DNA from: Persicirhabdus sediminis
Lineage (GTDB): Bacteria > Verrucomicrobiota > Verrucomicrobiia > Verrucomicrobiales > Akkermansiaceae
Assembly (NCBI RefSeq): GCF_016595495.1
Contig: NZ_JAENIM010000039.1
Location: 478,659-542,658 of the forward strand
Direction: 5' to 3'
Length of the DNA stretch: 64,000 nucleotides
In this document: positions 1-64,000 of the stretch, piece after piece
How positions within the stretch are numbered: the first letter of the stretch is position 1
Layout: each line of letters opens with the position of its first letter
Notes under the pieces: model-generated
What the model was told of the DNA's origin: nothing
Seen by the model: the letters and a program-made list of their open reading frames with translations, nothing else
The model's database searches: none
Made by a program: the position numbers and the translations under genes

Positions 1-335
1 TGATGGAGAATCGCGCCAAATTCCGCTCTGAGGGGCGCGTGAGCCAGCTGCATAATTATGGATCGCACAGCCGCAGTTATTACGCCACCCAGCAGCTGCG
101 AGTGGAGACTGTTTCTGAAAATGTCATTGCTGGCTGGAGGTTGAAAGGTGACATCGCGCAGGGCATCTTTGATGGCTGGGTGAGGAATAAACGTCAGCGT
201 GAGCAAATGATGGACGACTATTATTATACTGGCATTGGTGTTGACATCGACGACGAGGGTTACGTTTTTGCGGTGCAGATGTTTACTTCGGCGCCGCGCC
301 CACGTGGCCGTAGTCTCAACCCAAATGTGCAATAA
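1..335 (+). CDS. CAP/SCP-domain protein, C-terminal fragment (partial)
   Basis: The gene is cut by the left edge, and the reading frame is open from the first base, so the first Met seen (position 3) is probably internal. The visible 110 residues fit the second half of a CAP (SCP/PR-1/YkwD-like) domain: a GSHSRSYYA segment, then SENVIAGW like the conserved GENI motif, a spacer with FDGWV, and YYYTGIGVDI...YVFAVQMFTS like the closing G-x-G and F strands. Family members are usually secreted; the signal peptide would lie outside the window. The protein ends with a short basic tail. Assignment rests on motif order only; the molecular function of bacterial CAP proteins is mostly unknown. Confidence 0.6.
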   Translation, partial: MENRAKFRSEGRVSQLHNYGSHSRSYYATQQLRVETVSENVIAGWRLKGDIAQGIFDGWVRNKRQREQMMDDYYYTGIGVDIDDEGYVFAVQMFTSAPRPRGRSLNPNVQ

Positions 336-410
336 TTAGAATCGCCTGACTGAGGCGAATTCATTCGACTTGAGGTTGGCTGCGTGTATCAACACGTAGC
401 CAATTTTAAG

Positions 411-1025
411 ATGCCTGATTTAAGTTACGAAAAAAAATGCCAGTCAGCTGGATATAAGTCTGTTGCTGGTGTGGATGAAGCGGGCCGTGGTCCGCTAGCT
501 GGGCCGGTTTCAGCGGCTGCGGTGATTTTGCCAGCTGGCTACAAAAATGACCTGCTGGATGACTCCAAAAAACTCAGCGAAAAAAAGCGCGAGCTTCTGT
601 ATGACGAAATCATGGCTGACGAGCGCATCATTTGGTCGCTGTCATTTGCCGAGCCAGCTGAGATTGATGAAATCAACATCCTCAAGGCGACTCATGCTGC
701 AATGGCGCGCGCGGTTGATGGTTTGGCTGCGCAGGTGGATTATTGCCTGATCGACGGCTTGCCTGTTCCCGCATTTCCCTACGAGCACGAGGGGATTGTC
801 AAAGGGGACTCGAAGAGCTTGTCTATCGCTGCGGCGAGTATCATTGCTAAAGTTTCCCGCGATCGCAAGATGCTCGAGTATGCTGAGCTTTACCCTGAGT
901 ACGGATTTGAAAAACACAAAGGATACGGCACCAAGCAGCACCGCGCTGCGCTGGATAAACATGGACCGTGTCCGATTCACCGGCATTCATTTAGCCCGGT
1001 GGCTCAGTTGAGTCTGGGGATTTAG
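411..1025 (+). CDS. rnhB: Ribonuclease HII
   Basis: Endonuclease that cleaves the RNA strand of RNA-DNA hybrids and single ribonucleotides in DNA, in the cytoplasm. The N-terminal GVDEAGRGPLAGPV motif carries the catalytic Asp-Glu pair; DDSKKLSEKKRE, YCLIDGLPVP and the SLSIAAASIIAKVSRDR segment follow in the usual order, and the length (204 aa) is normal for the family. A GTG at 384 would add nine residues, but the ATG at 411 fits family N-termini better. It is convergent with pyrD, and the two share a perfect inverted repeat as terminator. Recognition is firm; the start is slightly uncertain because no strong ribosome binding site is visible. Confidence 0.95.
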   Translation: MPDLSYEKKCQSAGYKSVAGVDEAGRGPLAGPVSAAAVILPAGYKNDLLDDSKKLSEKKRELLYDEIMADERIIWSLSFAEPAEIDEINILKATHAAMARAVDGLAAQVDYCLIDGLPVPAFPYEHEGIVKGDSKSLSIAAASIIAKVSRDRKMLEYAELYPEYGFEKHKGYGTKQHRAALDKHGPCPIHRHSFSPVAQLSLGI

Positions 1026-1038
1026 CTTTAAAACAAAA

Positions 1039-1071
1039 TCAGCCAGCTGGATGGGATTTCCAGCTGGCTGA
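1039..1071. terminator. Inverted repeat between convergent rnhB and pyrD
   Basis: Perfect 12-bp arms (TCAGCCAGCTGG and its mirror) around a 9-nt loop. It lies 14 bp after the rnhB stop and 19 bp beyond the pyrD stop, so it can serve both. There is no long T-run. Each arm contains one copy of the over-represented octamer CCAGCTGG. Confidence 0.65.
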
Positions 1072-1089
1072 AATTATTGAGAAAATGGA

Positions 1090-2118
1090 TTACTTCAGCG
1101 ACTTGAGGATGTCGTGAACGAGTGGTGGGCCGTGGTAGATGAAGCCAGTGTAAAGCTGCACAAGCTTGGCGCCCGCCGCAAATTTATCTTTAGCATCGTC
1201 GGCTGACATGATGCCGCCCACGCCGATGATTGGGATCTGCTCGCCAAGGTGGGAGTGGAATGCCTTGATCACTTCGGTGGATTTCTGAGTGACTGGTGCG
1301 CCAGAGAGGCCGCCAGCTTCATTCGCATGTGGTTTGCCTTTGACGGCTTCGCGGCTGATGGTCGTATTGGTGGCGATGAGGCCGTCGAGCCCTTCATCGA
1401 GGAATACTTTGGCGAGATCTTCGATGTGTTGTGGCTCGAGATCCGGAGCGACTTTGAGTGCGATTGGGCAATATTTACCAGTCTCTTTGGCCAGCTTGGC
1501 TTGCTCTTTTTTCAGCGTCGCAATGAGCTTGGCTGTGGAATCGGCGGCTTGCAGGTCGCGCAGGCCAGGGGTATTTGGAGAGGAAAGGTTGACGGCAATG
1601 TAGTCAGCTACTTGCCACGCTTCGCGCAGGCAGATGAGGTAGTCGTCGATGGCATTGTCATTAGGGGTGTCCTTATTTTTGCCAATGTTGAAGCCCTTGA
1701 TTCCAGTGAATGATTTTGACTGCTCGACGTTGTGTACGCCTTGCTGAATGCCCACATTGTTGAAGCCCATGCGGTTGATGATGGCTTCATTTTCGATGAT
1801 GCGAAATAGTCTTGGCAGTGGGTTTCCTGGCTGCGGGCGTGGCGTGATGGTGCCCATTTCTACAAAACCAAAGCCGAGGCGACCGAGGGCATCAATAGTG
1901 GTGCCTTCTTTGTCCAGTCCAGCTGCTAGGCCCACTGGGTTAGGGAATGTTAATCCCATGCATTCTACAGGCTCAGCCTTAGGAGCTTTTCCAGCTACCG
2001 CACCAAGCAGGCTGATTTCTTCTAGGAATCGAAGCCATTTGAGTGAGAAATGATGCACGTCCTCGGCATCGAATCTAAAGAGCTGGTTGCGGACGAACTT
2101 GTATTGGCCTGGAGTCAT
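1090..2118 (-). CDS. pyrD: Dihydroorotate dehydrogenase (quinone), class 2
   Basis: FMN enzyme that oxidises dihydroorotate to orotate, passing electrons to membrane quinone (fourth step of UMP synthesis). The N-terminal helices before the barrel (YKFVRNQLFRFDAEDVHHFSLK) are the membrane-associating segment typical of class 2. NPVGLAAGLDKEG, GFNIGKNKDTP, AVNLSSPNTPGLR (with the class 2 catalytic Ser) and the C-terminal IPIIGVGGIMSADDA plus KLVQLYTGFIY phosphate-binding loops are all present. I chose the ATG at 2118 (MTPGQYKF), giving 342 aa; an upstream ATG at 2172 would add 18 unusual residues. It is separate from the pyrR-pyrB-pyrC operon at 21-24 kb. Confidence 0.95.
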   Translation of the reverse strand: MTPGQYKFVRNQLFRFDAEDVHHFSLKWLRFLEEISLLGAVAGKAPKAEPVECMGLTFPNPVGLAAGLDKEGTTIDALGRLGFGFVEMGTITPRPQPGNPLPRLFRIIENEAIINRMGFNNVGIQQGVHNVEQSKSFTGIKGFNIGKNKDTPNDNAIDDYLICLREAWQVADYIAVNLSSPNTPGLRDLQAADSTAKLIATLKKEQAKLAKETGKYCPIALKVAPDLEPQHIEDLAKVFLDEGLDGLIATNTTISREAVKGKPHANEAGGLSGAPVTQKSTEVIKAFHSHLGEQIPIIGVGGIMSADDAKDKFAAGAKLVQLYTGFIYHGPPLVHDILKSLK

Positions 2119-2233
2119 AGTGTGATTAAGTAGCTGGGTGGTGCTTGAGTTTGGAATTTCGGCATAGCCCAAGATCTGGGTTTTGTCTAGGGCTGGGTGA
2201 AAATCCCTAGTTTCGCAAAGCCGCTACTGAGCG

Positions 2234-2716
2234 CTAGAGCTGAGCTTGATCTTTAACCAGCGTGCCCATTTTTTCAAAATCTCCTTGCTCACAGCAGCGC
2301 ACAAATCCTTCCGCCACACCTTTTAGCTGGTCCCAGCATTGGCGAATGTCTTGCGCTTCGTCTGGGTCGATGGAGTGGTCTTTGGCGGCGTGAGCAATTT
2401 GTGTTAGCATGTGAGAAAATTGCGCAATGATCTCGTTAGCCGCTGGCAGAACAGCTAGGTCGTTAGGTTTTTGGTGGTCTGGGTTGGGAACGTAGTAGCC
2501 GTCACATTGTTCGCACAGCCATTCGATGATGCCTTCGTGGCTGGTGTGATTGTAGATTTCCACCACGCGATCTAGCGGGTTGCGGCTGCCAGATCCCAGC
2601 TCAGATTGTTCCTGAGCCCATTTGTAAACAAGTGATAATGAGACGCCTAACTCAGATGCCACTAACTTAGGGCTAGAGTTATCAAATGCTTCTTTAAGAA
2701 CCTGGTGTGATTTCAT
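2234..2716 (-). CDS. HTH protein resembling phage CII/CP76-type regulators
   Basis: A 160-residue soluble protein. Residues about 5-33 (LKEAFDNSSPKLVASELGVSLSLVYKWAQE) read as a helix-turn-helix with the usual A-x-x-L-G-V-S turn. The middle contains a conserved-looking IEWLCEQCDGYYVPNP patch and the C-terminal half is helical (IIAQFSHMLTQIAHAAKDHSIDPDEAQDIRQCWDQLKG). The layout, a small N-terminal HTH followed by a helical domain beginning with a WLCEQ-like segment, resembles the phage CII-like regulator family; that is an inference from pattern, not an alignment. It is transcribed alone, divergent from the AI-2E permease gene starting at 2871, and could regulate it or itself from the 154-bp gap. 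Confidence 0.5.
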   Translation of the reverse strand: MKSHQVLKEAFDNSSPKLVASELGVSLSLVYKWAQEQSELGSGSRNPLDRVVEIYNHTSHEGIIEWLCEQCDGYYVPNPDHQKPNDLAVLPAANEIIAQFSHMLTQIAHAAKDHSIDPDEAQDIRQCWDQLKGVAEGFVRCCEQGDFEKMGTLVKDQAQL

Positions 2717-2870
2717 ATCACTCGTATAGTGAGAATTTGATGGGCATGCAAGTCCTAGCAGTTGTAATAGCTATTTTAGCTGAAGCCACTCATAGGCATT
2801 GCTTGTTTGCAAAGCCGTGTCTATATTAATGCAGGTAGTGTCATACAGGCACTGCGGGCGAAATTAGATT

Positions 2871-4043
2871 ATGTCGACAACTGTTAAGAGCGCAGACGCG
2901 AGTAGAGTTTTAATTGCAATGGCAGCCGTGGTCATTGTCGTAGCTGGGCTTAAGGCAGCTTCGAGTTTTTTTGTGCCACTTTTGTTAGCGTTCTTCATTG
3001 CGTCCGTTAGTTTTCCTATCACGGCATTTTTGCGCGATCGCAAGTGCCCATTATTTTTGGCGGTTCTGATTACCGTGATTGTCGACTTTGCCTTTCTAGC
3101 TGGAATCGTCGTTATTAGTGCCATTTTAGCAACGGATCTAGCGGAAGCCTCACGTATGGACAGTTACAGCCAGCGCATGTACCAGGTGGTGATGCAATGG
3201 GCTGACCAGCTAGAAGAGCTGGGGGTGGAAAATGTCCGTGCTGATTTTGAGAAATTTTTCAAACCGGACACCTTGTTGGAGATGGTAGATCCGGTGACTT
3301 CGTTAGGTGTTTTCACTGCGGCTGGTGGTTTGCTGACCAAGTTGCTTAGCACCAGTTTTGTGATCTTCATTTTGCTGATCTTCATGCTCAATGAGGCGCG
3401 CATGTTTGGTCGTCGTTTTCAGGCTATCTTCGAAGCTAGAGGACCTAACTTGCAGAGCATGCTCACCGCGACAAAGGATATTCAGAAATACCTAGGGATT
3501 AAAACTTTAGTTAGCTTGGCCACGGGTATTCTTGCTGGTCTGTTATGTTGGGGTGTTGGCGTTGAGTTTCCATTTTTATGGGGAATCCTAGCCTTTGGAT
3601 TGAATTACATCCCAGCTGTTGGTTCTGTCATTGCAGGCATTCCGCCAGTGTTGATTGCGCTGCTGATGCACGATGGCAAAACCGCGCTGATCATGGCGGC
3701 TGGATATATTGCCATCAACGGGTTTCTCGGCAACTTTGTCGAGCCAGCTCTGCTCGGCAAACGCTTTGGTTTGTCCACTGTGGTGATTGTTATCTCCGTG
3801 CTCTTCTGGGGCTGGGTTTGGGGGCCAGTTGGCATGCTTCTTTCCGTGCCGCTCACCATGTTGCTCAAAGTAGCGGTTGATAACAGCTACGAGCTGCGCT
3901 GGTTAGGTGTGGCTATTAGCAAGGGGAAAGACAAAGAGCACGATCACGAGGAAAGGCAGATTTTGGCTGAAGTCGTTAGGCCTAATGAGGAAGTTAAAGC
4001 ACAAAACTCGCAAGATGTCGCTGAAGGCGAAGCGCGCGGTTAA
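2871..4043 (+). CDS. AI-2E family transporter (PF01594-type permease)
   Basis: A 390-aa inner-membrane protein. Hydrophobic segments fall at about residues 10-45, 55-85, 150-170 and 215-330 (GILAGLLCWGVGVEFPFLWGILAFGLNYIPAVGSVIAGIPPVLIALL), the last being the family's conserved core with the NYIPAVGS and GNFVEPALLGKRFGLS motifs. The family includes E. coli TqsA and PerM, and some members are Na+/H+ antiporters, so the substrate cannot be read from sequence. A soluble helical stretch at about residues 95-140 and a charged tail (about 345-390) are normal. It starts with ATG at 2871, divergent from the HTH gene. Confidence 0.85.
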   Translation: MSTTVKSADASRVLIAMAAVVIVVAGLKAASSFFVPLLLAFFIASVSFPITAFLRDRKCPLFLAVLITVIVDFAFLAGIVVISAILATDLAEASRMDSYSQRMYQVVMQWADQLEELGVENVRADFEKFFKPDTLLEMVDPVTSLGVFTAAGGLLTKLLSTSFVIFILLIFMLNEARMFGRRFQAIFEARGPNLQSMLTATKDIQKYLGIKTLVSLATGILAGLLCWGVGVEFPFLWGILAFGLNYIPAVGSVIAGIPPVLIALLMHDGKTALIMAAGYIAINGFLGNFVEPALLGKRFGLSTVVIVISVLFWGWVWGPVGMLLSVPLTMLLKVAVDNSYELRWLGVAISKGKDKEHDHEERQILAEVVRPNEEVKAQNSQDVAEGEARG

Positions 4044-4188
4044 CTTGTGATTTGTTTGCTCATCTAGCTGGCGCAGCTTGCGTCAGCTGAAATGATTAGC
4101 TATGCGCAACTAGCTGACAATGCGCTGGTGATTGGCGCGTTGCTTATAATCTTTGGGGGTAAATTGGGCGTTTTCAAGCTGGCTGGAA

Positions 4189-4851
4189 CTACTCGGTGAG
4201 TTTTTTGCTGATGAACTCCTGCTCCATCTCGTGCATGATTTCCTGCAGGTGTTTGATGGTTTTTTGCGCAAATTTGTGAATATCAACCGGCTGGTTGAGT
4301 TCACTTTCCACGCTGGTCATGCTGACATCAGCAATGCCGCATGGGGTGATGGCCTGAAACCCACGCAGTGACTCGCGTGTCACATTAATGGCGTATCCGT
4401 GCATGGCGATCCATTTTCTAACGCCCACACCAATCGAGGCAATTTTGCGATTTTCAATCCATACGCCGGTGAGTCCGTCGCGGCGTCCAGCTGTGATGTC
4501 ATATTCAGCTAGCGTGCGGATGAGTACTTCCTCGAGCGCGCGGATGTATTTGTGCAGGTCGTTGCCAACTGTGCGCAGGTTGATGATCGGGTAGCCAGTG
4601 AGTTGGCCAGGTCCGTGGTAGGTTCCTTGGCCACCGCGGTTGATTTCAATATACGGATGTGGCAGTGACTCGGGGTTGCCGAGCGACGATTGATCACGTG
4701 TGCGGCCGATGGTGTAGATCGGCTGGTGCTGCAGCATGTAATAATGGTTTGGGCAATCGCCGTCGACGATGGCTTGCAGTTTTTCCTGCTGCATCTGCAT
4801 GCCGGCGTCGTAGGGGATGTGGGAATCAATCCATTCGCTGCGAATTTCCAT
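4189..4851 (-). CDS. lipB: Lipoyl(octanoyl) transferase
   Basis: Transfers octanoate from acyl carrier protein to lipoyl domains, the first step of protein lipoylation, in the cytoplasm. The signature runs IYTIGRTRDQSSLG, EINRGGQGTYHGPGQLTGYPI (RGG-x-x-T-x-HGPGQ), GVWIENRKIASIG with the catalytic Lys, and ITPCGIADVSMTSV with the catalytic Cys and the T-S pair. Length (220 aa) is normal. It is convergent with the AI-2E gene and has no lipA beside it. The C-terminal tail past about residue 195 is variable in this family. Confidence 0.95.
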   Translation of the reverse strand: MEIRSEWIDSHIPYDAGMQMQQEKLQAIVDGDCPNHYYMLQHQPIYTIGRTRDQSSLGNPESLPHPYIEINRGGQGTYHGPGQLTGYPIINLRTVGNDLHKYIRALEEVLIRTLAEYDITAGRRDGLTGVWIENRKIASIGVGVRKWIAMHGYAINVTRESLRGFQAITPCGIADVSMTSVESELNQPVDIHKFAQKTIKHLQEIMHEMEQEFISKKLTE

Positions 4852-5220
4852 ACGCCACCGCTAAACGTAGCGCGCCGATTAGGCAAGTCTTCAATGGTTT
4901 GTCTCGGCTGGAAGTGTCAGTAGCCAGATGGATTTTTCGCCACCGACTCGGCTAGTTGGCAAGTTTGATTATTTCTTTGAATAGAGCGTCAGCTGGTGCG
5001 TCAAAAGTTTGTTCTGCGGGCTATTGGTGCAAGAATATGGCCGATCGTGTGAATTCCCTCGCAAAGTTTGATTTTTGACTGGTGAAGGAGTGATGCTGTG
5101 GCAGTGTCTCCACGCAATTGATCATACGTCTGGTGCAAAATGCAAATCTTTGCATAATTGTCAGATGTCATAACGTACATGCCTTTAACAAGAGCAGATA
5201 CATTAACCTAGAAAAATCAA
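4852..5220. other. Intergenic region between lipB and the sugar symporter gene
   Basis: A 369-bp divergent spacer. I see no ORF worth calling. The half near the symporter gene is A+T-richer and holds the palindrome listed separately at 5140-5155. Confidence 0.6.
5140..5155. promoter_or_regulatory. Palindrome ATGCAAA-TC-TTTGCAT, candidate operator
   Basis: Perfect 7-bp inverted repeat with a 2-bp spacer, ending 65 bp upstream of the GTG start of the symporter gene. Size and symmetry fit a dimeric repressor site, for example LacI- or GntR-like. No regulator gene lies next to it, so assignment is an inference. Confidence 0.4.
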
Positions 5221-7113
5221 GTGAGCGAAAAAAAGAGGAAACAACACGTAACCGCATTGGAGGATAGAATCCCGTTGAGTAGGCTGATTGCCTATGGATT
5301 TGGCGGATTGATCCCGATTGCTTTGTTCAACATCGCCGGTCAGCTGATGGGCGTCATTGGTAACATCGGACTTGGTCTGAGTGCTTTTTGGCTCGGTGTC
5401 ATTATGATTTTCCCGCGTCTTTGGGATGCGGTTACCGACCCGCTGATGGGTCATATTTCAGATAATACCCGGACTCGTTTTGGTCGTCGTCGCCCGTATA
5501 TTCTCTGGGGTGGCCTAGGGGTTGCGATTAGTTTTGTATTGATGTGGTGGGTGCCAGATGGATTGACTGACAACGCCCAGCTCGCTTATATCTTGGCTTT
5601 CTTGCTGGTTTTTTACACAGCGTGTACAATGTTTGAGATTCCTCACGGTGCCCTTGGCATGGAGATGTCTAAGGACTCCAACGAGCGGACTCGTTTATTC
5701 AGTGCTAAGAGCTTCTTTGGTAATTTGTTTGCCATGGGTACTCCATGGTTGATCGCGCTGGCTACTTGGAGTGCCTTCAGTGGTACAGGCGGCACCATCA
5801 GTGACGGCATGAGATACGTCTCCATGGTGATCGCTATGATTTTGATTCCGCTGGTGATTTGGTGGTTCTTGGCGACTCGTGAGCCAGATGCTGAGCTAGT
5901 CAATAATATGGAGAAAACTCCATTTTGGCACGACATGAAGGTTACCGTGACCAATAAGACATTCATTGCTCTGGTTGCCATTATCTTCATTGTGGCGCTT
6001 GGATTCAACTTTGTAGGTATTTTCAGTTACTACATTAATATTTTCTACCTCTACGGTGGTGACATCGCCGCTGCTGGTAAACTCCTTGGTACCACGGGTA
6101 CCGTCTGGGCGGTGACTGGTGTATTTGCCGTTCTCTTGCTGCCAACCGTTGGTCGCATGTTTGGTAAATCCAAGGCGCTGATGATTTCTATCTTGCTGAT
6201 GTGTTCAGCGCAGATTTCTAAAATCTTCTGTTACAATCCAGATATGCCGTATCTGGTTTTGATCCCAACCGTGCTCTTATCTATCGGCATGGTATTCTTC
6301 TTCACCATGGCTGCTTCTATGGTTGCTGACGTTTGTGATGAAGATGATTTGAAAACAGGGGTTCGGAAACAGGGTAGCTACTACGCGGTATTTTGGTGGT
6401 TCATCAAGATGGGCATGGCTTTTGCAAGTTTTGGTACCGGTGCTCTACTTACTGTCAGCCAGTTTGATACCGATCAGACAACGGAGGTGGACGGTGTGCT
6501 CGGGCCAGCAGCTGTGTTGATTGAAAATGTCGACAACGAGCTGGCTAAGGGTCTGCCACCTGTGCCGCCAACATGGCAAGATAAGGCGACAGCGCCAATC
6601 GAGAATGCTATTCGTTTTGTGACAGGTCACAGACGCGTGAATGCTAATGACGAATTCACTCAGGAGGAATTGATCGAGCAAACTGATTCAGCGCTGGAAG
6701 CGACAGAGAAAACTATCAAGCTATTCAATCAGCGAGTAGACGAGCTGGGTGATCACGAGCGATCCGAGCACTATGCTGAGCTGCTCACTCATTTGGCTGA
6801 GATCGAGACATTCTACAAAAAGGTGAAAGAATCACCTGAGCTGCACATGCAAGATCTTGAGGCGCTGAAGAAAGAGCTCGACGTCGTGCAAGTGGATTCC
6901 ATGAAGCTGAAAATGCAGGCGCCAGACATTCTGCTCTGGATCCGTCTTATCGAGATTGGTGTGCCTCTGTTATTGAGTGCCTTTTCTCTCACCATGATTG
7001 CGCGCTACAGACTCACTGAAGACCGTGCCCACGAGATTCAAGTGCTTCTCAAAGAGCGTAATGCGAAGCTTAAAGCTGAGATGGCTGAGAAGTCAGCTGA
7101 ACAAAATGCTTAA
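5221..7113 (+). CDS. GPH-type MFS sugar:cation symporter with large soluble insert
   Basis: A 630-aa MFS protein of the glycoside-pentoside-hexuronide (MelB-like) family, predicted to take up a mono- or disaccharide with Na+ or H+ across the inner membrane. WDAVTDPLMGHISDNTRTRFGRRRPYIL near residues 70-95 is the diagnostic D-P-x-x-G-x-x-x-D...G-R-R-R loop. The membrane core runs to about residue 415. A hydrophilic, helical, charge-rich stretch of about 150 residues then precedes a final membrane helix (ILLWIRLIEIGVPLLLSAFSL, about 575-595) and a lysine/glutamate tail. Usual family length is 450-500 aa, so the insert is extra. The GTG start follows an A-rich leader with no clear ribosome binding site. 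The sulfatases nearby suggest polysaccharide feeding (inference). Confidence 0.85.
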   Translation: MSEKKRKQHVTALEDRIPLSRLIAYGFGGLIPIALFNIAGQLMGVIGNIGLGLSAFWLGVIMIFPRLWDAVTDPLMGHISDNTRTRFGRRRPYILWGGLGVAISFVLMWWVPDGLTDNAQLAYILAFLLVFYTACTMFEIPHGALGMEMSKDSNERTRLFSAKSFFGNLFAMGTPWLIALATWSAFSGTGGTISDGMRYVSMVIAMILIPLVIWWFLATREPDAELVNNMEKTPFWHDMKVTVTNKTFIALVAIIFIVALGFNFVGIFSYYINIFYLYGGDIAAAGKLLGTTGTVWAVTGVFAVLLLPTVGRMFGKSKALMISILLMCSAQISKIFCYNPDMPYLVLIPTVLLSIGMVFFFTMAASMVADVCDEDDLKTGVRKQGSYYAVFWWFIKMGMAFASFGTGALLTVSQFDTDQTTEVDGVLGPAAVLIENVDNELAKGLPPVPPTWQDKATAPIENAIRFVTGHRRVNANDEFTQEELIEQTDSALEATEKTIKLFNQRVDELGDHERSEHYAELLTHLAEIETFYKKVKESPELHMQDLEALKKELDVVQVDSMKLKMQAPDILLWIRLIEIGVPLLLSAFSLTMIARYRLTEDRAHEIQVLLKERNAKLKAEMAEKSAEQNA

Positions 7114-7138
7114 TCCAGCCAGCTGGAAATAATTTACC

Positions 7139-7171
7139 AAAGCCACGGGGTGATTGCCTCGTGGCTTTTTT
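7139..7171 (+). terminator. Rho-independent terminator after the symporter gene
   Basis: Stem AAAGCCACGGGG paired with CCTCGTGGCTTT (one G-T pair) around a 6-nt loop, followed by a T-run. It sits 25 bp after the stop. Confidence 0.85.
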
Positions 7172-7298
7172 GTTTTGTCAGCTGGATGATCCAGCTAGCT
7201 GGAAATGGGGCGCTTACGAGCTGCGGCTAAACGTCTTGTGCAATGTGGTCATTCTCGATGGTTGACGAGCGGCGGCTGGCTGGCTAAGAACGCGCCGC

Positions 7299-9296
7299 AT
7301 GTCGTTTAACTTTAGCAGTCTCAATCCAGCCCAGCGCGATGCGGTATCAAATGTCGATGGACCAGTGCTCATCCTAGCGGGAGCGGGCACGGGAAAAACG
7401 CGCACGGTGACTTGTCGCATCGCCCACATGATCGAGCTGGGCGTGAAGGCAGAGAATATTCTGGCGCTGACCTTTACCAATAAAGCGGCGGCGGAGATGC
7501 GCGAGCGGGTGGCTGGCATGGTGAGCAAATCAGCAGGCAAAGAAGTGACGGTTTGTACCTTCCACTCATTGTGTGTGCGGCTGCTGCGTCAGGATATTGA
7601 GAAGCTCGGGTATAAGAAAAATTTCACTATTTTCACCGGCAATGACCAGACAGGCACGATGAAGCAGCTGATCATTCGCAAAGGTGGCATTCAGGAGAAA
7701 ATCGAGCCCGGCGTGATCTTGTCGTATATCTCGAAGGAGAAAAATGGCGAGCACGTGCCTGAAATGGCTGACGACGAATTTTTACAAGATCTAGCCAACG
7801 CGTATAAAAACGAACTACGCGCGCAGAATGCCATCGATTTTGATGATCTGCTGGTGCTGGGTGAGCGGCTGTTGCGTGAGCATGCCGACGTGCGAGCGGT
7901 TTGGCAGGATCAATTTAAGCGCATCACCGTGGATGAGTTCCAGGATACCAATGGCCTGCAGATGAAACTACTGCAGCAGCTGGTGAAGAGCCCTGAGCAC
8001 CACGTCTGCGTGGTGGGTGATGATGACCAGAGTATTTACGGCTGGCGCGGTGCGGATGTGACCAATATCCTCAACTTCGAGCGCTTTTTCCCAGATCCGC
8101 ACATCATCCGGCTGGAGGAAAATTACCGTAGCTCGGAGGCCATCATTCACACGGCGAACTCAGTGATCGTCAATAATATTGGCCGCCGCGAGAAGCAGCT
8201 GCGCGCGGTGCGAGCTGGTGGTGATAAATTGCGAGTCATCGCCATGCCTGGTGATGAAGAAGAGGCGGAATTCATCGCCGAGGAAATTCACGAGACCCAT
8301 TTTGTCAATAAACGCCCGCTGGAAGATATCGCGATTCTTTTCCGCACCAATGGCCAGATCCGCAAGCTCGAGCACGCGCTGCGCGAGCTGAAGATTCCTT
8401 ACCGTATGGTTGGCGCGCAGAGTTTTTACGACCGCAAAGAGGTGCGTGATACCTTGTCCTACCTGCATGTTTTAGCCAATCCAACCAGCGACGTGCACCT
8501 GCTGCGTATCCTCAATGCGCCACCGCGTGGCATTGGTAATTCGTCAGCGATTTTGCTCAGCGACCTCAGCCGCGAAAAACAATGCAGTGTGTGGGAAGCG
8601 ATGGGCAGCCCTGAAGCGAAAGAAAATTTATCCACCCGCGCGTTCAAGGCGGTGCAAGCATTCAGTGAGATGGTCGAGCGCTACCGCGAGGAAATGGAAG
8701 CGTGCCGCGAAAATAAATCTGAGATCCTCAAGCGCATGATGGCGGAGATCGAATACATCGAGTGGGTCAAACGTAACTGCAAAACCGAGAGCGAGCGCGA
8801 CATGCGCCACGAGGGCATGTCTGAGGTGATCTCAGCGCTGCATCAGGCATCGCGCCGCGGGAAAACTTTGCAGAAATTCCTCGATGATACCTCGCTGGAG
8901 CGCGACAAGGACGATGATGATTTGGAAAAACAACGTGGGGTCACATTGATCACTCTGCATTCATCCAAGGGTCTCGAGTATCCGCTGGTTTATCTGGTTG
9001 GGCTGGAGCAGGGGATTTTGCCTCACAAGCGCAGTGTGGAAGAAGGCACTCTAGATGAAGAACGCCGCTTGTTTTATGTCGGCATCACCCGCGCTGGCGA
9101 ACGACTCGCCATGACTTGGTGTGCGCGCCGCAAAAAATACGGCGAAGAGGTGATGGGGCAAGCTAGCCAGTTCATGGGCGAAATGGATCCTAAATTCCTC
9201 TCCCACGAACATTACGACGATATCATGGGCGCCGAGGCCAGCGAGGAAGATACAGAGAACTTCTTTGCCAACCTCAAGAGCCTGCTGGATGATTAG
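7299..9296 (+). CDS. UvrD/PcrA/Rep-type ATP-dependent DNA helicase
   Basis: A 665-aa superfamily 1A 3'-5' DNA helicase for repair or replication restart. Motifs in order: LNPAQRDAV (Q motif), ILAGAGTGKTRTVTCR (Walker A, about residues 26-41), LALTFTNKAAAEMRER (Ia), ITVDEFQDTNGLQ (motif II), VGDDDQSIYGWRGA (III), RLEENYRSSEAII (IV), VTLITLHSSKGLEYPLVYLVGLEQGILPH (V) and RLFYVGITRA (VI). All key residues are present. Length is near E. coli Rep (about 670) and shorter than UvrD/PcrA (about 720), and the C-terminal tail is short and acidic. Which ortholog it is (PcrA, UvrD or Rep) cannot be settled from one window. Confidence 0.93.
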   Translation: MSFNFSSLNPAQRDAVSNVDGPVLILAGAGTGKTRTVTCRIAHMIELGVKAENILALTFTNKAAAEMRERVAGMVSKSAGKEVTVCTFHSLCVRLLRQDIEKLGYKKNFTIFTGNDQTGTMKQLIIRKGGIQEKIEPGVILSYISKEKNGEHVPEMADDEFLQDLANAYKNELRAQNAIDFDDLLVLGERLLREHADVRAVWQDQFKRITVDEFQDTNGLQMKLLQQLVKSPEHHVCVVGDDDQSIYGWRGADVTNILNFERFFPDPHIIRLEENYRSSEAIIHTANSVIVNNIGRREKQLRAVRAGGDKLRVIAMPGDEEEAEFIAEEIHETHFVNKRPLEDIAILFRTNGQIRKLEHALRELKIPYRMVGAQSFYDRKEVRDTLSYLHVLANPTSDVHLLRILNAPPRGIGNSSAILLSDLSREKQCSVWEAMGSPEAKENLSTRAFKAVQAFSEMVERYREEMEACRENKSEILKRMMAEIEYIEWVKRNCKTESERDMRHEGMSEVISALHQASRRGKTLQKFLDDTSLERDKDDDDLEKQRGVTLITLHSSKGLEYPLVYLVGLEQGILPHKRSVEEGTLDEERRLFYVGITRAGERLAMTWCARRKKYGEEVMGQASQFMGEMDPKFLSHEHYDDIMGAEASEEDTENFFANLKSLLDD

Positions 9297-9332
9297 GCCG
9301 TTAGTTTCCGGCTGGTCTGCATGGCTTGTCAG

Positions 9333-12050
9333 CTAGAAATTTGGCACAATGAGTATGCGGTAAAATCCAGCTGGCTCATCGTTAGATTTTTGATCTGATA
9401 GGATTTTAAATTGAACCGGATTGCTGCCGGATTGTTGGTAGATCGTCGCGCCATTTGTAGCGGTGAGCGTTCCTCCAGCTAGGCTCTGGGCGATGGTTGT
9501 CCAATCACCCTCGGCCAGACTAGTGGATTGCTGCAGGTAAAGGTTGATGTCATCACGGTTAGCGATCTGGCTAAGTTCTAGCTGTGGTCGATTATTTGGG
9601 CCAGCTGGCGTTAGGGTAATCCATGAACCAGCTGACTGTGCTTCCAGCGCGTAGCTGAGCATGGTTTTGTCAGATTGGGTGCCCGATGTAGCTGGGTCTC
9701 TGAGTTCATCGATAGAAAAGTTATCAATGCGCCATTGGCCAAAGCTGGTGGCTGGTTCTAATGACATCGTATAGGTTTTGCCGTCGGTCACGGTGTTGAG
9801 GCGCATGCCTTCGACGATGGTATTGCTATCGTAAATGGCCTCGTCGTAAATGCGGACTTTTCCAGCTGCGAGTAGAGCGTTGAAGTAGACGCTGGCGTCG
9901 CTGCCCGAGTTGATGACGAATCTGGAAACAAAATCTGGCGAGCGCAAGTTGGTAGGCAGGTGTAGCGCCAGCTGGGATTTGATTTCATCGTAGCTAGAAT
10001 CTCCAGCTAGATTAGTAATTTCATCGGGGTCCTTGATGCGGTCGTAGAGTTCTTCCTCGCCGTTATTCCATAGAATATAACAATAGTCGTTAGTTTTCAC
10101 TGCATGGTTATTGCCTAGCAGTGTGGTGACGGCTGGGTAATCCCATCTGATCTGTGGGTTGTCGATGAGTGGCTTGATGCTGCGTCCTTCGAGCATCGGG
10201 TTTTTGTCTATGCCGGCAAAATCCTGCACTGTTGGATAGAGGTCTAGCAGGCTGATGAGTTTGTCATCAATCACCTGTGAGGGAACGGTGTAGCTGGTAT
10301 CCACTGTATTGATCTGGCCGGCGACGACAAATGGGATGCGGGTTGAGCAATCCCACAGTGAGTGCTTTTGATAGAGGCCTTTTTCTCCCAGATGGTAGCC
10401 GTGGTCAGACATCAAAATGATGATGGTATTATCTGCGTACGGGCTGTCTGCTAGCGTATCGAGCACACGCCCAACTTGATCGTCAGTAAAGGCGGTGCAG
10501 GCGAGGTAGGCTTGCATGATTTCGCGGCGCTGTTGCGTAGTGATAGGCTCTCTGCCATTTACCTCAGCTAGGTTTGGGTATTGCGATCCAATGCTCAAGC
10601 GCTTCGCCTCAGCTGGCACGTCGTCCATGTCATCAGCTTCGTAGCGCGATAGCTGGAGTGCATCCATGTTAGGAAATCGGTCAAAGTATGCTTGCGGTGT
10701 GTACCAAGGCACATGTGGCTGGACAAAGCCGACCATCAGAAGGAATGGTTTGTCGTGTTCTTCTTCAAGACGCGCCACGGCAAAGTTGCCATTTTTGTAA
10801 TCTGAAAAGTTGGCGTCACTATCGCCATAGCTAGGCACTCCCCAGTCGGTAGAGGTTTTATTTTGATCCCACTCCATGCCCTCGTGGCTGCCAAATGCAC
10901 GGGTTCCGCCAGACTGGTCTACGGTGTCCGCGTTAGATCCGAGGTGATAGATTTTGCCTCCAGCAAAAACTTTATAACCTTGATTGCGAAAATGGGTCTC
11001 CATGACCAAACCGCCTAATTCAAGCGCACGATTTTTCACGGCGCTGTTGCTCATGTGGCCGTCAAAGCCCATTGTCGCAGGGCTCAGCCCCGACATGAGT
11101 GAGGCGCGCGACGGCCCGCATAGTGCATAGTTGCAATGGGCATCTTTGAACACCGTGCCTTGCGCTGCCAACTTGTCCATATTGGGAGTTAGCGCATCAG
11201 GGTTCTGGTCAGTGAATGCCGGCACGTCCTTGAGATCGTCCACCATGATGATGAGGATGTTGGGACGCTCGCGTTGCGGGGTGAAACCCGTATCGTTAGC
11301 TGGTGTGTCTGAGCTTACGGTAAATTGTTTGATTCTTAGGTGATCGCCAGCTGAAGTGGCTGTACTTCCTGCATCTATCAACAATCCAATATTTGTTATT
11401 GTTCCTGAGACATCGGTCGCTGCAGATCCAACGGCTAGCTGGCTAGAGGTGCCTAGCTGGACATTATTGAGCAATTTCCAATCATTCGCGGTAGCGGAGC
11501 TATTGATCAAATAGCTATCAGATCTCGGTGTGGCACCGCTTCCTGGATTGTTGCGGCTGTCGGTAAATGACGTTTGGTGGACATGCCATTGACCGTCAAT
11601 TTCAGCCGCGAGCTGGATCTTGGCATTTGTATTGTCGCCAATCCATTCAATGGTGATAGATTCAATTTCTTCTAGCTGGCTGAAGTTATTGGCTTCGGTG
11701 AATAATAAGGCTGGTGAATTAATGGTATCGCCGCCGATTGATGGTGCTTTCTGAGGTGCAAAATAGGCATAAGCTCCATTCGATGTGGTGGCGCCGACGC
11801 CAGCATTTGATGCGGACAGATCTGTGAGTTGGCTTTGGCCCGTTGCGTTGTGTTGCGCCCATGCGCTCCAGCCGACCGAAGCAATGGACGCATTTGTATT
11901 ATTAGCGGGAAATGTCGTTTCGTAGAGTGTTGCAGATTTGGCCACAGAGCTGGAAATGATCACGGCGCCTAGGCTAAGCAAGGGGATTAGAAGACGTGTT
12001 AGCGGCGCGGCTTTGGGTATGGATTGCATGTGGGATATAGAAGTGGTCAA
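9333..12050 (-). CDS. Large secreted sulfatase, iduronate-2-sulfatase-like
   Basis: A 905-aa secreted protein. N-terminal signal (LTRLLIPLLSLGAVIISSSVAKSA, about residues 17-40), then about 210 residues of a beta-rich region that looks carbohydrate-binding or adhesive. The sulfatase domain starts at RPNILIIMVDDLKD (about 262) and has the modification motif CGPSR at residues 311-315, where Cys becomes formylglycine. FGSHEGMEWDQ, GFVQPHVPWYTP and MSDHGYHLGEKGLYQKHSLWD follow, as in iduronate-2-sulfatases. A further 200 residues of beta-sandwich-like sequence close the protein. It probably removes sulfate from a polysaccharide. There is no PEP-CTERM or obvious anchor. No maturation enzyme is encoded in the window. 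Confidence 0.88.
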   Translation of the reverse strand: MTTSISHMQSIPKAAPLTRLLIPLLSLGAVIISSSVAKSATLYETTFPANNTNASIASVGWSAWAQHNATGQSQLTDLSASNAGVGATTSNGAYAYFAPQKAPSIGGDTINSPALLFTEANNFSQLEEIESITIEWIGDNTNAKIQLAAEIDGQWHVHQTSFTDSRNNPGSGATPRSDSYLINSSATANDWKLLNNVQLGTSSQLAVGSAATDVSGTITNIGLLIDAGSTATSAGDHLRIKQFTVSSDTPANDTGFTPQRERPNILIIMVDDLKDVPAFTDQNPDALTPNMDKLAAQGTVFKDAHCNYALCGPSRASLMSGLSPATMGFDGHMSNSAVKNRALELGGLVMETHFRNQGYKVFAGGKIYHLGSNADTVDQSGGTRAFGSHEGMEWDQNKTSTDWGVPSYGDSDANFSDYKNGNFAVARLEEEHDKPFLLMVGFVQPHVPWYTPQAYFDRFPNMDALQLSRYEADDMDDVPAEAKRLSIGSQYPNLAEVNGREPITTQQRREIMQAYLACTAFTDDQVGRVLDTLADSPYADNTIIILMSDHGYHLGEKGLYQKHSLWDCSTRIPFVVAGQINTVDTSYTVPSQVIDDKLISLLDLYPTVQDFAGIDKNPMLEGRSIKPLIDNPQIRWDYPAVTTLLGNNHAVKTNDYCYILWNNGEEELYDRIKDPDEITNLAGDSSYDEIKSQLALHLPTNLRSPDFVSRFVINSGSDASVYFNALLAAGKVRIYDEAIYDSNTIVEGMRLNTVTDGKTYTMSLEPATSFGQWRIDNFSIDELRDPATSGTQSDKTMLSYALEAQSAGSWITLTPAGPNNRPQLELSQIANRDDINLYLQQSTSLAEGDWTTIAQSLAGGTLTATNGATIYQQSGSNPVQFKILSDQKSNDEPAGFYRILIVPNF

Positions 12051-12448
12051 AATGATCCGGAGGGAAACGGTGATGACATGCTAAAATATTTCCTCAGTGC
12101 CAGCTGTCGATGTTAATTTACCTGTAAACTAGGGTTTTGCTGAGGAATTGATGATATGTGCCACATGTGAATGAGGGGCAATCGATTATGTGAAATAACA
12201 GCCCTTGTGGTTGATGGTTTTGATTCGCAGGGCAGTGTGATAGTTTTTTACTGGGCGAATCAGTCGATGGATATAATTTTTTTGTCAGCTGGAAATGGCC
12301 TATGTCGCAGGCCGTTAGTGGTTAGGGGGCTTTGGTTTAAACGGTCGATAGTGAGAAATAATATGAAATATTAGCGATTGCGACTATGTATTATTGTTAC
12401 CTCTCGAGTTGGAGGATTAGATTAAAAACTAACACTAACTACAATAAT
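12051..12448. other. Intergenic region upstream of sulfatase and Cys-rich peptide
   Basis: A 398-bp divergent spacer rich in A+T toward the peptide gene. A 67-codon frame at 12171-12374 shows no signal, motif or ribosome site and was not called. It presumably holds promoters for both neighbours, but none is clear enough to mark. Confidence 0.5.
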
Positions 12449-12634
12449 ATGATCAAAGCAATTACAGTAATCGGATTCATCATGGCGGCTCCATTCGCAA
12501 TGGCCTCAGACTGCGGCAAAGAGAAAAGCACATGCGGCGGCAAAGAGAAGACTGAGAAGTGCGACAAGAAAAACGAATCAGGCTGCGAGAAAAAGAAAGA
12601 CACCTGCACTAAGAAAAAAGAATGCGGTAAGTAA
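12449..12634 (+). CDS. Small secreted Cys/Lys-rich peptide
   Basis: A 61-aa precursor. Residues 1-20 form a clean Sec signal peptide (basic start, IKAITVIGFIMAAPFAMAS). The mature 41 residues contain six Cys (positions 22, 29, 38, 46, 53, 59), with the rest almost entirely Lys, Glu, Asp, Gly, Ser and Thr. The Cys spacing of 6-9 residues is regular. I do not recognise a family. Possible roles are metal binding or a disulfide-rich envelope peptide, and both are guesses. The start is the ATG at 12449; an in-frame extension to 12386 would bury the signal peptide. A strong terminator follows, so it is probably monocistronic and well expressed. Confidence 0.7.
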   Translation: MIKAITVIGFIMAAPFAMASDCGKEKSTCGGKEKTEKCDKKNESGCEKKKDTCTKKKECGK

Positions 12635-12680
12635 TCGTATCTTCTAAAGATTTTCCAGCTAGAGTGATTCTAGCTACATA

Positions 12681-12714
12681 AAAAAAGTCAGCCCGTAATT
12701 GGGCTGACTTTTTT
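12681..12714. terminator. Strong bidirectional terminator
   Basis: Perfect 14-bp stem (AAAAAAGTCAGCCC and its mirror) with a 6-nt loop and flanking A/T runs on both sides, between the convergent peptide gene and the DUF3127 gene. Confidence 0.92.
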
Positions 12715-12748
12715 TATTAAATGATCCAGTTAGCTGGATTGTGTGAGC

Positions 12749-13180
12749 TTAGAACGGTGGCTCGTCGCCACGAAGGTCTTCTACTGATGGCTCGCCGAAG
12801 CTGTTATCTTCAACGAAGCTTGGCTCGGAACCAAAGTTGTTAGCTGGAGCTTGTTGTTGCTGTTGTTGCTGGCCGCCGGCTTGGATTTTCCATGCGTTGA
12901 GGTTGACGTAGTATTTGCCGTTGTATTCATTTCCGCGGATATCGAAGCTGACGCTGACCTCTTGTCCTACCTGTAGGTTGTCGAGCAGAGCAGTTTTATC
13001 TCTAGCAGTTTCAAATTTGATGTCTTGTGGATACTTGCTATCTTCAGTGGTGATAACAAATTCACGCTTGGTGAATCCGCGGTTGAATGTCTGCAGGTCG
13101 GAAATGAGTTTGATTTTGCCACGGGCTTCGTACATGCCCATTTCTTCGGTCATGGTTTGCGGATTGTCAACAAATCTCAT
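12749..13180 (-). CDS. DUF3127 (OB-fold, SSB-like) protein
   Basis: A 143-aa protein. Residues about 17-100 match the DUF3127 pattern: ARGKIKLISDLQTFNRGFTKREFVITTE, YPQDIKFETARDKTALLDNL, VGQEVSVSFDIRGNEYNGKYYVNLNAWKI. This looks like a single-stranded-DNA-binding OB fold. The C-terminal part is low-complexity with seven consecutive Gln, followed by an acidic tail ending DEPPF, which resembles the acidic DDxPF tip of SSB proteins that recruits partner proteins. That likeness supports a nucleic-acid role but is an inference. Several in-frame ATGs (13180, 13153, 13141, 13135) are possible starts. It is divergent from the M41 peptidase gene, with the starts 63 bp apart. Confidence 0.85.
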   Translation of the reverse strand: MRFVDNPQTMTEEMGMYEARGKIKLISDLQTFNRGFTKREFVITTEDSKYPQDIKFETARDKTALLDNLQVGQEVSVSFDIRGNEYNGKYYVNLNAWKIQAGGQQQQQQQAPANNFGSEPSFVEDNSFGEPSVEDLRGDEPPF

Positions 13181-13243
13181 TGGCGATGTGGGTTTATTTT
13201 TTCTGCCCTTGCCGCTGGCTGGCTAGTCATTTATGCCGAGTTG

Positions 13244-13720
13244 ATGGAAGGGAAAAAGAAGCTCACAGCATTTCATGAAGCTGGCCATGCGGTGGTGGCC
13301 TTGTTGGTTGGTCGGCCGGTGCAAAAGGTGAGCATTATTCCATCACAGAATCGGCTAGGCTCGTGCCACATGAGCAAGGGGAGAAGTAAAAAAGCTCAGG
13401 ATGCATTGGAGTCTGAGATGTTGATTTTGTTAGCTGGCATGGCGGCAGAAGGGCGAGTGGCTGGGCGATATAATGTAGCTGGAGCGCAGCAGGACCTAAT
13501 GATGGTGCAGAAGCTAGCTAGCCAGCGTGCTGGAAATCAAAGACAGATGGAGAAACTTGTTCATCGCACGCTGGATAAGGTGAATCACATGTTGCGCGAT
13601 CAGGCGACTTGGTCGGCGGTGAAGTCGATTGCTAACGCGCTGCTAGATAGCGAGTCTATCAGCGGTCGGGAAGCCAAGCACTTGCTGACGATGGCGCAGA
13701 ATAGTAGCGGCGGAAAATAA
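13244..13720 (+). CDS. Stand-alone M41 (FtsH-type) peptidase domain protein
   Basis: A 158-aa protein made of the FtsH peptidase domain without the AAA ATPase part. The zinc motif is FHEAGHAVV (HExxH) near residue 10. The family's glycine-rich LLAGMAAEGRVAGRYNVAGAQQDLMM segment supplies the third metal-ligand region (usually Asp; the Asp in AQQDL fits). No membrane segment is present from this start. The open frame extends upstream to 13025, but that part overlaps the antisense DUF3127 gene and has no family likeness, so the ATG at 13244 is preferred. Isolated M41 domains are known in databases but poorly studied; without an ATPase the protein may act on already unfolded substrates or with a partner. 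Confidence 0.8.
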   Translation: MEGKKKLTAFHEAGHAVVALLVGRPVQKVSIIPSQNRLGSCHMSKGRSKKAQDALESEMLILLAGMAAEGRVAGRYNVAGAQQDLMMVQKLASQRAGNQRQMEKLVHRTLDKVNHMLRDQATWSAVKSIANALLDSESISGREAKHLLTMAQNSSGGK

Positions 13721-13863
13721 ATTTGGCTGGTGGTTATGTTCTAGCTGGTCGGGCTAGTTATCCATCGTGCTAGCTGAAATTGGCTTGATTGTGGTGCCAT
13801 GCGGTGGGGCAATTTAGTAAAATCGATGATCGATTCACTGCGGAGTTCAATTTCCGTAATAAT

Positions 13864-13880
13864 CAACAATTCGATTGTTG
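13864..13880. promoter_or_regulatory. Inverted repeat CAACAAT-TCG-ATTGTTG upstream of acnB
   Basis: Perfect 7-bp arms and 3-bp spacer, centred about 82 bp upstream of the acnB ATG. It could be a repressor site or a leader hairpin; nothing in the sequence decides between them. Confidence 0.35.
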
Positions 13881-13953
13881 GTGTCTATCCGCTGGCGTGA
13901 CGTAAAATCTTCTTGAAATATCGAGGCTCCAGTAGAGACTGCCACGCAGAACG

Positions 13954-16728
13954 ATGAAGCTGTATTTAGACTATTTAAACGAGATTGAAGAGCGTAAGGG
14001 CGAAGGCCTGAACCCTAAGCCAATTGACAGCGGTGAACTGACTAGTGAAATCATTGCCCAGATCAAAGATCTTGATAATGAACACAGAGAAAGTTCGCTC
14101 AATTTTTTAATTTATAACACCCTGCCAGGCACAACTCCTGCAGCGGTCCAAAAAGCAAACTTCCTTAAAGAAATCATTCTTGGTGACGCCGTAGTTCCTG
14201 AGATCACTGTTGATTTTGCTTTCGAGCTGCTTTCACACATGAAGGGTGGTCAATCTATCGAGGTGCTGCTCGACATCGCCCTTGGCGATAATGAGGTGAC
14301 TGCCAAACAAGCAGCTGAAGTACTCAAAACACAGGTGTTCTTGTACGAAGCGGATACAGAGAGACTAGCCGCTGCCTACGAAGCTGGTAATGCGCTAGCT
14401 AAAGAAATCCTCGAGAGCTACTCTAAAGCTGAGTTTTTCACTAAGCTGCCAGAAGTGCAGGAGAAAATCGACGTGGTCACTTATGTGGCTGCGGAAGGTG
14501 ATATTTCTACCGACCTACTTTCACCAGGTAACCAAGCTCACTCACGCTCAGACCGCGAACTGCACGGCAAGTGCCTGATTTCTGTAGAAGCACAAAAGGA
14601 AATCACTGAGCTGCAGAAAGCTAACCTCGGCAAGAGCGTTATGCTCATCGCTGAGAAGGGCACCATGGGGGTGGGATCATCAAGAATGTCAGGCGTGAAT
14701 AATGTGGCGCTTTGGACTGGTCGTCAGGCCAGCCAGTATGTGCCATTTGTTAATATCGCTCCAATCGTAGCTGGAACTAACGGGATTTCACCAATTTTCC
14801 TAACTACCGTAGACGTAACTGGCGGCATCGGCCTTGACCTGAAAAACTGGGTCAAAAAGACTGACGCTAACGGCGAGACTGTAACTGACGAAAGCGGCGA
14901 GCCAGTTCTCGAGCAGACATACTCAGTGGATACTGGTACGGTTCTAACGATCAACACCAAGACCAAGAAGCTCTACAATGGTGAGCAAGAGCTAGTTGAT
15001 ATTTCTTCAGCACTCACACCACAGAAGCTTGAGTTCATCAAGGCTGGTGGTTCTTACGCAATTGTGTTTGGTAAGAAACTTCAGACATTTGCATCGCAGA
15101 CTCTCGGCGTCGACGTTGAGACTGTATTTGCTCCAGCTAAAGAAATCTCTAACGTAGGCCAAGGTCTCACAGCGGTTGAGAAAATCTTTAACAAGAATGC
15201 AGTTGGTGTCACTGAAGGTGCTGTGCTGCACTCAGGATCTGATGTTCGTGTTAAGGTGAACATCGTGGGTTCACAGGATACTACTGGTCTGATGACTGCT
15301 CAGGAGCTGGAAGCGATGGCGGCCACCGTCATCTCTCCAACAGTAGATGCAGCCTATCAGTCTGGCTGTCACACTGCTTCTGTTTGGGATAAAAAAGCCC
15401 AGGCTAACATTCCTAAGCTGATGAGCTTCATGCAGAAGTTTGGTCTCATCACTGCGCGTGACCCTGAAGATAAGTATCACGCAATGACAGACGTGATTCA
15501 CAAGGTTCTCAACGATCTAGCAGTTGACGATTGGGACATCATCATCGGTGGCGATTCACATACCAGAATGTCTAAGGGTGTCGCTTTTGGTGCTGACTCC
15601 GGAACCGTTGCACTGGCGCTCGCTACAGGTGAGGCGACCATGCCAATTCCACAATCTGTTAAAGTGACCTTCAAAGGTGAGCTGAAAAAGCACGTCGACT
15701 TCCGTGATGTGGTTCACGCTACTCAGGCGCAGATGCTGCAGAAGTTTGGCGAGAACGTTTTCCAGGGACGCATTATTGAAGTGCACATTGGCACACTGCC
15801 AGCTGATCAGGCGTTCACTTTCACTGACTGGACCGCAGAGATGAAAGCTAAGGCGTCTATCTGTATTTCTGAAAATGAGACACTCATCGAGTCTCTCGAG
15901 ATTGCTAAAGGTCGTATCCAGATCATGATCGACAAGGGCATGGACAATGAAGGTCAGGTGCTTCAGGGATTGATTGATAAGGCTAACAACCGCATTGCTG
16001 AAATCAAGTCAGGTGAAAACCCAGCGCTAACACCAGATGCTAACGCTAAGTATTCAGCTGAGTTTGTTGTTGATCTCGATCTGATCGATCAGCCAATGAT
16101 CGCCGATCCAGACGTTCACAACGAAGATGTTTCTAAGCGTTACACCCACGATACCATCCGTGAGCTATCATTCTACGGTGGTGAGAAAGTGGTTGATCTT
16201 GGATTTGTTGGATCATGCATGGTGCACAAAGGTGACCTGAAGATTCTCTCACAAATGCTCAAGAACCTAGAAGCTCAGCAGGGTAAAGTAGAATTCCAAG
16301 CGCCACTCGTGGTTGCTGCTCCAACATATAACATCATTGATGAGCTTAAAGTTGAGGGTGACTGGGACATTCTGCAGAAATACTCAGGGTTTGTTTTCGA
16401 TGACAGCGCGCCTAAGGGCACTGCTCGCACTGAATACGAAAACATGATGTACCTCGAGCGCCCTGGTTGCAACCTCTGCATGGGTAACCAGGAGAAGGCT
16501 GAGAAAGGTGATACGGTAATGGCGACTTCGACTCGATTGTTCCAGGGGCGTGTTGTTGCTGACTCAGATCGTAAGAAAGGTGAGTCATTGTTAGCATCTA
16601 CTCCAGTGGTGGTGCTTTCCGCTATTCTCGGAAGAACTCCGAGCATGGATGAATATAAAGTCGCTGTTGAAGGTATCGATCTGACGACTTTTGCTCCACC
16701 TCTTGGCGAGCTGAGCACTAAGCTGTAA
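13954..16728 (+). CDS. acnB: Aconitate hydratase B / 2-methylisocitrate dehydratase
   Basis: TCA-cycle enzyme converting citrate to isocitrate through cis-aconitate using a [4Fe-4S] cluster. The 924-aa length and N-terminal HEAT-like helical domain (residues 1-160) are diagnostic of the B type. The swivel domain follows, with GKSVMLIAEKGTMGVGSSRMSGVNN. Cluster Cys are in the usual three places: a Cys in the SGCHTASVWDKKA region, FVGSCMVHKGD, and GCNLCMGNQ near residue 835. IIGGDSHTRMSKGVAFGADSG is the substrate-binding segment. It is transcribed alone, followed by its own terminator. Confidence 0.97.
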   Translation: MKLYLDYLNEIEERKGEGLNPKPIDSGELTSEIIAQIKDLDNEHRESSLNFLIYNTLPGTTPAAVQKANFLKEIILGDAVVPEITVDFAFELLSHMKGGQSIEVLLDIALGDNEVTAKQAAEVLKTQVFLYEADTERLAAAYEAGNALAKEILESYSKAEFFTKLPEVQEKIDVVTYVAAEGDISTDLLSPGNQAHSRSDRELHGKCLISVEAQKEITELQKANLGKSVMLIAEKGTMGVGSSRMSGVNNVALWTGRQASQYVPFVNIAPIVAGTNGISPIFLTTVDVTGGIGLDLKNWVKKTDANGETVTDESGEPVLEQTYSVDTGTVLTINTKTKKLYNGEQELVDISSALTPQKLEFIKAGGSYAIVFGKKLQTFASQTLGVDVETVFAPAKEISNVGQGLTAVEKIFNKNAVGVTEGAVLHSGSDVRVKVNIVGSQDTTGLMTAQELEAMAATVISPTVDAAYQSGCHTASVWDKKAQANIPKLMSFMQKFGLITARDPEDKYHAMTDVIHKVLNDLAVDDWDIIIGGDSHTRMSKGVAFGADSGTVALALATGEATMPIPQSVKVTFKGELKKHVDFRDVVHATQAQMLQKFGENVFQGRIIEVHIGTLPADQAFTFTDWTAEMKAKASICISENETLIESLEIAKGRIQIMIDKGMDNEGQVLQGLIDKANNRIAEIKSGENPALTPDANAKYSAEFVVDLDLIDQPMIADPDVHNEDVSKRYTHDTIRELSFYGGEKVVDLGFVGSCMVHKGDLKILSQMLKNLEAQQGKVEFQAPLVVAAPTYNIIDELKVEGDWDILQKYSGFVFDDSAPKGTARTEYENMMYLERPGCNLCMGNQEKAEKGDTVMATSTRLFQGRVVADSDRKKGESLLASTPVVVLSAILGRTPSMDEYKVAVEGIDLTTFAPPLGELSTKL

Positions 16729-16760
16729 GCTCTAATATTTACGCTTTAAGTTAGTATTTC

Positions 16761-16810
16761 TCACCGTCGAATAGTTAGCTCAGCTGGCTGATTCGGCGGT
16801 GATTTTTTTT
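16761..16810 (+). terminator. acnB terminator
   Basis: 12-bp arms TCACCGTCGAAT and ATTCGGCGGTGA (one G-T pair) around an 18-nt loop containing AGCTGG, followed by eight T. Confidence 0.85.
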
Positions 16811-16975
16811 GATGTGGCAGCTGTGGCGTAGTGGTTTTTATTGGGAGCAGTCGAGCTGGCTATGTTTAAAATTCTATCTGATTCGTTCTAGCTGGAGATT
16901 TGTTTGGTGTTTGAGCGCAGAAAAAAGCCAGCTTTTTCACTCGTCAAGCTGACCTGCATCGGGCAAGTGTTGGGC

Positions 16976-17293
16976 ATGAAGAAACTCATCAGCTCGTTGA
17001 CTGCTATTTGTTTGGTTAGCTCGTGTGCGTATTTGACTCACTCAGAAGAGAATGCCTACAGCGCGCCTGAGCCGACATTGCGCATTGCTTCGGCCGCCGA
17101 CTCGGATCTGGCTACGGTGACTCGTGGATATATGATCTATCAAACTCAGTGCGGTCAGTGTCACGAGTACAAAATTGCTGATGATATGAGCAAGGCAAAG
17201 TGGCATCAGATGAACTGGAATGCCGGCTTGGAGAAAGCTGACGAAAAAGATTTGCTTGCCTATTTGGTGGGTGTTCAGCGCATCCGCGAATAA
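16976..17293 (+). CDS. Small c-type cytochrome-like lipoprotein
   Basis: A 105-aa protein. The N-terminus (MKKLISSLTAICLVSSCAYL) is a lipoprotein signal with lipobox VSSC. A single haem c attachment motif, CGQCH, lies near residue 60 in the context RGYMIYQTQCGQCHEYK. Downstream DLLAYLVGVQRIRE resembles the terminal helix of small class I cytochromes, with several Met (DDMSKAKWHQMNW) as possible distal ligands. It would carry electrons on the periplasmic face of a membrane. The upstream in-frame extension to 16904 is not supported. It is convergent with hemH, with a shared terminator between them. The electron partners cannot be read from context. Confidence 0.72.
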   Translation: MKKLISSLTAICLVSSCAYLTHSEENAYSAPEPTLRIASAADSDLATVTRGYMIYQTQCGQCHEYKIADDMSKAKWHQMNWNAGLEKADEKDLLAYLVGVQRIRE

Positions 17294-17328
17294 TCGAACT
17301 ACGTTAGCCTAGCTTGACGTGAAATAAA

Positions 17329-17356
17329 AAAAGCGACTCCGATTGGAGCCGCTTTT
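17329..17356. terminator. Bidirectional terminator between cytochrome and hemH
   Basis: 12-bp arms AAAAGCGACTCC and GGAGCCGCTTTT (one mismatch) with loop GATT and A/T runs on both sides. Confidence 0.88.
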
Positions 17357-17405
17357 CTTGTTGATAGAGAAATGTGATTCTAGCTGGCTAGCCAGCTGGA
17401 ATGAA

Positions 17406-18416
17406 TTATTTTGCCCAATCTTCGATTTGGTCGACGAGGTATTTGATCCAGCTCGGGTGCTCGTTAACACATGGGATGAGCTCGAGTGAATCACCACCAG
17501 CGGCGATGAAATCTTCTTTTCCGCGCATGCCAATTTCCTCGAGAGTTTCGAGGCAGTCAGCAACAAATGCCGGGCAGATGACCTGGATCTTTTTGACGCC
17601 TTCTTTAGCGAAGCGCTCTAGCTCAAAGTCGGTATATGGTCCTAACCATGGATCTTTGAGTAGGCGAGATTGGAAGGATACGGCAACCTTGTTATCGGCT
17701 AGGCCGAGTTCTTTGGTTAGCAAATCAGCTGTCGTTAGGCACTGGTGTTTGTAGCAAGTAGCGTGGCACGGGTGCGGATTCACACAGCAATCTGGCTTAG
17801 CTAGGCAATGTGAGTGCGACGGGTCGCTGATGCGAACGTGGCGCTCAGGGATGCCGTGGAAGCTCATTAGGAGGAGGTCGGTGTCTTCCTTGAGTTCATC
17901 TTTAACAGAGTCAGCTAGGGCGCTGATGTACTGAGGATCTTTGTAGAATGGCTGCAGGAGTCCAGTCTTGATAGATGGCGCTTGCTCAGCGAGTTCTTCC
18001 ATGACTTTGACCACAACGGTCTCGTAGCTAGACATCGCGTACTGTGGGTACAGCGGCATGATGAAAAGCTCGGTGACACCATCTTTTTTGATCTGGCTGA
18101 TGATGTCGCGGATAGATGGGTTGCCGTAGCGCATTGCTAGGTAGACTGGGATGTCTAACTCGTTAGCTACTTTTTCCTGCTGGTGCTCACTGGTGACGAC
18201 GAGCGGTGAACCTTCGTCGGTCCACACTTCAGAATATGCTTCCGCTGACTCAGGTGAGCGTTTTGGTAGAATGATGAGCTTGAGTAGAAGCGTGCGCTTC
18301 CACGCTGGCATGTCTAGCACGCGCTCGTCTGATAGGAACTCGTCGAGGTAGGCGCGCACGTCAGCTACCTCAGTAGAGTCAGGCGAGCCTAGGTTTAATA
18401 AAAGGGCTGCTTTCAT
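17406..18416 (-). CDS. hemH: Ferrochelatase with Cys-rich insert
   Basis: Inserts Fe2+ into protoporphyrin IX, the last step of protohaem synthesis. LLLNLGSPDSTEVADVRAYLDEFLSD is the typical start; LLMSFHGIPERHVRISDP holds the catalytic His, and VICPAFVADCLETLEEIGMRGKEDF holds the conserved Glu. Between them, at about residues 200-225, is an insert with six Cys (HCLAKPDCCVNPHPC then HATCYKHQC) where simpler ferrochelatases have a short GDPY...QC loop. Several bacterial ferrochelatases carry a [2Fe-2S] cluster on internal or C-terminal Cys, so a cluster here is plausible but inferred. The gene is upstream-adjacent to purB on the same strand (23-bp gap). Confidence 0.95.
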   Translation of the reverse strand: MKAALLLNLGSPDSTEVADVRAYLDEFLSDERVLDMPAWKRTLLLKLIILPKRSPESAEAYSEVWTDEGSPLVVTSEHQQEKVANELDIPVYLAMRYGNPSIRDIISQIKKDGVTELFIMPLYPQYAMSSYETVVVKVMEELAEQAPSIKTGLLQPFYKDPQYISALADSVKDELKEDTDLLLMSFHGIPERHVRISDPSHSHCLAKPDCCVNPHPCHATCYKHQCLTTADLLTKELGLADNKVAVSFQSRLLKDPWLGPYTDFELERFAKEGVKKIQVICPAFVADCLETLEEIGMRGKEDFIAAGGDSLELIPCVNEHPSWIKYLVDQIEDWAK

Positions 18417-18439
18417 GGGTGATGTAGGGTGTGATGAGA

Positions 18440-19858
18440 TTAGAGAATGTCACCAGGCTGGTAGGCTGCACCAGCTGGGTATTTCTCGCCCACAGCGGTA
18501 ACATGCTTTACAAATTGGTCAACTTGCTGAGTGGCAGTTCCTGTAGAAGCTTTGTTATTTTCCATGATTTCTTCCAGCTGGCTGAGAGAAAGTGGTACAC
18601 GATCGTCATTGGCTAGACGCTCGATGAGATCATTGTGTGAGATCTCGCGCGTGCGCAGGGCAGCCACGGTAGCGACGGCATTTTCCTTGATGGCTTTGTG
18701 TGCAGATTCGCGACCGACACCAGTTTTCACGGCTTCCATCATGATGGTTGTGGTCATCAGGAATGGCAGGTAGTGAGCATTTTCAGCTTCGATCACAGCT
18801 GGGTATGCATCCATCTGGTTGAAGATCGTTAGGTAAGTTTCAAAAAGTCCGTCGATAGCGTAAAATGCGTCTGGCAGCATCACGCGGCGCACGACTGAGC
18901 AAGATACATCACCTTCGTTCCACTGGTCACCAGCTAGGCCGCTAGCCATGGTGTGGTATCCTTTGAGGATGGTTTGGAAACCATTGACGCGCTCGCATGA
19001 ACGTGAGTTCATTTTGTGCGGCATGGCGCTTGAGCCAGTTTGCCCAGGAGCAAATCCTTCAGAAGCAGTTTCGTGGCCAGCCATCAGGCGCAGTGTGGTG
19101 CAGAATGATGATGGAGCAGAGGCTAGATCGAGCAGTGCAGAAACGGTGCGGAGGTCTAACGAGCGTGGGTAAACTTGGCCTACGTTAGTGAAGACGTTAG
19201 GAATGCCGAGGTGTTTGCAAACGCGCTCTTCGAGGTCAGCTGCGCGTGCGCCGTCGCCGTCGAAAAGTGAAAGTTGGTCCATCTGGGTGCCTACAGCACC
19301 TTTGAGTCCGCGAACTTTGTAGCTAGAAATGAGAGCTTCAAGAGAAGTAAGTGAGTCAGCCAGTTCTTCACCATTCATGGCAATGCGCTTGCCGAAGGTA
19401 GTTGGCTGGGCGGCAACGTTGTGAGTACGACCAGTGATGACAAGGTCGCGCCACTGTTGTGAGCGCTTTGACATCGCCGTTAGAGCGGCTACGGTTTTGT
19501 CGCGGATGATGAGGAGCGAACGGTAGACCTGCAGTTGCTCAACGTTTTCCGTTAAGTCACGAGAGGTCATGCCTTTGTGAATGTGCTGGTGGCCTGCGAG
19601 GTCGCAGAATTCGTCGATGCGAGATTTCACGTCGTGGCGGGTGATGCGCTCTCTGTCCATGATAGACTTGAGGTTTACCTGCTCTTTGACTTTTTCGTAG
19701 TCATCGATGGCTTGTTGCGGAATGTCCAAGCCGAGGTCTTGTTGTGCCTTCATGACCGCGATCCAAAATTCGCGTTCGAGAATGATGCGGCCTTCTGCAG
19801 ACCAGATGTTGGCGATGGCTTTGGAGGCGTAGCGTTCGGCGAGTACGTTTGGTATCAT
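18440..19858 (-). CDS. purB: Adenylosuccinate lyase
   Basis: Acts twice in purine synthesis, releasing fumarate from SAICAR and from adenylosuccinate. The family signature TGSSAMPHKMNS with the flexible catalytic loop is present, as are HIHKGMTSRDLTEN and VITGRTHNVAAQPTTFGKR. I start at the ATG at 19858 (MIPNVLAERYAS), giving 472 aa; the earlier ATG at 19897 adds 13 residues without family support. The gene and hemH are close enough to share a transcript (23 bp), although they belong to different pathways. Confidence 0.96.
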   Translation of the reverse strand: MIPNVLAERYASKAIANIWSAEGRIILEREFWIAVMKAQQDLGLDIPQQAIDDYEKVKEQVNLKSIMDRERITRHDVKSRIDEFCDLAGHQHIHKGMTSRDLTENVEQLQVYRSLLIIRDKTVAALTAMSKRSQQWRDLVITGRTHNVAAQPTTFGKRIAMNGEELADSLTSLEALISSYKVRGLKGAVGTQMDQLSLFDGDGARAADLEERVCKHLGIPNVFTNVGQVYPRSLDLRTVSALLDLASAPSSFCTTLRLMAGHETASEGFAPGQTGSSAMPHKMNSRSCERVNGFQTILKGYHTMASGLAGDQWNEGDVSCSVVRRVMLPDAFYAIDGLFETYLTIFNQMDAYPAVIEAENAHYLPFLMTTTIMMEAVKTGVGRESAHKAIKENAVATVAALRTREISHNDLIERLANDDRVPLSLSQLEEIMENNKASTGTATQQVDQFVKHVTAVGEKYPAGAAYQPGDIL

Positions 19859-20118
19859 GATGTGTGAAATTCTGCGGTCGTTAATGGCCAGGCGCACATC
19901 CAGTACGGGCCAAGCGCACTCAACACCGAAATCAGGTAAAGGGCAAACCCAAATCCATACATATAGGGGGCTTGCTCGTTGTTAGTTGATTTGTGTACCA
20001 GATTCGCGGCGGAAATTATTTTTTCAGGCAAAATAACAAAATCTCTGTCAGTCTAACGATTTAGTCTTGATTCCATATTTCATATAGGTGTTTATGCTGG
20101 AGTAAGTAACATAAAATT

Positions 20119-21006
20119 ATGGATTTATCTAAATTATACACCCTCACTTTTCTTGCGTTTGCCAGTTCTCAGGCCATCGCAGCCACTCCAACATTATTCG
20201 ACTTTAGTGACCGCGCGTTGTCCAGTGGTGTAGCGTTAACCGAAGGGGCTGTATATCGTTATACCAATATTGTGAATGTTGATGGCGTCTCGGTAGATGC
20301 GGTGCTCACGCTGGGGGCAATCATTGATAATGGTGAAGCATTTACAGACTGGAGTCCTGCTGCAGATGGTATCCCTAGGTATAGCAGTATTGGTGGAGAT
20401 TTCCAAATAAGAGGGAGTTATCAGCTAGACCCTATGGCTACTGCAACGCTCTCCTTTGTTGTTAGCGGGATAGATACAGCTTACACATTTTCAAGCCTTA
20501 CCTGGGGGGTGACTGACATTGAGTCGCAAGGAGTATTGGGCGATGGGGTAGGACGTAATAGTACGGAAATCTTCAACACAGATTTGTCGCTAGCTGAGTA
20601 TTATGTGCTCGGCGATAACCTCCAAGTGAGTGGAGACGATGTTTATGTAAAGGCTCAGGGCGACGGTGCTCATGTGCAAGGAAATGTGGGGACAGGAGGC
20701 GCGACTCAAGCAACAGGCTCTTACGATGCTTTGAATTATACCACTAGCTATCAAGTGGCTGGTAGTTTTGGTGATGAGAATTCTATTAGCTTAGCCTATA
20801 CCAATGTCTCTGAGTTGACCTTCAGCTGGGGGGTGGTAGAAGGGGATGACCAATATACACCTAGTGATAATAAAGGTGATGGCAGTGGAAAAGTTAGTAA
20901 TCGAGGCATGTCCTTTACCATGACTACGGATCCGATTCCTGAACCCAGCGCGTTGGCTTTGGTTGCCATGGGTGCTATGGGGCTTCTGTTGCGCAGAGGT
21001 AGATAG
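20119..21006 (+). CDS. PEP-CTERM exported protein
   Basis: A 295-aa protein with an N-terminal signal peptide (LYTLTFLAFASSQAIAA) and a textbook C-terminal sorting tag: PIPEPSALALVAMGAMGLLLRR, that is the PEP motif, a hydrophobic helix and a basic end. The tag is cut by an exosortase and is typical of species with exopolysaccharide-associated proteins. The body is beta-rich, low in Cys and Lys, with many Gly, Ser and Asp, and I see no enzymatic motif. A GGAG ribosome site lies about 16 nt before the ATG. No exosortase gene lies in the window. The export class is firm; the function is unknown. Confidence 0.88.
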   Translation: MDLSKLYTLTFLAFASSQAIAATPTLFDFSDRALSSGVALTEGAVYRYTNIVNVDGVSVDAVLTLGAIIDNGEAFTDWSPAADGIPRYSSIGGDFQIRGSYQLDPMATATLSFVVSGIDTAYTFSSLTWGVTDIESQGVLGDGVGRNSTEIFNTDLSLAEYYVLGDNLQVSGDDVYVKAQGDGAHVQGNVGTGGATQATGSYDALNYTTSYQVAGSFGDENSISLAYTNVSELTFSWGVVEGDDQYTPSDNKGDGSGKVSNRGMSFTMTTDPIPEPSALALVAMGAMGLLLRRGR

Positions 21007-21029
21007 TTTCCGCGGAAGTTAGTTTTTTT

Positions 21030-21058
21030 ACGGCTCCACAATATGTGGGGCCGTTTTT
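21030..21058 (+). terminator. Terminator after the PEP-CTERM gene
   Basis: 11-bp stem (ACGGCTCCACA with TGTGGGGCCGT, one G-T pair), 3-nt loop, T-run. Confidence 0.88.
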
Positions 21059-21122
21059 GTTATTTTGATAAATTTCTAGCTGTAGACATATGCCAGCTTG
21101 CAATTATGTGGACATGTCGATA

Positions 21123-21157
21123 ATCAATGTCAGCGGGCCGAGGCCGAGCACATTGAT
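21123..21157 (+). promoter_or_regulatory. Hairpin directly before the pyrR start codon, candidate PyrR leader element
   Basis: Perfect 8-bp arms ATCAATGT and ACATTGAT around a 19-nt G+C-rich loop containing GGCCGAGGCC; the right arm ends at the base before the ATG at 21158. As I recall, PyrR-binding loops contain a GAGGC-like core, which is present here. It may hide the start of pyrR translation. Inference only. Confidence 0.4.
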
Positions 21158-21679
21158 ATGAATATGGGAGAAGACAAAATGGCTGAAGCTGTCGAGCAGC
21201 TGGCTGGAGCTATTGTTGAGAAATATGCAGGTGAGAAATTTGCCCTGATAGGTTTGCGCAGCCGCGGTGACGAAGTGGCCTTGCGCTTGAAATCCCAGCT
21301 GGAAGCCAAAGGGGTAGAGTTAGACTTTGGTATTCTCGATATTTCACTCTATCGTGACGACCTCAATCACCTCAGCGCAAACCCGAAGCTGCAGGCGAGT
21401 GAGATTTCATTTGCTGTTGATGGCGCCAAAGTGATTTTGGTAGATGACGTATTATTCACAGGCCGCACAGTGCGCTCAGCGATTGATGCGCTAATGGATT
21501 ACGGTCGTCCCGCTGGTGTTGAGCTGGCGGTGTTAGTCGATCGTGGTCACAGAGAGTTGCCAATCGAGCCAAATTATGTTGGCATCTCCATTGAGACAGA
21601 ACGACTAGATGATGTCGTGGTGCATCTCAAAAATACCGATGGAGTAGATGAGATTCTGGTTCACCGAGCACAAAGTTAA
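21158..21679 (+). CDS. pyrR: PyrR-type pyrimidine regulator / uracil phosphoribosyltransferase
   Basis: A type I phosphoribosyltransferase fold that in other bacteria binds pyr mRNA in response to UMP and often has uracil phosphoribosyltransferase activity. EQLAGAIVEKYAGEKFALIGLRSRGDEVALRL is the N-terminal strand-helix, VILVDDVLFTGRTVRSAIDALMD is the PRPP loop, and LAVLVDRGHRELPIEPNYVGI is the PyrR-specific RGHRELPI segment. The start is not certain: ATGs at 21158, 21164 and 21179 are in frame. The last has the best spacing from GGGAG but would cut into the family's first helix. First gene of the pyr operon; the next gene overlaps its stop by one base. Confidence 0.9.
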   Translation: MNMGEDKMAEAVEQLAGAIVEKYAGEKFALIGLRSRGDEVALRLKSQLEAKGVELDFGILDISLYRDDLNHLSANPKLQASEISFAVDGAKVILVDDVLFTGRTVRSAIDALMDYGRPAGVELAVLVDRGHRELPIEPNYVGISIETERLDDVVVHLKNTDGVDEILVHRAQS

Positions 21680-21999
21680 TGAATTCCCTCCCCAGTCAGA
21701 AACGTAGCCGTCGCGAGTTAGATGAAATTCGCGCACGCAATGCATTTCAGACGCGCCCGCCAATTGCTCATGTCGAGAAGATGGCGGCTCACCCGGTGGT
21801 TTTGATCATTGGGTATTTGTTAAGTTTTCTAGCTGGCGTAGGATTACTGCCAGCGCTTTTGATTTATTGGCGCAAACCACGGTCGCGCCACCACGCATGT
21901 TTCATGATCATCATCTCGATCTTGGCTGCGGTTTTCTTTTATTTTAAATATTTCAACCCATCAGAAATTAATGATACGCAAGGACCTTTTGGATATTGA
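21679..21999 (+). CDS. Small membrane protein within the pyr operon
   Basis: A 106-aa protein of unknown function. A basic N-terminal third (KRSRRELDEIRARNAF) precedes two hydrophobic helices, about residues 38-66 (AAHPVVLIIGYLLSFLAGVGLLPALLIYW) and 74-92 (FMIIISILAAVFFYFKYF), with a positive loop PRKPRSRHH-like between them (KPRSRHH). Its ATG overlaps the pyrR TAA by one base, and its end overlaps the pyrB start by 29 bp, so it is translationally tied to both. The tight fit suggests a real gene. I recognise no family; a link to pyrimidine metabolism rests only on position. Confidence 0.7.
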   Translation: MNSLPSQKRSRRELDEIRARNAFQTRPPIAHVEKMAAHPVVLIIGYLLSFLAGVGLLPALLIYWRKPRSRHHACFMIIISILAAVFFYFKYFNPSEINDTQGPFGY

Positions 22000-22906
22000 A
22001 TCGCTGAGCCGAGCTGAGATTGAAGAGCTGCTCGATCAGGCTGTGCCTTTTAAAGATTTATTCACTCGCTCGGTGAAGAAGGTTCCCGCGCTGAAGGGAA
22101 AAACCGTGCTTAACTTGTTTTACGAACCAAGCACACGCACGCTGTCGTCATTTGAAGTGGCGGCTAAGCGACTATCAGCTGACGTAACTAACTTCGACGT
22201 GCCGCATTCATCGGTGGTGAAAGGGGAGTCCGTCAAAGACACGATCGATACGCTGCAGTCGATGCGTACGGACTACATTATTGTGCGCAACAAACTATCT
22301 GGGCTGCCAGGCGTGATTGCTAGAGAGACCAAGGCGAGTGTGATCAATGCGGGTGATGGACAACACGCTCACCCAACACAGGCGTTGCTAGACGGCTTTA
22401 CTTTCCGCGAAGTTTTCCCGCAAACGGACGGCCGCAGAATCCTCATCGTTGGTGATATCTTGCACAGCCGCGTGGCGCGCTCGACGACTAACTTGATGCG
22501 CAAAATTGGTGTGGAAGTGGCTTGGTTAGGACCTGGCCCGCTGGTGCCAAAACATGGACCAAAGGGCGTGCGCCGATTTACTAACTACGAAGAAGCGATG
22601 GCGTGGGCGCCGGACGTTGTCTACCTGCTGCGCGTGCAGATGGAGCGCCAAGATGTGCAATATTTCCCAAGCCTGCGCGAGTATCACAAACTTTACGGGG
22701 TAACCACTGAGCGCTTCAAACAGATTGAAGACAATGGCACCTACATCATGCATCCAGGGCCAGTTAACCGCGGTGTTGAGCTGTGTGATGCGGTGATGGA
22801 TTACTCCAAGAGCCTAATCAATACGCAGGTAGAAAATGGCATCGCCGCACGAATGGCTGTGCTTTATTCGCTCAAGCCGGGAACCTCAGAAGATTCAGCC
22901 AGCTAG
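21971..22906 (+). CDS. pyrB: Aspartate carbamoyltransferase, catalytic chain
   Basis: Condenses carbamoyl phosphate with aspartate to carbamoyl-aspartate, the second step of UMP synthesis. FYEPSTRTLSSFEVAAKRL is the carbamoyl-phosphate-binding STRT motif, SSVVKGESVKDTIDTLQSM carries the loop Lys, INAGDGQHAHPTQALLD is the HPTQ motif, and MHPGPVNRGVEL is the C-terminal active-site loop. The 311-aa length is standard. No pyrI regulatory chain lies nearby, so it is probably of the class working with or without dihydroorotase; the dihydroorotase gene follows 23 bp later. Confidence 0.96.
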   Translation: MIRKDLLDIESLSRAEIEELLDQAVPFKDLFTRSVKKVPALKGKTVLNLFYEPSTRTLSSFEVAAKRLSADVTNFDVPHSSVVKGESVKDTIDTLQSMRTDYIIVRNKLSGLPGVIARETKASVINAGDGQHAHPTQALLDGFTFREVFPQTDGRRILIVGDILHSRVARSTTNLMRKIGVEVAWLGPGPLVPKHGPKGVRRFTNYEEAMAWAPDVVYLLRVQMERQDVQYFPSLREYHKLYGVTTERFKQIEDNGTYIMHPGPVNRGVELCDAVMDYSKSLINTQVENGIAARMAVLYSLKPGTSEDSAS

Positions 22907-22929
22907 AAACCACTCACATATTTATTGTT

Positions 22930-24201
22930 ATGTCATTACTTATCAAAAAGGTGACCATTGCCAATGCTGGTCAAGACGAAATCCAGCTAGCGGATGTGTG
23001 GATAGAAAATGGTACGATCAAACAAATCGGCCAGGATTTAAAAACATCAGCTGAGCGCGAAATCGACGGCCAAGGCAAAGTATTGCTTCCGGGCATGTAT
23101 GATATGCACGTGCATCTGCGCGAGCCTGGAGCTGAGGTGAAAGAGACAATCGCATCAGGCACTGAGGCCGCTATCAATGGCGGCATCACCGGACTTGTGA
23201 TGATGCCAAATACCACGCCATGTATTGACTCTGCGGCTATCGTTAGGACAATCCGTGAGATTGCGGCAGAAGATTCACGCATCCCGCTGCAGATAGCTGG
23301 TAGTATCACTAAAGGTCGCGCTGGCGTCGAACTCTCTGGCGTCGATGGCATGCGTAAGTTAGGCGTGAAAATGCTCACAGACGACCCATCACCAGTTGCC
23401 GACCCTTCAGTGTTAATGCGTGCGATGGAGTACGCTAGCGAGCTAGGGTTATTTTTTGCAAGCCACTGTGCCACACCTGAGCTGCAGAATGATAGAGCGA
23501 TCAACCACGGCGAAATTTCCTACCAGCTAGGTATCAAAGGCACTCCAGCCTGCGGTGAGGAAATGTGCATTGATAGAGACATTCGCCTAGCGCAACACGC
23601 TGGTGCTCATGTTCACATCCAGCACGTTAGTACGGCTGCGGGTGTGGAAATCATCCGCCAGTGGAAAGCTCGTGGCGCTAGTGTTAGTGCTGAAGTCACT
23701 CCGCATCATCTGATGTTTGATGAGTCGTGCATTGGCAACTACGATACCAATTTCAAAGTTTGCCCACCACTGCGTTTGCGCGATGATTGTGAGGCATTGT
23801 TAGCGGGTTTGAATGATGGCACCATCGACGTGATTGCTACCGATCATGCGCCGCACACGCCATTTGAAAAATTGCAAGATTTCATGACTGCGCCGAATGG
23901 CATCATTGGTCTAGAAACCGCGCTTATTTCTCTCTTCGATAGATTTGTAAGTGAAGGGAAGCTTAGCTGGTCCACGCTAGCGGCGAGCTTCTCAGCAAAC
24001 CCGCGTAAGTTGATGGGCGAGGCGCCAGCAGTGATTGCCGAAGGTGAAGCTGCTAACCTTGTTTTGTTTGATCCAGCTGGAGAAACGACATTCTCAGCAG
24101 CTAACTTCAAGTCTAATAGCCAAAATACACCCTTCATTGATCAAACTCTGAAAGGGGCCGTCGAGCTCGTTGTGCTTGGCGATAAGACCCTCAAAGCATA
24201 G
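22930..24201 (+). CDS. pyrC: Dihydroorotase (class I, 423 aa)
   Basis: Zinc amidohydrolase that closes carbamoyl-aspartate to dihydroorotate. GMYDMHVHLREPGAEVKETI gives the HxH zinc pair and substrate Arg, HCATPE and HVHIQHVSTAAG give later His ligands, and IDVIATDHAPHTPFEKLQDF gives the catalytic Asp. About 420 aa is the long class I type that often complexes with PyrB. It closes the pyrR-pyrB-pyrC operon and is followed by a strong terminator. Confidence 0.96.
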   Translation: MSLLIKKVTIANAGQDEIQLADVWIENGTIKQIGQDLKTSAEREIDGQGKVLLPGMYDMHVHLREPGAEVKETIASGTEAAINGGITGLVMMPNTTPCIDSAAIVRTIREIAAEDSRIPLQIAGSITKGRAGVELSGVDGMRKLGVKMLTDDPSPVADPSVLMRAMEYASELGLFFASHCATPELQNDRAINHGEISYQLGIKGTPACGEEMCIDRDIRLAQHAGAHVHIQHVSTAAGVEIIRQWKARGASVSAEVTPHHLMFDESCIGNYDTNFKVCPPLRLRDDCEALLAGLNDGTIDVIATDHAPHTPFEKLQDFMTAPNGIIGLETALISLFDRFVSEGKLSWSTLAASFSANPRKLMGEAPAVIAEGEAANLVLFDPAGETTFSAANFKSNSQNTPFIDQTLKGAVELVVLGDKTLKA

Positions 24202-24219
24202 CGGATATACGCATTTGCT

Positions 24220-24257
24220 GTGGCGTAGCTAGATTGTCTAGCTGCGCCACTTTTTTT
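24220..24257 (+). terminator. pyr operon terminator
   Basis: 13-bp stem (GTGGCGTAGCTAG with CTAGCTGCGCCAC, one G-T pair), 5-nt loop, then seven T. Confidence 0.92.
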
Positions 24258-24344
24258 GCTGAAAATTACCCTCGCTGGCTGACCGTCAGGTATCGTTAGC
24301 TGGGTTAGTTAGCGTATTTTTTTTGCTGGATGTGTAGACGTGAA

Positions 24345-24372
24345 GAAACCCATTAGTTGTCTAATGGGTTTC
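24345..24372 (-). terminator. Terminator of the two-sulfatase operon
   Basis: Perfect 12-bp arms (GAAACCCATTAG and mirror), 4-nt loop, 43 bp beyond the stop of the downstream sulfatase gene. The T-run on the minus strand is short. Confidence 0.75.
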
Positions 24373-24414
24373 TCGCTAGGGGGTATTATTTGATTAGTTC
24401 AGCTAGCAGTTAGC

Positions 24415-25866
24415 TTAGCGTGGGTATGTTTCAAGAAGCGGGTCGTTTTGGCGCTCCATTTCTTCGACGAGGAGTATTTTGAGTGACTGCAGTTTGCCAG
24501 CGTGTTCTGGGTTTTCAGCTAGGTCATTCATTTCGTCTGGGTCATTCTTGATGTTATACAGGCGGAATTTTGGAATAGTTGGGTAGGAGATCAATTTCCA
24601 GTCACCTTGCAGAATGCTGCGTTGGTCCATCAGGAATCCACCGTAAATGTGGTCGCGTCCTTTGTCAGTCTCGCCAGTGGCCAGCGGCATCAGGCTCTTG
24701 AAGAAGACTTTTTCTGGAACCTCTACGCCAGCTAGCTCGAGCGTGCTGGGCATGATGTCCTGAATGTAAACATTCTCGGTGATGCGTTTGCCTTTTTCTA
24801 GACCAGGTCCGTTGATGATGAGCGGTGCGCCCATGCTGTGCTCGTAGAGGTTCTGCTTGCCGATAAAGCCGTGGTGTCCAACAGCTAGACCGTGGTCGGC
24901 TGTGTAGAAAATGTAGGTATTATCGAGTTTGCCAGAAGCTTCTAAGGCATCGAGGATTTTGCCAATCTGCACATCCATATGAGTAATCAGCGCATAGTAT
25001 TCCGCGCGGTTTACCTTCACTGAATACTCGGTGCGCGGGAATGGCACTAGGCTCTCGTCACGACCATCTTTGCCGCGGCCGAGTTTGTCCTGATAGGGAT
25101 AGGCTTCCATGAAGTTGTTTGGCAGCTTGATGCTATCTATCGGGTACATGTCGAAGAATTCTTTAGGCGCCTGACGTGGGTCGTGTGGCGCGTTAAAGGC
25201 GATGTACATGAAAAATGGATCATCTTCCTTGGCTGCAGTGTCGATGAAGTCGACTGCCTCATCGCGTAGAACTTCACTCCAGTGGGTGCCGCCTTGCCAG
25301 AAGCCACCTTTGGACTTATCCCATGGCAGCCAGGTTTTGTCATTTTCATCTTTAGGGCGGTTGTATCCCTCTGGTGTTTGTCTTGGCATGCCGCCACGAA
25401 TGGTGCCTACAACATCAAAGACTTCAGCTGGCTGATAGGAATTAACATGCCATTTGCCGGAGAAATAGGTTTTGTATCCAGCCTTGCTCAGGTGCTGACT
25501 CCATGAGAGTGGAAGATCAATGCCTTTTGTGGATGGTTTCTTCGCTGGCTTCTTGGAGTCATTTTTGGGTTTGCCTCTTTTGAGGTTTTTACAATCCCAG
25601 ACTTTGTAGCCGGTGTTGAACATGTGGCGGCTCGCCATGCAGATGGCGCCAGTCCATGATCCCATATTGTAGGCGCGGCGGAAGCTCACACCGTTATCTA
25701 CCAGACGGTCGAGGCTTGGGGTGATGACTTCACCGCCGATGCAGCCCACTGTTTCCCAGCACTGGTCATCTGCAATGATGAACAGGAAGTTAGGTTTCTC
25801 TTGGGTCTCTGCTTGGGCAAATGTTAGCGATGCTGTTAGTAGAATGCTTGAGATGATCTTTTTCAT
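24415..25866 (-). CDS. Secreted sulfatase with CxAxR motif
   Basis: A 483-aa periplasmic or secreted sulfatase. The signal peptide is KKIISSILLTASLTFAQAE. KPNFLFIIADDQCWETVGC is the metal-binding Asp-Asp start. The modification motif is CMASR at residues 76-80, where Ala replaces the usual Pro; the C-x-(P/A)-x-R rule still allows formylglycine formation. FYTADHGLAVGHHGFIGKQNLYEHSMGAPLI is the second half of the active site. The sequence GGTHWSEVLRDEAVDFID and the LYNIKNDPDEMNDLAENPEH tail are common in PVC sulfatases. The substrate is unknown; a sulfated polysaccharide is likely from context. It is the second gene of a pair with the sulfatase at 25902-27371 (35-bp gap). Confidence 0.9.
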   Translation of the reverse strand: MKKIISSILLTASLTFAQAETQEKPNFLFIIADDQCWETVGCIGGEVITPSLDRLVDNGVSFRRAYNMGSWTGAICMASRHMFNTGYKVWDCKNLKRGKPKNDSKKPAKKPSTKGIDLPLSWSQHLSKAGYKTYFSGKWHVNSYQPAEVFDVVGTIRGGMPRQTPEGYNRPKDENDKTWLPWDKSKGGFWQGGTHWSEVLRDEAVDFIDTAAKEDDPFFMYIAFNAPHDPRQAPKEFFDMYPIDSIKLPNNFMEAYPYQDKLGRGKDGRDESLVPFPRTEYSVKVNRAEYYALITHMDVQIGKILDALEASGKLDNTYIFYTADHGLAVGHHGFIGKQNLYEHSMGAPLIINGPGLEKGKRITENVYIQDIMPSTLELAGVEVPEKVFFKSLMPLATGETDKGRDHIYGGFLMDQRSILQGDWKLISYPTIPKFRLYNIKNDPDEMNDLAENPEHAGKLQSLKILLVEEMERQNDPLLETYPR

Positions 25867-25901
25867 TTAGCTAGAGTGTTGTTAATAGTGATGACTGGGG
25901 G

Positions 25902-27371
25902 TTAATTTGCGCCGAGGACTTCTGGGTAATCTTGCTCGACGCGCTCTAGGGAATCAGTGCCGTACTCTGCACCTTCAAAGCTGCTACGGCATGATGCGTG
26001 CCAGGCTTTGATTTGTTTTTTGAACTGCTCAACAATTTCCGGGTGCTGGTCGGCGATATTGTTTTTTTCGTATGGATCATTCTCCATGTCGTAGAGTTCG
26101 ATTGATTTGCTAGAACGGTAGTATTTGTATTTCTCGCCGTTAAATGCCTCTACGCCTTTGAAGATGAAGCCGATTGGGTCACGTTTGATAGATTCGCCTT
26201 TGAGTAATGGGAGTACGCTAACACCGTCTAACTCGTATGGCGGTTTTTTGGCGCCTACAGCCTCAACGATAGTTGGTAGATAGTCTGAGGTTACGATTGG
26301 TGCAGAAATGGTCATTGGTGATGATACAACATTTGGCCAAACCATGACGCCAGGGACACGTACGCCACCGTCGTGAAGGCTGCGTTTGCGGCCACTGTAT
26401 TCGCCAGATGAGCCTGGTGATTTGCCACTGCTTTCAGGACCATTATCACTGCAGAACCAAACCATGGTGTTGTTAGCTACGCCCAGCTCGTCGAGCTTGG
26501 TGCGCAGGCGACCAATTTGATCATCCATGGCGGTAATGCAGCCAGCGTATTGCTGCATTTTGAAATCTAAATCTTTATACATTTCGGCGTATTCTGGGCC
26601 AGCGACACAGGGAAGGTGTGGTGTGTGGAACCAGATCACGGTGAAGAATGGTTTGTCGTTTTTCACGGCTTCCTCGATGAAAGGAATGGCGCGGTCCATG
26701 ATGACACGTGAGTCGTCGCCGTCCAGGTTCTCAGTCGCTTTACCTTCAGGTGTCCAGTAGGCGGTGCCGTAGTCTTTGTAGGCTTCACCTTCTTTGATGT
26801 ACGACCAGCCGAAGCCTTTGCTGCCTGGTTTTTCGATCTTTTCAGGTAGTTTCATCGGGTCCCATGTAGGCACCTTGGACTCAGTAGCGAAATAGGTATC
26901 AAAGCCGTGATCAGTTGGCGGGTTAAGTAGGTGTGCTGATTTTGGGCCGCCGCGGTTAGCGTCTTTCTCGGTGGCTGTGAGTGTGCCGAGGTGCCACTTG
27001 CCAAAATGACCCGTTGCGTAGCCTAAGGGTTTTAAAACTTTAGCAATCGTGACCTCTTCTGGGCGAAGGATGCCTAAGTTAGCTGAAAAGATACCAGTGC
27101 GGTATGGGTGACGACCAGTTAGGGCGCTTGCGCGTGTTGGGCTGCAGACTGGCGCTGCGGCATAAAATCTATCAAGGCGGGCGCCTTGCTCCGCCATCTG
27201 GTCGATGCTTGGTGTTTTGATGACGGTATTGCCATTATAACCAACATCTCCCCAGCCAAGGTCATCTGCCATCATGAGAATGATATTGGGCCGAGAAGTG
27301 TCTTCTGCATGCAGGCTCCCAGCTGCAATAAATGGAAGTGTTAAGGCTGCGAGGTAGGATTTTTTCATCAT
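25902..27371 (-). CDS. Secreted arylsulfatase-type sulfatase
   Basis: A 489-aa exported sulfatase. Signal peptide SYLAALTLPFIAAGSLHAE, then RPNIILMMADDLGWGDVGYNG, then the canonical CSPTRASALTGRHPYRTG motif with the formylglycine Cys at residue 76. KPFFTVIWFHTPHLPC, MVWFCSDNGPESSG and the YDMENDPYEKNNIADQHPEI tail follow the family order. First gene of the sulfatase pair. Two different sulfatases in one operon suggest stepwise desulfation of one glycan; this is inference. No anaerobic sulfatase-maturing enzyme or FGE gene lies in the window. Confidence 0.92.
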   Translation of the reverse strand: MMKKSYLAALTLPFIAAGSLHAEDTSRPNIILMMADDLGWGDVGYNGNTVIKTPSIDQMAEQGARLDRFYAAAPVCSPTRASALTGRHPYRTGIFSANLGILRPEEVTIAKVLKPLGYATGHFGKWHLGTLTATEKDANRGGPKSAHLLNPPTDHGFDTYFATESKVPTWDPMKLPEKIEKPGSKGFGWSYIKEGEAYKDYGTAYWTPEGKATENLDGDDSRVIMDRAIPFIEEAVKNDKPFFTVIWFHTPHLPCVAGPEYAEMYKDLDFKMQQYAGCITAMDDQIGRLRTKLDELGVANNTMVWFCSDNGPESSGKSPGSSGEYSGRKRSLHDGGVRVPGVMVWPNVVSSPMTISAPIVTSDYLPTIVEAVGAKKPPYELDGVSVLPLLKGESIKRDPIGFIFKGVEAFNGEKYKYYRSSKSIELYDMENDPYEKNNIADQHPEIVEQFKKQIKAWHASCRSSFEGAEYGTDSLERVEQDYPEVLGAN

Positions 27372-28140
27372 ATAATAATTTGGGCTATTGATAGTAATTG
27401 GTTTCTAGCAATGATTAGTTGTTGATCTAGCACTGGTATTTAGCTGAGAGAGTGGGGAGATTAATTTTGTCAGGCAGCTCGTTTGACTAATTGTTAGTTG
27501 GTGTGAGTGATGATGATCGTTAGGAGGGTGGTGCGACTTAGAGTTTTTGCTGAAAAGTCGATAGCGACCCTACCTGCAATGCAACAGGGATCAGCGTAGT
27601 TTATGGCAAAGACGGCTTATACTGTCTTTGTAATCATTACCTTTATATCTTTTAAAATACTGGATCGTTACAATTTTTTTTCATGGATCAACCAGTTTAG
27701 TAGAAATAAACTCATGGCAGCTGTCACATCTTTATGGATCTGAGATAGATATAGGGGTGATTTTTTTGTGGCAGTGGAAAAAATTCTCCCCACCTGTGCC
27801 GATTAAAGCCCAAGAACAATGAAATTAGTAGGCTAGGGCGAGTCTATTTACCCGCGTTAGCGGCCTAATGACTCATGTAATAATCGTCATCGCGCAGGCC
27901 AGTTAGTTTCATTAGAGGCAGGTCAGTTAAGCCGATTGGCTCAAGGCGCGGCTTATTTGTATCATCAATCCAGCTGAGCCAGCTAGGCCAGCTACCACCC
28001 CACAGGCATCGTGGCGTACAAAGAAACAGACTCAGCTGGAGGGTCAGTAGCTTATATGTGACTTGGCAATGGTATTTGGGGGATAGATAGATTTATTTTT
28101 AATCTTAGCCTTGTAGATCTGGCCAGCTTTCTGAGCACGT
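27372..28140. other. Large intergenic region with one hairpin
   Basis: 769 bp without a convincing gene in any frame, between the start of the sulfatase operon and the end of the helicase operon. It contains several AGCTGG words near 27970-28040 and a hairpin at 27607-27630 (9-bp stem CAAAGACGG with CTGTCTTTG, one G-T pair, 6-nt loop) that has no clear T-run. Its size suggests regulatory DNA for the sulfatase operon or a lost gene. Confidence 0.5.
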
Positions 28141-30282
28141 TCATTTGATCAATGACTGGTCAAGGTGCGACTGAATGCTCTGATCAGTCGCTTTAGCTAA
28201 CTTTTCTAATGACTTACTGCGTTTGTAGTCATTGCTAATAATAACTAAGTTTTGGCTCGCGCGTGTGATAGCCATGTAGATCTGCCGAGTATGCTTCTGG
28301 TGCAGGTCGTGCAATTCATCGTTGTCTAGCAGTGGAGATGACTCCAGATCAAGAAGTGCGTCTATGCCCAGAATAAACACTGTACTGGCTTCTAAACCAG
28401 TGGCTGCATTAATGGTGCTCAGCTGGCAAAATGCATTGGCTGGCTGTGGACCACGTTCTGCGAAATGTAGGTGGTGTGCGCCGTCTAGCAATTTGCCTAG
28501 CAGGTTGGCAAATTGATCTAGTTCGTATTTTTTTGTATGCAGCACTAGCAGTTGACCATACGGGTGACCATTTTGCCTAAGCTGGGCGATTTCCTTGGCT
28601 GCGCGCAGGTGGCAGTCTTGTAACGTTGGACAATAAATGACTGATGGTTCTCTACCGACAAGCTCAATACCATCGATTTGTTCTTGGCTGGGAATGTTTA
28701 GATCTTCGATGTCATCAGCATCTTGCTGGTTTCTTGATAGTAGAAATAATCTAGCGAATTTGAGCACCGACTGACTATTGCGGTATGCTTGTCGAAGCCT
28801 AGTTGTGCGGCCACGGATGTCGATTCCGCTAGATAGCCACGACTGGCGACGCTTCAGAAACCCTTGTGTTGGATCCGCTGAGATAAACAGCTGGCCATGC
28901 GGCTTGATGGCTAGACGTACGATGTCTAACCATGATTTGGCAAAAAATTGCGCCTCATCGATGAGGATGCAATCGTACTTGGGAAAATCTAACTTTCCTG
29001 TAGTCGCGGCGATGTGAAAACGCATGGCCACACCGTGCCAGTCGATGAGTTTTCTATCGTTGAGTTTGTGCTGGTATTCACGGAAATGCTGCCAAACTTG
29101 TTTGCGCTGGCTGGCTTGTAGGCTGGTACCTCGGCCAGCTCGCGAAATTTCCAGATAATCATTTTCGTGTCTTAGACTGTGGTCTTTGATGAAACCAATT
29201 TCGTCTAGCAAGAACGAGCTGGTGAAGTTGGAGTCTGATTTTTCACATATCTCCGCGAGGAGTTGCTCGCATCGGTGAGGGCCTATCACACTCTCTTCTT
29301 GCCTGCCAATGCAGCGGCTTGCCCACTGGAAAAAGGTTAACCACTGGATATTTTTTGCGTGACCGTCTAGCTGGGTGAACTTCCTCCTTAGCTCGTTGTT
29401 GATAGGCCGGTTATGAGTGAGTACCAAGACTCTAGCCGAGGGGTTGAGTTTGGCATTTAGCATCGCCCGGTAGAGCAGGATCAATGATTTGCCACATCCA
29501 GCTACACCAGTTACCAGCTGGCCTTGGCGATTTTTATCAGACTGTCCAGCTGTGTCACCTTCGGGAATTTGCTGAGCAATTTTCTCAGCTGGATCTGGCA
29601 GGTAGAGGTTATTTTTGACACACCATTCTTGGTCGAGATCGAGCATGGTGCAGTTGAGATCACGATCAACCTGAGTATTTTTTTGTTTTGGGGCCAGCGG
29701 TGAGCGCGCAACTACAGACTCGGGAATGACTGATTCTGGGGCGAAATGCTGGCGCAGCTGGTGGAGGTCGTTGCGGTCTAGCTGAGCATGGGCAATCTTG
29801 CTGAGGTGCTGGCTGAATGATTTTTTGTTAAGTGATTTGAGGCAGAGAAATTTCACCTCCATGTCGCCTCGTTCGACGGCTAAGGTGTCTAGCGTATTTT
29901 GCTTTACGTTAGGGAATACGACCATGCGATGAAGGGGCATGTTTGTATTGCCTGATTGTGCCAGCTGGCTGGAAAATTCGTGTAAAATTTGCACTTCATT
30001 TTCACCGATGTGTTTGGCCTCAATAGTCTGTTCTGGCTGGAATAGCTCGCTCTGAGTGACAGATTCAGCTAACTCTTGGCTGGTGGCTGCCACTTGTACC
30101 AAAAAGGCAAACTTCTGTTGGTAGACGATGAGAAAGTGCGGTTGCTTGTGAGCTAGGTCGCGGTCAGCTAGAACCGAGAACCAGACGCAAAAATCATCTG
30201 GAAGCTTCTTGAAGCTGCGATGTGTGCGTGCAATTTCCAAGCTGACTCCAGCTGGGATTTTTTCAGGAAAAACGCGTGCCAT
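28141..30282 (-). CDS. UvrD-like SF1A helicase with degenerate N-terminal NERD-like domain
   Basis: A 713-aa protein. Residues 1-80 align by eye with the NERD (nuclease-related) pattern (MARVFPEKIP..., KLPDDFCVWFSV, HFLIVYQQKFAFLVQVA), but the places where NERD domains have the catalytic Asp and the Glu-x-Lys read His (in PHFLIV) and Gln-Val-Ala. The nuclease is therefore probably dead. The helicase part follows: LVTGVAGCGKSLILLYRA (Walker A), VLVLTHNRPINNELRR (Ia), CILIDEAQFF (motif II), LFISADPTQGF (III), RQAYRNSQSVLKFA (IV), INAATGLEASTVFILGID (V) and IYMAITRASQNLVI (VI). Its ATG directly abuts the TAA of the upstream helicase gene. It may act in DNA repair or phage defence (inference). 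Confidence 0.85.
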   Translation of the reverse strand: MARVFPEKIPAGVSLEIARTHRSFKKLPDDFCVWFSVLADRDLAHKQPHFLIVYQQKFAFLVQVAATSQELAESVTQSELFQPEQTIEAKHIGENEVQILHEFSSQLAQSGNTNMPLHRMVVFPNVKQNTLDTLAVERGDMEVKFLCLKSLNKKSFSQHLSKIAHAQLDRNDLHQLRQHFAPESVIPESVVARSPLAPKQKNTQVDRDLNCTMLDLDQEWCVKNNLYLPDPAEKIAQQIPEGDTAGQSDKNRQGQLVTGVAGCGKSLILLYRAMLNAKLNPSARVLVLTHNRPINNELRRKFTQLDGHAKNIQWLTFFQWASRCIGRQEESVIGPHRCEQLLAEICEKSDSNFTSSFLLDEIGFIKDHSLRHENDYLEISRAGRGTSLQASQRKQVWQHFREYQHKLNDRKLIDWHGVAMRFHIAATTGKLDFPKYDCILIDEAQFFAKSWLDIVRLAIKPHGQLFISADPTQGFLKRRQSWLSSGIDIRGRTTRLRQAYRNSQSVLKFARLFLLSRNQQDADDIEDLNIPSQEQIDGIELVGREPSVIYCPTLQDCHLRAAKEIAQLRQNGHPYGQLLVLHTKKYELDQFANLLGKLLDGAHHLHFAERGPQPANAFCQLSTINAATGLEASTVFILGIDALLDLESSPLLDNDELHDLHQKHTRQIYMAITRASQNLVIISNDYKRSKSLEKLAKATDQSIQSHLDQSLIK

Positions 30283-32040
30283 TTATTTGGAATGTTCGTG
30301 GGTGGGGTGGAGTGAAATCTCACGGCTCGCGGCGAGTAGTGAGAGGAAAACAGCTGCTGGCTCGTGGTAGTCAGCAATGGTCTCAGCGTGTCTGCGTAAA
30401 TTCGCCGAGTGCAGAAGGATGACGAGGCTGCGTGCTCGGGTGACTGCTACATTTAGCCGCTCAGATTGGAAAATGAAGTTATCTAATTTTCTAATGAATT
30501 CGCTATCCGATGCGGTGAAGCTGTAAATGATAACTTCACGTTCTTGTCCTTGAAATCTATCCACGGTGTCGACACCAATTTCATGGTAGGCATTGGGAAA
30601 TTTCACCTGAAATCTATCACTGTGGCGCAGTAGCTGGCGGATGCGGCTGGCTTGCGCGCGAAATGGTGTGATGATGCCAATTTCTTTAGCTGGAATCCCA
30701 GACTCTAAAAGGTTCAGCGTAATGTCTGCTGCGAGATCAGCTTCATCATCGTTTCTTGATCGGCTGTCGTCAAAGGCGCTGCTAACATTGACTAATGAAT
30801 ATTCAGTTTGAATAAGCTCACGGTAATTGCGCGGGGTTTGTTTGAGCGGCAGCCTGTGGTTTGGATTGGCTGATTCTAACTCACCTTGGTAGAATGTCTC
30901 ACTCGGCCACTCCGTGAGCTCGTCATTCATGCGGTAAGTCGTGTCCAGCTTGGTTGGCTTGGACTGTTTGACTAGTCTGCCGAAGATGGATGCGTCCCGT
31001 GGGCTATCTCTATGGATATGTGAAACTGGGGGCAGCTGGCATTGGTCACCAAAGAAAAACCATCTATCACTTTTCATCATCACCATGATAGCAGCGGGTA
31101 TGGTGAGCTGGCTAGTTTCATCAATCACCGCACTATCGAAGCTAGCTGCAGATAGGCGCCGTGACGCAAGTGCAAATGGTGTAGCGCCAATGATGTATGG
31201 ACCATCTTCTAAATCTAAGCCGCTGGCTGAAAAATCATCGTAGACAGGGAAAGGGAGCCGCTCGCTAACAACGGGTGGCGAGATCTTAACCACTGGGCAG
31301 TTTGAATCGACCAGTTGTTGGATTTTTATCAGCGCATTGTGAATGCTGCGGTGGGTGAATCCAGTGACTAGGATTCTATGCCCGTGTATCACCAGTTGGT
31401 CTACCAATTGCGCTAGCGTATGTGTTTTGCCTGTTCCTGGAGGGCCTTGAATAAGGTGGAACGGGCTGGATGCTAAAGCGGTAGCTACGGCGTCGACTTG
31501 GCTATCATTGAGTTCGTTCTCGTCATTGTCTAGCGATTCAGCAACATCGCTATATGTGTCGCTGCATTCTTCGTTAGTTTGATCCTCAAACAGCACAGGG
31601 AACACGTGATCTCGTCCATGGGCGTCTTCAGCTAAGGACTCAATCGCCCGCAGGTAGAAAGGGGATAGGTCAAAGAAATCTTCGTCCAGTGACCAGCCAG
31701 ATTTTTCATTAAATGCAAAATCCTCCAGCTGGCGGCATTGTACGCTGAGGCCGTTGTTGGTGAGACCCAAAAATATCACCTGAAAGTAGTTGCCTGCTGG
31801 ATCATTGCGGCTGAGCCGTAGTGGTTCCTGCTCACGGAATAGGGCGAAATCCTCAGCTGGTGGGTGAAAGTGGATTTGCTGGTTTTTGCTATCAATTTCA
31901 GCAATGGTCAGATTCCCCAATGCTCGGCAGCTATCGATGCGCTCGCCTAATGGTTTGGCCCATAGCCGGTGGATATTTTGTTCTTGTTGGCTTTTTTCCT
32001 CTTTGACTTCTCTGGTCAGAGATTCCAATTCCTTACGCAT
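30283..32040 (-). CDS. UPF1/IGHMBP2/Dna2-like SF1B helicase
   Basis: A 585-aa superfamily 1B helicase. After about 170 residues with an SH3/OB-like beta region, the core runs ELNDSQVDAVATAL (Q motif), FHLIQGPPGTGKTHTLAQL (Walker A with the diagnostic GPPGTGKT), ILVTGFTHRSIHNAL (Ia), SAVIDETSQLTIPAA (motif II, DETS where DEAS is usual), WFFFGDQCQLPPVS (III), DTTYRMNDELTEWPSETFY (IV), IGIITPFRAQASRIR (IVa), GVDTVDRFQGQEREVIIYSF (V) and RLNVAVTRARSLVIL (VI). Family members unwind 5'-3' on RNA or DNA. It is the first gene of the two-helicase operon; its stop codon touches the next start with no gap. Confidence 0.88.
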   Translation of the reverse strand: MRKELESLTREVKEEKSQQEQNIHRLWAKPLGERIDSCRALGNLTIAEIDSKNQQIHFHPPAEDFALFREQEPLRLSRNDPAGNYFQVIFLGLTNNGLSVQCRQLEDFAFNEKSGWSLDEDFFDLSPFYLRAIESLAEDAHGRDHVFPVLFEDQTNEECSDTYSDVAESLDNDENELNDSQVDAVATALASSPFHLIQGPPGTGKTHTLAQLVDQLVIHGHRILVTGFTHRSIHNALIKIQQLVDSNCPVVKISPPVVSERLPFPVYDDFSASGLDLEDGPYIIGATPFALASRRLSAASFDSAVIDETSQLTIPAAIMVMMKSDRWFFFGDQCQLPPVSHIHRDSPRDASIFGRLVKQSKPTKLDTTYRMNDELTEWPSETFYQGELESANPNHRLPLKQTPRNYRELIQTEYSLVNVSSAFDDSRSRNDDEADLAADITLNLLESGIPAKEIGIITPFRAQASRIRQLLRHSDRFQVKFPNAYHEIGVDTVDRFQGQEREVIIYSFTASDSEFIRKLDNFIFQSERLNVAVTRARSLVILLHSANLRRHAETIADYHEPAAVFLSLLAASREISLHPTHEHSK

Positions 32041-32131
32041 GATCTAACGATATGAAACGTTAGCTTAGTTGGCAATGATATTTACCGGTGAGAGCCTGAG
32101 TTTGCTGGGGGTGAGTTAGAGGCAAAAAATG

Positions 32132-32154
32132 AGCCAGCTGGTGACCAGCTGGCT
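32132..32154 (-). terminator. Terminator built from two inverted AGCCAGCTGG words
   Basis: Perfect 10-bp arms with a 3-nt loop, followed on the minus strand by a run of six T. It lies 38 bp beyond the stop of the RNase III-like gene and just upstream of the helicase operon. Confidence 0.85.
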
Positions 32155-32191
32155 GAAAGTGATAGTTTGTAATGTTGGCTATTGAGCTCGG

Positions 32192-32524
32192 TTACCCTTT
32201 GCGGCCACGTTTCATGGACTGCTTTTTCTGGTAATTTTTCTCCTGCATGATGAAGATTGGCAGAAGGTTGGTTTCGATCCAGTCGAAGCCAGCTTGCAGT
32301 CCGTCGGCTTTGTAAATGCGACCGATTTCCGCTTCCACGGATGTTGGGTTGCCTTTCACTCTAAGGAAATCGTTAGATGTGAAGCGGACAAACATTTCAC
32401 CGTCGAGTTTGTTAAACTCACGCAGGATGTACTCGCGTACATAAATGGCTAGCACACCATCGCCGATCCATGCTTCTTCACGTTCCTTGGTCAGTTCTGG
32501 GTCTTGTTTTTTAGGTGCAGACAT
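32192..32524 (-). CDS. Short RNase III-fold protein with altered active site
   Basis: A 110-aa protein that looks like a lone RNase III catalytic domain. EEAWIGDGVLAIYVREYIL corresponds to the E-x-x-F-L-G-D-A-V-L signature, and SVEAEIGRIYKADGLQAGFDWIE to the D-x-V-E-A-x-I-G-A-x-Y-x-D-G segment. By eye the signature Asp (GDGVL) and the second-motif Glu (VEA) are kept, while the first Glu positions and the Asp two residues before VEA's Val are replaced (Ala/Arg and Thr). There is no dsRNA-binding domain. It is comparable in size to Mini-RNase III but does not match its motifs well. It could be a non-cleaving RNA-binding relative. The C-terminus is basic (KKQSMKRGRKG). Confidence 0.6.
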   Translation of the reverse strand: MSAPKKQDPELTKEREEAWIGDGVLAIYVREYILREFNKLDGEMFVRFTSNDFLRVKGNPTSVEAEIGRIYKADGLQAGFDWIETNLLPIFIMQEKNYQKKQSMKRGRKG

Positions 32525-32606
32525 AGTGTTATTAACTGGTGAGTTGGCGCTTTAGTGCGCTAGGATAATGCGATTGGCCAGCTCAAATTCGCGGAATCTC
32601 AAGTGC

Positions 32607-32900
32607 TCACTGGTAAAGAGCAAAATCTGCTTCCTGAAATTTCTCCACCTGCGATTTCCACGCTTTCTCTACAAAGGTGACGTGCCCCGGATGCACGTGG
32701 TACGCGTCGTAGGCGGATTGGTCGGCAAATTGCATGCTCAGCGCAAAGTCGTATTCGCATTTCTCGCTGACTTGTCGCAGTACTTGTAGCCCCTGGACCA
32801 TCGGCAGCATGGCCAGCGCCTTGGCGGTGAGCATGAATGACTTCTCCTCAGCGGAGCCAGCTGGATGCTTGAGCGAGAACATGACGGTGTGGATGATCAT
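32607..32900 (-). CDS. Dabb (stress-responsive A/B barrel) domain protein
   Basis: A 97-aa protein matching the Dabb pattern: IIHTVMFSLK at the start, a middle LQVLRQVSEKCEYDFALSMQFADQSAYDAYHVHPGHVTFVEKAWK, and a short closing strand. Family members are small dimeric ferredoxin-like barrels, some enzymatic in plants and fungi, mostly of unknown role in bacteria. The start ATG at 32900 lies 10 bp downstream of the gltS stop, so the two are probably co-transcribed. Confidence 0.85.
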   Translation of the reverse strand: MIIHTVMFSLKHPAGSAEEKSFMLTAKALAMLPMVQGLQVLRQVSEKCEYDFALSMQFADQSAYDAYHVHPGHVTFVEKAWKSQVEKFQEADFALYQ

Positions 32901-32909
32901 GGCGGGAAA

Positions 32910-34142
32910 TTAAAAGTTAGTGAGGAAGAAGGGAATCAAAATCGCATTGGCGAGGTCGATAAAGAATGCGCAGACCAGCGGCACGATGATGAAGGCGAGG
33001 TGGGATGAACCGTATTCTTTGGTCACTGCGGACATGTTAGCCATCGCTGTTGGGGTGGACCCCAGCGAGATGCCGCCGAAGCCAGAGCAGACGACTGCGG
33101 CGTCGTAGTTTTTGCCCATGGCAGGGAAGACGACGAATATGTTGATAGCAATGGCGATGGCAAATTGCGCAGCGAGGATGGTGAAAATTGGTCCCGCTAG
33201 ATCTAGCAATGTCCACAGCTGCATGCTCATTAGAGACATGGCGAGGAAGGTGCCTAAGGAAATATCAGCCAGCATGGCGATAGATGGTTTGCGCGCTGGC
33301 CACGCGGTGCCAGTGAGTCGAGGCAGGCTTTTGGGCACCAAATTGGTGATCAAGATGCCGGCGAATAGACAGCTGACAAAAAATGGCAGGTCCAAGCCAG
33401 TTGAGGAAATCACCTTATCAATACCAAAGCCGAAGATGATACATGCATGAATGGCTAGAATGGCGTCGAGAAAATCCATGTGATCCATAGTCTCAGCTGG
33501 TTTGCCATCGTCGTCGTGGGCGAAACCAACATCTAGCGGCTCGTTTTTGCGTGGTACTAGCTTGTGTTTGTTGATGAGAAGTTTGGCAATCGGTCCACCC
33601 ATCAAACTAGCTAGAATCAGGCCAAAAGTCGCACAGGCGACACCAATCTCAGCGGCATTAGTCACGCCGTAGTCGCTGGCCATTTTTGGTGCCCAAGCCA
33701 CTGCGGTGCCATGACCGCCAATCAATGAGACCGAGCCGCCGAGCATGCCGACGGCTGTAGGCAGGTCAAATAGCCGAGCAACACCGACACCAGTTAGGTT
33801 TTGTATCACCATGTAGCCGATCGTGATGGCTAGCAAAATGAGTAAGGGTTTGCCACCTCTGAGCAGATCCTTGAGGTTGGCATTGATGCCGATAGTGGTG
33901 AAAAAGTAAATTAGCAGAATGTCGCGCGCGGCTAGACTGAAGGCAATTTCCACACCAGTAATGCCATAGATGGCGGCAATGAGAACGGAGACTAACAAGC
34001 CGCCTGTAACTGGTCCCGGAATGCTGAATTCGGTAAGAAATTTGACGGCGCTATTAATGCGGCGGCCGATAAACAAAACTAAGATGCCGAGAGTGACGGC
34101 AAAAAATGAGTCGACTTGAAGAATGCCTTCGTTGAATTCCAT
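32910..34142 (-). CDS. gltS: Sodium/glutamate symporter
   Basis: A 410-aa inner-membrane Na+:glutamate symporter of the GltS (ESS) family. It has about ten hydrophobic segments in two inverted halves, with the reentrant-loop signatures GGSVSLIGGHGTAVAWAPK (first half) and CSGFGGISLGSTPTAMANM (second half), matching the family's GGxxG loops. I start at the ATG at 34142 (MEFNEGILQVDSF); the frame is open to 34253, but the added 37 residues are not family-like. It is divergent from hisA; the 229-bp gap contains repeated AGCTGG words and presumably both promoters. Confidence 0.92.
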   Translation of the reverse strand: MEFNEGILQVDSFFAVTLGILVLFIGRRINSAVKFLTEFSIPGPVTGGLLVSVLIAAIYGITGVEIAFSLAARDILLIYFFTTIGINANLKDLLRGGKPLLILLAITIGYMVIQNLTGVGVARLFDLPTAVGMLGGSVSLIGGHGTAVAWAPKMASDYGVTNAAEIGVACATFGLILASLMGGPIAKLLINKHKLVPRKNEPLDVGFAHDDDGKPAETMDHMDFLDAILAIHACIIFGFGIDKVISSTGLDLPFFVSCLFAGILITNLVPKSLPRLTGTAWPARKPSIAMLADISLGTFLAMSLMSMQLWTLLDLAGPIFTILAAQFAIAIAINIFVVFPAMGKNYDAAVVCSGFGGISLGSTPTAMANMSAVTKEYGSSHLAFIIVPLVCAFFIDLANAILIPFFLTNF

Positions 34143-34371
34143 GGTGAAGCGGTGATAGTTAGGGTGGCGCTGGGGGCGTTGCGCGTCAGCACTAATCCAT
34201 TCTGCTACTAGATGCAAGCCACGCATGCTAGCTAATAGTTTCAACACAAACATATGGCCCGGCGAGCTAGCTGTGCCGCGAGGATGTCAGCCAGCTGGGC
34301 CAGCTTACTTGCTGGCAAATTCTGACTTCTCACTTGCATCTAGCTAGCTGGCGGATTTAGCTGGCGGCGAG

Positions 34372-35142
34372 ATGAGCATGATTCGACCTTGCATTGACCT
34401 GCACCAAGGAAAAGTGAAACAAATTGTTGGCGGCACCCTGAAAGACGAAGGCGCTGGACCGAAAGAGAATTTTGTTTCCGATCAAAGCGCGGCAGATTTT
34501 GCCGCCATGTACCGCCGCGATAATCTTCTCGGTGGCCATGTCATCCAGCTGGGACCGGGAAATTTCGACGCCGCTTGTGACGCGCTCGCCGCATGGCCAA
34601 ATGGCCTGCAAGTAGGTGGTGGCATTTCGGTAGAAAATGCAGTCAGCTGGCTGGAAGCCGGTGCTAGCCACGTCATCGTTACCTCATGGTTGTTTAATGA
34701 TGAAGGTCAGCTGCTAGAAAATCGCCTCAAAGAACTTGAACGAGAAGTGGGTAGAGAGCGCATCGTGTTAGACCTTAGCTGCCGCAAAACCAAATCTGGC
34801 TGGACGGTAGCCATGAACCGTTGGCAAACACTCACTAACATCGATATTACCGCCATGACATTAGATACTCTAGCGGAATACTGTGACGAATATCTCGTCC
34901 ATGCCGCTGACGTTGAAGGATTATGCGGCGGCATCGATGCCGAGCTTGTCAAAGTGCTCGGCAGTTGGGCTGGCGTGCCGATGACTTATGCTGGCGGCGT
35001 AGCGACTATGGATGACGTTAAACTCATCGAAAATAGCAGTGATGGTAAAGTCGACGTCACCGTGGGCAGCGCGCTCGACATCTTCGGCGGCAAAGGCGTG
35101 AAGTACGACGAGATCGTCGCGTGGAATCGTAAGCGGCTCTAG
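34372..35142 (+). CDS. hisA: Eukaryotic-type HisA (ProFAR isomerase, HIS6-like)
   Basis: Isomerises ProFAR to PRFAR in histidine synthesis. The 256-aa sequence follows the eukaryotic HIS6 pattern more than the common bacterial one: RPCIDLHQGKVKQIVGGTL, ENFVSDQSAADFAAMYRRDNLLGGHVIQLG, GLQVGGGISVENAVSWLEAGASHVIVTSWLF, RIVLDLSCRKTKSGWTVAMNRWQT, CDEYLVHAADVEGLCGGID and VPMTYAGGVATMDDV. The catalytic Asp pair (ID in the first strand, and the Asp in the VHAADVEG strand) and the phosphate loops are present. It stands alone, away from any other his gene. ATG at 34378 (MIRPC) is an equally possible start. Confidence 0.88.
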   Translation: MSMIRPCIDLHQGKVKQIVGGTLKDEGAGPKENFVSDQSAADFAAMYRRDNLLGGHVIQLGPGNFDAACDALAAWPNGLQVGGGISVENAVSWLEAGASHVIVTSWLFNDEGQLLENRLKELEREVGRERIVLDLSCRKTKSGWTVAMNRWQTLTNIDITAMTLDTLAEYCDEYLVHAADVEGLCGGIDAELVKVLGSWAGVPMTYAGGVATMDDVKLIENSSDGKVDVTVGSALDIFGGKGVKYDEIVAWNRKRL

Positions 35143-35143
35143 T

Positions 35144-35280
35144 GGTACGGGCTGCGCCATAAGGTTCACTCGCAGGCTCGTTGCTGGTGCGGGCTTCGCC
35201 CTAAGGTTCGCTCGCAGACTCGCTGCTGGTACGGGCTTCGCCCTAAGGTTCGCCCGCAGGTTCGTTGTAGGTGCGAGTTT
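35144..35280. repeat. 42-bp tandem repeat, three full units plus a fragment
   Basis: Units start at 35144, 35186 and 35228, with a partial fourth at 35270. Each reads GGTnCGGGCTnCGCC, then nTAAGGTTCnCnCGCAG and a short end, differing at a few bases. It begins two bases after the hisA stop. GGGCTTCGCCC inside the unit can form a small hairpin. Confidence 0.92.
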
Positions 35281-35290
35281 TGGGCTCACA

Positions 35291-35415
35291 GGTGTTTGTA
35301 GTTTTGCTGTGGATCGGAACTGATTCAACGCAGTCTTCTAGCACCCTTTCAGGGTGCGGTTAGTAGGGGCGTTATCTCAGGGCTGAAGCCCTGAGCTTTG
35401 TATTTAGCCGCCTTC
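35291..35415 (+). repeat. REP-like two-hairpin element, copy 1
   Basis: Shares long blocks with the elements at 37030 and 38369: GATTCAACGCAGTCTTCT, a first hairpin (GCACCCT-TTC-AGGGTGC at 35341-35357), GGGCGTTAT, and a second hairpin (CTCAGGGC-TGAA-GCCCTGAG at 35376-35395), then GAGCTTTGT and a CCGCCTTC-like end. No transposase is nearby. Confidence 0.9.
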
Positions 35416-35822
35416 TTCAGAGCCGCGGATAGCTAAGTTGTCCCAGTTGGGCGCTCTGTCTTGGTAATACGTCAACGGCGCTACACTGCCTAGCCTGCGG
35501 TAAGGCAGCCCAGAATGGGCAAAGCAACCCCAGGGGAGGGTAAAACAGAAGACGAACTCTGAAGGAGTTCACCATCTGGGTGGAGTTAGTGTTCACATTC
35601 CAAGATAATGCTTTTGTAGGAATGATTATATAGAAGGCTAGCCAATTCGCTAGATGGGGGGGAGAGGGGCAGGTTCGTCCAATTTATTTTAATCTAACTT
35701 AGTTTAGTTGCTGCTAAATATTTTAGTTCTAATCTAGCGAATATGAAGATAGGGATTATTTATAAGTCAGGCGCATCAGCTGATAGATGCTAGGCTACTA
35801 GGAACAAATAAAGCACAAAAGC

Positions 35823-36440
35823 ATGATCACTGTACTATATAACAAAATAGATGACCCCCAAAGTTTATCACACAGAAGTTTCGGTAATGATTTGAGGCTT
35901 TGTCGATCATGTTATCACGTGAAGCCAGAGGCCTTGCCAGCTATGGATAGAAAGCTCATTATGCAAGGCGGCAAACCCAAATGTTTCCCGAAGGCGAATA
36001 TTCCTTTAGGCTCGTTGGTGCTCGTGCACTCTGACCTGTATGAATTGGTGCAGGATTATCTAGGTGAGACCATTATCGTCTTTGATGTGGAATTTGAGAG
36101 AGGGAGGGCAAAGGGCTGGAAAGGCTTGATGGATAGCGAGGAGCTAAATATCCGCGGCGATGATCAGGTGAAGTGCAGGTGCTGTGAAGAATGCGGGGAT
36201 ACACTCTACTATGCCACGGGTGATCAATATATATGTGCACCAGGCGTGAAGTTCGACAAGGTGAGGCTGACGGACCTCCAGCATATGGTCATTCCTGAGC
36301 AGCTTGTTGCCGAGGTGAGCAAACTCAAAATGAAGGGTGTGCAGCTAAAGCCGATGACGTATCTTGAAACCCCGAAAGATGGTTTGCCGGCGGATCTAAG
36401 GGCATATGTGAAATCATTAGCTAAGGGAAAAGGTGCCTAA
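35823..36440 (+). CDS. Hypothetical protein with two Cys clusters
   Basis: A 205-aa soluble protein that I do not recognise with confidence. It has a CRSC pair near residue 30 and a second cluster KCRCCEECGD near residues 118-126, so zinc binding is possible. The layout of two Cys pairs in a roughly 200-aa protein recalls the myxobacterial double-CXXCG family, whose members appear beside toxins, but the first pair lacks the Gly. No signal peptide or membrane helix. The ATG at 35823 follows an A-rich leader. It is the first of two genes in tandem (22-bp gap), between REP copies 1 and 2, so recent acquisition is plausible. Confidence 0.6.
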   Translation: MITVLYNKIDDPQSLSHRSFGNDLRLCRSCYHVKPEALPAMDRKLIMQGGKPKCFPKANIPLGSLVLVHSDLYELVQDYLGETIIVFDVEFERGRAKGWKGLMDSEELNIRGDDQVKCRCCEECGDTLYYATGDQYICAPGVKFDKVRLTDLQHMVIPEQLVAEVSKLKMKGVQLKPMTYLETPKDGLPADLRAYVKSLAKGKGA

Positions 36441-36462
36441 GGCATTATTAAGATTGATTAAC

Positions 36463-36963
36463 ATGAAGGCACTACAATCTTTTATCCCGCCATGCGGGAA
36501 AGTGGTTTTTCCTTTGCCTGCCGAATGGCAGCTAACGCCACCTCCTGAAAAACGCGGCATTCCGAAGCTAGAGGAAGATAGCTGCATGTATTATGGACAA
36601 ATGGAAGAAGGTGATGTTTATGTCAATACCTTCGATGTAGACCAAGCCGCTGATAAAAGCAAAACGGCCCAGTCGATATTAGATTCGCTGGGTCGTGTGA
36701 AGGGAGTTAAAGCCGAGACGCTTGTAACGGGGCAGGCCTTCATGCGCTTTGATTCATCGCAAGGGATTTATCCAAAACACTCCTACATGCTATGTGGTGA
36801 ATCCAGAGGGCGCTTCATTGTGGCGTCATTCACATACGAGCCAATGGATTTTAAAGACCCTGAAATGCAAACTCGCGAATCTTTCCAAAAGTTCATTGCT
36901 GACTTTGCCGACGAGCTGGAAGGGTACTTCAGGCTGGCGCATGTAGGTTACGAGTACTGTTAG
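36463..36963 (+). CDS. Hypothetical protein, immunity-like architecture
   Basis: A 166-aa soluble protein without a signal peptide. The opening FIPPCGKVVFPLPAEWQLTPPPE resembles the small domain that begins with a conserved P-x-G-x-x-x-x-x-L-P-x-x-W and is often found as a stand-alone protein near toxins; this is a pattern resemblance, not an assignment. The rest alternates strands and helices (EGDVYVNTFDVDQA, RFIVASFTYEPMD). I start at the ATG at 36463; a GTG at 36433 is in frame and would overlap the preceding gene. It ends 66 bp before REP copy 2. Confidence 0.55.
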   Translation: MKALQSFIPPCGKVVFPLPAEWQLTPPPEKRGIPKLEEDSCMYYGQMEEGDVYVNTFDVDQAADKSKTAQSILDSLGRVKGVKAETLVTGQAFMRFDSSQGIYPKHSYMLCGESRGRFIVASFTYEPMDFKDPEMQTRESFQKFIADFADELEGYFRLAHVGYEYC

Positions 36964-37029
36964 TATTATAGAGCCTTGCTCCAGCTGAGTAGGGGTGTTG
37001 AAATTTTGTATTTGGTCCAATAGATGGCT

Positions 37030-37131
37030 ATCAACCGATTCAACGCAGTCTTCTATCACACCTTTAAGGGCACGGTTAGTTAAGGGCGTTATCTCAGGGC
37101 TGAAGCCCTGAGCTTTGTTCTTTGCCGCCTT
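37030..37131 (+). repeat. REP-like two-hairpin element, copy 2
   Basis: Same order as copies 1 and 3. The first hairpin is decayed (TCACACCTTTAAGGGCACG), while the second (37093-37112) is intact. The right end touches the stop codon of the next minus-strand gene at 37130. Confidence 0.88.
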
Positions 37132-37570
37132 AACTGCTGGGGGAAGTTTGCTCTAGCAGCATGTTGTAGTAATTTACAACATTATGAGCAGGTCCATCTA
37201 CGAGCCTTTGCTGGACCTTGACCCATGGCCAGAATTGTCCCGAGCCACTTGTGAATTGGAGTCCTGGCATGCGTTGTTCTCCTAGGGTAATTAGCCCCCA
37301 TGTTGCTCCGTGATTGATGCGGAAGGTTTCTCCTAGATAGCATCCTAACATCCGAGAATAGGAAGTGATTTGTTCATCGCTAGGGTTCGCTTCTTTGATT
37401 TGTTTGTGAAGTGAGTCGAGAATGGATTCAATGACGGCAATGCTAGCATCCGATTGGTCTAAGGTGAGGCCGCTGGACCGAGCAAACTCAATGGCGCTAT
37501 TGGCACTATTGGTGGCTAGCTGTTGCATTTTTGCATCTGGCTCAAAGTTGGCGGGCGTATCTTCGTTCAT
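37130..37570 (-). CDS. Hypothetical protein with GCYLGE...WG motif
   Basis: A 146-aa soluble protein. The N-terminal half is helical (ATNSANSAIEFARSSGL, SIAVIESILDSLHKQIKEA). The centre has SRMLGCYLGETFRINHGATWGLI, a pattern I associate with small unnamed proteins in polymorphic-toxin immunity neighbourhoods (uncertain). The C-terminal part is GSGQFWPWVKVQQRLVDGPAHNVVNYYNMLL. No signal peptide. Its stop codon overlaps the end of REP copy 2. It is transcribed toward the 35.8-37.0 kb gene pair. Confidence 0.6.
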   Translation of the reverse strand: MNEDTPANFEPDAKMQQLATNSANSAIEFARSSGLTLDQSDASIAVIESILDSLHKQIKEANPSDEQITSYSRMLGCYLGETFRINHGATWGLITLGEQRMPGLQFTSGSGQFWPWVKVQQRLVDGPAHNVVNYYNMLLEQTSPSS

Positions 37571-37715
37571 TTTTTGTGGTATTGGGTTCCTTCTTACAAG
37601 GTATCGTTGCTTAAAGAGAGGCTGTGTTTCTAGGCTGGTGGATATAGGTGATTAGAAGCCTTAAAAATATAAAACCACCTTCAGTTAGAGGTTGTTATGC
37701 TACTCTAAGAGTCAT

Positions 37716-38123
37716 TTAGAGTTTGACCTGTGACAGGTCTAGAGACTTTTTGGCATCTTCTACGCTAACGACAAATGCACTGCCTCTGTGGCCGGCTGCT
37801 ACGAGATTACCATTGACTGCTCTAGGCGATAAGAAGAGCACCTTGCGGCCATCTTCTAATATACCAAAGCCATTAGGCGAAAAGAGCCAGTCTTCTTCTC
37901 CGTGTGATGAGCTGAAGCGCAAATTTTGGTAGCCGGGAATATCACTGATTTGTTTGATGTCTTTTCCCGCGATCATTGCGCCCCACAGTGATTTAACTGA
38001 GCTGGTGTTTTGCAATTCTACCATGGCTGCCTTTCGCTCACGGAGCTTGGAAAGGGTGAAAACTCCGCCGCCCACAAGGGTGATGACGATTACGACTAGG
38101 GTGATGATGATGACCTTTTTCAT
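37716..38123 (-). CDS. Hypothetical membrane-anchored protein
   Basis: A 135-aa protein. Residues 2-25 form one strong membrane helix (KKVIIITLVVIVITLVGGGVFTLS) followed by RERK, so the remaining 110 residues are probably periplasmic, or the helix is an uncleaved signal. The soluble part (SHGEEDWLFSPNGFGILEDGRKVLFLSPRAVNGNLVAAGHRGSAFVVSVEDA) is beta-rich and unrecognised. It lies between REP copies 2 and 3 and is separated from the 37130-37570 gene by 145 bp. Confidence 0.6.
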   Translation of the reverse strand: MKKVIIITLVVIVITLVGGGVFTLSKLRERKAAMVELQNTSSVKSLWGAMIAGKDIKQISDIPGYQNLRFSSSHGEEDWLFSPNGFGILEDGRKVLFLSPRAVNGNLVAAGHRGSAFVVSVEDAKKSLDLSQVKL

Positions 38124-38522
38124 GGGATTGGTTGTTTAGGTGGTGATTCTTGATAGGGTGATAGGTAATGATATTATCTGTTTGATAAGCTGTAGGCTGA
38201 TCAATAACAGATTTCTTCGGGAGCCTTCTTGGTGGATATATTAGAGTTAGAAAATGTTCAATCCTTATATTGGTCGTTTGTTATACCGCTGAATAAAACT
38301 GTCAGGACTGTCTGAAGCATTAAATTGCCAGCCTAACAGAAATGCTGGGGTGATTGAAGCCAGCTCGCATGTGTTTGTAGTTTTGCGATGAATCTCAACC
38401 GATTCAACGCAGTCTTCTGGCACCCTTTCAGGGTGCTGATATTTGGGGCGTTATCTCAGGGCTGAAGCCCTGAGCTTTGTTCTTAGTCGCCTTCAGCGCC
38501 GTTGATTAGTTGGCTTTTGTAG
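38124..38522. other. Intergenic region holding REP copy 3
   Basis: A 399-bp gap with no gene. The first 240 bp are A+T-rich and featureless to my eye; the remainder is mostly REP copy 3. Confidence 0.7.
38369..38494 (+). repeat. REP-like two-hairpin element, copy 3
   Basis: Best preserved with copy 1: GTGTTTGTAGTTTTGC lead-in, GATTCAACGCAGTCTTCT, hairpins at 38420-38436 and 38455-38474. All three copies have the same orientation. It ends 28 bp before the lnt stop codon (minus strand), so it could also terminate lnt transcription. Confidence 0.9.
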
Positions 38523-40418
38523 CTACCCTTTGAGCACTTGTCTCATGCCGGCGATGACGAGCGGGATGAAGAGCATGGCGATGACGATGGTATCGCCGAT
38601 GAGGGCGTATAGGGTGAGCGGGCCGGCTGTGGGCAGATAGGCGGTGCCAAATAGGGTGCCGCGGGTGAATGGTGAGCCATTTTCGTCTTCGATGACTTGG
38701 CGCTTGCCGCTGACTGGATCTAGCAGCGATCCGGTAGTGGTGATAATGGCTGAGACGCCGGTATTGGCTGAGCGCACCATCGGGCGACGCAGCTCGATGC
38801 AGCGGAATAGCGCGTTGGCGAGGTGTTGTTGGTTAGATTCGCTTTCTAGGAACCAGCCGTCGTTAGTGACATTAACAATCAGCTGGGGCTGATTGGCGCG
38901 GAAGAATTTGCGAGTGACGCGCCCCACGGTATCTTCGAAGCAGATGGCTGGGATGATTTGGAATGGTTCACCTTTAGATTCGGCTGTTAGCGGCTCAGTG
39001 GACGTGCCCGCTGAGAAATTGCCGCCAAATGATTGGCCAGATGAAAATTCAAATAACTTGGCCAGCCAGGGCATGTCATTGACGAATGGGATGTATTCGC
39101 CGTAGATGACGAGGTGGATTTTTTGGTAGGCTTGGATTCCTGATAGATCGGACGGGAAAACTGCCATGGCATTGTAGCTGTCGCCATTTTCCACGCCGTG
39201 ATAGCGCTCGCCATCGAGGGTGACTTCCATCTGATTCGCGCCAGAAATGAGAGAAAAATCACCCAGCGGCAGGATTTGATTTTTCAGCAGGTGATCAACA
39301 CGATGTTGGAGGATGTAGCCGTCTTGTTTGGAGAAGAGCAGCCAGTCGAGAATGGCGCTTTCCGGCCAGATGACGAGGTCTGGTGAGCGCAGTGAGACTT
39401 GCCCGTGGCCATCTTCATCAGTTTGTTCGGCGAGTGACTTCAGTGCGTCTTCCTCTAGCTGGCTGATGGCGTTTTCGGTAGATTCTACATAGCCGTTGTA
39501 GATGTTGTTAGCTTGTGCTGGATCCCATTTCACTTCCTGTGAGGTATTTTCCTGCACCAATAAAACATCAACTGGGGTGGTTTCTAGCTGTTTGATAGAT
39601 TGGATTCTGAGCGTGCCATAACAGAAAATCACGGCGATGAGGCCGACGCCAGCGGCGAAGTCGAGGTGGGGGCGGAATCTCCCTTTGTGCGCCTCGCTGA
39701 GCATGCGCTGGATGGTGGTGACCAGCGTGCAGGCAACAAAGACAACGGGAAATGATAGGCCAATCAGGCCGATGAGGTCGGCAGCTTGAGCAATGACGAG
39801 GTTGTCGTGAAAAGCGACACCGAGTGTGTTCCAGCTGAAGCCAGTGAAGAGCCAGCCGCGTAGCCATTCAAGGCCCACCCAGAATGAGGCATTGAGAAAA
39901 GCGTAGTAGATCGAACGTAATGAGTTTTTGAAATAAGCGGGCTTGTTAGTTGATGACAATTGCTTGGCTGCCATCTTGCGCTCGATGTTGCTAACTGTCT
40001 GGCTGGAGTCATCACCGTCGTCGTTAGGCGATTTGCGCCACGGGTTGCCCCACGAGCTGGCGAAGATTCCCCAGATGCCAAAATAGATGGCGAGAAATAG
40101 ACCGAGCGCGATGGCGCCGAGTCCACTAACGGTCCATAACCATTTCAGGTTGATGAGCCAGAAAACAGCGCCGCTGAGGTAGGCGATGAAGAAGGCTTGT
40201 TTTTTGCTGCGTGCGCACCAGACGCCGGCAATCAATGGCAACATCCAAAACCAAATCAGCCCAGAGTAGCCGAAGTTAGGAAAACACATGGCCAGCAGAA
40301 CGCCGCTGAGTAGGCCGCCTAGCAATGGTAGATAAGATCTTGGGCTGCAGCGTGATGGTTTTTCTTCTGCTTTATCTGAAGGCGCGGTTGATGATTTTTC
40401 CTCAGCTAGGTTAGCCAT
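38523..40418 (-). CDS. lnt: Apolipoprotein N-acyltransferase
   Basis: Adds the third acyl chain to lipoproteins at the inner membrane. Membrane helices lie at about residues 27-160 and 180-275, then a nitrilase-type periplasmic domain: PVDVLLVQENTSQEVKW, PDLVIWPESAI with the catalytic Glu, KIHLVIYGEYIPF with the catalytic Lys, IPAICFEDTVG with the catalytic Cys, NVTNDGWFLES, and RSANTGVSAII. A last helix ends the protein. I start at the ATG at 40418 (MANLAEEK), 631 aa, longer than the usual 500-550. The extra length comes from a loop around residues 135-160 (SSWGNPWRKSPNDDGDDS) and a longer segment around 330-360. Many lipoproteins in the window are potential substrates. Confidence 0.93.
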   Translation of the reverse strand: MANLAEEKSSTAPSDKAEEKPSRCSPRSYLPLLGGLLSGVLLAMCFPNFGYSGLIWFWMLPLIAGVWCARSKKQAFFIAYLSGAVFWLINLKWLWTVSGLGAIALGLFLAIYFGIWGIFASSWGNPWRKSPNDDGDDSSQTVSNIERKMAAKQLSSTNKPAYFKNSLRSIYYAFLNASFWVGLEWLRGWLFTGFSWNTLGVAFHDNLVIAQAADLIGLIGLSFPVVFVACTLVTTIQRMLSEAHKGRFRPHLDFAAGVGLIAVIFCYGTLRIQSIKQLETTPVDVLLVQENTSQEVKWDPAQANNIYNGYVESTENAISQLEEDALKSLAEQTDEDGHGQVSLRSPDLVIWPESAILDWLLFSKQDGYILQHRVDHLLKNQILPLGDFSLISGANQMEVTLDGERYHGVENGDSYNAMAVFPSDLSGIQAYQKIHLVIYGEYIPFVNDMPWLAKLFEFSSGQSFGGNFSAGTSTEPLTAESKGEPFQIIPAICFEDTVGRVTRKFFRANQPQLIVNVTNDGWFLESESNQQHLANALFRCIELRRPMVRSANTGVSAIITTTGSLLDPVSGKRQVIEDENGSPFTRGTLFGTAYLPTAGPLTLYALIGDTIVIAMLFIPLVIAGMRQVLKG

Positions 40419-40464
40419 GATGTGGGGAATGGGTGTGGAGTTGTTAGTATGAAGGCAAAAGAAA

Positions 40465-40490
40465 GGCACTCAGCCAGCTAGCTGAGTGCC
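40465..40490 (-). terminator. Terminator of the phosphohexomutase gene
   Basis: Perfect 10-bp arms (GGCACTCAGC and mirror), 6-nt loop, then TTTCTTTT on the minus strand. It lies 16 bp past the stop and within the lnt leader. Confidence 0.85.
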
Positions 40491-40505
40491 TATCGATGAA
40501 TTAGA

Positions 40506-42437
40506 TTAGAGACGTGCTTTGGCGTCTGCTTCCAGAGCGGCCCAGAGTGAGTCGAGTCCAGCGGCTACTTTAGCCTTGCTAGCTGCGAGGTCAGCAGCTG
40601 GCTCATCTTTTCCGAACAAGTAGAACTTGATCTTAGGCTCGGTGCCAGATGGGCGGATAGCAAATGATCGGCCATCAGCCAGCTCAACGATGATCATGCC
40701 TTCTTTTGGCAGAGTATCACCTTCGCTGTCTTCGAAGTCGTCTTTTGAGTAGTCGCGCACTTTAGTTACAGCTACGCCATCAAGCTCTGTTGGTGGTGTT
40801 GCTGAGTATGAAGTGGCTAGCGATTTGATCTGTGCAGCGCCGTCGGCACCTTCCATGACCAGTGCTTTACCTTGCTCGAGGTAGTAGCCGAACTCTTTGT
40901 AGATATCGTCTAGCAGAGCAGCGATGCTCTTGCCTTGGCTCTTCGCGTAAGCAGCTACTTCAGCAAACATCACAGCGGCTCCGTTGCCGTCTTTGTCGCG
41001 TACGAAATCTGCACCGAGGTAGCCGTAGCTTTCCTCGCCACCGAATACGAAGAAGCGTGAGTACTCGAGGCGCAGCGCGCGTGAGTCTTCTTCGCTGAGT
41101 TCGCGGTAGTTGCCTTTTTTGTCAGCTGGAATGGCGTTTTCGTATTTCTCTAACTTAGCTGCGATGTATTTGAAGCCAGTCAGCGTGTCGATGATGCCGA
41201 TGCCGTATTTCTCGGCGATAGCAGCTTGCAGCTCGGTAGTAACCAGAGTTTTGATGAGCACGGCGCGGCTGCGATTAGAGTCGGTGATGATGCCGTCTTC
41301 AAACATAGCCATGGTGCGGTACCATGCCATCAGTGAACCAATTTGGTTACCAGTGATGATTTCCATTTTGCCTTCGTCGTTGCGAATGGCGATGCCCATG
41401 CGGTCGCAGTCTGGGTCGGTGCCGATAACAATCTCAGCGCCTTCTTTTTCTGCTAATGCGATGCCCATAGCAAGTGCAGGAGCATTTTCTGGGTTAGGTG
41501 AGTCGACTGTTGGGAAGCGACCGTCTGGCGCGTCTTGCTCAGGCACGGTGATGACTTCGAAGCCGAGGCGCTCGAGCATGGGTACGGAGATGAGTCCGCC
41601 AGTGCCGTGAAGGTTGGTGAATACCACTTTAGTGCGCGCACCTTCGAGAAGTTGTGGGCGCAGCAGCAAGCTTTCCAGCTTGTCCATGTAGACTTTGTCG
41701 AGGTCTTCACCGATCAGAGTGGTGGTGCCTTGTTGGTCAGCTGGAAGTGGTTCGTATTTCTCGCTGTCGATAGCATTCACTTCGTTGATCACTGCAGATG
41801 CGTGCGGATCTACCAGCTGTGAGCCTTCGTTGAAGTAGGCTTTGAAGCCGTTATCGTGAGATGGGTTGTGGCTAGCTGTGAGAACGACACCGGCGTCGGC
41901 ATTGAGTTCACGGATAGCAAATGAGATCTCAGGAGTCGCGCGAGCTGACTCGAAGAGGTAGGCATTTACTCCAAGGTCATTACAAAGTTTGGCGCAGAAT
42001 TCTGCGAAATCTTTGGAGAAGTGGCGTGAGTCGCAGCCGAGAACGATGCTACCTTTGTCGCCGCCGTTAGCTTCTTTGAAGTCTTTGACGTACTTGATCA
42101 GTCCACGGATGGCGCGGCCGACGTTGTAGAAGTTCATGCTCGCAGTACCCACACATGGGTGCTCTGGGCGATCTAGTGGGCCACCTTCGCCTTGCTCGGC
42201 TTTGGTGATGATTTTACCGATGGTGCGGCCGCGTAAGCCACCCGTACCAAAGGCGAGAGTTTTGAAGAAACGGTCGTTGAGTTCTTGCCATTCGCCAGCG
42301 TCGATAAGTTCACGGATGGCGGCTTCTGCTACAGGGCTGATGGTGCCATTGAGCAGCGCGATGATGTTTTCGCGAGAGGATTCCAGAAGTTGGCCGCCAG
42401 CAACGGCCTGATCTAAAGATAATTTGATGTCCTGCAT
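40506..42437 (-). CDS. Phosphoglucomutase/phosphomannomutase (alpha-D-phosphohexomutase)
   Basis: Interconverts hexose 1- and 6-phosphates. AFGTGGLRGRTIGKI is the family start, VVLTASHNPSHDNGFKAYF holds the phosphoserine, VIGTDPDCDRMGIAI is the Mg2+ loop (D-x-D-x-D-R), GGEESYGYLGADFVRDKDG is the sugar-binding loop, and IRPSGTEPKIKFYL is the phosphate-binding domain 4. The 643 aa are longer than PgcA-type enzymes (about 580) because of short insertions, with all motifs intact. Substrate preference (glucose or mannose) cannot be told. It is transcribed before lnt with its own terminator between. Confidence 0.93.
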   Translation of the reverse strand: MQDIKLSLDQAVAGGQLLESSRENIIALLNGTISPVAEAAIRELIDAGEWQELNDRFFKTLAFGTGGLRGRTIGKIITKAEQGEGGPLDRPEHPCVGTASMNFYNVGRAIRGLIKYVKDFKEANGGDKGSIVLGCDSRHFSKDFAEFCAKLCNDLGVNAYLFESARATPEISFAIRELNADAGVVLTASHNPSHDNGFKAYFNEGSQLVDPHASAVINEVNAIDSEKYEPLPADQQGTTTLIGEDLDKVYMDKLESLLLRPQLLEGARTKVVFTNLHGTGGLISVPMLERLGFEVITVPEQDAPDGRFPTVDSPNPENAPALAMGIALAEKEGAEIVIGTDPDCDRMGIAIRNDEGKMEIITGNQIGSLMAWYRTMAMFEDGIITDSNRSRAVLIKTLVTTELQAAIAEKYGIGIIDTLTGFKYIAAKLEKYENAIPADKKGNYRELSEEDSRALRLEYSRFFVFGGEESYGYLGADFVRDKDGNGAAVMFAEVAAYAKSQGKSIAALLDDIYKEFGYYLEQGKALVMEGADGAAQIKSLATSYSATPPTELDGVAVTKVRDYSKDDFEDSEGDTLPKEGMIIVELADGRSFAIRPSGTEPKIKFYLFGKDEPAADLAASKAKVAAGLDSLWAALEADAKARL

Positions 42438-42482
42438 TTCGAGCTGGATGATATGAGAATAAAATGAGATTGCAATGCAGCG

Positions 42483-43376
42483 ATGCGCGAATTACTGAAA
42501 AAATCTATCGAAAAGCGAACGAGCCTTTTGTCACACAAAACCAATGCCTTGCGACTGGTTGATGGTGAGGGTGATGGTTTGAGCGACCTATTTCTCGACT
42601 GTTTTGCCGACCATTGGTTGGTTTCTACGCGTACTGGCAGCTTGCCAAGCGACCTGCGCGAGTATTTTAAGACGACGGGGAAATCAGTTTATTGGAAGCA
42701 GCTGGACCAACATCAGAAGGAAAGTCCGAGCCATTTGGCGGGTCCAGCGGTGAATGAGCCATTCACCGCGATGGAAAATGGCGTGCGTTATAAAATCGAC
42801 TTTCAGGCGGGATATTCGCAGGGGATCTTCCTCGACCAGCGGGAAAACCGTCAGCGGGTGATCGAGCGCAGCTCAGCTGGGCAAAAAGTGCTTAATACTT
42901 TTGCTTACACGGGTGCCTTTTCTGTATGTGCGGCGGTGAGCGGCGCGCAGACAACCACGCTGGATTTGTCACAACCGTATCTCGACTGGGCAAAAGAAAA
43001 TATGCAGCTCAACCAGCTGGATCCAGCTGAGCATTATTTCTGCAAAGGGGATACCTTTCATTGGTTGAAGCGATTTGCGCGTCAGGGGAGAAAGTTCAAT
43101 GGCATCATTCTCGATCCACCAACATTTTCGCGCGACGATAAAGGGAAAGTTTTCCGTGTGGAGAAAGATTATGGCACGCTGGCTGAGCTGGCGGCCAAAT
43201 GCCTGGAGCCCGGCGGCTGGATGCTTTGCAGCACTAACTGCCGCAAGTTGCCACTGCATCATTTCACCAAAATGATCAGTCAGGCGGTACCGCGAGCACA
43301 GGTGACTAGCGAGATGATGCCACCAGAATACCGCGGCGAGGAATACCTCAAGAGCGTGTGGGTGGAGATGCCGTGA
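42483..43376 (+). CDS. Class I SAM-dependent rRNA methyltransferase, RlmI-like
   Basis: A 297-aa methyltransferase similar to RlmI-type 23S rRNA (cytosine-C5) enzymes. The N-terminal part has TNALRLVDGEGDGLSDLFLDCFADHWLV and a GYSQGIFLDQRENRQRV segment typical of the family. The Rossmann part follows with VLNTFAYTGAFSVCAA (motif I), TTLDLSQPYLDWAKEN, GIILDPPTFSR (motif IV) and LCSTNCRKLPLHHF. The N-terminal PUA domain of full RlmI (about 395 aa) is mostly missing. It starts 46 bp from the divergent phosphohexomutase gene. Confidence 0.82.
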   Translation: MRELLKKSIEKRTSLLSHKTNALRLVDGEGDGLSDLFLDCFADHWLVSTRTGSLPSDLREYFKTTGKSVYWKQLDQHQKESPSHLAGPAVNEPFTAMENGVRYKIDFQAGYSQGIFLDQRENRQRVIERSSAGQKVLNTFAYTGAFSVCAAVSGAQTTTLDLSQPYLDWAKENMQLNQLDPAEHYFCKGDTFHWLKRFARQGRKFNGIILDPPTFSRDDKGKVFRVEKDYGTLAELAAKCLEPGGWMLCSTNCRKLPLHHFTKMISQAVPRAQVTSEMMPPEYRGEEYLKSVWVEMP

Positions 43377-43470
43377 TTTGCGCGAGATTCTAGCAATGGG
43401 CTGTCAGCTGGGTATTTCCAGCTGGCGTGATTGCTTGTTAGCTTCTAGCTAGAAAACTCTAGCTGGAGAA

Positions 43471-44130
43471 TTATTTCAGCTCTAGCTGCCCTTGTTCTTG
43501 CAGCGCGTGCATCACCACGAGGGCGGCGAATGCGTCGTTAGCTGCATACAGCAGCTGTGACTGGGTGAGTTCTTTTTTTGCCCAGTTGCTAGTTGTGGTC
43601 GATTTTGATTTCTTAAACCCTTGGCCTAGCAGGACGCCAATGGCGCCGCGTACACCAATCTGCCCGCGGTAGCCCATCTTGCGGAAGGTGAGGTCGAGGT
43701 CTAGCTCGTTAGTGAGCGTGATGCCTAGTCGATGAAGGATTTGCCCGCGGTCGTTTTTTAGCCCAAAACCAACTTTGCAGACGTGCTCGGCAGCAATCAG
43801 CTCAGAGGCCGCTTTTTCGCAGCAGCTTAGGTGCAGTTGAAAAATGTACGCTTTGTCGGCGAGGGCAAACTGCACGACGTGTGGTCCCTGACTTTTTTCG
43901 CCAGCGCGAAATGTTGGTTTGGCTTCCGTGTCAAATCCCAGCGTGCCCGCTGCCATCATCTCTTTGACGGCGGCGTCACATTCAGCTGGGGTTTTGGGAA
44001 CGATGATCTGGCTAGGGCTTAGCCCAGGGAAGGGCGGGTATTGCGCAGTTTCGGCTTTTGTTGGTGCCGTTGGTCTCGTTGTTTTGTTGGGTTTTTTCTT
44101 GGCCCCAGCCTTATCGTTATCTTGCATCAT
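43471..44130 (-). CDS. 3'-5' exonuclease, DEDDy type (RNase D-like fold)
   Basis: A 219-aa protein with a single DnaQ-like exonuclease domain after a basic, low-complexity N-terminus (KAGAKKKPNKTTRPTAPTK). The acidic residues are in place: GFDTEAKPTF (Exo I D-x-E), VGFGLKNDRGQIL (Exo II Asp), and LLYAANDAFAALVV (Exo III, Y-x-x-x-D, hence DEDDy). It lacks the HRDC domains of RNase D, so it is closer to the single-domain family seen in many bacteria, acting on RNA or DNA 3' ends. The 94-bp gap before it is filled with AGCTGG words. Confidence 0.85.
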   Translation of the reverse strand: MMQDNDKAGAKKKPNKTTRPTAPTKAETAQYPPFPGLSPSQIIVPKTPAECDAAVKEMMAAGTLGFDTEAKPTFRAGEKSQGPHVVQFALADKAYIFQLHLSCCEKAASELIAAEHVCKVGFGLKNDRGQILHRLGITLTNELDLDLTFRKMGYRGQIGVRGAIGVLLGQGFKKSKSTTTSNWAKKELTQSQLLYAANDAFAALVVMHALQEQGQLELK

Positions 44131-44225
44131 CTACATGTCGCCGCGTGGCGTATTAGCGAGGATTGTTTGCTGGCTAGCGCACTGTGCGCCAGCTAGCTAG
44201 CTGGGGGATATTGCTGCAATTTTGT

Positions 44226-45173
44226 CTATTGGCCAAAATGCTTCATTGAGAACTCGACGCGTTCTTGAAAGTTGCGCTCGGTATCAAGTTGTTTTTCAAC
44301 TAGATCGAAACGTGTTTTCATGCCCATGCCGTTAGCCATTTGAATGGCAAGGCCTGGGCGAGCATTGAGTTCGAGAATGAGTGGGCCTTTTTTGGCATCC
44401 AGCACCACATCGGCGCCGAGGTAACCAAGTCCCGTCATGTCGTAACACTGACTCGCTAGAGTGATGAAATCCAGCCACTGTGGCACGGCGAAGGTGTTGA
44501 GGTCCTTGCCGGTGTCTGGGTGATGGGTGATCATTTGACCGTGCTGCACCGCGCGCAGTGCTTTGCCTGTGGTGATGTCGATGCCCAGCCCAACAGCACC
44601 TTGGTGAAGGTTGGCTTTACCGTCAGAATCTTTAGTTGATAGGCGAGTCATCGCCATTACCGGATAGCCGTGATAGAGGATAATGCGGATGTCTGGAACT
44701 CCCTGATAGGAGAAGCCATCAAAGGCATTGTCGAATTCTACCAACTCCTCAATCATCGCCACATCGTGTGCACCACCTAGGCTGAATAGCCCTGAGATGG
44801 TGGATGACGCGTGGTTGCGGATGTCTGCAGGGGTGACTACCGCGCCGCTTGGCTTGAGGAAGTTTTTGCCATCGCGACCAGTGATGACCAAGATGCCTTT
44901 GCCGCCAGATCCTTTGGCTGGTTTGATAACAAAGGCTTGGTCGTCTTTGAGGAATTCTTCTAACTCTCTGACGTTAGACTGAGTCTTCACTGTGCCTATC
45001 AACTTAGGCGCAGCGATGCCGGCTTCTTTACAAAGCTTTTTAGTGATCAGCTTGTTATCTACCATTGGGTAGAGTTTACGCGGGTTGTTTTGGGCAATGC
45101 AGACCACATTTCTGTGATTCATGCCAATGATGCCGCGCTTTCTCAGCTTTGACGGTGTGGTTAGGCGAAACAT
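44226..45173 (-). CDS. RimK-related ATP-grasp ligase (alpha-L-glutamate ligase-like)
   Basis: A 315-aa ATP-grasp enzyme predicted to form an amide or peptide bond with an amino acid such as glutamate. NRKLYPMVDNKLITKKLCKEAGI, FVIKPAKGSGGKGILVITGRDG (ATP-binding loop), GVPDIRIILYHGYPVMAM, HQGAVGLGIDITTGK and YLGADVVLDAKKGPLILELNARPGLAIQMAN (metal-binding Glu-Asn) follow the family. It lies 4 bp after the 7TM transglutaminase-like gene, itself overlapping the retropepsin-like gene. This three-gene set is a known conserved neighbourhood from comparative genomics (amidoligase systems). The product it makes is, as far as I know, not established. Confidence 0.88.
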   Translation of the reverse strand: MFRLTTPSKLRKRGIIGMNHRNVVCIAQNNPRKLYPMVDNKLITKKLCKEAGIAAPKLIGTVKTQSNVRELEEFLKDDQAFVIKPAKGSGGKGILVITGRDGKNFLKPSGAVVTPADIRNHASSTISGLFSLGGAHDVAMIEELVEFDNAFDGFSYQGVPDIRIILYHGYPVMAMTRLSTKDSDGKANLHQGAVGLGIDITTGKALRAVQHGQMITHHPDTGKDLNTFAVPQWLDFITLASQCYDMTGLGYLGADVVLDAKKGPLILELNARPGLAIQMANGMGMKTRFDLVEKQLDTERNFQERVEFSMKHFGQ

Positions 45174-45177
45174 AGGC

Positions 45178-46737
45178 TTAGTCCTCGCGGGTCATTGGTT
45201 CAAAGCGACGTAGTTCACTCAGTCGGTATCCTGAGTAGCTACCGATCAAGATGATGGTCGCTAGCAGTACTAGCAGGAGCTCAGGGAATGAATAAGTGAT
45301 GTGGCCAAGCCATGGATTACTCATGACAAAGTAGACAATCACAGCGGTGAATAGGCTGCCGCCACCTTGAACAAAAACATCTCGCGGTCCTTCTTCTTCC
45401 CACAGCACCGACATTCTCTCGATCGTCCATGAAATGATGATCATCGGGAAGATGGTGACCTGCAGGCCAGCTTCAAAGCCGAGTTTGATAGAGAGCACGC
45501 TGATAGTCACAAAGATGATAATTACAAATACCAAGACCGCGGAGATTCGTGGCACCAATAAGAGGTTGAGGTGGCTGAGGTAGGAACGCAGCACAAGACC
45601 AACAGCAACTACCACAACAAAGAGCGCAAGACCCCAAACCAGTGAGGTTTCAAGGAAAGTCATGGCAATGAGGATAGGCATGAAGGTGCCTGATGTGGAG
45701 ATGCCAACGAGGTTACGCAAGACAACAACTACGAATGCGCCTAGCGGAATAAGTAGTAGAAGTTTGAAGGTGTTCTGTTGGGCGATTGGTAGCGAGTAGA
45801 TTGAGAAATCAATCAGCATTGCTCCAGCTTTGTGGCCGGCGCCCAGTGAGGCACGGCTAGCCAGCACGTTGCTGGAGTTGGTGGAAAATGTGAGATTGCT
45901 CGTATATCTTTTAGCTCCAACAACTTCGAAGAGTGATTCATTGCCAACGAGCCACAGCAGGTAGTCGTCTTCGTTTTTGATTTGAGCTGTTTTTGGGTCT
46001 AGCAAGATCCAGTCGCCATCTTTGTAAACCTGCAGCATGGTGGTGAGCTTGCGGTTTCTGGCATTGTCTTCTAGCAGTAGCGCTTGAACGGTGCGCGCCT
46101 GGATGCCGGCTTGGTTTAGCAATCCGCTAGTTAGGGTAATGATGCCGCCGTATTCAGATGATTTATTGAGCAGTAGTCTAATGCTGTCAGACTCCTGAAT
46201 GTTCATCATGCTGGCGAGGGCTTTCGCCATTTCGACAGGCTTTTTATGATATTGCTGTTTGAGTTGGTCGACGATGATTTTAGCAGCTTCTTCATCGGCA
46301 CCTTCAAAAATGATGAGGGCGCGTGTATTTGGTGGCGCTTCGGTGGTGATGGTGCTGTCTTCGTCGGTGCGGTAGGCGCTAACGCGGTAGTAGATCGTCT
46401 GCGTTTCCGCTGGCGTATTGCTATTGATCCATTTCAGTGTATGGGTGCCATCTTTATCCTGATCGCTGCTGAACTGGTAGTTCTTGGCAATATTACGCTC
46501 TTCGATGACGGAGAAATTCTCCACATTCATCGCGCGGTTGAGTTTGACGACTGAGGCGAGTTTTTCGCCGTCCACCTTGTTGGGTTCAAAGGTGATCTTG
46601 GTTTCAATCGCCCAGACTTTGACGCGGCTGTCTGGTGTGAATGAGAATCCTAATACAAAATATTTATAGAGAGCTGCTCCACCGCCTAATAAGACGAGGA
46701 TGAGGACGATGAGCCTCAGCTGGTTTTTAGTTTTCAT
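45178..46737 (-). CDS. Inactive transglutaminase-like protein with 7TM domain
   Basis: A 519-aa membrane protein. One N-terminal helix (LRLIVLILVLLGGGAALYKYF), then a periplasmic domain of about 270 residues resembling a transglutaminase fold (LLNQAGIQARTVQALLLEDNARNRKLTTMLQVYKDGDWILLDPKTAQI) without a convincing Cys-His-Asp triad, then seven helices from about residue 310 to 510 (LLLLIPLGAFVVVVLRNLVGISTSGTFMPILIAMTFLETSLVWG). This matches the paired transglutaminase-like and 7TM families that always accompany the ligase. I start at the ATG at 46737; the frame is open to 46794. It overlaps the upstream gene by 11 bp, indicating translational coupling. Probably a receptor or transporter for the ligase product (inference). 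Confidence 0.85.
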   Translation of the reverse strand: MKTKNQLRLIVLILVLLGGGAALYKYFVLGFSFTPDSRVKVWAIETKITFEPNKVDGEKLASVVKLNRAMNVENFSVIEERNIAKNYQFSSDQDKDGTHTLKWINSNTPAETQTIYYRVSAYRTDEDSTITTEAPPNTRALIIFEGADEEAAKIIVDQLKQQYHKKPVEMAKALASMMNIQESDSIRLLLNKSSEYGGIITLTSGLLNQAGIQARTVQALLLEDNARNRKLTTMLQVYKDGDWILLDPKTAQIKNEDDYLLWLVGNESLFEVVGAKRYTSNLTFSTNSSNVLASRASLGAGHKAGAMLIDFSIYSLPIAQQNTFKLLLLIPLGAFVVVVLRNLVGISTSGTFMPILIAMTFLETSLVWGLALFVVVVAVGLVLRSYLSHLNLLLVPRISAVLVFVIIIFVTISVLSIKLGFEAGLQVTIFPMIIISWTIERMSVLWEEEGPRDVFVQGGGSLFTAVIVYFVMSNPWLGHITYSFPELLLVLLATIILIGSYSGYRLSELRRFEPMTRED

Positions 46738-47266
46738 TCTGGAGTTCTTCTTGAGTGATAGGGTGTGTGAGGTGGTCGCCGGCGACATCCACAATGGCTA
46801 CACCTTTGAGAAAGCTGCGGCCAATGAGTACTGGGTACTCAAACTTGCTGCGATCGGTGAGTGAAAACTCAGTGTTAGAGCGGATCTTGCCCATGGCGAT
46901 TTGCAGTCTAACGACTGGGCGCTTTACGCCTTCAGCGCCGTGGCGCTTGATTTCTACTGTACGTACAAGTGGCGCGCTCATAGTCGTTTTCTGATCTTTA
47001 TGTTCGATGGTGAATCTAACCCACGGCTTGCCATCGCGCTCAAACTCTTCGATGTTCTTAGCGGTGATAGATGATGTTTCTGCGCCGGTGTCGATGCGTG
47101 CTTCCAGTTGGACGCGGTGCTCGGTCTTCAGCAGGACGACGGTTTCTACCGCGCCGATAGTTGCTAACGATGACTGTTTGGCTGATTTTTTCTCCTGTGA
47201 TTGAGCTGGTAAAATTGATGGAGTCAGCAGGCAGCACAGTGAGATTGTAAGTAGAAAGCGATTCAT
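46727..47266 (-). CDS. Secreted retropepsin-like aspartic protease (RimB/Zn_protease family)
   Basis: A 179-aa protein with a signal peptide (NRFLLTISLCCLLTPSILPAQSQ). EARIDTGAETSSITAKNI is the retropepsin-like D-T-G-A motif, followed by KPWVRFTIEHKD, RPVVRLQIAMG and FEYPVLIGRSFLKGVAIVDV, the family's closing strands. The family is annotated as ATP-dependent zinc protease, but the fold and DTGA motif point to an aspartic protease. First gene of the three-gene operon with the 7TM and ligase genes; the protease may cut a peptide that the ligase makes or modifies. The partner roles are inferred from the conserved neighbourhood. Confidence 0.85.
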   Translation of the reverse strand: MNRFLLTISLCCLLTPSILPAQSQEKKSAKQSSLATIGAVETVVLLKTEHRVQLEARIDTGAETSSITAKNIEEFERDGKPWVRFTIEHKDQKTTMSAPLVRTVEIKRHGAEGVKRPVVRLQIAMGKIRSNTEFSLTDRSKFEYPVLIGRSFLKGVAIVDVAGDHLTHPITQEELQNEN

Positions 47267-47327
47267 AGTTTAGGTGTGTATTGTCTAGTTAGCGGTATGG
47301 ATAGACAAAGGATGCGGGAGAAAAAAT

Positions 47328-47361
47328 AAATCGAGTGTTGGTATAAAACAACACCCGATTT
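47328..47361 (-). terminator. gatCA operon terminator
   Basis: 13-bp arms AAATCGAGTGTTG and CAACACCCGATTT (one mismatch), 8-nt loop, T-rich on the minus strand. It lies 27 bp past the gatA stop. Confidence 0.85.
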
Positions 47362-47388
47362 GATTAGATTCGGAATTTTTGAAAAAAA

Positions 47389-48816
47389 CTAGCGAAGTTT
47401 TTCGTAGTTGGCGGCCACTTTGAGTACGGCAGCTTCGCCGAGATGTGGTCCGAGAATCTGCAATCCAACAGGAAGTTTCTCGCCGGTAGCGTTGTCTACA
47501 GTGCCGCATGGCACGCTGATGCCGCAGATGCCTGCAAGGTTGGCAGAAATCGTGCAGATGTCGGCGTGGTAGCGCTGCAGTGGGTTGTCGGAGTCTTGGC
47601 CAAACTCTGGGGCTGCAGTAGGGCAGACCGGAGTGACGATGGCGTCAACTTTTTCGAATGCCTCAGTGAACTCGCGCTGGATCAATGTGCGAACTTTCTG
47701 CGCGCGGGTGTAGTAGGCGTCGTAGTAACCAGATGATAGCACGTAGGTGCCGAGGATGATGCGGCGTTTGACTTCTGGGCCAAATCCTTCCTCGCGGCTG
47801 CGACGGTAGAGGTCGAGCATGTTTTCTGGTTTGTCTGCGCGGTTGCCGTAACGTACACCGTCAAATCGCGACAGGTTAGATGACGCTTCAGCTGGTGCGA
47901 TGATATAGTAGGTGGCAACGGCGTACTGTGTGCTTGGTAGAGAAATTGGCACGATTTCAGCGCCGGCGTCTTCGAGTTTTTTGATGGCGGCGTCGATGTT
48001 GGCTTTTACCCCTTCGTCGAGCCATTCACCAAAGAATTCAGCTGGCACACCAAGTTTCATGCCAGCGATGTCTTCGCCGAGGTTGGCGGTGAAATCAGGC
48101 ACTTCAGCGTCGAGGCATGTTGAGTCAGCTTTATCTTCACCCGAGATGGCATTGAGAATGAGCGCCGCGTCTTCCACGGATTTGGTCATTGGGCCAATTT
48201 GATCCAATGATGAGGCAAAGGCAACGAGGCCGTAGCGAGAAACGCGTCCGTATGATGGCTTGAGACCAACGACGCCACAGTGGCTAGCTGGCTGGCGGAT
48301 TGAGCCGCCGGTGTCGGAGCCTAATGAGGCGATCGCTGTATCAGCTGCAACCACGGCAGCTGAACCGCCAGATGACCCGCCTGGCACGTGACCGAGTGCG
48401 TGTGGGTTTTTGGTTGCCTTGATAGCTGAGTTTTCCGTTGTTGAGCCCATGGCAAATTCATCCATGTTGGTGCGGCCCAGCGGGATGGCGCCAGCTGCTT
48501 TAAGTTTTGCGGTTACCGTGGCGTCATATGGTGAGTTGTAGGCGCCTTCGAGGAATTTAGATGCGCAAGTAGTTGGCTCGCCGATAACGTTGATGTTATC
48601 TTTGATGGCAATTGGGATGCCGCCGAGAGGCAAGCTGAGGTCGGCATTTTGCGCGGCTTCGCGTGCAGCTTCGATGTTATAGTTATTGTAGGCATCGATT
48701 TGGCCGTCTTTGGCTTCAATCGCAGCTGCAATGTCGTCGACGATCTGAACGGACGTAATTTCTCCAGCGAGAAGTTTTTTACGCAACGAGGCGATGGTTT
48801 CAGTGGCTAGTGACAT
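47389..48816 (-). CDS. gatA: Asp/Glu-tRNA(Asn/Gln) amidotransferase subunit A
   Basis: Glutaminase subunit of the GatCAB complex that turns mischarged Glu-tRNA(Gln) or Asp-tRNA(Asn) into the correct form. The amidase signature is complete: GIPIAIKDNIN with the catalytic Lys, GHVPGGSSGGSAAVVAA with the cis-Ser region, and SLGSDTGGSIRQPASHCGVVGLKPSYGRVSRYGLVAFASSLDQIGP with the Ser nucleophile. 475 aa is normal. It follows gatC (38-bp gap) in one operon. gatB is not in the window. Confidence 0.97.
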   Translation of the reverse strand: MSLATETIASLRKKLLAGEITSVQIVDDIAAAIEAKDGQIDAYNNYNIEAAREAAQNADLSLPLGGIPIAIKDNINVIGEPTTCASKFLEGAYNSPYDATVTAKLKAAGAIPLGRTNMDEFAMGSTTENSAIKATKNPHALGHVPGGSSGGSAAVVAADTAIASLGSDTGGSIRQPASHCGVVGLKPSYGRVSRYGLVAFASSLDQIGPMTKSVEDAALILNAISGEDKADSTCLDAEVPDFTANLGEDIAGMKLGVPAEFFGEWLDEGVKANIDAAIKKLEDAGAEIVPISLPSTQYAVATYYIIAPAEASSNLSRFDGVRYGNRADKPENMLDLYRRSREEGFGPEVKRRIILGTYVLSSGYYDAYYTRAQKVRTLIQREFTEAFEKVDAIVTPVCPTAAPEFGQDSDNPLQRYHADICTISANLAGICGISVPCGTVDNATGEKLPVGLQILGPHLGEAAVLKVAANYEKLR

Positions 48817-48854
48817 GGTAAAGAGAAATGGATATGCGTGTGAATGAGAAGAAA

Positions 48855-49145
48855 TTATGCGTCAACCACTTTTGGGACGCGCAGTTGATCGCCACTTGAG
48901 TCAGGGGCATTCTTGATCAAAATGTCGGGACCAAATCCTGGGCGGTGGGCGTCTGGGCGGGTGCGATCAAATACAGGTGATGCGTGCGCAGTTGGCTCAA
49001 TGCCTTCAACGTCTACAGTTTGTAGTTGCTCGATGTGGCCGAGAATGGCCTCGAGTTGTCCTTGGAATGTCTGCAGTTCTTCATCGCTAAGTTCGATGCG
49101 TGCCAGATCGGCTACATATTTAACATCAATGTGGGCTTGGCTCAT
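48855..49145 (-). CDS. gatC: Asp/Glu-tRNA(Asn/Gln) amidotransferase subunit C
   Basis: A 96-aa subunit that wraps around and stabilises the GatA-GatB pair. VKYVADLARIELSDEELQTFQGQLEAILGHIEQLQTVDVEGIEPTAHASPVFDRTRPD is the classical GatC sequence, ending in a V-P-K-V-V-DA tail. The ATG at 49145 (MSQAHIDV) is preferred over 49154. First gene of the gatCA operon. Confidence 0.96.
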   Translation of the reverse strand: MSQAHIDVKYVADLARIELSDEELQTFQGQLEAILGHIEQLQTVDVEGIEPTAHASPVFDRTRPDAHRPGFGPDILIKNAPDSSGDQLRVPKVVDA

Positions 49146-49349
49146 GACCCGCACTCTGGCGCGTCAGCGCCGACTTGTGAAGTGTGAAGTGTGGTAAAAT
49201 GCGACGATTTTGCCTGTCGCGGCCGAACATGTGGCTGTGTGTCAGCATGTGGTGATTTATTCGGCTGGTGAGGCAGGTTTTGACGAGTGAATAAAAAGTG
49301 AAATCTATGATTGCTAATTGAATAATCTCAGGGCAAATAAAGTGTAGTT

Positions 49350-49670
49350 ATGGCCAATGCAACTAACGTTCTCGCAAGCGGTATCGAGATTACAGGTACC
49401 ATCAAGTTCTCAAACGACATGGTTATCGATGGCATCATCGATGGCGAAATCATCTCGGAGTCAGGTAAAGTCACTATCGGCGAAAATGCCCGTGTGAAAG
49501 GTGACGTGAAAGCTGGTGATGTAAAGTTATTCGGCCGCGTTGAAGGAACGATTTCTTCAAACCGCTGTGAGCTGAAGTCTAAGTCACGCCTCGACGGTGA
49601 CATCAAAACTAAGATGCTGAGCATGGAAGAGGGCGCTGTGCTCTCAGGGCGCACTCAGATCGGGGCGTAA
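49350..49670 (+). CDS. Bactofilin (polymer-forming cytoskeletal protein)
   Basis: A 106-aa protein made of one bactofilin domain: IEITGTIKFSNDMVIDGIIDGEIISESGKVTIGENARVKGDVKAGDVKLFGRVEGTISSNRCELKSKSRLDGDIKTKMLSMEEGAVLSG. The repeating six-residue beta-helix pattern with G at turns is plain. Bactofilins form membrane-associated filaments without nucleotide and help shape or locate cell-wall synthesis. It lacks the N- and C-terminal extensions seen in some members. It stands alone with its own terminator. Confidence 0.95.
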   Translation: MANATNVLASGIEITGTIKFSNDMVIDGIIDGEIISESGKVTIGENARVKGDVKAGDVKLFGRVEGTISSNRCELKSKSRLDGDIKTKMLSMEEGAVLSGRTQIGA

Positions 49671-49703
49671 TTTCCCTCTGGTCGTAAACCCCACCAATTT
49701 TCG

Positions 49704-49731
49704 AAGCACCCTAATTTAGGGTGCTTTTTTT
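49704..49731 (+). terminator. Bactofilin terminator
   Basis: 10-bp stem (AAGCACCCTA and mirror), 3-nt loop, then a seven-base T-run. Confidence 0.92.
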
Positions 49732-49785
49732 GTTTTAATCTAGCTGACATACTTGCTAGTTGCATGAATCAGACTACATTGAGAA

Positions 49786-50331
49786 ATGGTCCAGATTCGA
49801 TTAGAAGATGTCGAAGATTATGGCGCAGTGACAGGCGTTATCGAGAAGGCATTTGCAGCCAGCGACATGGGCTACCATGGTGAGGCTGAGCTGGTAGAAA
49901 AGCTGCGTGGCGATGATAGTTTTTCACTCGTGGCTGAGCTAGCTGGTAGAATTGTTGGGCAAATTTTTTATTCACCAGTTTTGCTAGAGAGCGATCAACA
50001 CATGATCAAAGGGATGGGGCTAGGGCCAATCTCAGTGGTGCCAGAATTACAGCGCGAAGGGGTAGGGTCACTGCTGGTGAATGAATCTATCCGCCGGCTG
50101 GAAATATTACAAACTGGGTTTCTAGCAGTGCTTGGTTGTCCGGATTTCTACCCGCGATTTGGTTTCGAGCTCGCCCAACACTATCATATTAATCATGGTT
50201 TTGATGGGATCAACCAAGGGTTCTTTATGATCAAGCCGATGGCGATTTTGCCCGCTGATCTACCAGCTGGTGTTGTGCTCTATCAAGATGCCTTTGGCAT
50301 TCAGTCGCGCGATCTAGCTGTTGGGCTCTAA
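49786..50331 (+). CDS. GNAT N-acetyltransferase, YhbS-like
   Basis: A 181-aa acetyltransferase of the GNAT superfamily. YHGEAELVEKLRGDDSFSLVAELAGRIVGQIFYSPV is the N-terminal helix and strands. LGPISVVPELQREGVGSLLVNESIRRLE is the acetyl-CoA loop (Q-x-x-G-x-G). LAVLGCPDFYPRFGFELA is the YhbS-type G-x-P-x-F-Y-x-R-F-G-F signature. The substrate is unknown. It is convergent with serA and shares its terminator. Confidence 0.9.
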   Translation: MVQIRLEDVEDYGAVTGVIEKAFAASDMGYHGEAELVEKLRGDDSFSLVAELAGRIVGQIFYSPVLLESDQHMIKGMGLGPISVVPELQREGVGSLLVNESIRRLEILQTGFLAVLGCPDFYPRFGFELAQHYHINHGFDGINQGFFMIKPMAILPADLPAGVVLYQDAFGIQSRDLAVGL

Positions 50332-50418
50332 TGGATTTCTAGCGAGCGAAATTTTCCGCCAGCTAGATAGCTAGCTGGCGGCTAAGTGGGTTTATTTTGA
50401 GCCATCTTCTAGTGACAA

Positions 50419-50454
50419 AAAAACGCCGACTGAGCTGGGCTCGTCGGCGTTTTT
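50419..50454. terminator. Bidirectional terminator between the GNAT gene and serA
   Basis: 12-bp stem (AAAAACGCCGAC and mirror) plus an inner GAGC/GCTC stem with a 3-nt loop and one bulged base, with A/T runs both sides. Confidence 0.92.
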
Positions 50455-50477
50455 AAATTGAATAGTGTCAGCGGGAA

Positions 50478-52076
50478 TTACAGCTCAACTGCAGTAACGG
50501 CGAGGATGCCTGGTGCTTCTGTGAGCAGGTTGATGACGCTCTCGTCAGCAGCGGAATCTAGCTGGATCACATTGACTGCGTATCCGAGATCTTTGTTGCG
50601 GCTGAGTGACATGTTGGAAATGTTGATTTCCTTGTCGGCGAGCACAGTACCTACAGTACCAACGATGCCTGGGCGGTCGTCGTTTTTAACGATGATGAAG
50701 TTGCCTTTGATGGCAGTTTCAACCGCTTGACCTTCGATATTAACGATGCGAGGTGCTGAGCCAACAAATGTGCCAGCTACAGTGTAAACTTCGTCACCCT
50801 TAACGATTTCAGCTTTGATGAGTTCGGTGAAATCAGCTTCTTCAGCAGAAGTAGACTCAGTGATCTGCAGACCCATGGACTTGGCGATGGCTGCGCAGTT
50901 TACCAGGTTCACTTGACCTTCTTGGCGGCTGGCTGTCAGGTAGCCAGTCAGCGCTGTGCGTGTGATGGCAGATGTTTCCAGCTCAGAAACTGCACCGTAA
51001 TAAGTAACGCGCAGTGAATCTGGCTGATGTGGAGCCAGCTTGCTAAGGAGTTTGCCAAGTGATGTGGCAAGCTCGAGGTAGTCACCAATTTCTTCAGCTG
51101 TTTTGGCGTCTAGGCTAGGCATGTTCACCGCGTTGGTGATGGCACCTTGAGTGAAGAAGTCACGCAGTTGCTCAGCAACTTGGATGCCAACATTCTCTTG
51201 GGCTTCGTTAGTAGATGCGCCAAGGTGTGGAGTGAAGATGATGCGCTCGTCGCTATCAAATACAGCTTGATCTAGTGTTGGTGGCTCGTTTTCGAATACG
51301 TCCAGAGCGGCACCGCCGATGCGGCCAGATTTCACAGCAGCAGCCAGAGCTACTTCGTCGATCAGTCCACCACGTGCACAGTTAACGATCAGCGCGCCTT
51401 TATTGAGAAGCTCAATGCGGTCAGCGTTGATGATGTGTTTGGTGTCTGGTGTCATTGGCACGTGAAGAGTCACGCAATCAGCACCTGTGAGTGCTTGGTC
51501 AACGGTCTCAGCAAGCTCAACTTTGAGAGCTTCGGCGCGTGCTGCGCTGAGGAATGGGTCATAAGCGACCACAGTCATGCCAAATGCTTGTGCGCGCTTG
51601 GCGAACTCAGCACCGATGCGGCCCATGCCGATTACAGCGAGGCGCTTGCCATTCACTTCAGTACCTTGGTACTTTTTGCGATCCCAGCGGCCGGCAAGAA
51701 TAGAGCCGTGAGCTTGTGGGATGTGGCGTGCGAGTGAGAGCAGGAGAGAAAATGCATGCTCGGCTGTGGAGATAGTATTGCCAGTCGGTGTATTCATGAC
51801 GACTACACCGTTGTTTGTAGCGGCGTCGCGGTCGATGTTATCAACACCAACACCAGCGCGGCCAATAGCCTTGAGCTTAGTTGCAGCTTCAATAACTTCA
51901 GCCGTAGCTGTAGTCTGTGAGCGCACGATCAAGCCATCATACTGAGGGATGATTTTGAGGAGTTCTTCTGGAGCGAGGCCAGTATTGACATCCACTTCAA
52001 GTTCAGGGTGATCCGCGAGTAGCGCCACACCTTTTTCAGAAATTGGGTCCGATACGAGAATGCGTTTAGTTGCCAT
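50478..52076 (-). CDS. serA: D-3-phosphoglycerate dehydrogenase
   Basis: First enzyme of serine synthesis, oxidising 3-phosphoglycerate with NAD+. The 532-aa length and order (substrate domain, Rossmann domain, ASB intervening domain, ACT domain) fit the long type found in B. subtilis and Mycobacterium. Key parts: IVRSQTTATAEVI, RAGVGVDNIDRDAA, LAVIGMGRIGAEFAKRAQAFGM (NAD-binding), LIVNCARGGLIDE (catalytic Arg), DVFENEPP (Glu) and IFTPHLGAST (His). The C-terminal NFIIVKNDDRPGIVGTVGTVLADKEINISNMSLSR is the ACT domain, which usually binds serine for feedback control. Confidence 0.97.
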   Translation of the reverse strand: MATKRILVSDPISEKGVALLADHPELEVDVNTGLAPEELLKIIPQYDGLIVRSQTTATAEVIEAATKLKAIGRAGVGVDNIDRDAATNNGVVVMNTPTGNTISTAEHAFSLLLSLARHIPQAHGSILAGRWDRKKYQGTEVNGKRLAVIGMGRIGAEFAKRAQAFGMTVVAYDPFLSAARAEALKVELAETVDQALTGADCVTLHVPMTPDTKHIINADRIELLNKGALIVNCARGGLIDEVALAAAVKSGRIGGAALDVFENEPPTLDQAVFDSDERIIFTPHLGASTNEAQENVGIQVAEQLRDFFTQGAITNAVNMPSLDAKTAEEIGDYLELATSLGKLLSKLAPHQPDSLRVTYYGAVSELETSAITRTALTGYLTASRQEGQVNLVNCAAIAKSMGLQITESTSAEEADFTELIKAEIVKGDEVYTVAGTFVGSAPRIVNIEGQAVETAIKGNFIIVKNDDRPGIVGTVGTVLADKEINISNMSLSRNKDLGYAVNVIQLDSAADESVINLLTEAPGILAVTAVEL

Positions 52077-52251
52077 AGACGAGGGCTCTTTACCTGAGGA
52101 GCGGGCACTAGTAAAGCATAGTGGTGAAAAATTAGCTAATTAATCGGCGTAGTTGTAATGTGGGGGAGTAGCTATGCGCTGGTATCGTGTGTTTGATTTT
52201 TCCGTCAGCTGGCCATGATGACACCCAAGGGCTTGTCTAAATGTATCATTA

Positions 52252-52280
52252 TTGACATGTATCGCGAATGCGCTATCTAT
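52252..52280 (+). promoter_or_regulatory. Possible promoter of the thioredoxin-like selenoprotein gene
   Basis: A perfect TTGACA (52252-52257) stands 68 bp before the ATG at 52325; the matching -10 candidate (TATCTA, 16-bp spacer) is weak. The call rests mainly on the -35 hexamer. Confidence 0.3.
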
Positions 52281-52324
52281 CAATTATTCTGATAACTAAA
52301 TGGAAATCACCTAATTAGAAAACA

Positions 52325-53011
52325 ATGAAATCAGCATTAATAACTATGGGCGCTGTGTGTGTGACCATGGTCTCCGCAGTGGCGGAATACCGTGTGCCAT
52401 ATGGCGTATTTAAAGTCGACCAGCTCGAAGAGGCGAAGTCGCAAGCAAAGGAAAAGGAGCGTCCGCTGGCATTTGTGTGGATGAATCCTGGCACTACATG
52501 AGGACCTTGTTTGGCGGCCTGTGAGGTTGCCTTGAAGCAGTTGAAGCGGGTAGCAGTACCTGTTTTTGTGAGCACTAAGAATGACGAGGTGCAAAAGTTA
52601 AGCGTGGAGGTGAGGAAAGGCTTCGCAAATGCAGAGAGCGGGAAAACGATTCCCAAGACCTCCATTACTAATGCAGATGGTAGCAAGTACCTATTTGCCA
52701 TTCGTTATGAGCAATGGAAGGATGACTCGAAAACCATGCGTGAGGTGCGCACTAAGCTCGAGGCGATTGATGTGATGTCCGGGGTGAGCTCATCATCCAG
52801 TAGCTCTTCAGCTTCCACATCGTCATCAAAGGCGGTTTTTGAGAAATGGAAAAACATACAAGGCAAGGAGATTGAGGCCAAGCTGGAAGGCGTTGAAGGT
52901 GGCAATGCAGTATTTCGCCTGACCACTGGTAAAAAAGTTGATTACCCGCTCAACAAGCTGGATGCAGCTAGCCGCAAGCGCGCGGAGGAGAGGTTTGGAT
53001 CGGAAGAATAA
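52325..53011 (+). CDS. Candidate selenoprotein: secreted thioredoxin-like protein (UGPC) with SHD1-like domain
   Basis: Read with TGA at 52499-52501 as selenocysteine, this gives one 228-aa protein. Residues 1-20 are a Sec signal (MKSALITMGAVCVTMVSAVA). RPLAFVWMNPGTT then Sec59-Gly60-Pro61-Cys62 sits exactly where thioredoxins have CGPC, after the first core strand; LAACEVALKQLKRVAVPVFVSTKND continues the fold. A Ser-rich linker (about 150-167) precedes an SHD1-like domain (FEKWKNIQGKEIEAKLEGVEGGNAVFRL...YPLNKLDAASR) common in PVC proteins. Coding character runs unbroken across the TGA. Only a TTG without ribosome site would allow a separate downstream gene. Alternatives are a nonsense-mutated pseudogene or a sequencing error. 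Role inferred: envelope disulfide or peroxide redox chemistry. Confidence 0.75.
52499..52540 (+). promoter_or_regulatory. UGA codon and bacterial SECIS-like stem-loop
   Basis: After the TGA, GGCGGCC (52513-52519) pairs with GGTTGCC (52525-52531) through five Watson-Crick and two G-U pairs, leaving loop TGTGA. The loop begins 18 nt past the TGA, inside the 16-37 nt range I recall for bacterial SECIS elements, and has G at loop position 2, as that model requires. A short lower stem (CTT 52506-52508 with AAG 52535-52537) is possible. Confidence 0.65.
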
Positions 53012-53036
53012 AGGAGCAAATTCCTGAATATAAAAA

Positions 53037-53066
53037 AACAGCCTCAATCGCATGATTGAGGCTGTT
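53037..53066. terminator. Bidirectional terminator after the selenoprotein candidate
   Basis: Perfect 13-bp arms (AACAGCCTCAATC and mirror), loop GCAT, A-run before and T-run after. It separates the gene from the convergent L,D-transpeptidase gene. Confidence 0.93.
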
Positions 53067-53131
53067 TTGGGTAAAAGTTGTTTTTCAGCCAGCTGGAAAT
53101 TGCATCAGCTGGGCAATTTGGCTAGCGCAGC

Positions 53132-53779
53132 TTATTCGACGACGACTGGTGTACCTTTGGCTACTTTCGAGAATACCGTCGATACTGAGTTGGAGTGAGT
53201 GCGGATGCAGCCGTGTGATGCTGGGTAGCGGGGAACACGTCCGCGATGCATGCCGATGCCGTCCCATGAAATGCGCATCCAATAGGGCATGGAAGCGCCT
53301 TCAAATCGACCACCTTCCGGGATGGGGTCTTTGCCATTAGTGGCATCAGAGTTCACAACATTGTCTTCGGCGTCGTAGATCTTGCCGTAAAGCGTAGAGC
53401 GTTTGTCTTTCTCTAGTTTTTCCAGTACTTGGTATTTTCCTGGAGGTGTTGGGTATTTCTTTTTGCCAGAGGAAATTGCGTAGTCCATGGCGACTTCATT
53501 GCCGTTATACAGCCTGCCGCGCTGGTTGCTCAGGTCGATAACGATGCGCGCATTTGAGCCATTGGTCTTGGCTAGCACGCTTTCATTACGATAAGCTCTG
53601 CTGGTCTTGCTGTACTCAGGTGAGTGACGGAAGTGCAGGTAGGTGCCTTTTTGGTACGGGTTGACGAAAACAGCCTTGTAGACCTCTTTTTGATTAGGAT
53701 TTGGGGTGCTTGGTGTAGAACAGCTTGCAAATGTCAATGCTGCGCTAACGGGTATGAGTAATTTCAAAAATATTTTCAT
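53132..53779 (-). CDS. L,D-transpeptidase (YkuD) lipoprotein
   Basis: A 215-aa lipoprotein (MKIFLKLLIPVSAALTFASC lipobox) with a YkuD catalytic domain. RIVIDLSNQRGRLYNGNEVAMDYAISSGKKKYPTPPGKYQVLEKL is the entry to the fold; IGMHRGRVPRYPASHGCIRTHSNSV is the H...S-H-G-C-I-R active site with the nucleophilic Cys. It would form 3-3 peptidoglycan cross-links or attach proteins to the wall in the periplasm. I start at the ATG at 53779; the upstream frame to 53845 would displace the lipobox. Same strand as the two thioredoxin-fold genes behind it. Confidence 0.92.
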   Translation of the reverse strand: MKIFLKLLIPVSAALTFASCSTPSTPNPNQKEVYKAVFVNPYQKGTYLHFRHSPEYSKTSRAYRNESVLAKTNGSNARIVIDLSNQRGRLYNGNEVAMDYAISSGKKKYPTPPGKYQVLEKLEKDKRSTLYGKIYDAEDNVVNSDATNGKDPIPEGGRFEGASMPYWMRISWDGIGMHRGRVPRYPASHGCIRTHSNSVSTVFSKVAKGTPVVVE

Positions 53780-53935
53780 CGTCTGGGAGACCCGAGGGGG
53801 TCGGCGCGACGAAACTAACGAGTGTACGTATGCATGGCAAGGCAACTTTTTGCCATGATTTCACGAATTGGTCGATAAATGTCCAGCTGGCGGTAAAAAT
53901 CCTAGTCGATTTGCTGGTGCTGTTTTGCCGGATCA

Positions 53936-54502
53936 CTACTCGCGAGTGACTCCTTCAGGCATCCAATCTGGCCCTAAGTGCATGATTTTTGCACCTGATC
54001 CGGCCTTTTTACCAGAGCGTGAGTGTTTGGCCAATTCGGCAATTTTTTCCTCAAGCAATTTGCTGTTATTGAACCTGCTGAACTGTGTGATACGACGATT
54101 TTCGTCATAAACAAGAACGGTCGGCAGGGTGCTGATTGAAGCGTAATCAACTGCGTCTGAATGCATCTTGCCGTTGATTTTCACCACCGTGATGTCATTG
54201 TACATGCTATTGTAGATCTCTTGAAGATCGGCTTCCAAAGCATCGCTGTCGTTGTCAGGTCCGTAGAAAAGGACGAGTAAAAGTTTATCTTCTGTAGAGA
54301 TATAATCTAGATATCCGGGGTGATCGAGATCGTAGATTGTAGTGTTTGGGCCGTCGATGGCAACTCGAGTTATATCAACAAAAGCATTGGCTAGTAGCAG
54401 CAAGGATGTCTTTAGACCATTAGGGCTGGTGCTAAAAATGGCTGCGCCAAAAACGGCTGATATTACGAGTGCTAGCTTCAGCAATTTGAAAACTGGCAAC
54501 AT
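53936..54502 (-). CDS. Membrane-anchored thioredoxin-fold protein without active-site cysteines, GVTRE tail
   Basis: A 188-aa protein. Residues 3-25 are a hydrophobic signal or anchor (PVFKLLKLALVISAVFGAAIF). KLLLVLFYGPDNDSDALEADLQEIYNSMYNDITVVKIN and DAVDYASISTLPTVLVYDENRRITQFSRF follow the thioredoxin fold including the cis-Pro (TLPT), but where CxxC should lie the sequence reads GPDNDSDA, with no Cys at all. The C-terminus (HLGPDWMPEGVTRE) matches that of the next gene. It may be a structural or chaperone thioredoxin relative. The name is from fold pattern; function unknown. Confidence 0.65.
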   Translation of the reverse strand: MLPVFKLLKLALVISAVFGAAIFSTSPNGLKTSLLLLANAFVDITRVAIDGPNTTIYDLDHPGYLDYISTEDKLLLVLFYGPDNDSDALEADLQEIYNSMYNDITVVKINGKMHSDAVDYASISTLPTVLVYDENRRITQFSRFNNSKLLEEKIAELAKHSRSGKKAGSGAKIMHLGPDWMPEGVTRE

Positions 54503-54571
54503 GGTATTTGTTCTATGTTATTGTGTGTGTATGTGTTGAAGCTGTGGGGCCAGTTTCAGGGCTCAGGGGGG

Positions 54572-55153
54572 TTACTCTCTAGTTACACCTGGTGGTAGCC
54601 AGTTGGTGTCTAGAGTTTGGATTGTGGGAGGTTCTTCGGGGCTTGCTTCATCGTCCCAGAAAAACGAGAGCATGTCGGGGCTGAGTTCGCGAACCTTTGA
54701 CCGCAATTGGTCATAAGTCACGGGCCCTACATGGCTGTGAATTTCTTTACCTTTGTTGTAGACTTTAATGACGGGGGCTTGTTGAAAACCTTCCTTCACT
54801 GCCCATTCCTTATTTTCTTCGTAGCGGGCTTTAACAACGTGTACGCTGGATCCTAGTTTCTCAGCGGTGGTCTCAATCTCTTTATTCAGGTCTTTGTAAG
54901 CGGGTGAGGCTTCACTGTAGAAGTATATGAGAATGAGGCGCTCCTCTTCGCGAACGAGGTCGCGGAACCCTTCTTCAGACACGGAGTCGACATTTGACTC
55001 AGAGCCATTAGCGATCGCTTTGGAGACTTCTTGGGCCTTGATGAGCGATGAGCTGACAGCTGATTTAATGTCATCACAACTAGACAGTGATAGAGCGATA
55101 GCCGAGGCGACGCTTAATCTAAAACTGCATTGGATAACCTTGCTCATCTTCAT
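54572..55153 (-). CDS. Thioredoxin-fold lipoprotein without active-site cysteines, GVTRE tail
   Basis: A 193-aa lipoprotein (RLSVASAIALSLSSC lipobox at about residue 26 from the ATG at 55153). ERLILIYFYSEASPAYKDLNKEIETTAEKLGSSVHVVKARYEENKEWAVKEGFQQAPVIKVYNKGKEIHSHVGPVTYDQLRSKV is a thioredoxin fold with cis-Pro (QAPV), but SEASPAYK replaces the WCxxC loop. The tail TNWLPPGVTRE repeats the WMPEGVTRE of the gene at 53936, so the two are probably paralogs (69-bp gap, one operon). Longer in-frame starts exist up to 55234 but precede the signal. Function unknown; envelope location expected. Confidence 0.68.
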   Translation of the reverse strand: MKMSKVIQCSFRLSVASAIALSLSSCDDIKSAVSSSLIKAQEVSKAIANGSESNVDSVSEEGFRDLVREEERLILIYFYSEASPAYKDLNKEIETTAEKLGSSVHVVKARYEENKEWAVKEGFQQAPVIKVYNKGKEIHSHVGPVTYDQLRSKVRELSPDMLSFFWDDEASPEEPPTIQTLDTNWLPPGVTRE

Positions 55154-55544
55154 AACTATATTGCTATGAGTGTCTTGTGAAGACAAGCGGTTTATTTGAT
55201 TCTTGTGATTTTCCGGCATGAATGCGAATGGCAAAGGGTGATGGGGCTATTCGCGGGGTACGCTTGTAGGCACAAAACAATTATGTGTGTAACTGATCTG
55301 TGTAGTTGCGCAAAAGTTATTACACAGCCAATATGCGTAAATGGATTGAGTAATGCAACCCTTTATTTAGTCATGCTAGCTTGCTGAGTTTTAATCACTT
55401 TTTATAAAGCGGCTATTAGCAATCACTTAATCGAGTAAGTTAAACATTCGCTTCGCCTGCTTGTTCTGTTATATAGCTGTTGGTTCTAATTTTTATGACA
55501 GCTTGTAATCGTCAGAATGGTCATCATTTGTTAAGGATTTGCTC
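55154..55544. other. Intergenic region between the thioredoxin-like pair and lemA
   Basis: A 391-bp divergent spacer, A+T-rich with no ORF I trust. It probably holds both promoters. A TAAGGA ribosome site at 55531-55536 precedes lemA. Confidence 0.6.
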
Positions 55545-56099
55545 ATGGATTCATTGATGATAGTTGGCGGCATCATTGTCGCCGCATTAATAATGCTGGC
55601 TGGCATGTATAATAGCCACATCAACCGGCGCAACCAAGTTGACCTAGCTTTTGCCGCTGTCGACGTGCAGTTGAAAAAGCGCTGGGATTTGGTGCCTAAT
55701 CTGGTTGATACGGTAAAAGCGTACGCGGCACATGAAAAAGAAACCCTGACGGCGGTGGTGGCGGCACGCACAGAGGCGATGCGCGCTGACTCAGATAGTC
55801 AACAGAGGTTTAATAGTGAGCGAGAGATCGCGCGGTTGGTGCCTAGTTTGATGGCGATCTCCGAATCCTACCCAGAGCTCAAGGCGAATGGGCAATTTTT
55901 AAACTTACAGCGCACGCTTACTGAGATTGAAGCGCAGATTTCGGCGGCGCGGCGCACCTATAATAGCTCAATCATGGAATATAATAATGGCGTGCAGATG
56001 TTTCCGTCGAATATCGTGGCTGGCGCCTTTGGTTTTCAGGCGCGCCAAGCGCTGGAAATTCCACATTCAGAAAGGCAGGTGAGAAATGTCTCAATCTAG
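55545..56099 (+). CDS. LemA family protein
   Basis: A 184-aa protein with one N-terminal membrane helix (DSLMIVGGIIVAALIMLAGMYNSHI) followed by the LemA helical bundle: NQVDLAFAAVDVQLKKRWDLVPNLVDTVKAYAAHEKETL, then ISESYPELKANGQFLNLQRTLTEIEAQISAARRTYN and NNGVQMFPSNIVAGAFGF. All family landmarks are present. It is anchored in the inner membrane with an N-out short end; the cellular role of LemA is not settled. It overlaps the DUF3137 gene by 14 bp, a common pairing. Confidence 0.93.
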   Translation: MDSLMIVGGIIVAALIMLAGMYNSHINRRNQVDLAFAAVDVQLKKRWDLVPNLVDTVKAYAAHEKETLTAVVAARTEAMRADSDSQQRFNSEREIARLVPSLMAISESYPELKANGQFLNLQRTLTEIEAQISAARRTYNSSIMEYNNGVQMFPSNIVAGAFGFQARQALEIPHSERQVRNVSI

Positions 56100-57081
56100 G
56101 TCAAAAGAAAATGTCAGCTGGGATCAAATATGGTCCAAGTTGCAACCGCTGGCTGGCGAGTTGGAGGTGATGCGCCAGGATCAGCTGCAAAAGCTGCGTG
56201 ATTTTGCAAAAAAAATCTCCCTCACCGTGCTGGTCATTTCTGCGATTGGCATGTTGATGTTAATTTCTGATGACCTTCAGGTGTTTGGAATGGTTGTCAT
56301 CGCTGCGTCCATGGTTATTGGCTGCTTGGTATATCACTTCAGCCGTGGCGGACATAAGAGTGATTTTGTATTGCGCTACAAAAGCCAGCTAATGCGAGGG
56401 CTAGTGAAGTCGCTTGAGCCGCAGATGGATTACCACCCGACAGCTGGCATTTCTCGGAGTGAGTACAACAGCTACGGCTTGTACAAAACTCGGCCAGACC
56501 GCTATCACAGCGAGGATTTATTTATCGGCAGCATTGGTGGTACGGAGCTGAAATTTGCAGAAGTTCATGCCGAGGTGAAGCGCACGCGCAGAGATTCTCA
56601 GGGGAGAACTTCAACTTACTGGGTGACTATTTTCAAAGGGGTGATTTTGCAGGCTGATTTCCACAAGGAATTTTACTCATGGACGACGGTGATGCCAGAT
56701 GTGGCGGAAAAATCATTTGGCTGGTTCGGGCGCAAATTCCAATCACTAGGTGGAAATCTGGTGCGGCTTGAGTGTCCGGAGTTTGAGCGTGATTTTGTGG
56801 TGCGCAGCGGCGACCAGATTGAGGCGCGGTATATTCTCACGCCGGACATGCAAGAGCGCTTGTTGAAGTTGCACCGGCGATTTGGCGCGCAATCGCGATT
56901 TGTCTTCAGTGGCTCAAAGTTGATGATGAGCTTGCCGGTTTCTGGCAACTTGTTTGAGCCAAAGTATGATAGTGCTGCCAACTGCCAAAACCAGCTCAAG
57001 CGCATCACCCATGAGATGCAGGGGCTATTCTCAATTGTAGAAAGTTTGAATTTAAATACCCGCATCTGGTCAAAACAATAA
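56086..57081 (+). CDS. DUF3137 family membrane protein
   Basis: A 331-aa protein. Two adjacent membrane helices (about residues 43-63 and 66-86: ISLTVLVISAIGMLMLIS, GMVVIAASMVIGCLVYHF) precede a large soluble domain with GISRSEYNSYGLYKTRPDRYHSEDLFIGSIGGTELKFAEVHAEVKR and GDQIEARYILTPDMQERLLKLHRRFGAQSRFVFSGSKLMMSLP. This is the DUF3137 pattern, often encoded next to lemA as here. The overlapping start implies coupled translation. No function is known to me beyond the association. Confidence 0.85.
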   Translation: MSQSRSKENVSWDQIWSKLQPLAGELEVMRQDQLQKLRDFAKKISLTVLVISAIGMLMLISDDLQVFGMVVIAASMVIGCLVYHFSRGGHKSDFVLRYKSQLMRGLVKSLEPQMDYHPTAGISRSEYNSYGLYKTRPDRYHSEDLFIGSIGGTELKFAEVHAEVKRTRRDSQGRTSTYWVTIFKGVILQADFHKEFYSWTTVMPDVAEKSFGWFGRKFQSLGGNLVRLECPEFERDFVVRSGDQIEARYILTPDMQERLLKLHRRFGAQSRFVFSGSKLMMSLPVSGNLFEPKYDSAANCQNQLKRITHEMQGLFSIVESLNLNTRIWSKQ

Positions 57082-57099
57082 CCCTCAGTACATTATATT

Positions 57100-57678
57100 A
57101 TGAAAAAATTTCTCCTCATCTTAGCTATTGTTGTTGTCACCGCTGTCATTGGGCTGGGAATTGCCTGGTGGTGGTATAATCGCCCGATTGATCCTGTTGA
57201 GCTGAGCGAGCGTGAGCTGGCAGTGGTGGAGGAGAAAATCGAGCCGCTAGCGCCAGCTGAGCCGGTCTATGAAAAGGGCGGCAAGACGATTTTATTGAGT
57301 GAGCGCGAGGTCAATGGTTTGCTCAATGAATATACTCAGCTGGGCGATCAGCTGAAATTTGAATTTGCTACTGATGCTTTACATGCTCGTTTTGAAACGA
57401 TCCTGCCAGCAGACGTGCCTGTTGTGGGTGGTAAAAAACTCAAAGGTCGCGCGCGGTTTTTCATCAAACAAGAAGCCGATGGATTCTCTCTGGCGCTTGA
57501 TGACGTAACGGTTTGGGGGATTTCTCTGCCTAATGATTGGTTGGCTGGTATGAAAGGGAAAAATCTCATCGAAGAATTTTCTCCAGCTGGAAATGCACAA
57601 CAAGGCGAGGCCGTTCTCGCTGGTGTAGATAGTCTGAAAATCAGCCCTAAAGGGTTGGAAATTCAACTGAAAGAGTAA
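57100..57678 (+). CDS. Hypothetical membrane-anchored protein
   Basis: A 192-aa protein. Residues 2-26 form one helix (KKFLLILAIVVVTAVIGLGIAWWWY), leaving an extracytoplasmic beta-rich part: GKTILLSEREVNGLLNEYTQLGDQLKFEFATDALHARFETILPADVPVVGGKKLKGRARFFIKQEADGFSLALDDVTVWGISLP. The alternation and the S-E-R-E-V-N-x-L-L segment recall YpmS/DUF2140-type lipid-binding envelope proteins, but I would not name it. It lies 18 bp after the DUF3137 gene, probably in the same operon. Confidence 0.72.
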   Translation: MKKFLLILAIVVVTAVIGLGIAWWWYNRPIDPVELSERELAVVEEKIEPLAPAEPVYEKGGKTILLSEREVNGLLNEYTQLGDQLKFEFATDALHARFETILPADVPVVGGKKLKGRARFFIKQEADGFSLALDDVTVWGISLPNDWLAGMKGKNLIEEFSPAGNAQQGEAVLAGVDSLKISPKGLEIQLKE

Positions 57679-57780
57679 CATTTCACCGGCTATTCACGGG
57701 GGACGTTTGCCCAGTAACTGTGCATATCTTCCCTTCGAGTGATATTATTTTGCTTATGTCTAATTATTACCCTTAAAAAT

Positions 57781-57804
57781 AAAACTTAGCCTAGGCTAAG
57801 TTTT
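57781..57804. promoter_or_regulatory. 24-bp perfect palindrome, MntR-box-like operator
   Basis: Half-site AAAACTTAGCCT followed by its exact mirror, ending 38 bp before the troA ATG. The E. coli MntR box has the form AACATAGC-N4-GCTATGTT; here it is AACTTAGC-CTAG-GCTAAGTT, one change per half. Since T5 follows, it could also act as a weak terminator for the preceding gene. Confidence 0.6.
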
Positions 57805-57842
57805 TATTGACCTTCACAGATTGTCGTCGTATTGCGGCGGCG

Positions 57843-58787
57843 ATGAAACCATACGCCCTGTTATTACTAGTTGGCGCGCTTCTGTTTAGTGCGTGTAGCT
57901 CCGAAGATTCAGCCGTCTTTAAAGACGACAGCAAATTGCCCGTAGTGGCGACATCTCAGATGGTCACCGACATGGTTCGTGTGATTGGCGGTGAGCGCAC
58001 CGAAGTTTACGGCATGATGGGGGCAGCGGTAGATCCACACAGCTACCAGACAACATTTGGTGATGCTGTGGCGCTGAAACAAGCCAAGGTTGTATTTTAC
58101 AGCGGACTGCACCTCGAGGGGAGAATGCAGGAGGCTCTGGAAGGACGCAAAGCTAAAGGTGAGCCAGTATTTGCAGTGACCGATGCGCTGAGCAAAGAAC
58201 AACTGCTGCAGCCGCAGGAAGATTTTGACGGCTATTCTGATCCGCACGTTTGGGGTGACCCATCACTGTGGGTACATTGCATTGATGAAGTAGTTCGTGG
58301 CCTCACCGAGGTGGATGCTGAAGGTGCTGAGTACTACAACAAGCGCGCTGATGAATATCGCGCTGAGCTTGGAAAATTACACCAGTGGGCTAGCCAGCGC
58401 GTGGCTCAAGTTCCAGTTGAAAACCGCATCCTTGTGACAAGTCACGATGCCTTTTTCTACTTTGGTCAAGCCTATGGCTTTGAAGTACGTGGCCTGCAGG
58501 GGATTTCTACTGCTTCAGCAAAGGGCCTGAAAGACCGCAAAGAACTGGTCAATTATATCCGCGAGAAGAAGCTGAAGATGATTTTCCCTGAATCAAGCGT
58601 GAACCCAAAAGATATTGAAGCAGCAGCTAAAGAAGCTGGTGTGAAAATCAGCGAGCATGAGCTGTTCTCAGACGCCATGGGTGAAGATGGTGATGTCGTT
58701 GAGCTGCACGGTGAAAGCTACGACAAAGGTACCTACATCGGCATGATCAAACACAATGTGAACTCCATCGTTGATGGACTCAAGTAA
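57843..58787 (+). CDS. troA: TroA-like metal-binding lipoprotein of a Mn/Zn ABC transporter
   Basis: A 314-aa solute-binding lipoprotein (LLLLVGALLFSAC lipobox) of cluster A-I. Metal ligands: VDPHSY, DPHVWGDPSLW, TSHDAFFYFGQAYG and ELFSDAMGEDGD, that is three His and an Asp. His in the third place, as in TroA and ZnuA, differs from Mn-only PsaA, which has Glu there. The His-rich loop of ZnuA is absent. Mn or Zn (or both) are plausible substrates. I start at the ATG at 57843; the frame is open to 57807. It opens the metal-transport operon behind the palindrome. Confidence 0.88.
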   Translation: MKPYALLLLVGALLFSACSSEDSAVFKDDSKLPVVATSQMVTDMVRVIGGERTEVYGMMGAAVDPHSYQTTFGDAVALKQAKVVFYSGLHLEGRMQEALEGRKAKGEPVFAVTDALSKEQLLQPQEDFDGYSDPHVWGDPSLWVHCIDEVVRGLTEVDAEGAEYYNKRADEYRAELGKLHQWASQRVAQVPVENRILVTSHDAFFYFGQAYGFEVRGLQGISTASAKGLKDRKELVNYIREKKLKMIFPESSVNPKDIEAAAKEAGVKISEHELFSDAMGEDGDVVELHGESYDKGTYIGMIKHNVNSIVDGLK

Positions 58788-58827
58788 TCGAAATTTTTCC
58801 CCATACAAAACAAATTATATTTAACAA

Positions 58828-59640
58828 ATGAAGACCACAAAACTTATCGCAACATTCTCACTCGCGGCAGCAGCAACAGCACTGGCTGGAAGTGACTCGC
58901 TCATCATCGCGCCAGAAGTTAAAGAGCTGCGTCCGCTGGCGGCAGATCGTCCAGATGCTACCGAAACACCAATCACCGTAGACAAAGGTCATTTTCAGGT
59001 AGAATCAACCGTGCTTGGTTACGCCCGTGATAAACGCGACGGCGTGACTACTGAGCTATGGACATTTGCCGAAACCAACTTGAAATATGGTGTGACTGAC
59101 AATCTCGACATTTCACTGCTATTGGCGCCATACAGTTACGAGCGAATCTCTGGAGGTGGTGAGGTCGAGCGCAACAAAGGCTTTGGCGACATCGTCTTCG
59201 GCGCCAAATACAACCTTTGGGGCAACGACAGCGGCCAATCAGCTATGGCTTTGATGCCATATCTAAAGGTGCCAACAGGCACTGCGCTGAGCAATGACGA
59301 GTTTGAAGGCGGCTTGATTCTGCCATTTGCTTTTGAAGTCAATGATCGCTTCGATATCGGCCTGCAAGCTGAGTTTGCCTCTGTGTGGAATGACGAAAGC
59401 GGCGAGCGTGAGTTTGAATTTGCTCACACTGCTGTGGTGGGAATCGCGCTGACAGAAAAATGGGGCACTTACATCGAGTACCTTGGCGTTGCTGGTGAAG
59501 ATGATTACGAGGCTTACGGCAGCTTTGGTTTCACCTACGATGTAAATTCCAGATTCAGCCTGGATGCCGGCGCATTGATTGGTCTCAACGATGCAGCTGA
59601 AGATTTGGCTACATTTACAGGTTTTGCGGTCAAATTTTAG
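58828..59640 (+). CDS. Outer-membrane barrel protein (Phenol_MetA_deg-like)
   Basis: A 270-aa protein with a Sec signal (KTTKLIATFSLAAAATALAGS) and a beta-barrel pattern ending in ATFTGFAVKF, a C-terminal Phe as in outer-membrane proteins. RPLAADRPDATETPITVDKGHFQVES, LKYGVTDNLDISLLLAPYSYE, GFGDIVFGAKYNLWG and ALMPYLKVPTGT match the MetA-pathway of phenol degradation family. Despite that name, members are outer-membrane barrels with no proven role in phenol breakdown. Its place inside the operon (41 bp after troA, 46 bp before troB) suggests it lets metal through the outer membrane; this is inference. Confidence 0.82.
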   Translation: MKTTKLIATFSLAAAATALAGSDSLIIAPEVKELRPLAADRPDATETPITVDKGHFQVESTVLGYARDKRDGVTTELWTFAETNLKYGVTDNLDISLLLAPYSYERISGGGEVERNKGFGDIVFGAKYNLWGNDSGQSAMALMPYLKVPTGTALSNDEFEGGLILPFAFEVNDRFDIGLQAEFASVWNDESGEREFEFAHTAVVGIALTEKWGTYIEYLGVAGEDDYEAYGSFGFTYDVNSRFSLDAGALIGLNDAAEDLATFTGFAVKF

Positions 59641-59686
59641 TCATCCATACATAGCCAGTTCACCCATAGCATAGTAATTTATTCTC

Positions 59687-60457
59687 ATGAGCAAAGTCGA
59701 TCACCCACCAGCGCTGGAAATCCATGACCTCAGCGTGACCTATCATAAAAAGCCGGTTCTTTACGGCGTAGATGTAGAAATCCCGCAAGGGAGTCTGGTT
59801 GGGGTGATCGGCCCAAATGGGGCTGGCAAATCAACCTTGATCAAATCCGTCATGGGCGTGATTCCTTCCTCCGGCGGGTGGGTGAAAGTTTTTGGCAAGC
59901 CGCTCAAAGATAGTTTGCACCGCGTCGGCTACGTGCCGCAGCGCGAAAGTGTCGATTGGGATTTCCCAGTCACTGTGATGGATGTCGCGCTGATGGGGAC
60001 CTACGGCAAGCTTGGGTTGTTCCGTCGACCAGGAAAAGCTGAGCGAAAAATTGCCTCCGAGGCATTAGAAAAAGTAGGCATGCTTAGTTATGCCAACCGT
60101 CAGATTGGTAACCTCAGCGGTGGCCAGCAACAACGAGTTTTCCTCGCGCGGGCGCTGGCTCAAGATAGCGACCTGTATTTCATGGATGAGCCATTTGTGG
60201 GTGTGGATGCGGCTACCGAAGCTGCCATCGTCACCTTGCTCAAAGACATGCGCGAGCGCAATAAAACCGTGCTGGTTGTGCACCACGACCTGCAGTCCGC
60301 GCGCGATTATTTCGACCGCTTGATTTTGCTAAATATGCGGGTGGTAGCTGAAGGGCCAACACCTGAAGTATTTACCCCTGAGCTGCTGCACAAAACCTAC
60401 GGTGGTCGCCTGACTATCCTTAGTGAGATTGCTGATCGTACCGCCAAAATGTCATGA
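59687..60457 (+). CDS. troB: Metal ABC transporter ATP-binding protein
   Basis: A 256-aa ABC ATPase of the TroB/ZnuC type. VIGPNGAGKSTLIKSVMGVI (Walker A), VPQRESVDWDFPVTVMDVALMG (Q-loop and family-specific segment), NLSGGQQQRVFLARALAQDSDLYFMDEPFVGVDAATE (signature, Walker B, D-loop) and VLVVHHDLQSARDYFD (H-loop) are all present. It powers import through the two permeases. Its stop overlaps the next start by four bases (ATGA), so translation is coupled. Confidence 0.95.
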   Translation: MSKVDHPPALEIHDLSVTYHKKPVLYGVDVEIPQGSLVGVIGPNGAGKSTLIKSVMGVIPSSGGWVKVFGKPLKDSLHRVGYVPQRESVDWDFPVTVMDVALMGTYGKLGLFRRPGKAERKIASEALEKVGMLSYANRQIGNLSGGQQQRVFLARALAQDSDLYFMDEPFVGVDAATEAAIVTLLKDMRERNKTVLVVHHDLQSARDYFDRLILLNMRVVAEGPTPEVFTPELLHKTYGGRLTILSEIADRTAKMS

Positions 60458-61863
60458 TGCACCTGCTGAATATGGAAATTTTCCAGCTGGCGCAGATTTT
60501 CCAGCTGGCAACCACATTGGCTAGCGGGCTGGCTGAATTGATGCCCAGCTCGGGCACCGGCAAAGCCATTCTCGCCTCCATCTTACTTGGCGCTAGCTGC
60601 GGCATGTTAGGGTGTTTTGTCGTCGTGCGCCGTATGGCGCTGATGGGCGATGCCGTGAGTCACGCGGTGCTACCAGGTGTCGTTGCTGGTTTGGTGTGGA
60701 GCGTAGACCGCAATCCATTTGTAATTTTCACGCTGGCGTCAATTTCCGGCATCCTCGGCGCAGGTGTTGTGCAGATGTTGATGAAAACGACCCGGCTGAA
60801 ATCTGATGCCGCGCTTGGCATTGTGCTGGCGGTATTTTTTGCCGCTGGTGTCGTCTGGCAGTCGAAAGAAAAAAGTGCCACAGCGGGGGTTTTGCATTTC
60901 CTCTACGGCAATGCTTCATCCATCGACCAAAACGACTTGCTGATGATGCTGGTCACTTCCGTGCTTATTGCCGTAGTTGTCTGGCTGCTATTGCGCCCAC
61001 TTTTGGTGGTGAGCTTTGATGCTGCCTACGCGATGAGCCTCGGCTATCCGGTGAAATTTCTTAATGCACTCTTTTACACGCTGCTGTCATTCTCAGTAGT
61101 GGTAGCTCTACAGGCGGTTGGAGTGATTTTGGTTTCGGCGATGTTGATCACACCGGCGGCCACCGCTTACCTGCTGACTGATCGCTTCAAGCCGATGTTA
61201 TTGTGGTCGATGACCTTTGGCATCTTGTCCGGTCTAGCTGGCTGCTGGGTATCGATGTCGTACAATAAGATGTCGACGGGCTCAGTGATTGCGCTTGCTG
61301 CAACGGCATTTTTTGCCCTGTTTTATTTTGTCGCCCCGCGCCACGGGATATTGGTGAAATACATCCGCGTGGCAAAACGCAAAAGCCGCACGCACCGCGA
61401 GAACCTGCTCAAAGAAATCTACAGCATTCTCGAGCGCAAAGAATTTGCCCGCGAGAGTGTGAGTCTGAAAAGCCTTTCTGAGCGTCGCCGCCAAACATTA
61501 GAGGCGACACAAAAAGATGCGCTCATCCTGCAGAAATACGCGCTGGCTGATTATTCTGAAGAAAACCGTAGCCTCCAGCTGAGCGAAAAAGGCTGGCGTC
61601 GGGCGATGGAGATTGTGCGCAATCACCGCTTGTGGGAGCTCTATCTGACTCGCCAGGCTGATTACGCCGAAGATCACGTGCATGATGATGCGGAGAAAAT
61701 CGAGCACGTGCTCGGTGCCGAAATCGTCGAGATGCTTGAGCGCGACCTCGATTTCCCTGAAGTCGACCCGCATGGCAAACCAATCCCGCGCCCACAAAGC
61801 GAGGTGGTTTTTGTTGAACCTAAAAAACGCGCCAGCCAGCTGGTAAACCCAAACAAGAATTAA
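60454..61863 (+). CDS. troC: Metal ABC transporter permease fused to a DtxR/MntR-like domain
   Basis: A 469-aa protein. Residues 20-300 are a cluster A-I permease (MLGCFVVVRRMALMGDAVSHAVLPGVVAG, RLKSDAALGIVLAVFFAAGVV, QAVGVILVSAMLITPAATAYLL). After VKYIRVAKRKSRTHRENL a cytoplasmic part begins that resembles an iron/manganese-dependent repressor: a winged-helix-like stretch (ENLLKEIYSILER...LQKYALADYSEENRSLQLSEKGWRRAMEIVRNHRLWELYL), then DHVHDDAEKIEHVLGAEIVEMLERDLDFPEVDPHGKPIP with the His, Glu and Glu-His of the MntR metal site. Such fusions occur in other phyla. Whether the tail binds DNA or only senses metal is open. Usual permease length is about 290. Confidence 0.9.
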   Translation: MMHLLNMEIFQLAQIFQLATTLASGLAELMPSSGTGKAILASILLGASCGMLGCFVVVRRMALMGDAVSHAVLPGVVAGLVWSVDRNPFVIFTLASISGILGAGVVQMLMKTTRLKSDAALGIVLAVFFAAGVVWQSKEKSATAGVLHFLYGNASSIDQNDLLMMLVTSVLIAVVVWLLLRPLLVVSFDAAYAMSLGYPVKFLNALFYTLLSFSVVVALQAVGVILVSAMLITPAATAYLLTDRFKPMLLWSMTFGILSGLAGCWVSMSYNKMSTGSVIALAATAFFALFYFVAPRHGILVKYIRVAKRKSRTHRENLLKEIYSILERKEFARESVSLKSLSERRRQTLEATQKDALILQKYALADYSEENRSLQLSEKGWRRAMEIVRNHRLWELYLTRQADYAEDHVHDDAEKIEHVLGAEIVEMLERDLDFPEVDPHGKPIPRPQSEVVFVEPKKRASQLVNPNKN

Positions 61864-61870
61864 TTCAGTC

Positions 61871-62806
61871 ATGTACTCACTCACATTACCTTGGGAAGCG
61901 CTGGGAATTTCAGCGGTTTGGCTGGTGCTGATGGCCTTTATGGTAGCGCTGCCATGTTCGCAGGTGGGATCATTTTTGATCCTGCGTCGCATGTCCTTGG
62001 TCGGCGATGCGATCAGCCACAGCGTGCTGCCGGGCATCGTTATTGCCTTTCTATTTACCGGCGATCTCTCGTCGCCGTGGTTAATCATCGGTGCTGGCAT
62101 AGCTGGGCTCTTGGTGACCATTTTCATCGAAATGATCCACGTCGGCACGCGGGTGAAATCTGATGCCGCCACCGGCATTGCTTTCACTGCCTTGTTTGCG
62201 CTGGGGGTTTTGCTCATGCAGCTGTACGGCGGGTCAAAAGTCGACCTCGACCCTGACTGCGTGCTCTACGGTCAGCTAGATCACATTCTCGAATACGAAG
62301 CTGTTTCCATTGCTGGGCTGGATGTGCCGCGCCCGCTGGTCACCATGACCGCGGTGGCATTCTTCACGCTCACCACCATGTTTGTATTCTACCGCGTGCT
62401 TGTGCTCAGCACCTTTGACGCTGGGCTCGCCGCCTCCTACGGTTACAAACCCGTGATGGTGCATTACGGCATGATGTTTGTGCTCTCTATCGTCGTGGTG
62501 GCTGCTTTCCAGTCGGTTGGCGCCATCTTGGTGATTGCCTTGCTGATTTTGCCGGGAGCTTTCGCATACATGTGCACGCATAAGCTGCCGGTGATGTTAT
62601 CATTGGCGGCTGGCCACGCGTTGTTATCCGCGGTGTTAGGCCTGTACATCTACGCGTGGTTCGACTGCAACCTAGCTGGAGCCGTTGTGTTAGCTGGTGC
62701 TGCGCTGCTAGTTCTAGCGTGGTTATTTGGTCCAGTTGACGGTCAGCTGTGGAAATGGAAGCGCTCGCTGGGTGAGGTTGAGAAGCCAGATGATTTAATT
62801 CTCTAG
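61871..62806 (+). CDS. troD: Metal ABC transporter permease
   Basis: A 311-aa second permease of the transporter. It has the same core as the preceding one (FLILRRMSLVGDAISHSVLPGIVIAF, VKSDAATGIAFTALFALGVLLM, FQSVGAILVIALLILPGAFAYMC) without the regulator domain. It starts 8 bp after the upstream stop, so the pair likely forms a heterodimeric channel. Two permeases in the order C then D agree with the tro gene order in spirochaetes. It is the last gene before purH. Confidence 0.94.
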   Translation: MYSLTLPWEALGISAVWLVLMAFMVALPCSQVGSFLILRRMSLVGDAISHSVLPGIVIAFLFTGDLSSPWLIIGAGIAGLLVTIFIEMIHVGTRVKSDAATGIAFTALFALGVLLMQLYGGSKVDLDPDCVLYGQLDHILEYEAVSIAGLDVPRPLVTMTAVAFFTLTTMFVFYRVLVLSTFDAGLAASYGYKPVMVHYGMMFVLSIVVVAAFQSVGAILVIALLILPGAFAYMCTHKLPVMLSLAAGHALLSAVLGLYIYAWFDCNLAGAVVLAGAALLVLAWLFGPVDGQLWKWKRSLGEVEKPDDLIL

Positions 62807-62847
62807 ATATTCCGCTTGTATCGGTGCGGTGGTGAGGGTACGGAACT

Positions 62848-62872
62848 TGTCCCATTAATTACCACTGGGACA
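62848..62872. promoter_or_regulatory. Inverted repeat TGTCCCA...TGGGACA before purH
   Basis: Perfect 7-bp arms with 11-nt loop, ending 13 bp before the purH ATG. It may be an operator or an mRNA hairpin near the ribosome binding region; no purine riboswitch-like core is visible. Confidence 0.35.
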
Positions 62873-62885
62873 CACAATTTCCATT

Positions 62886-64000
62886 ATGGCTATTCAACGA
62901 GCACTTCTCTCTGTATCTGACAAATCGGGATTGATCGATTTCGCCAAGGGCCTCAACGACCACGGCGTTGAGCTTCTTTCCACAGGTGGCACTGCCAAAG
63001 CACTGCGCGAGGCTGGACTTCCTGTTATCGATGTTTCTGAGTTCACAGGCGCCCCCGAGCTTTTCGACGGCCGCGTCAAAACTCTCCACCCAAAAGTTCA
63101 CGGTGGTCTACTACACCGCCGCGACGACGAAACTCACCTCGAGCAAGCCAAAGCGAATGATATCCCGCCAATCGACTTGGTTGTGGTGAATCTTTACCCG
63201 TTTGAGGAAACAATCGCTCGCCCAGACGTGACTCTGGAAGAGGCTATCGAAAACATCGACATCGGCGGTCCATCAATGCTGCGCTCAGCGGCTAAAAACT
63301 ACAAGTCAGTGACTGTAGTGACTGATCCAGCTGATTACGTCAACGTGCTCAACGAAATGAACGAGCACGATGGTGATACTTCATTCAAACTGCGTGAGCA
63401 GCTTGCGGTGAAAGTATTCCTGCGCACATCTCAGTACGACGGCCACATCACTAACTACCTTTCTCAGGCAGCTGAGGGCACTCGCTCTGGCCTGTCAATC
63501 ACACTGCCGCTCGAGCGCGAACTGCGTTACGGCGACAACCCGCACCAGAAGGCGACTCTCTACGGCACATTCTCTGAGTGTTTCACTCAGCTGCAAGGCA
63601 AAGAGCTCAGCTACACCAACGTGCTCGACATCGAAGCTGCGTCAGAGGTGATCAGCGACTTCATCCGCCCAACCGTAGCTATCTTCAAGCACTCCAACCC
63701 ATGTGGTGTTGGTCAGCACGACGATGACCTGCGTGAAGCATGGCAGCTGGCATTTGAAACCGATACACAAGCACCATTTGGTGGCGTGATCGTTATGAAC
63801 CGCCCGCTTACAGAAAGCCTAGCTCGTGTGATTTCTACTATCTTCACTGACGTGATCATCGCGCCAGATTACGAGCCAGAAGCTCGTGCTATTCTACAGA
63901 AGAAGAAAAACCTTCGCCTCATCAAGCTCAACAAAGACGCTTGGGATATCTGCCGCAAGACACCTGTCGTGCGTTCAGCTCCAGGTGGCCTGATGGTGAT
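62886..64000 (+). CDS. purH: Bifunctional AICAR transformylase / IMP cyclohydrolase (partial)
   Basis: Catalyses the last two steps of purine synthesis, formylation of AICAR and closure to IMP. The 371 visible codons open with ALLSVSDKSGLIDFAKGLNDHGVELLSTGGTAKAL (MGS-like cyclohydrolase domain), DGRVKTLHPKVHGGLLHRRDD, and IDIGGPSMLRSAAKNYKSVTVVTDP, then LRYGDNPHQKATLYG and FKHSNPCGVGQHDD (AICAR transformylase, with the K-H-S-N-P-C motif). The gene leaves the window on the right; about 140 further residues are expected. Start ATG at 62886. Confidence 0.96.
   Translation, partial: MAIQRALLSVSDKSGLIDFAKGLNDHGVELLSTGGTAKALREAGLPVIDVSEFTGAPELFDGRVKTLHPKVHGGLLHRRDDETHLEQAKANDIPPIDLVVVNLYPFEETIARPDVTLEEAIENIDIGGPSMLRSAAKNYKSVTVVTDPADYVNVLNEMNEHDGDTSFKLREQLAVKVFLRTSQYDGHITNYLSQAAEGTRSGLSITLPLERELRYGDNPHQKATLYGTFSECFTQLQGKELSYTNVLDIEAASEVISDFIRPTVAIFKHSNPCGVGQHDDDLREAWQLAFETDTQAPFGGVIVMNRPLTESLARVISTIFTDVIIAPDYEPEARAILQKKKNLRLIKLNKDAWDICRKTPVVRSAPGGLMV

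Follow-up and report, generated by a model that had tools for sequence, protein, structure and literature searches.

A candidate exported thioredoxin-like selenoprotein with an SHD1-like domain in Persicirhabdus sediminis

A gene of Persicirhabdus sediminis with a single in-frame TGA codon very probably encodes an exported thioredoxin (Trx)-like selenoprotein, in which the TGA would be decoded by way of a hairpin and SelB, Sec59 and Cys62 would form a redox pair, and a C-terminal SHD1-like domain would serve to place the enzyme. The gene lies in a 64,000-nucleotide stretch of contig NZ_JAENIM010000039.1 (positions 478,659 to 542,658), referred to below as the window, and this explanation is the one that best accounts for the comparisons of its sequence with those of related genomes described here.

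The gene and its surroundings

The frame starts with ATG, ends with TAA (53009-53011) and encodes 228 residues if TGA is read as Sec. Its one in-frame TGA is followed by GGA CCT TGT, giving U-G-P-C with Sec at the first Cys of a CxxC motif, as an earlier reading made from the sequence alone had claimed, and translation confirmed its further statement that the 228 codons contain no other stop. The protein reads MKSALITMGAVCVTMVSAVA-EYRVP...PLAFVWMNPGTTUGPCLAACEVAL...TIPKT..., after which come a linker rich in Ser and the C-terminal domain, FEKWKNIQGKEIEAKLEGV...AVFRLTTGKKVDYPLNKL. The expectation that gene callers would truncate the gene agrees with a listing of open reading frames of at least 80 aa, which holds on the same strand and in the same frame only the part after the TGA (52511-53011, 166 aa), starting from a TTG. 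The features of the gene, together with a second candidate gene discussed below, are listed in Table 1.

Table 1 Coordinates of the features of the window gene and of a second candidate gene of the same genome
Feature	Position	Strand	Basis or remarks
Selenoprotein gene (candidate): signal peptide, Trx-like domain with UGPC, Ser-rich linker, SHD1-like domain	52325..53011	+	Translation with TGA as U; full-length alignment with relatives that share the TGA position
Probable Sec-pathway signal peptide, MKSALITMGAVCVTMVSAVA	52325..52384	+	Cleavage after A-V-A; read by eye; short hydrophobic stretch near the start in rows of alignment A1
Thioredoxin-like domain	52394..52774	+	UGPC at residues 59-62, Ile-Pro at 109-110 in the family alignment; Thioredoxin_7 in 5/30 members
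TGA, selenocysteine codon 59	52499..52501	+	Related genes among the matches listed: TGA 63/95, Cys codon 31, AAT 1
TGT, resolving cysteine 62 of UxxC (predicted)	52508..52510	+	Invariant in 15 rows of A1; 62/65 TGA rows vs 16/31 Cys rows
bSECIS hairpin (candidate), loop TGTGA (NGUNN) at 52520-52524	52513..52531	+	Stem 52513-52519 / 52525-52531; register shared with relatives, covariation
Codon of Pro110, candidate cis-proline of the Trx fold (Ile-Pro)	52652..52654	+	Pro invariant in 30 rows of alignment A2; cis state putative
Ser/Thr/Ala linker, residues 155-168	52787..52828	+	Sequence
SHD1-like domain, residues about 170-220	52832..52984	+	PF03983 in 3/30 members, not in this protein; 2hbp at E 0.29; profile part matches other proteins of the genome
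Terminator-like stem-loop between the window gene and the convergent L,D-transpeptidase gene	53035..53068	.	15-pair stem, scored on the minus strand
Second candidate selenoprotein gene, P0002: signal peptide, SHD1-like domain, Trx domain with SASWUGPC	G000:C9:143214-143915 (L050:1450-2151)		TGA at C9:143613, loop AGTTG

The window gene stands alone. Upstream, a 532-aa frame (50478-52076), which we take to be serA-like, is encoded on the other strand, and downstream an L,D-transpeptidase gene (53132-53845; PF03734, E 1.3e-22) is convergent. The number of terminator-like sites was within chance (1 found vs 0.9, sd 1.1, in shuffled sequences), and the promoter scan found none. No partner gene recurring across genera was seen in 12 neighbourhoods read by eye, nine of them centred on UGPC-group relatives and three on further paralogues (L134, L135 and L136); members of one genus do share neighbours (L127 with L133, L128 with L132). 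Two adjoining minus-strand genes of the window, 53936-54502 and 54572-55234, encode Trx-fold proteins (PF00085) without CxxC. The product of the former contains no Cys and that of the latter only a lipobox-like Cys pair near its start; both are perhaps non-catalytic exported Trx-like proteins.

Proposed decoding of the TGA codon

The genome assembly (G000; 4.17 Mb, 47 contigs, 96.7% complete) contains selA (504 bits), selB (264 bits) and selD (370 bits), all above curated cut-offs, and a tRNA-Sec at C39:445242-445334 (51.8 bits, above the Rfam cut-off) which ARAGORN also calls as tRNA-SeC, so that the absence of selA, selB, selD or the selC tRNA, named in the sequence-only reading as a ground for giving up the proposal, was not observed. 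The selD gene (C29:4423-5346, L123) itself has one in-frame TGA, in SCGGUASK, and is a candidate for a selenoprotein SelD; UxxK is given as the Sec site of SelD in Table 1 of PMC13188914. With complete machinery and a TGA in selD itself, this cell probably decodes Sec whether or not the window gene is counted. TGA terminates only 3 of the 37 non-overlapping window frames of at least 200 aa, with TAA ending 21 and TAG 13, and such low use as a stop would suit a reassignment of TGA to a sense codon (e.g. Trp) throughout the lineage. TGA does, however, still end those three frames and frames of several relatives, relatives from selB-lacking genera carry Cys instead of Trp at the codon in question, and the genome has Sec factors, all of which leaves a global reassignment a practically negligible probability.

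In the decoding proposed here, the hairpin just 3' of the TGA would recruit SelB carrying Sec-tRNA-Sec, and Sec would be inserted at codon 59 in place of termination. The 7-bp stem with loop TGTGA, which the earlier reading had put forward as a bacterial SECIS, is present. Its seven pairs include two G-U pairs and 18 nt separate the TGA from the loop; numbered from the T of the TGA as 1, the stem occupies positions 15-21 / 27-33 and the loop positions 22-26. Bacterial SECIS elements commonly have a small apical loop with a guanosine, according to passages of PMC1088965, and the window hairpin has a small apical loop containing G just after the TGA. Taken alone the hairpin is unremarkable, as 8% of synonymous recodings, drawn from the codon usage of eight genes of the window, reach seven pairs, and the corresponding figures for the longest stem (18%) and the MFE (5%) are likewise non-significant.

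The hairpin is convincing because the register of its loop is common to 26 of 27 distinct relatives, in which AGTNN stands at the exact register (AGTTC in 15, AGTTT in nine and AGTGT in two); the exception, L020, shows GCGGA in this place and forms another hairpin. The 28 distinct sequences of register 22-26, window included, were analysed as one set and 27 sequences of register 25-29, a second set of paralogues, as another. Among the 28, 83.2% of cells were paired vs a shuffled mean of 70.9%, and the covariation score was 0.379 vs 0.169, with 0/500 shuffles as high. Six of the seven pairs were changed on both sides, a number matched by 9/500 shuffles; pair 19-29 was open in 16/28 sequences, and all six slid versions of the hairpin scored lower (at most 55.1% paired). 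The mean number of pairs in a 6-bp stem was 5.11 in the register 22-26 set vs 3.90 (sd 0.15; highest of 500, 4.32) after synonymous recoding, and 5.11 vs 3.85 (sd 0.13; highest 4.26) in the register 25-29 set. The loop codon is AGT in 53/55 sequences, AGT making up 14% of the Ser codons in the pooled genes; in the window gene this codon is TGT, encoding Cys instead of the Ser of relatives, with the G-U of the loop retained. Five TlpA-like TGA sequences (L089, L091, L110, L117 and L121), with TGA at the first Cys and another kind of hairpin further from it, fit neither register and were left out.

The proposed bSECIS covariance search gave no SECIS match with Rfam models. RF00031 (SECIS_1) had no match anywhere in the genome and likewise none in the controls, which makes this result uninformative, and Rfam at E 10 on 52440-52640 gave no SECIS family and only four weak lncRNA matches. 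A covariance model, R1, was built from the sequences of this analysis and finds the window site by construction; besides that locus, its scan of the genome returned three weak matches (E 3.8-7.6), one of them at C9:143613. The SECIS proposal thus stood through the covariation of the family and not through the stem of the window gene alone. Comparison of these sequences shows that the TGA and the hairpin together have been kept by selection.

Relatives, exchange of Sec and Cys, and selection

The family survey covered 260 genomes, with protein matches at E 0.001 in 137, many to the SHD1-like part only. The 21 best family matches after the gene itself (33-41% identity) all have TGA at the Sec codon, and below these Cys forms are mixed with further TGA forms. 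The equivalent of codon 59 was tabulated for the loci covering the active site among the matches listed (30 + 65 loci, SHD1-only matches left out), giving 97 rows with paralogues mixed, nine of them TlpA-like and distant (5 TGA, 4 Cys), and, after removal of two duplicates, 95 distinct genes from 77 genomes, of which 63 have TGA, 31 TGC/TGT and one AAT. The TGA genes belong to genera g1, g8, g9, g10, g12, g13 and g16, the Cys genes to g3, g7, g11 and g14, and the AAT gene to g15. A sequencing error in a TGC or TGT codon, raised earlier as an objection, finds no sign here, TGA recurring in many separate assemblies. Relatives were also sought among plasmids, with no match, and by scans of named-genome contigs, where none was found.

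SelB was matched at E 1e-60 in 69 of the 260 genomes (68 over the cut-off), only in genera g1, g2, g8, g9, g10, g12, g13 and g16. Sec forms occur together with selB in 43 genomes and without detected selB in three (G220, G249 and G259; 84, 58 and 88% complete), Cys forms without selB in 30 and with selB in none, and the Asn form in one without selB. In other terms, selB is present in 43/46 Sec-bearing genomes vs 0/31 others, congeneric genomes being non-independent, and by genus in 7/7 Sec genera vs 0/5 others. An order-level profile search (A1; 288 genomes) found further TGA relatives outside the family, including 15 genomes of family f2 with TGA at the codon (among 30 loci examined). A selB match was obtained in 11 of these 15, one of them (G379) under the curated cut-off; the four without a match at E 1e-60 (G355, G357, G289 and G335; 95, 79, 92 and 85% complete) count against a simple rule. 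Assembly gaps may explain the Sec-bearing genomes without selB. The f2 genome G394, which has selB, carries on contig C180 (L155) a tandem trio in which one copy has the Sec codon, one TGC and one GAC, and Cys forms can therefore coexist with the Sec machinery. Across the sequences compared, the exchange of Sec and Cys nonetheless largely follows the presence of selB, and the alignment of homologues proposed in the sequence-only reading found TGA or TGC/TGT at position 59 in step with selB, with the three family genomes and four f2 genomes named above as exceptions.

Several variants of the gene were observed. In the G394 trio, the GAC copy has kept the SECIS-loop CAGTTCGG despite having no Sec codon there. 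The copy of the f2 genome G053 is in two overlapping pieces, with TAG codons in the first, and looks broken or misassembled. The motif has its second Cys in 62/65 TGA rows but only 16/31 Cys rows: ten Cys forms of g3 read CPLA or CSFA, and five of g14 read CPKT, CPKV or CSKT. With the second Cys missing in 15/31, the Cys relatives are partly altered proteins and not plain twins of the Sec forms. The ten g3 genes (L046, L057, L058, L066, L068, L070, L071, L073, L076 and L116), from a genus without selB, have kept the first Cys and lost the second, and several of them stop before the SHD1-like domain. Three loci (L042, L059 and L062, in G269, G271 and G272) have two in-frame TGAs five codons apart, of the type TULSGSUGST, with no resolving Cys, and are probable double selenoproteins.

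The ratio dN/dS after the TGA was 0.07-0.33 in the 11 of 15 pairs with finite dS; dS was saturated in the other four pairs, including all three with the window gene. Before the TGA (55-58 codons), the finite ratios ranged from 0.10 to 0.78. The low values after the TGA indicate that in the relatives the downstream part is not dead and is under purifying selection, the reverse of the inactivating decay in close relatives that had been named beforehand as the mark of a pseudogene. If the TGA had arisen from a Cys codon by nonsense mutation, the frame would be cut by a stop, as it formally is, and the searches held only one g1 genome, so this particular copy has no test against a close relative. 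TGA is nevertheless shared by 63 related genes of seven genera and by 15 genomes of another family, selection acts beyond it in the relatives, and the window frame is intact over the rest of its length; a pseudogene is accordingly extremely unlikely. It is also very unlikely that TGA acts as a true stop and that the product is an exported peptide of 58 residues, with the downstream part separate or unused. UGA recoding does compete with termination in E. coli, where the abstract of PMC4513850 puts recoding in vivo at 30-40%, but the downstream part of the window gene completes the Trx-like domain and includes the SHD1-like domain, it is under purifying selection in relatives, its only start is the TTG at 52511, and the Cys relatives read straight through. 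Under the preferred reading of TGA as Sec, partial termination at this codon may occur as a side product.

Domain architecture, a second candidate gene and proposed function

Pfam gave no family for the window protein (P0001) at E 0.01, the match to Glutaredoxin (E 0.073) being below the cut-off, and no PF00085 at E 1; NCBIfam gave no model at E 0.1. Thioredoxin_7 matches 5/30 family members (best E 3.8e-6), and the family alignment has UGPC together with a conserved later Pro (Ile-Pro), the pattern of a Trx-like protein. PF03983 (SHD1) matches 3/30 members (best E 1.1e-8), the window protein not being one of them, and positions 175-219 of the family profile touch the SHD1 of yeast Sla1 (2hbp) at E 0.29. 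The SHD1-like label given in the sequence-only reading is thus reasonable by way of these members and weak for the window protein on its own. An AlphaFold single-sequence model of the window protein was poor (mean pLDDT 48.9).

The SHD1-like part of the profile also matches other proteins of the genome. Six of them were scanned besides P0002, and PF03983 was found at E 0.1 or better in three, L055 being over the cut-off (24.3 vs 23.7 bits) and L049 and L051 below it, with no PF03983 match in L048, L056 and L052. Their other parts include a C39-like peptidase (L048), a cysteine-proteinase-like fold (L056) and an esterase-like part (L051), and on visual inspection several start with a signal-like stretch, although where L051 starts is uncertain. 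From these varied partners and signal-like starts we infer that the SHD1-like domain may be a general accessory module of exported proteins in this genome.

One of the SHD1-profile matches leads to a second candidate gene, P0002, with the two domains in reverse order. The match at C9:143265 lies in a frame ending ...FLLYFSASW, and the weak R1 match at C9:143613 (E 3.8) starts at the next TGA. P0002 has Pfam matches to Thioredoxin_8 (E 3.2e-11), AhpC-TSA (E 7.1e-8) and SHD1 (E 3.1e-4, below the cut-off). Parts of it were matched in 216/260 family genomes (E 1e-8), the best rows having an internal TGA and rows from genera such as g3, g7 and g14 having no stops. In the 20 best P0002 loci, own gene included, TGA is present in 23/23 aligned genes, each with a loop AGTT(G/A/T) at positions 29-33. 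Together, selD and the two SHD1/Trx genes of opposite domain order bring the candidate Sec genes of this cell to at least three.

Selenoproteins of several known types resemble the window protein in part. Sec-containing thioredoxin (PF00085, UxxC; Table 1 of PMC13188914) shares the Trx-type motif in which Sec replaces the first Cys, whereas the window protein has no PF00085 match at E 1 and has a probable signal peptide and a C-terminal SHD1-like domain. The Trx7/PDZ domain-containing (seleno)protein NF041199 likewise joins a Thioredoxin_7-type domain to an accessory domain, but combines CxxU (as given in PMC13188914) with PDZ, in place of UxxC with an SHD1-like domain; it matches 1/30 members at E 0.091, far below family assignment, and P0001 not at all (the NCBIfam scan of relatives applies to motif groups other than those of the second L020 gene, L085, L086 and L110). 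The thiol-disulfide isomerase-like (cd02966) and Prx-like thiol:disulfide oxidoreductase (PF00578) selenoproteins with UxxC, also in PMC13188914, likewise have Sec at the first Cys and are nearest to P0002; no SHD1 is present in these entries, and the window protein falls outside these Pfam families. The SHD1 of Sla1 is a yeast domain, whereas the domain described here is bacterial, probably exported and joined to a Sec-Trx.

No SHD1 fusion appears in the portions covered of the prokaryotic selenoprotein inventory of PMC13188914 (2026; 119 families and subfamilies, many of them UxxC Trx-like), and the term SHD1 has 0 occurrences in its main text. The string 'verrucomicrob' has 0 occurrences in the main texts of PMC13188914, PMC12013277 and PMC9312934, as far as the portions of these papers covered extend. 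A full-text literature search, which took in a minority of subscription papers, returned nothing that joins selenocysteine with SHD1, and the literature on the SHD1 domain or similar proteins, by title and start of abstract, held nothing on such a bacterial selenoprotein. Within the searches made, this seems to be an undescribed selenoprotein family with a new architecture, its chemistry and decoding being already known. The earlier suggestion that an exported protein of this architecture may be new is supported and is extended by the Sec paralogues and by P0002.

Insertion of Sec by SelB would be followed by export of the chain from the cytoplasm, directed by the N-terminal signal peptide. 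The Sec of U-G-P-C would attack as a selenolate in thiol-disulfide (or peroxide) exchange, Cys62 would resolve the intermediate, and the C-terminal SHD1-like domain would probably hold the enzyme at an extracytoplasmic partner or site common to the other SHD1-type proteins of the lineage. A Sec protein with a different role, as a peroxidase or in Se storage or metal binding and not as a thiol-disulfide oxidoreductase, is unlikely but deserves consideration: the window protein has no Pfam assignment, the double-TGA forms have an additional Sec five residues N-terminal to the usual one and no resolving Cys, and the loss of the second Cys from nearly half of the Cys forms is odd for a Trx. Against this stand the UxxC motif, complete with its second Cys in nearly all TGA rows, and the invariance of Pro110 in A2.

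Beyond the single gene, a wider picture can be offered tentatively, as a possibility that falls short of being probable: the selenium users of the lineage might run an exported Se-redox system of SHD1-tagged Sec-thioredoxins, comprising at least two pairings (Trx-SHD1 in the window and SHD1-Trx at C9:143214), Sec paralogues and double-Sec forms, served mostly by one NGU-loop type of SECIS and brought by the SHD1-like domain to the extracytoplasmic site of the cell's own SHD1-type hydrolases. Simple ORF prediction breaks genes of this kind at the TGA, so the number of exported selenoproteins in these bacteria is probably underestimated. The switch between Sec and Cys across sister genera, largely tracking selB, offers a natural experiment on the benefit of Sec to an exported oxidoreductase, and the repeated combination of a Sec-Trx and an SHD1-like domain, with either of them in front, offers a testable clue to the function of the SHD1-like domain in bacteria.
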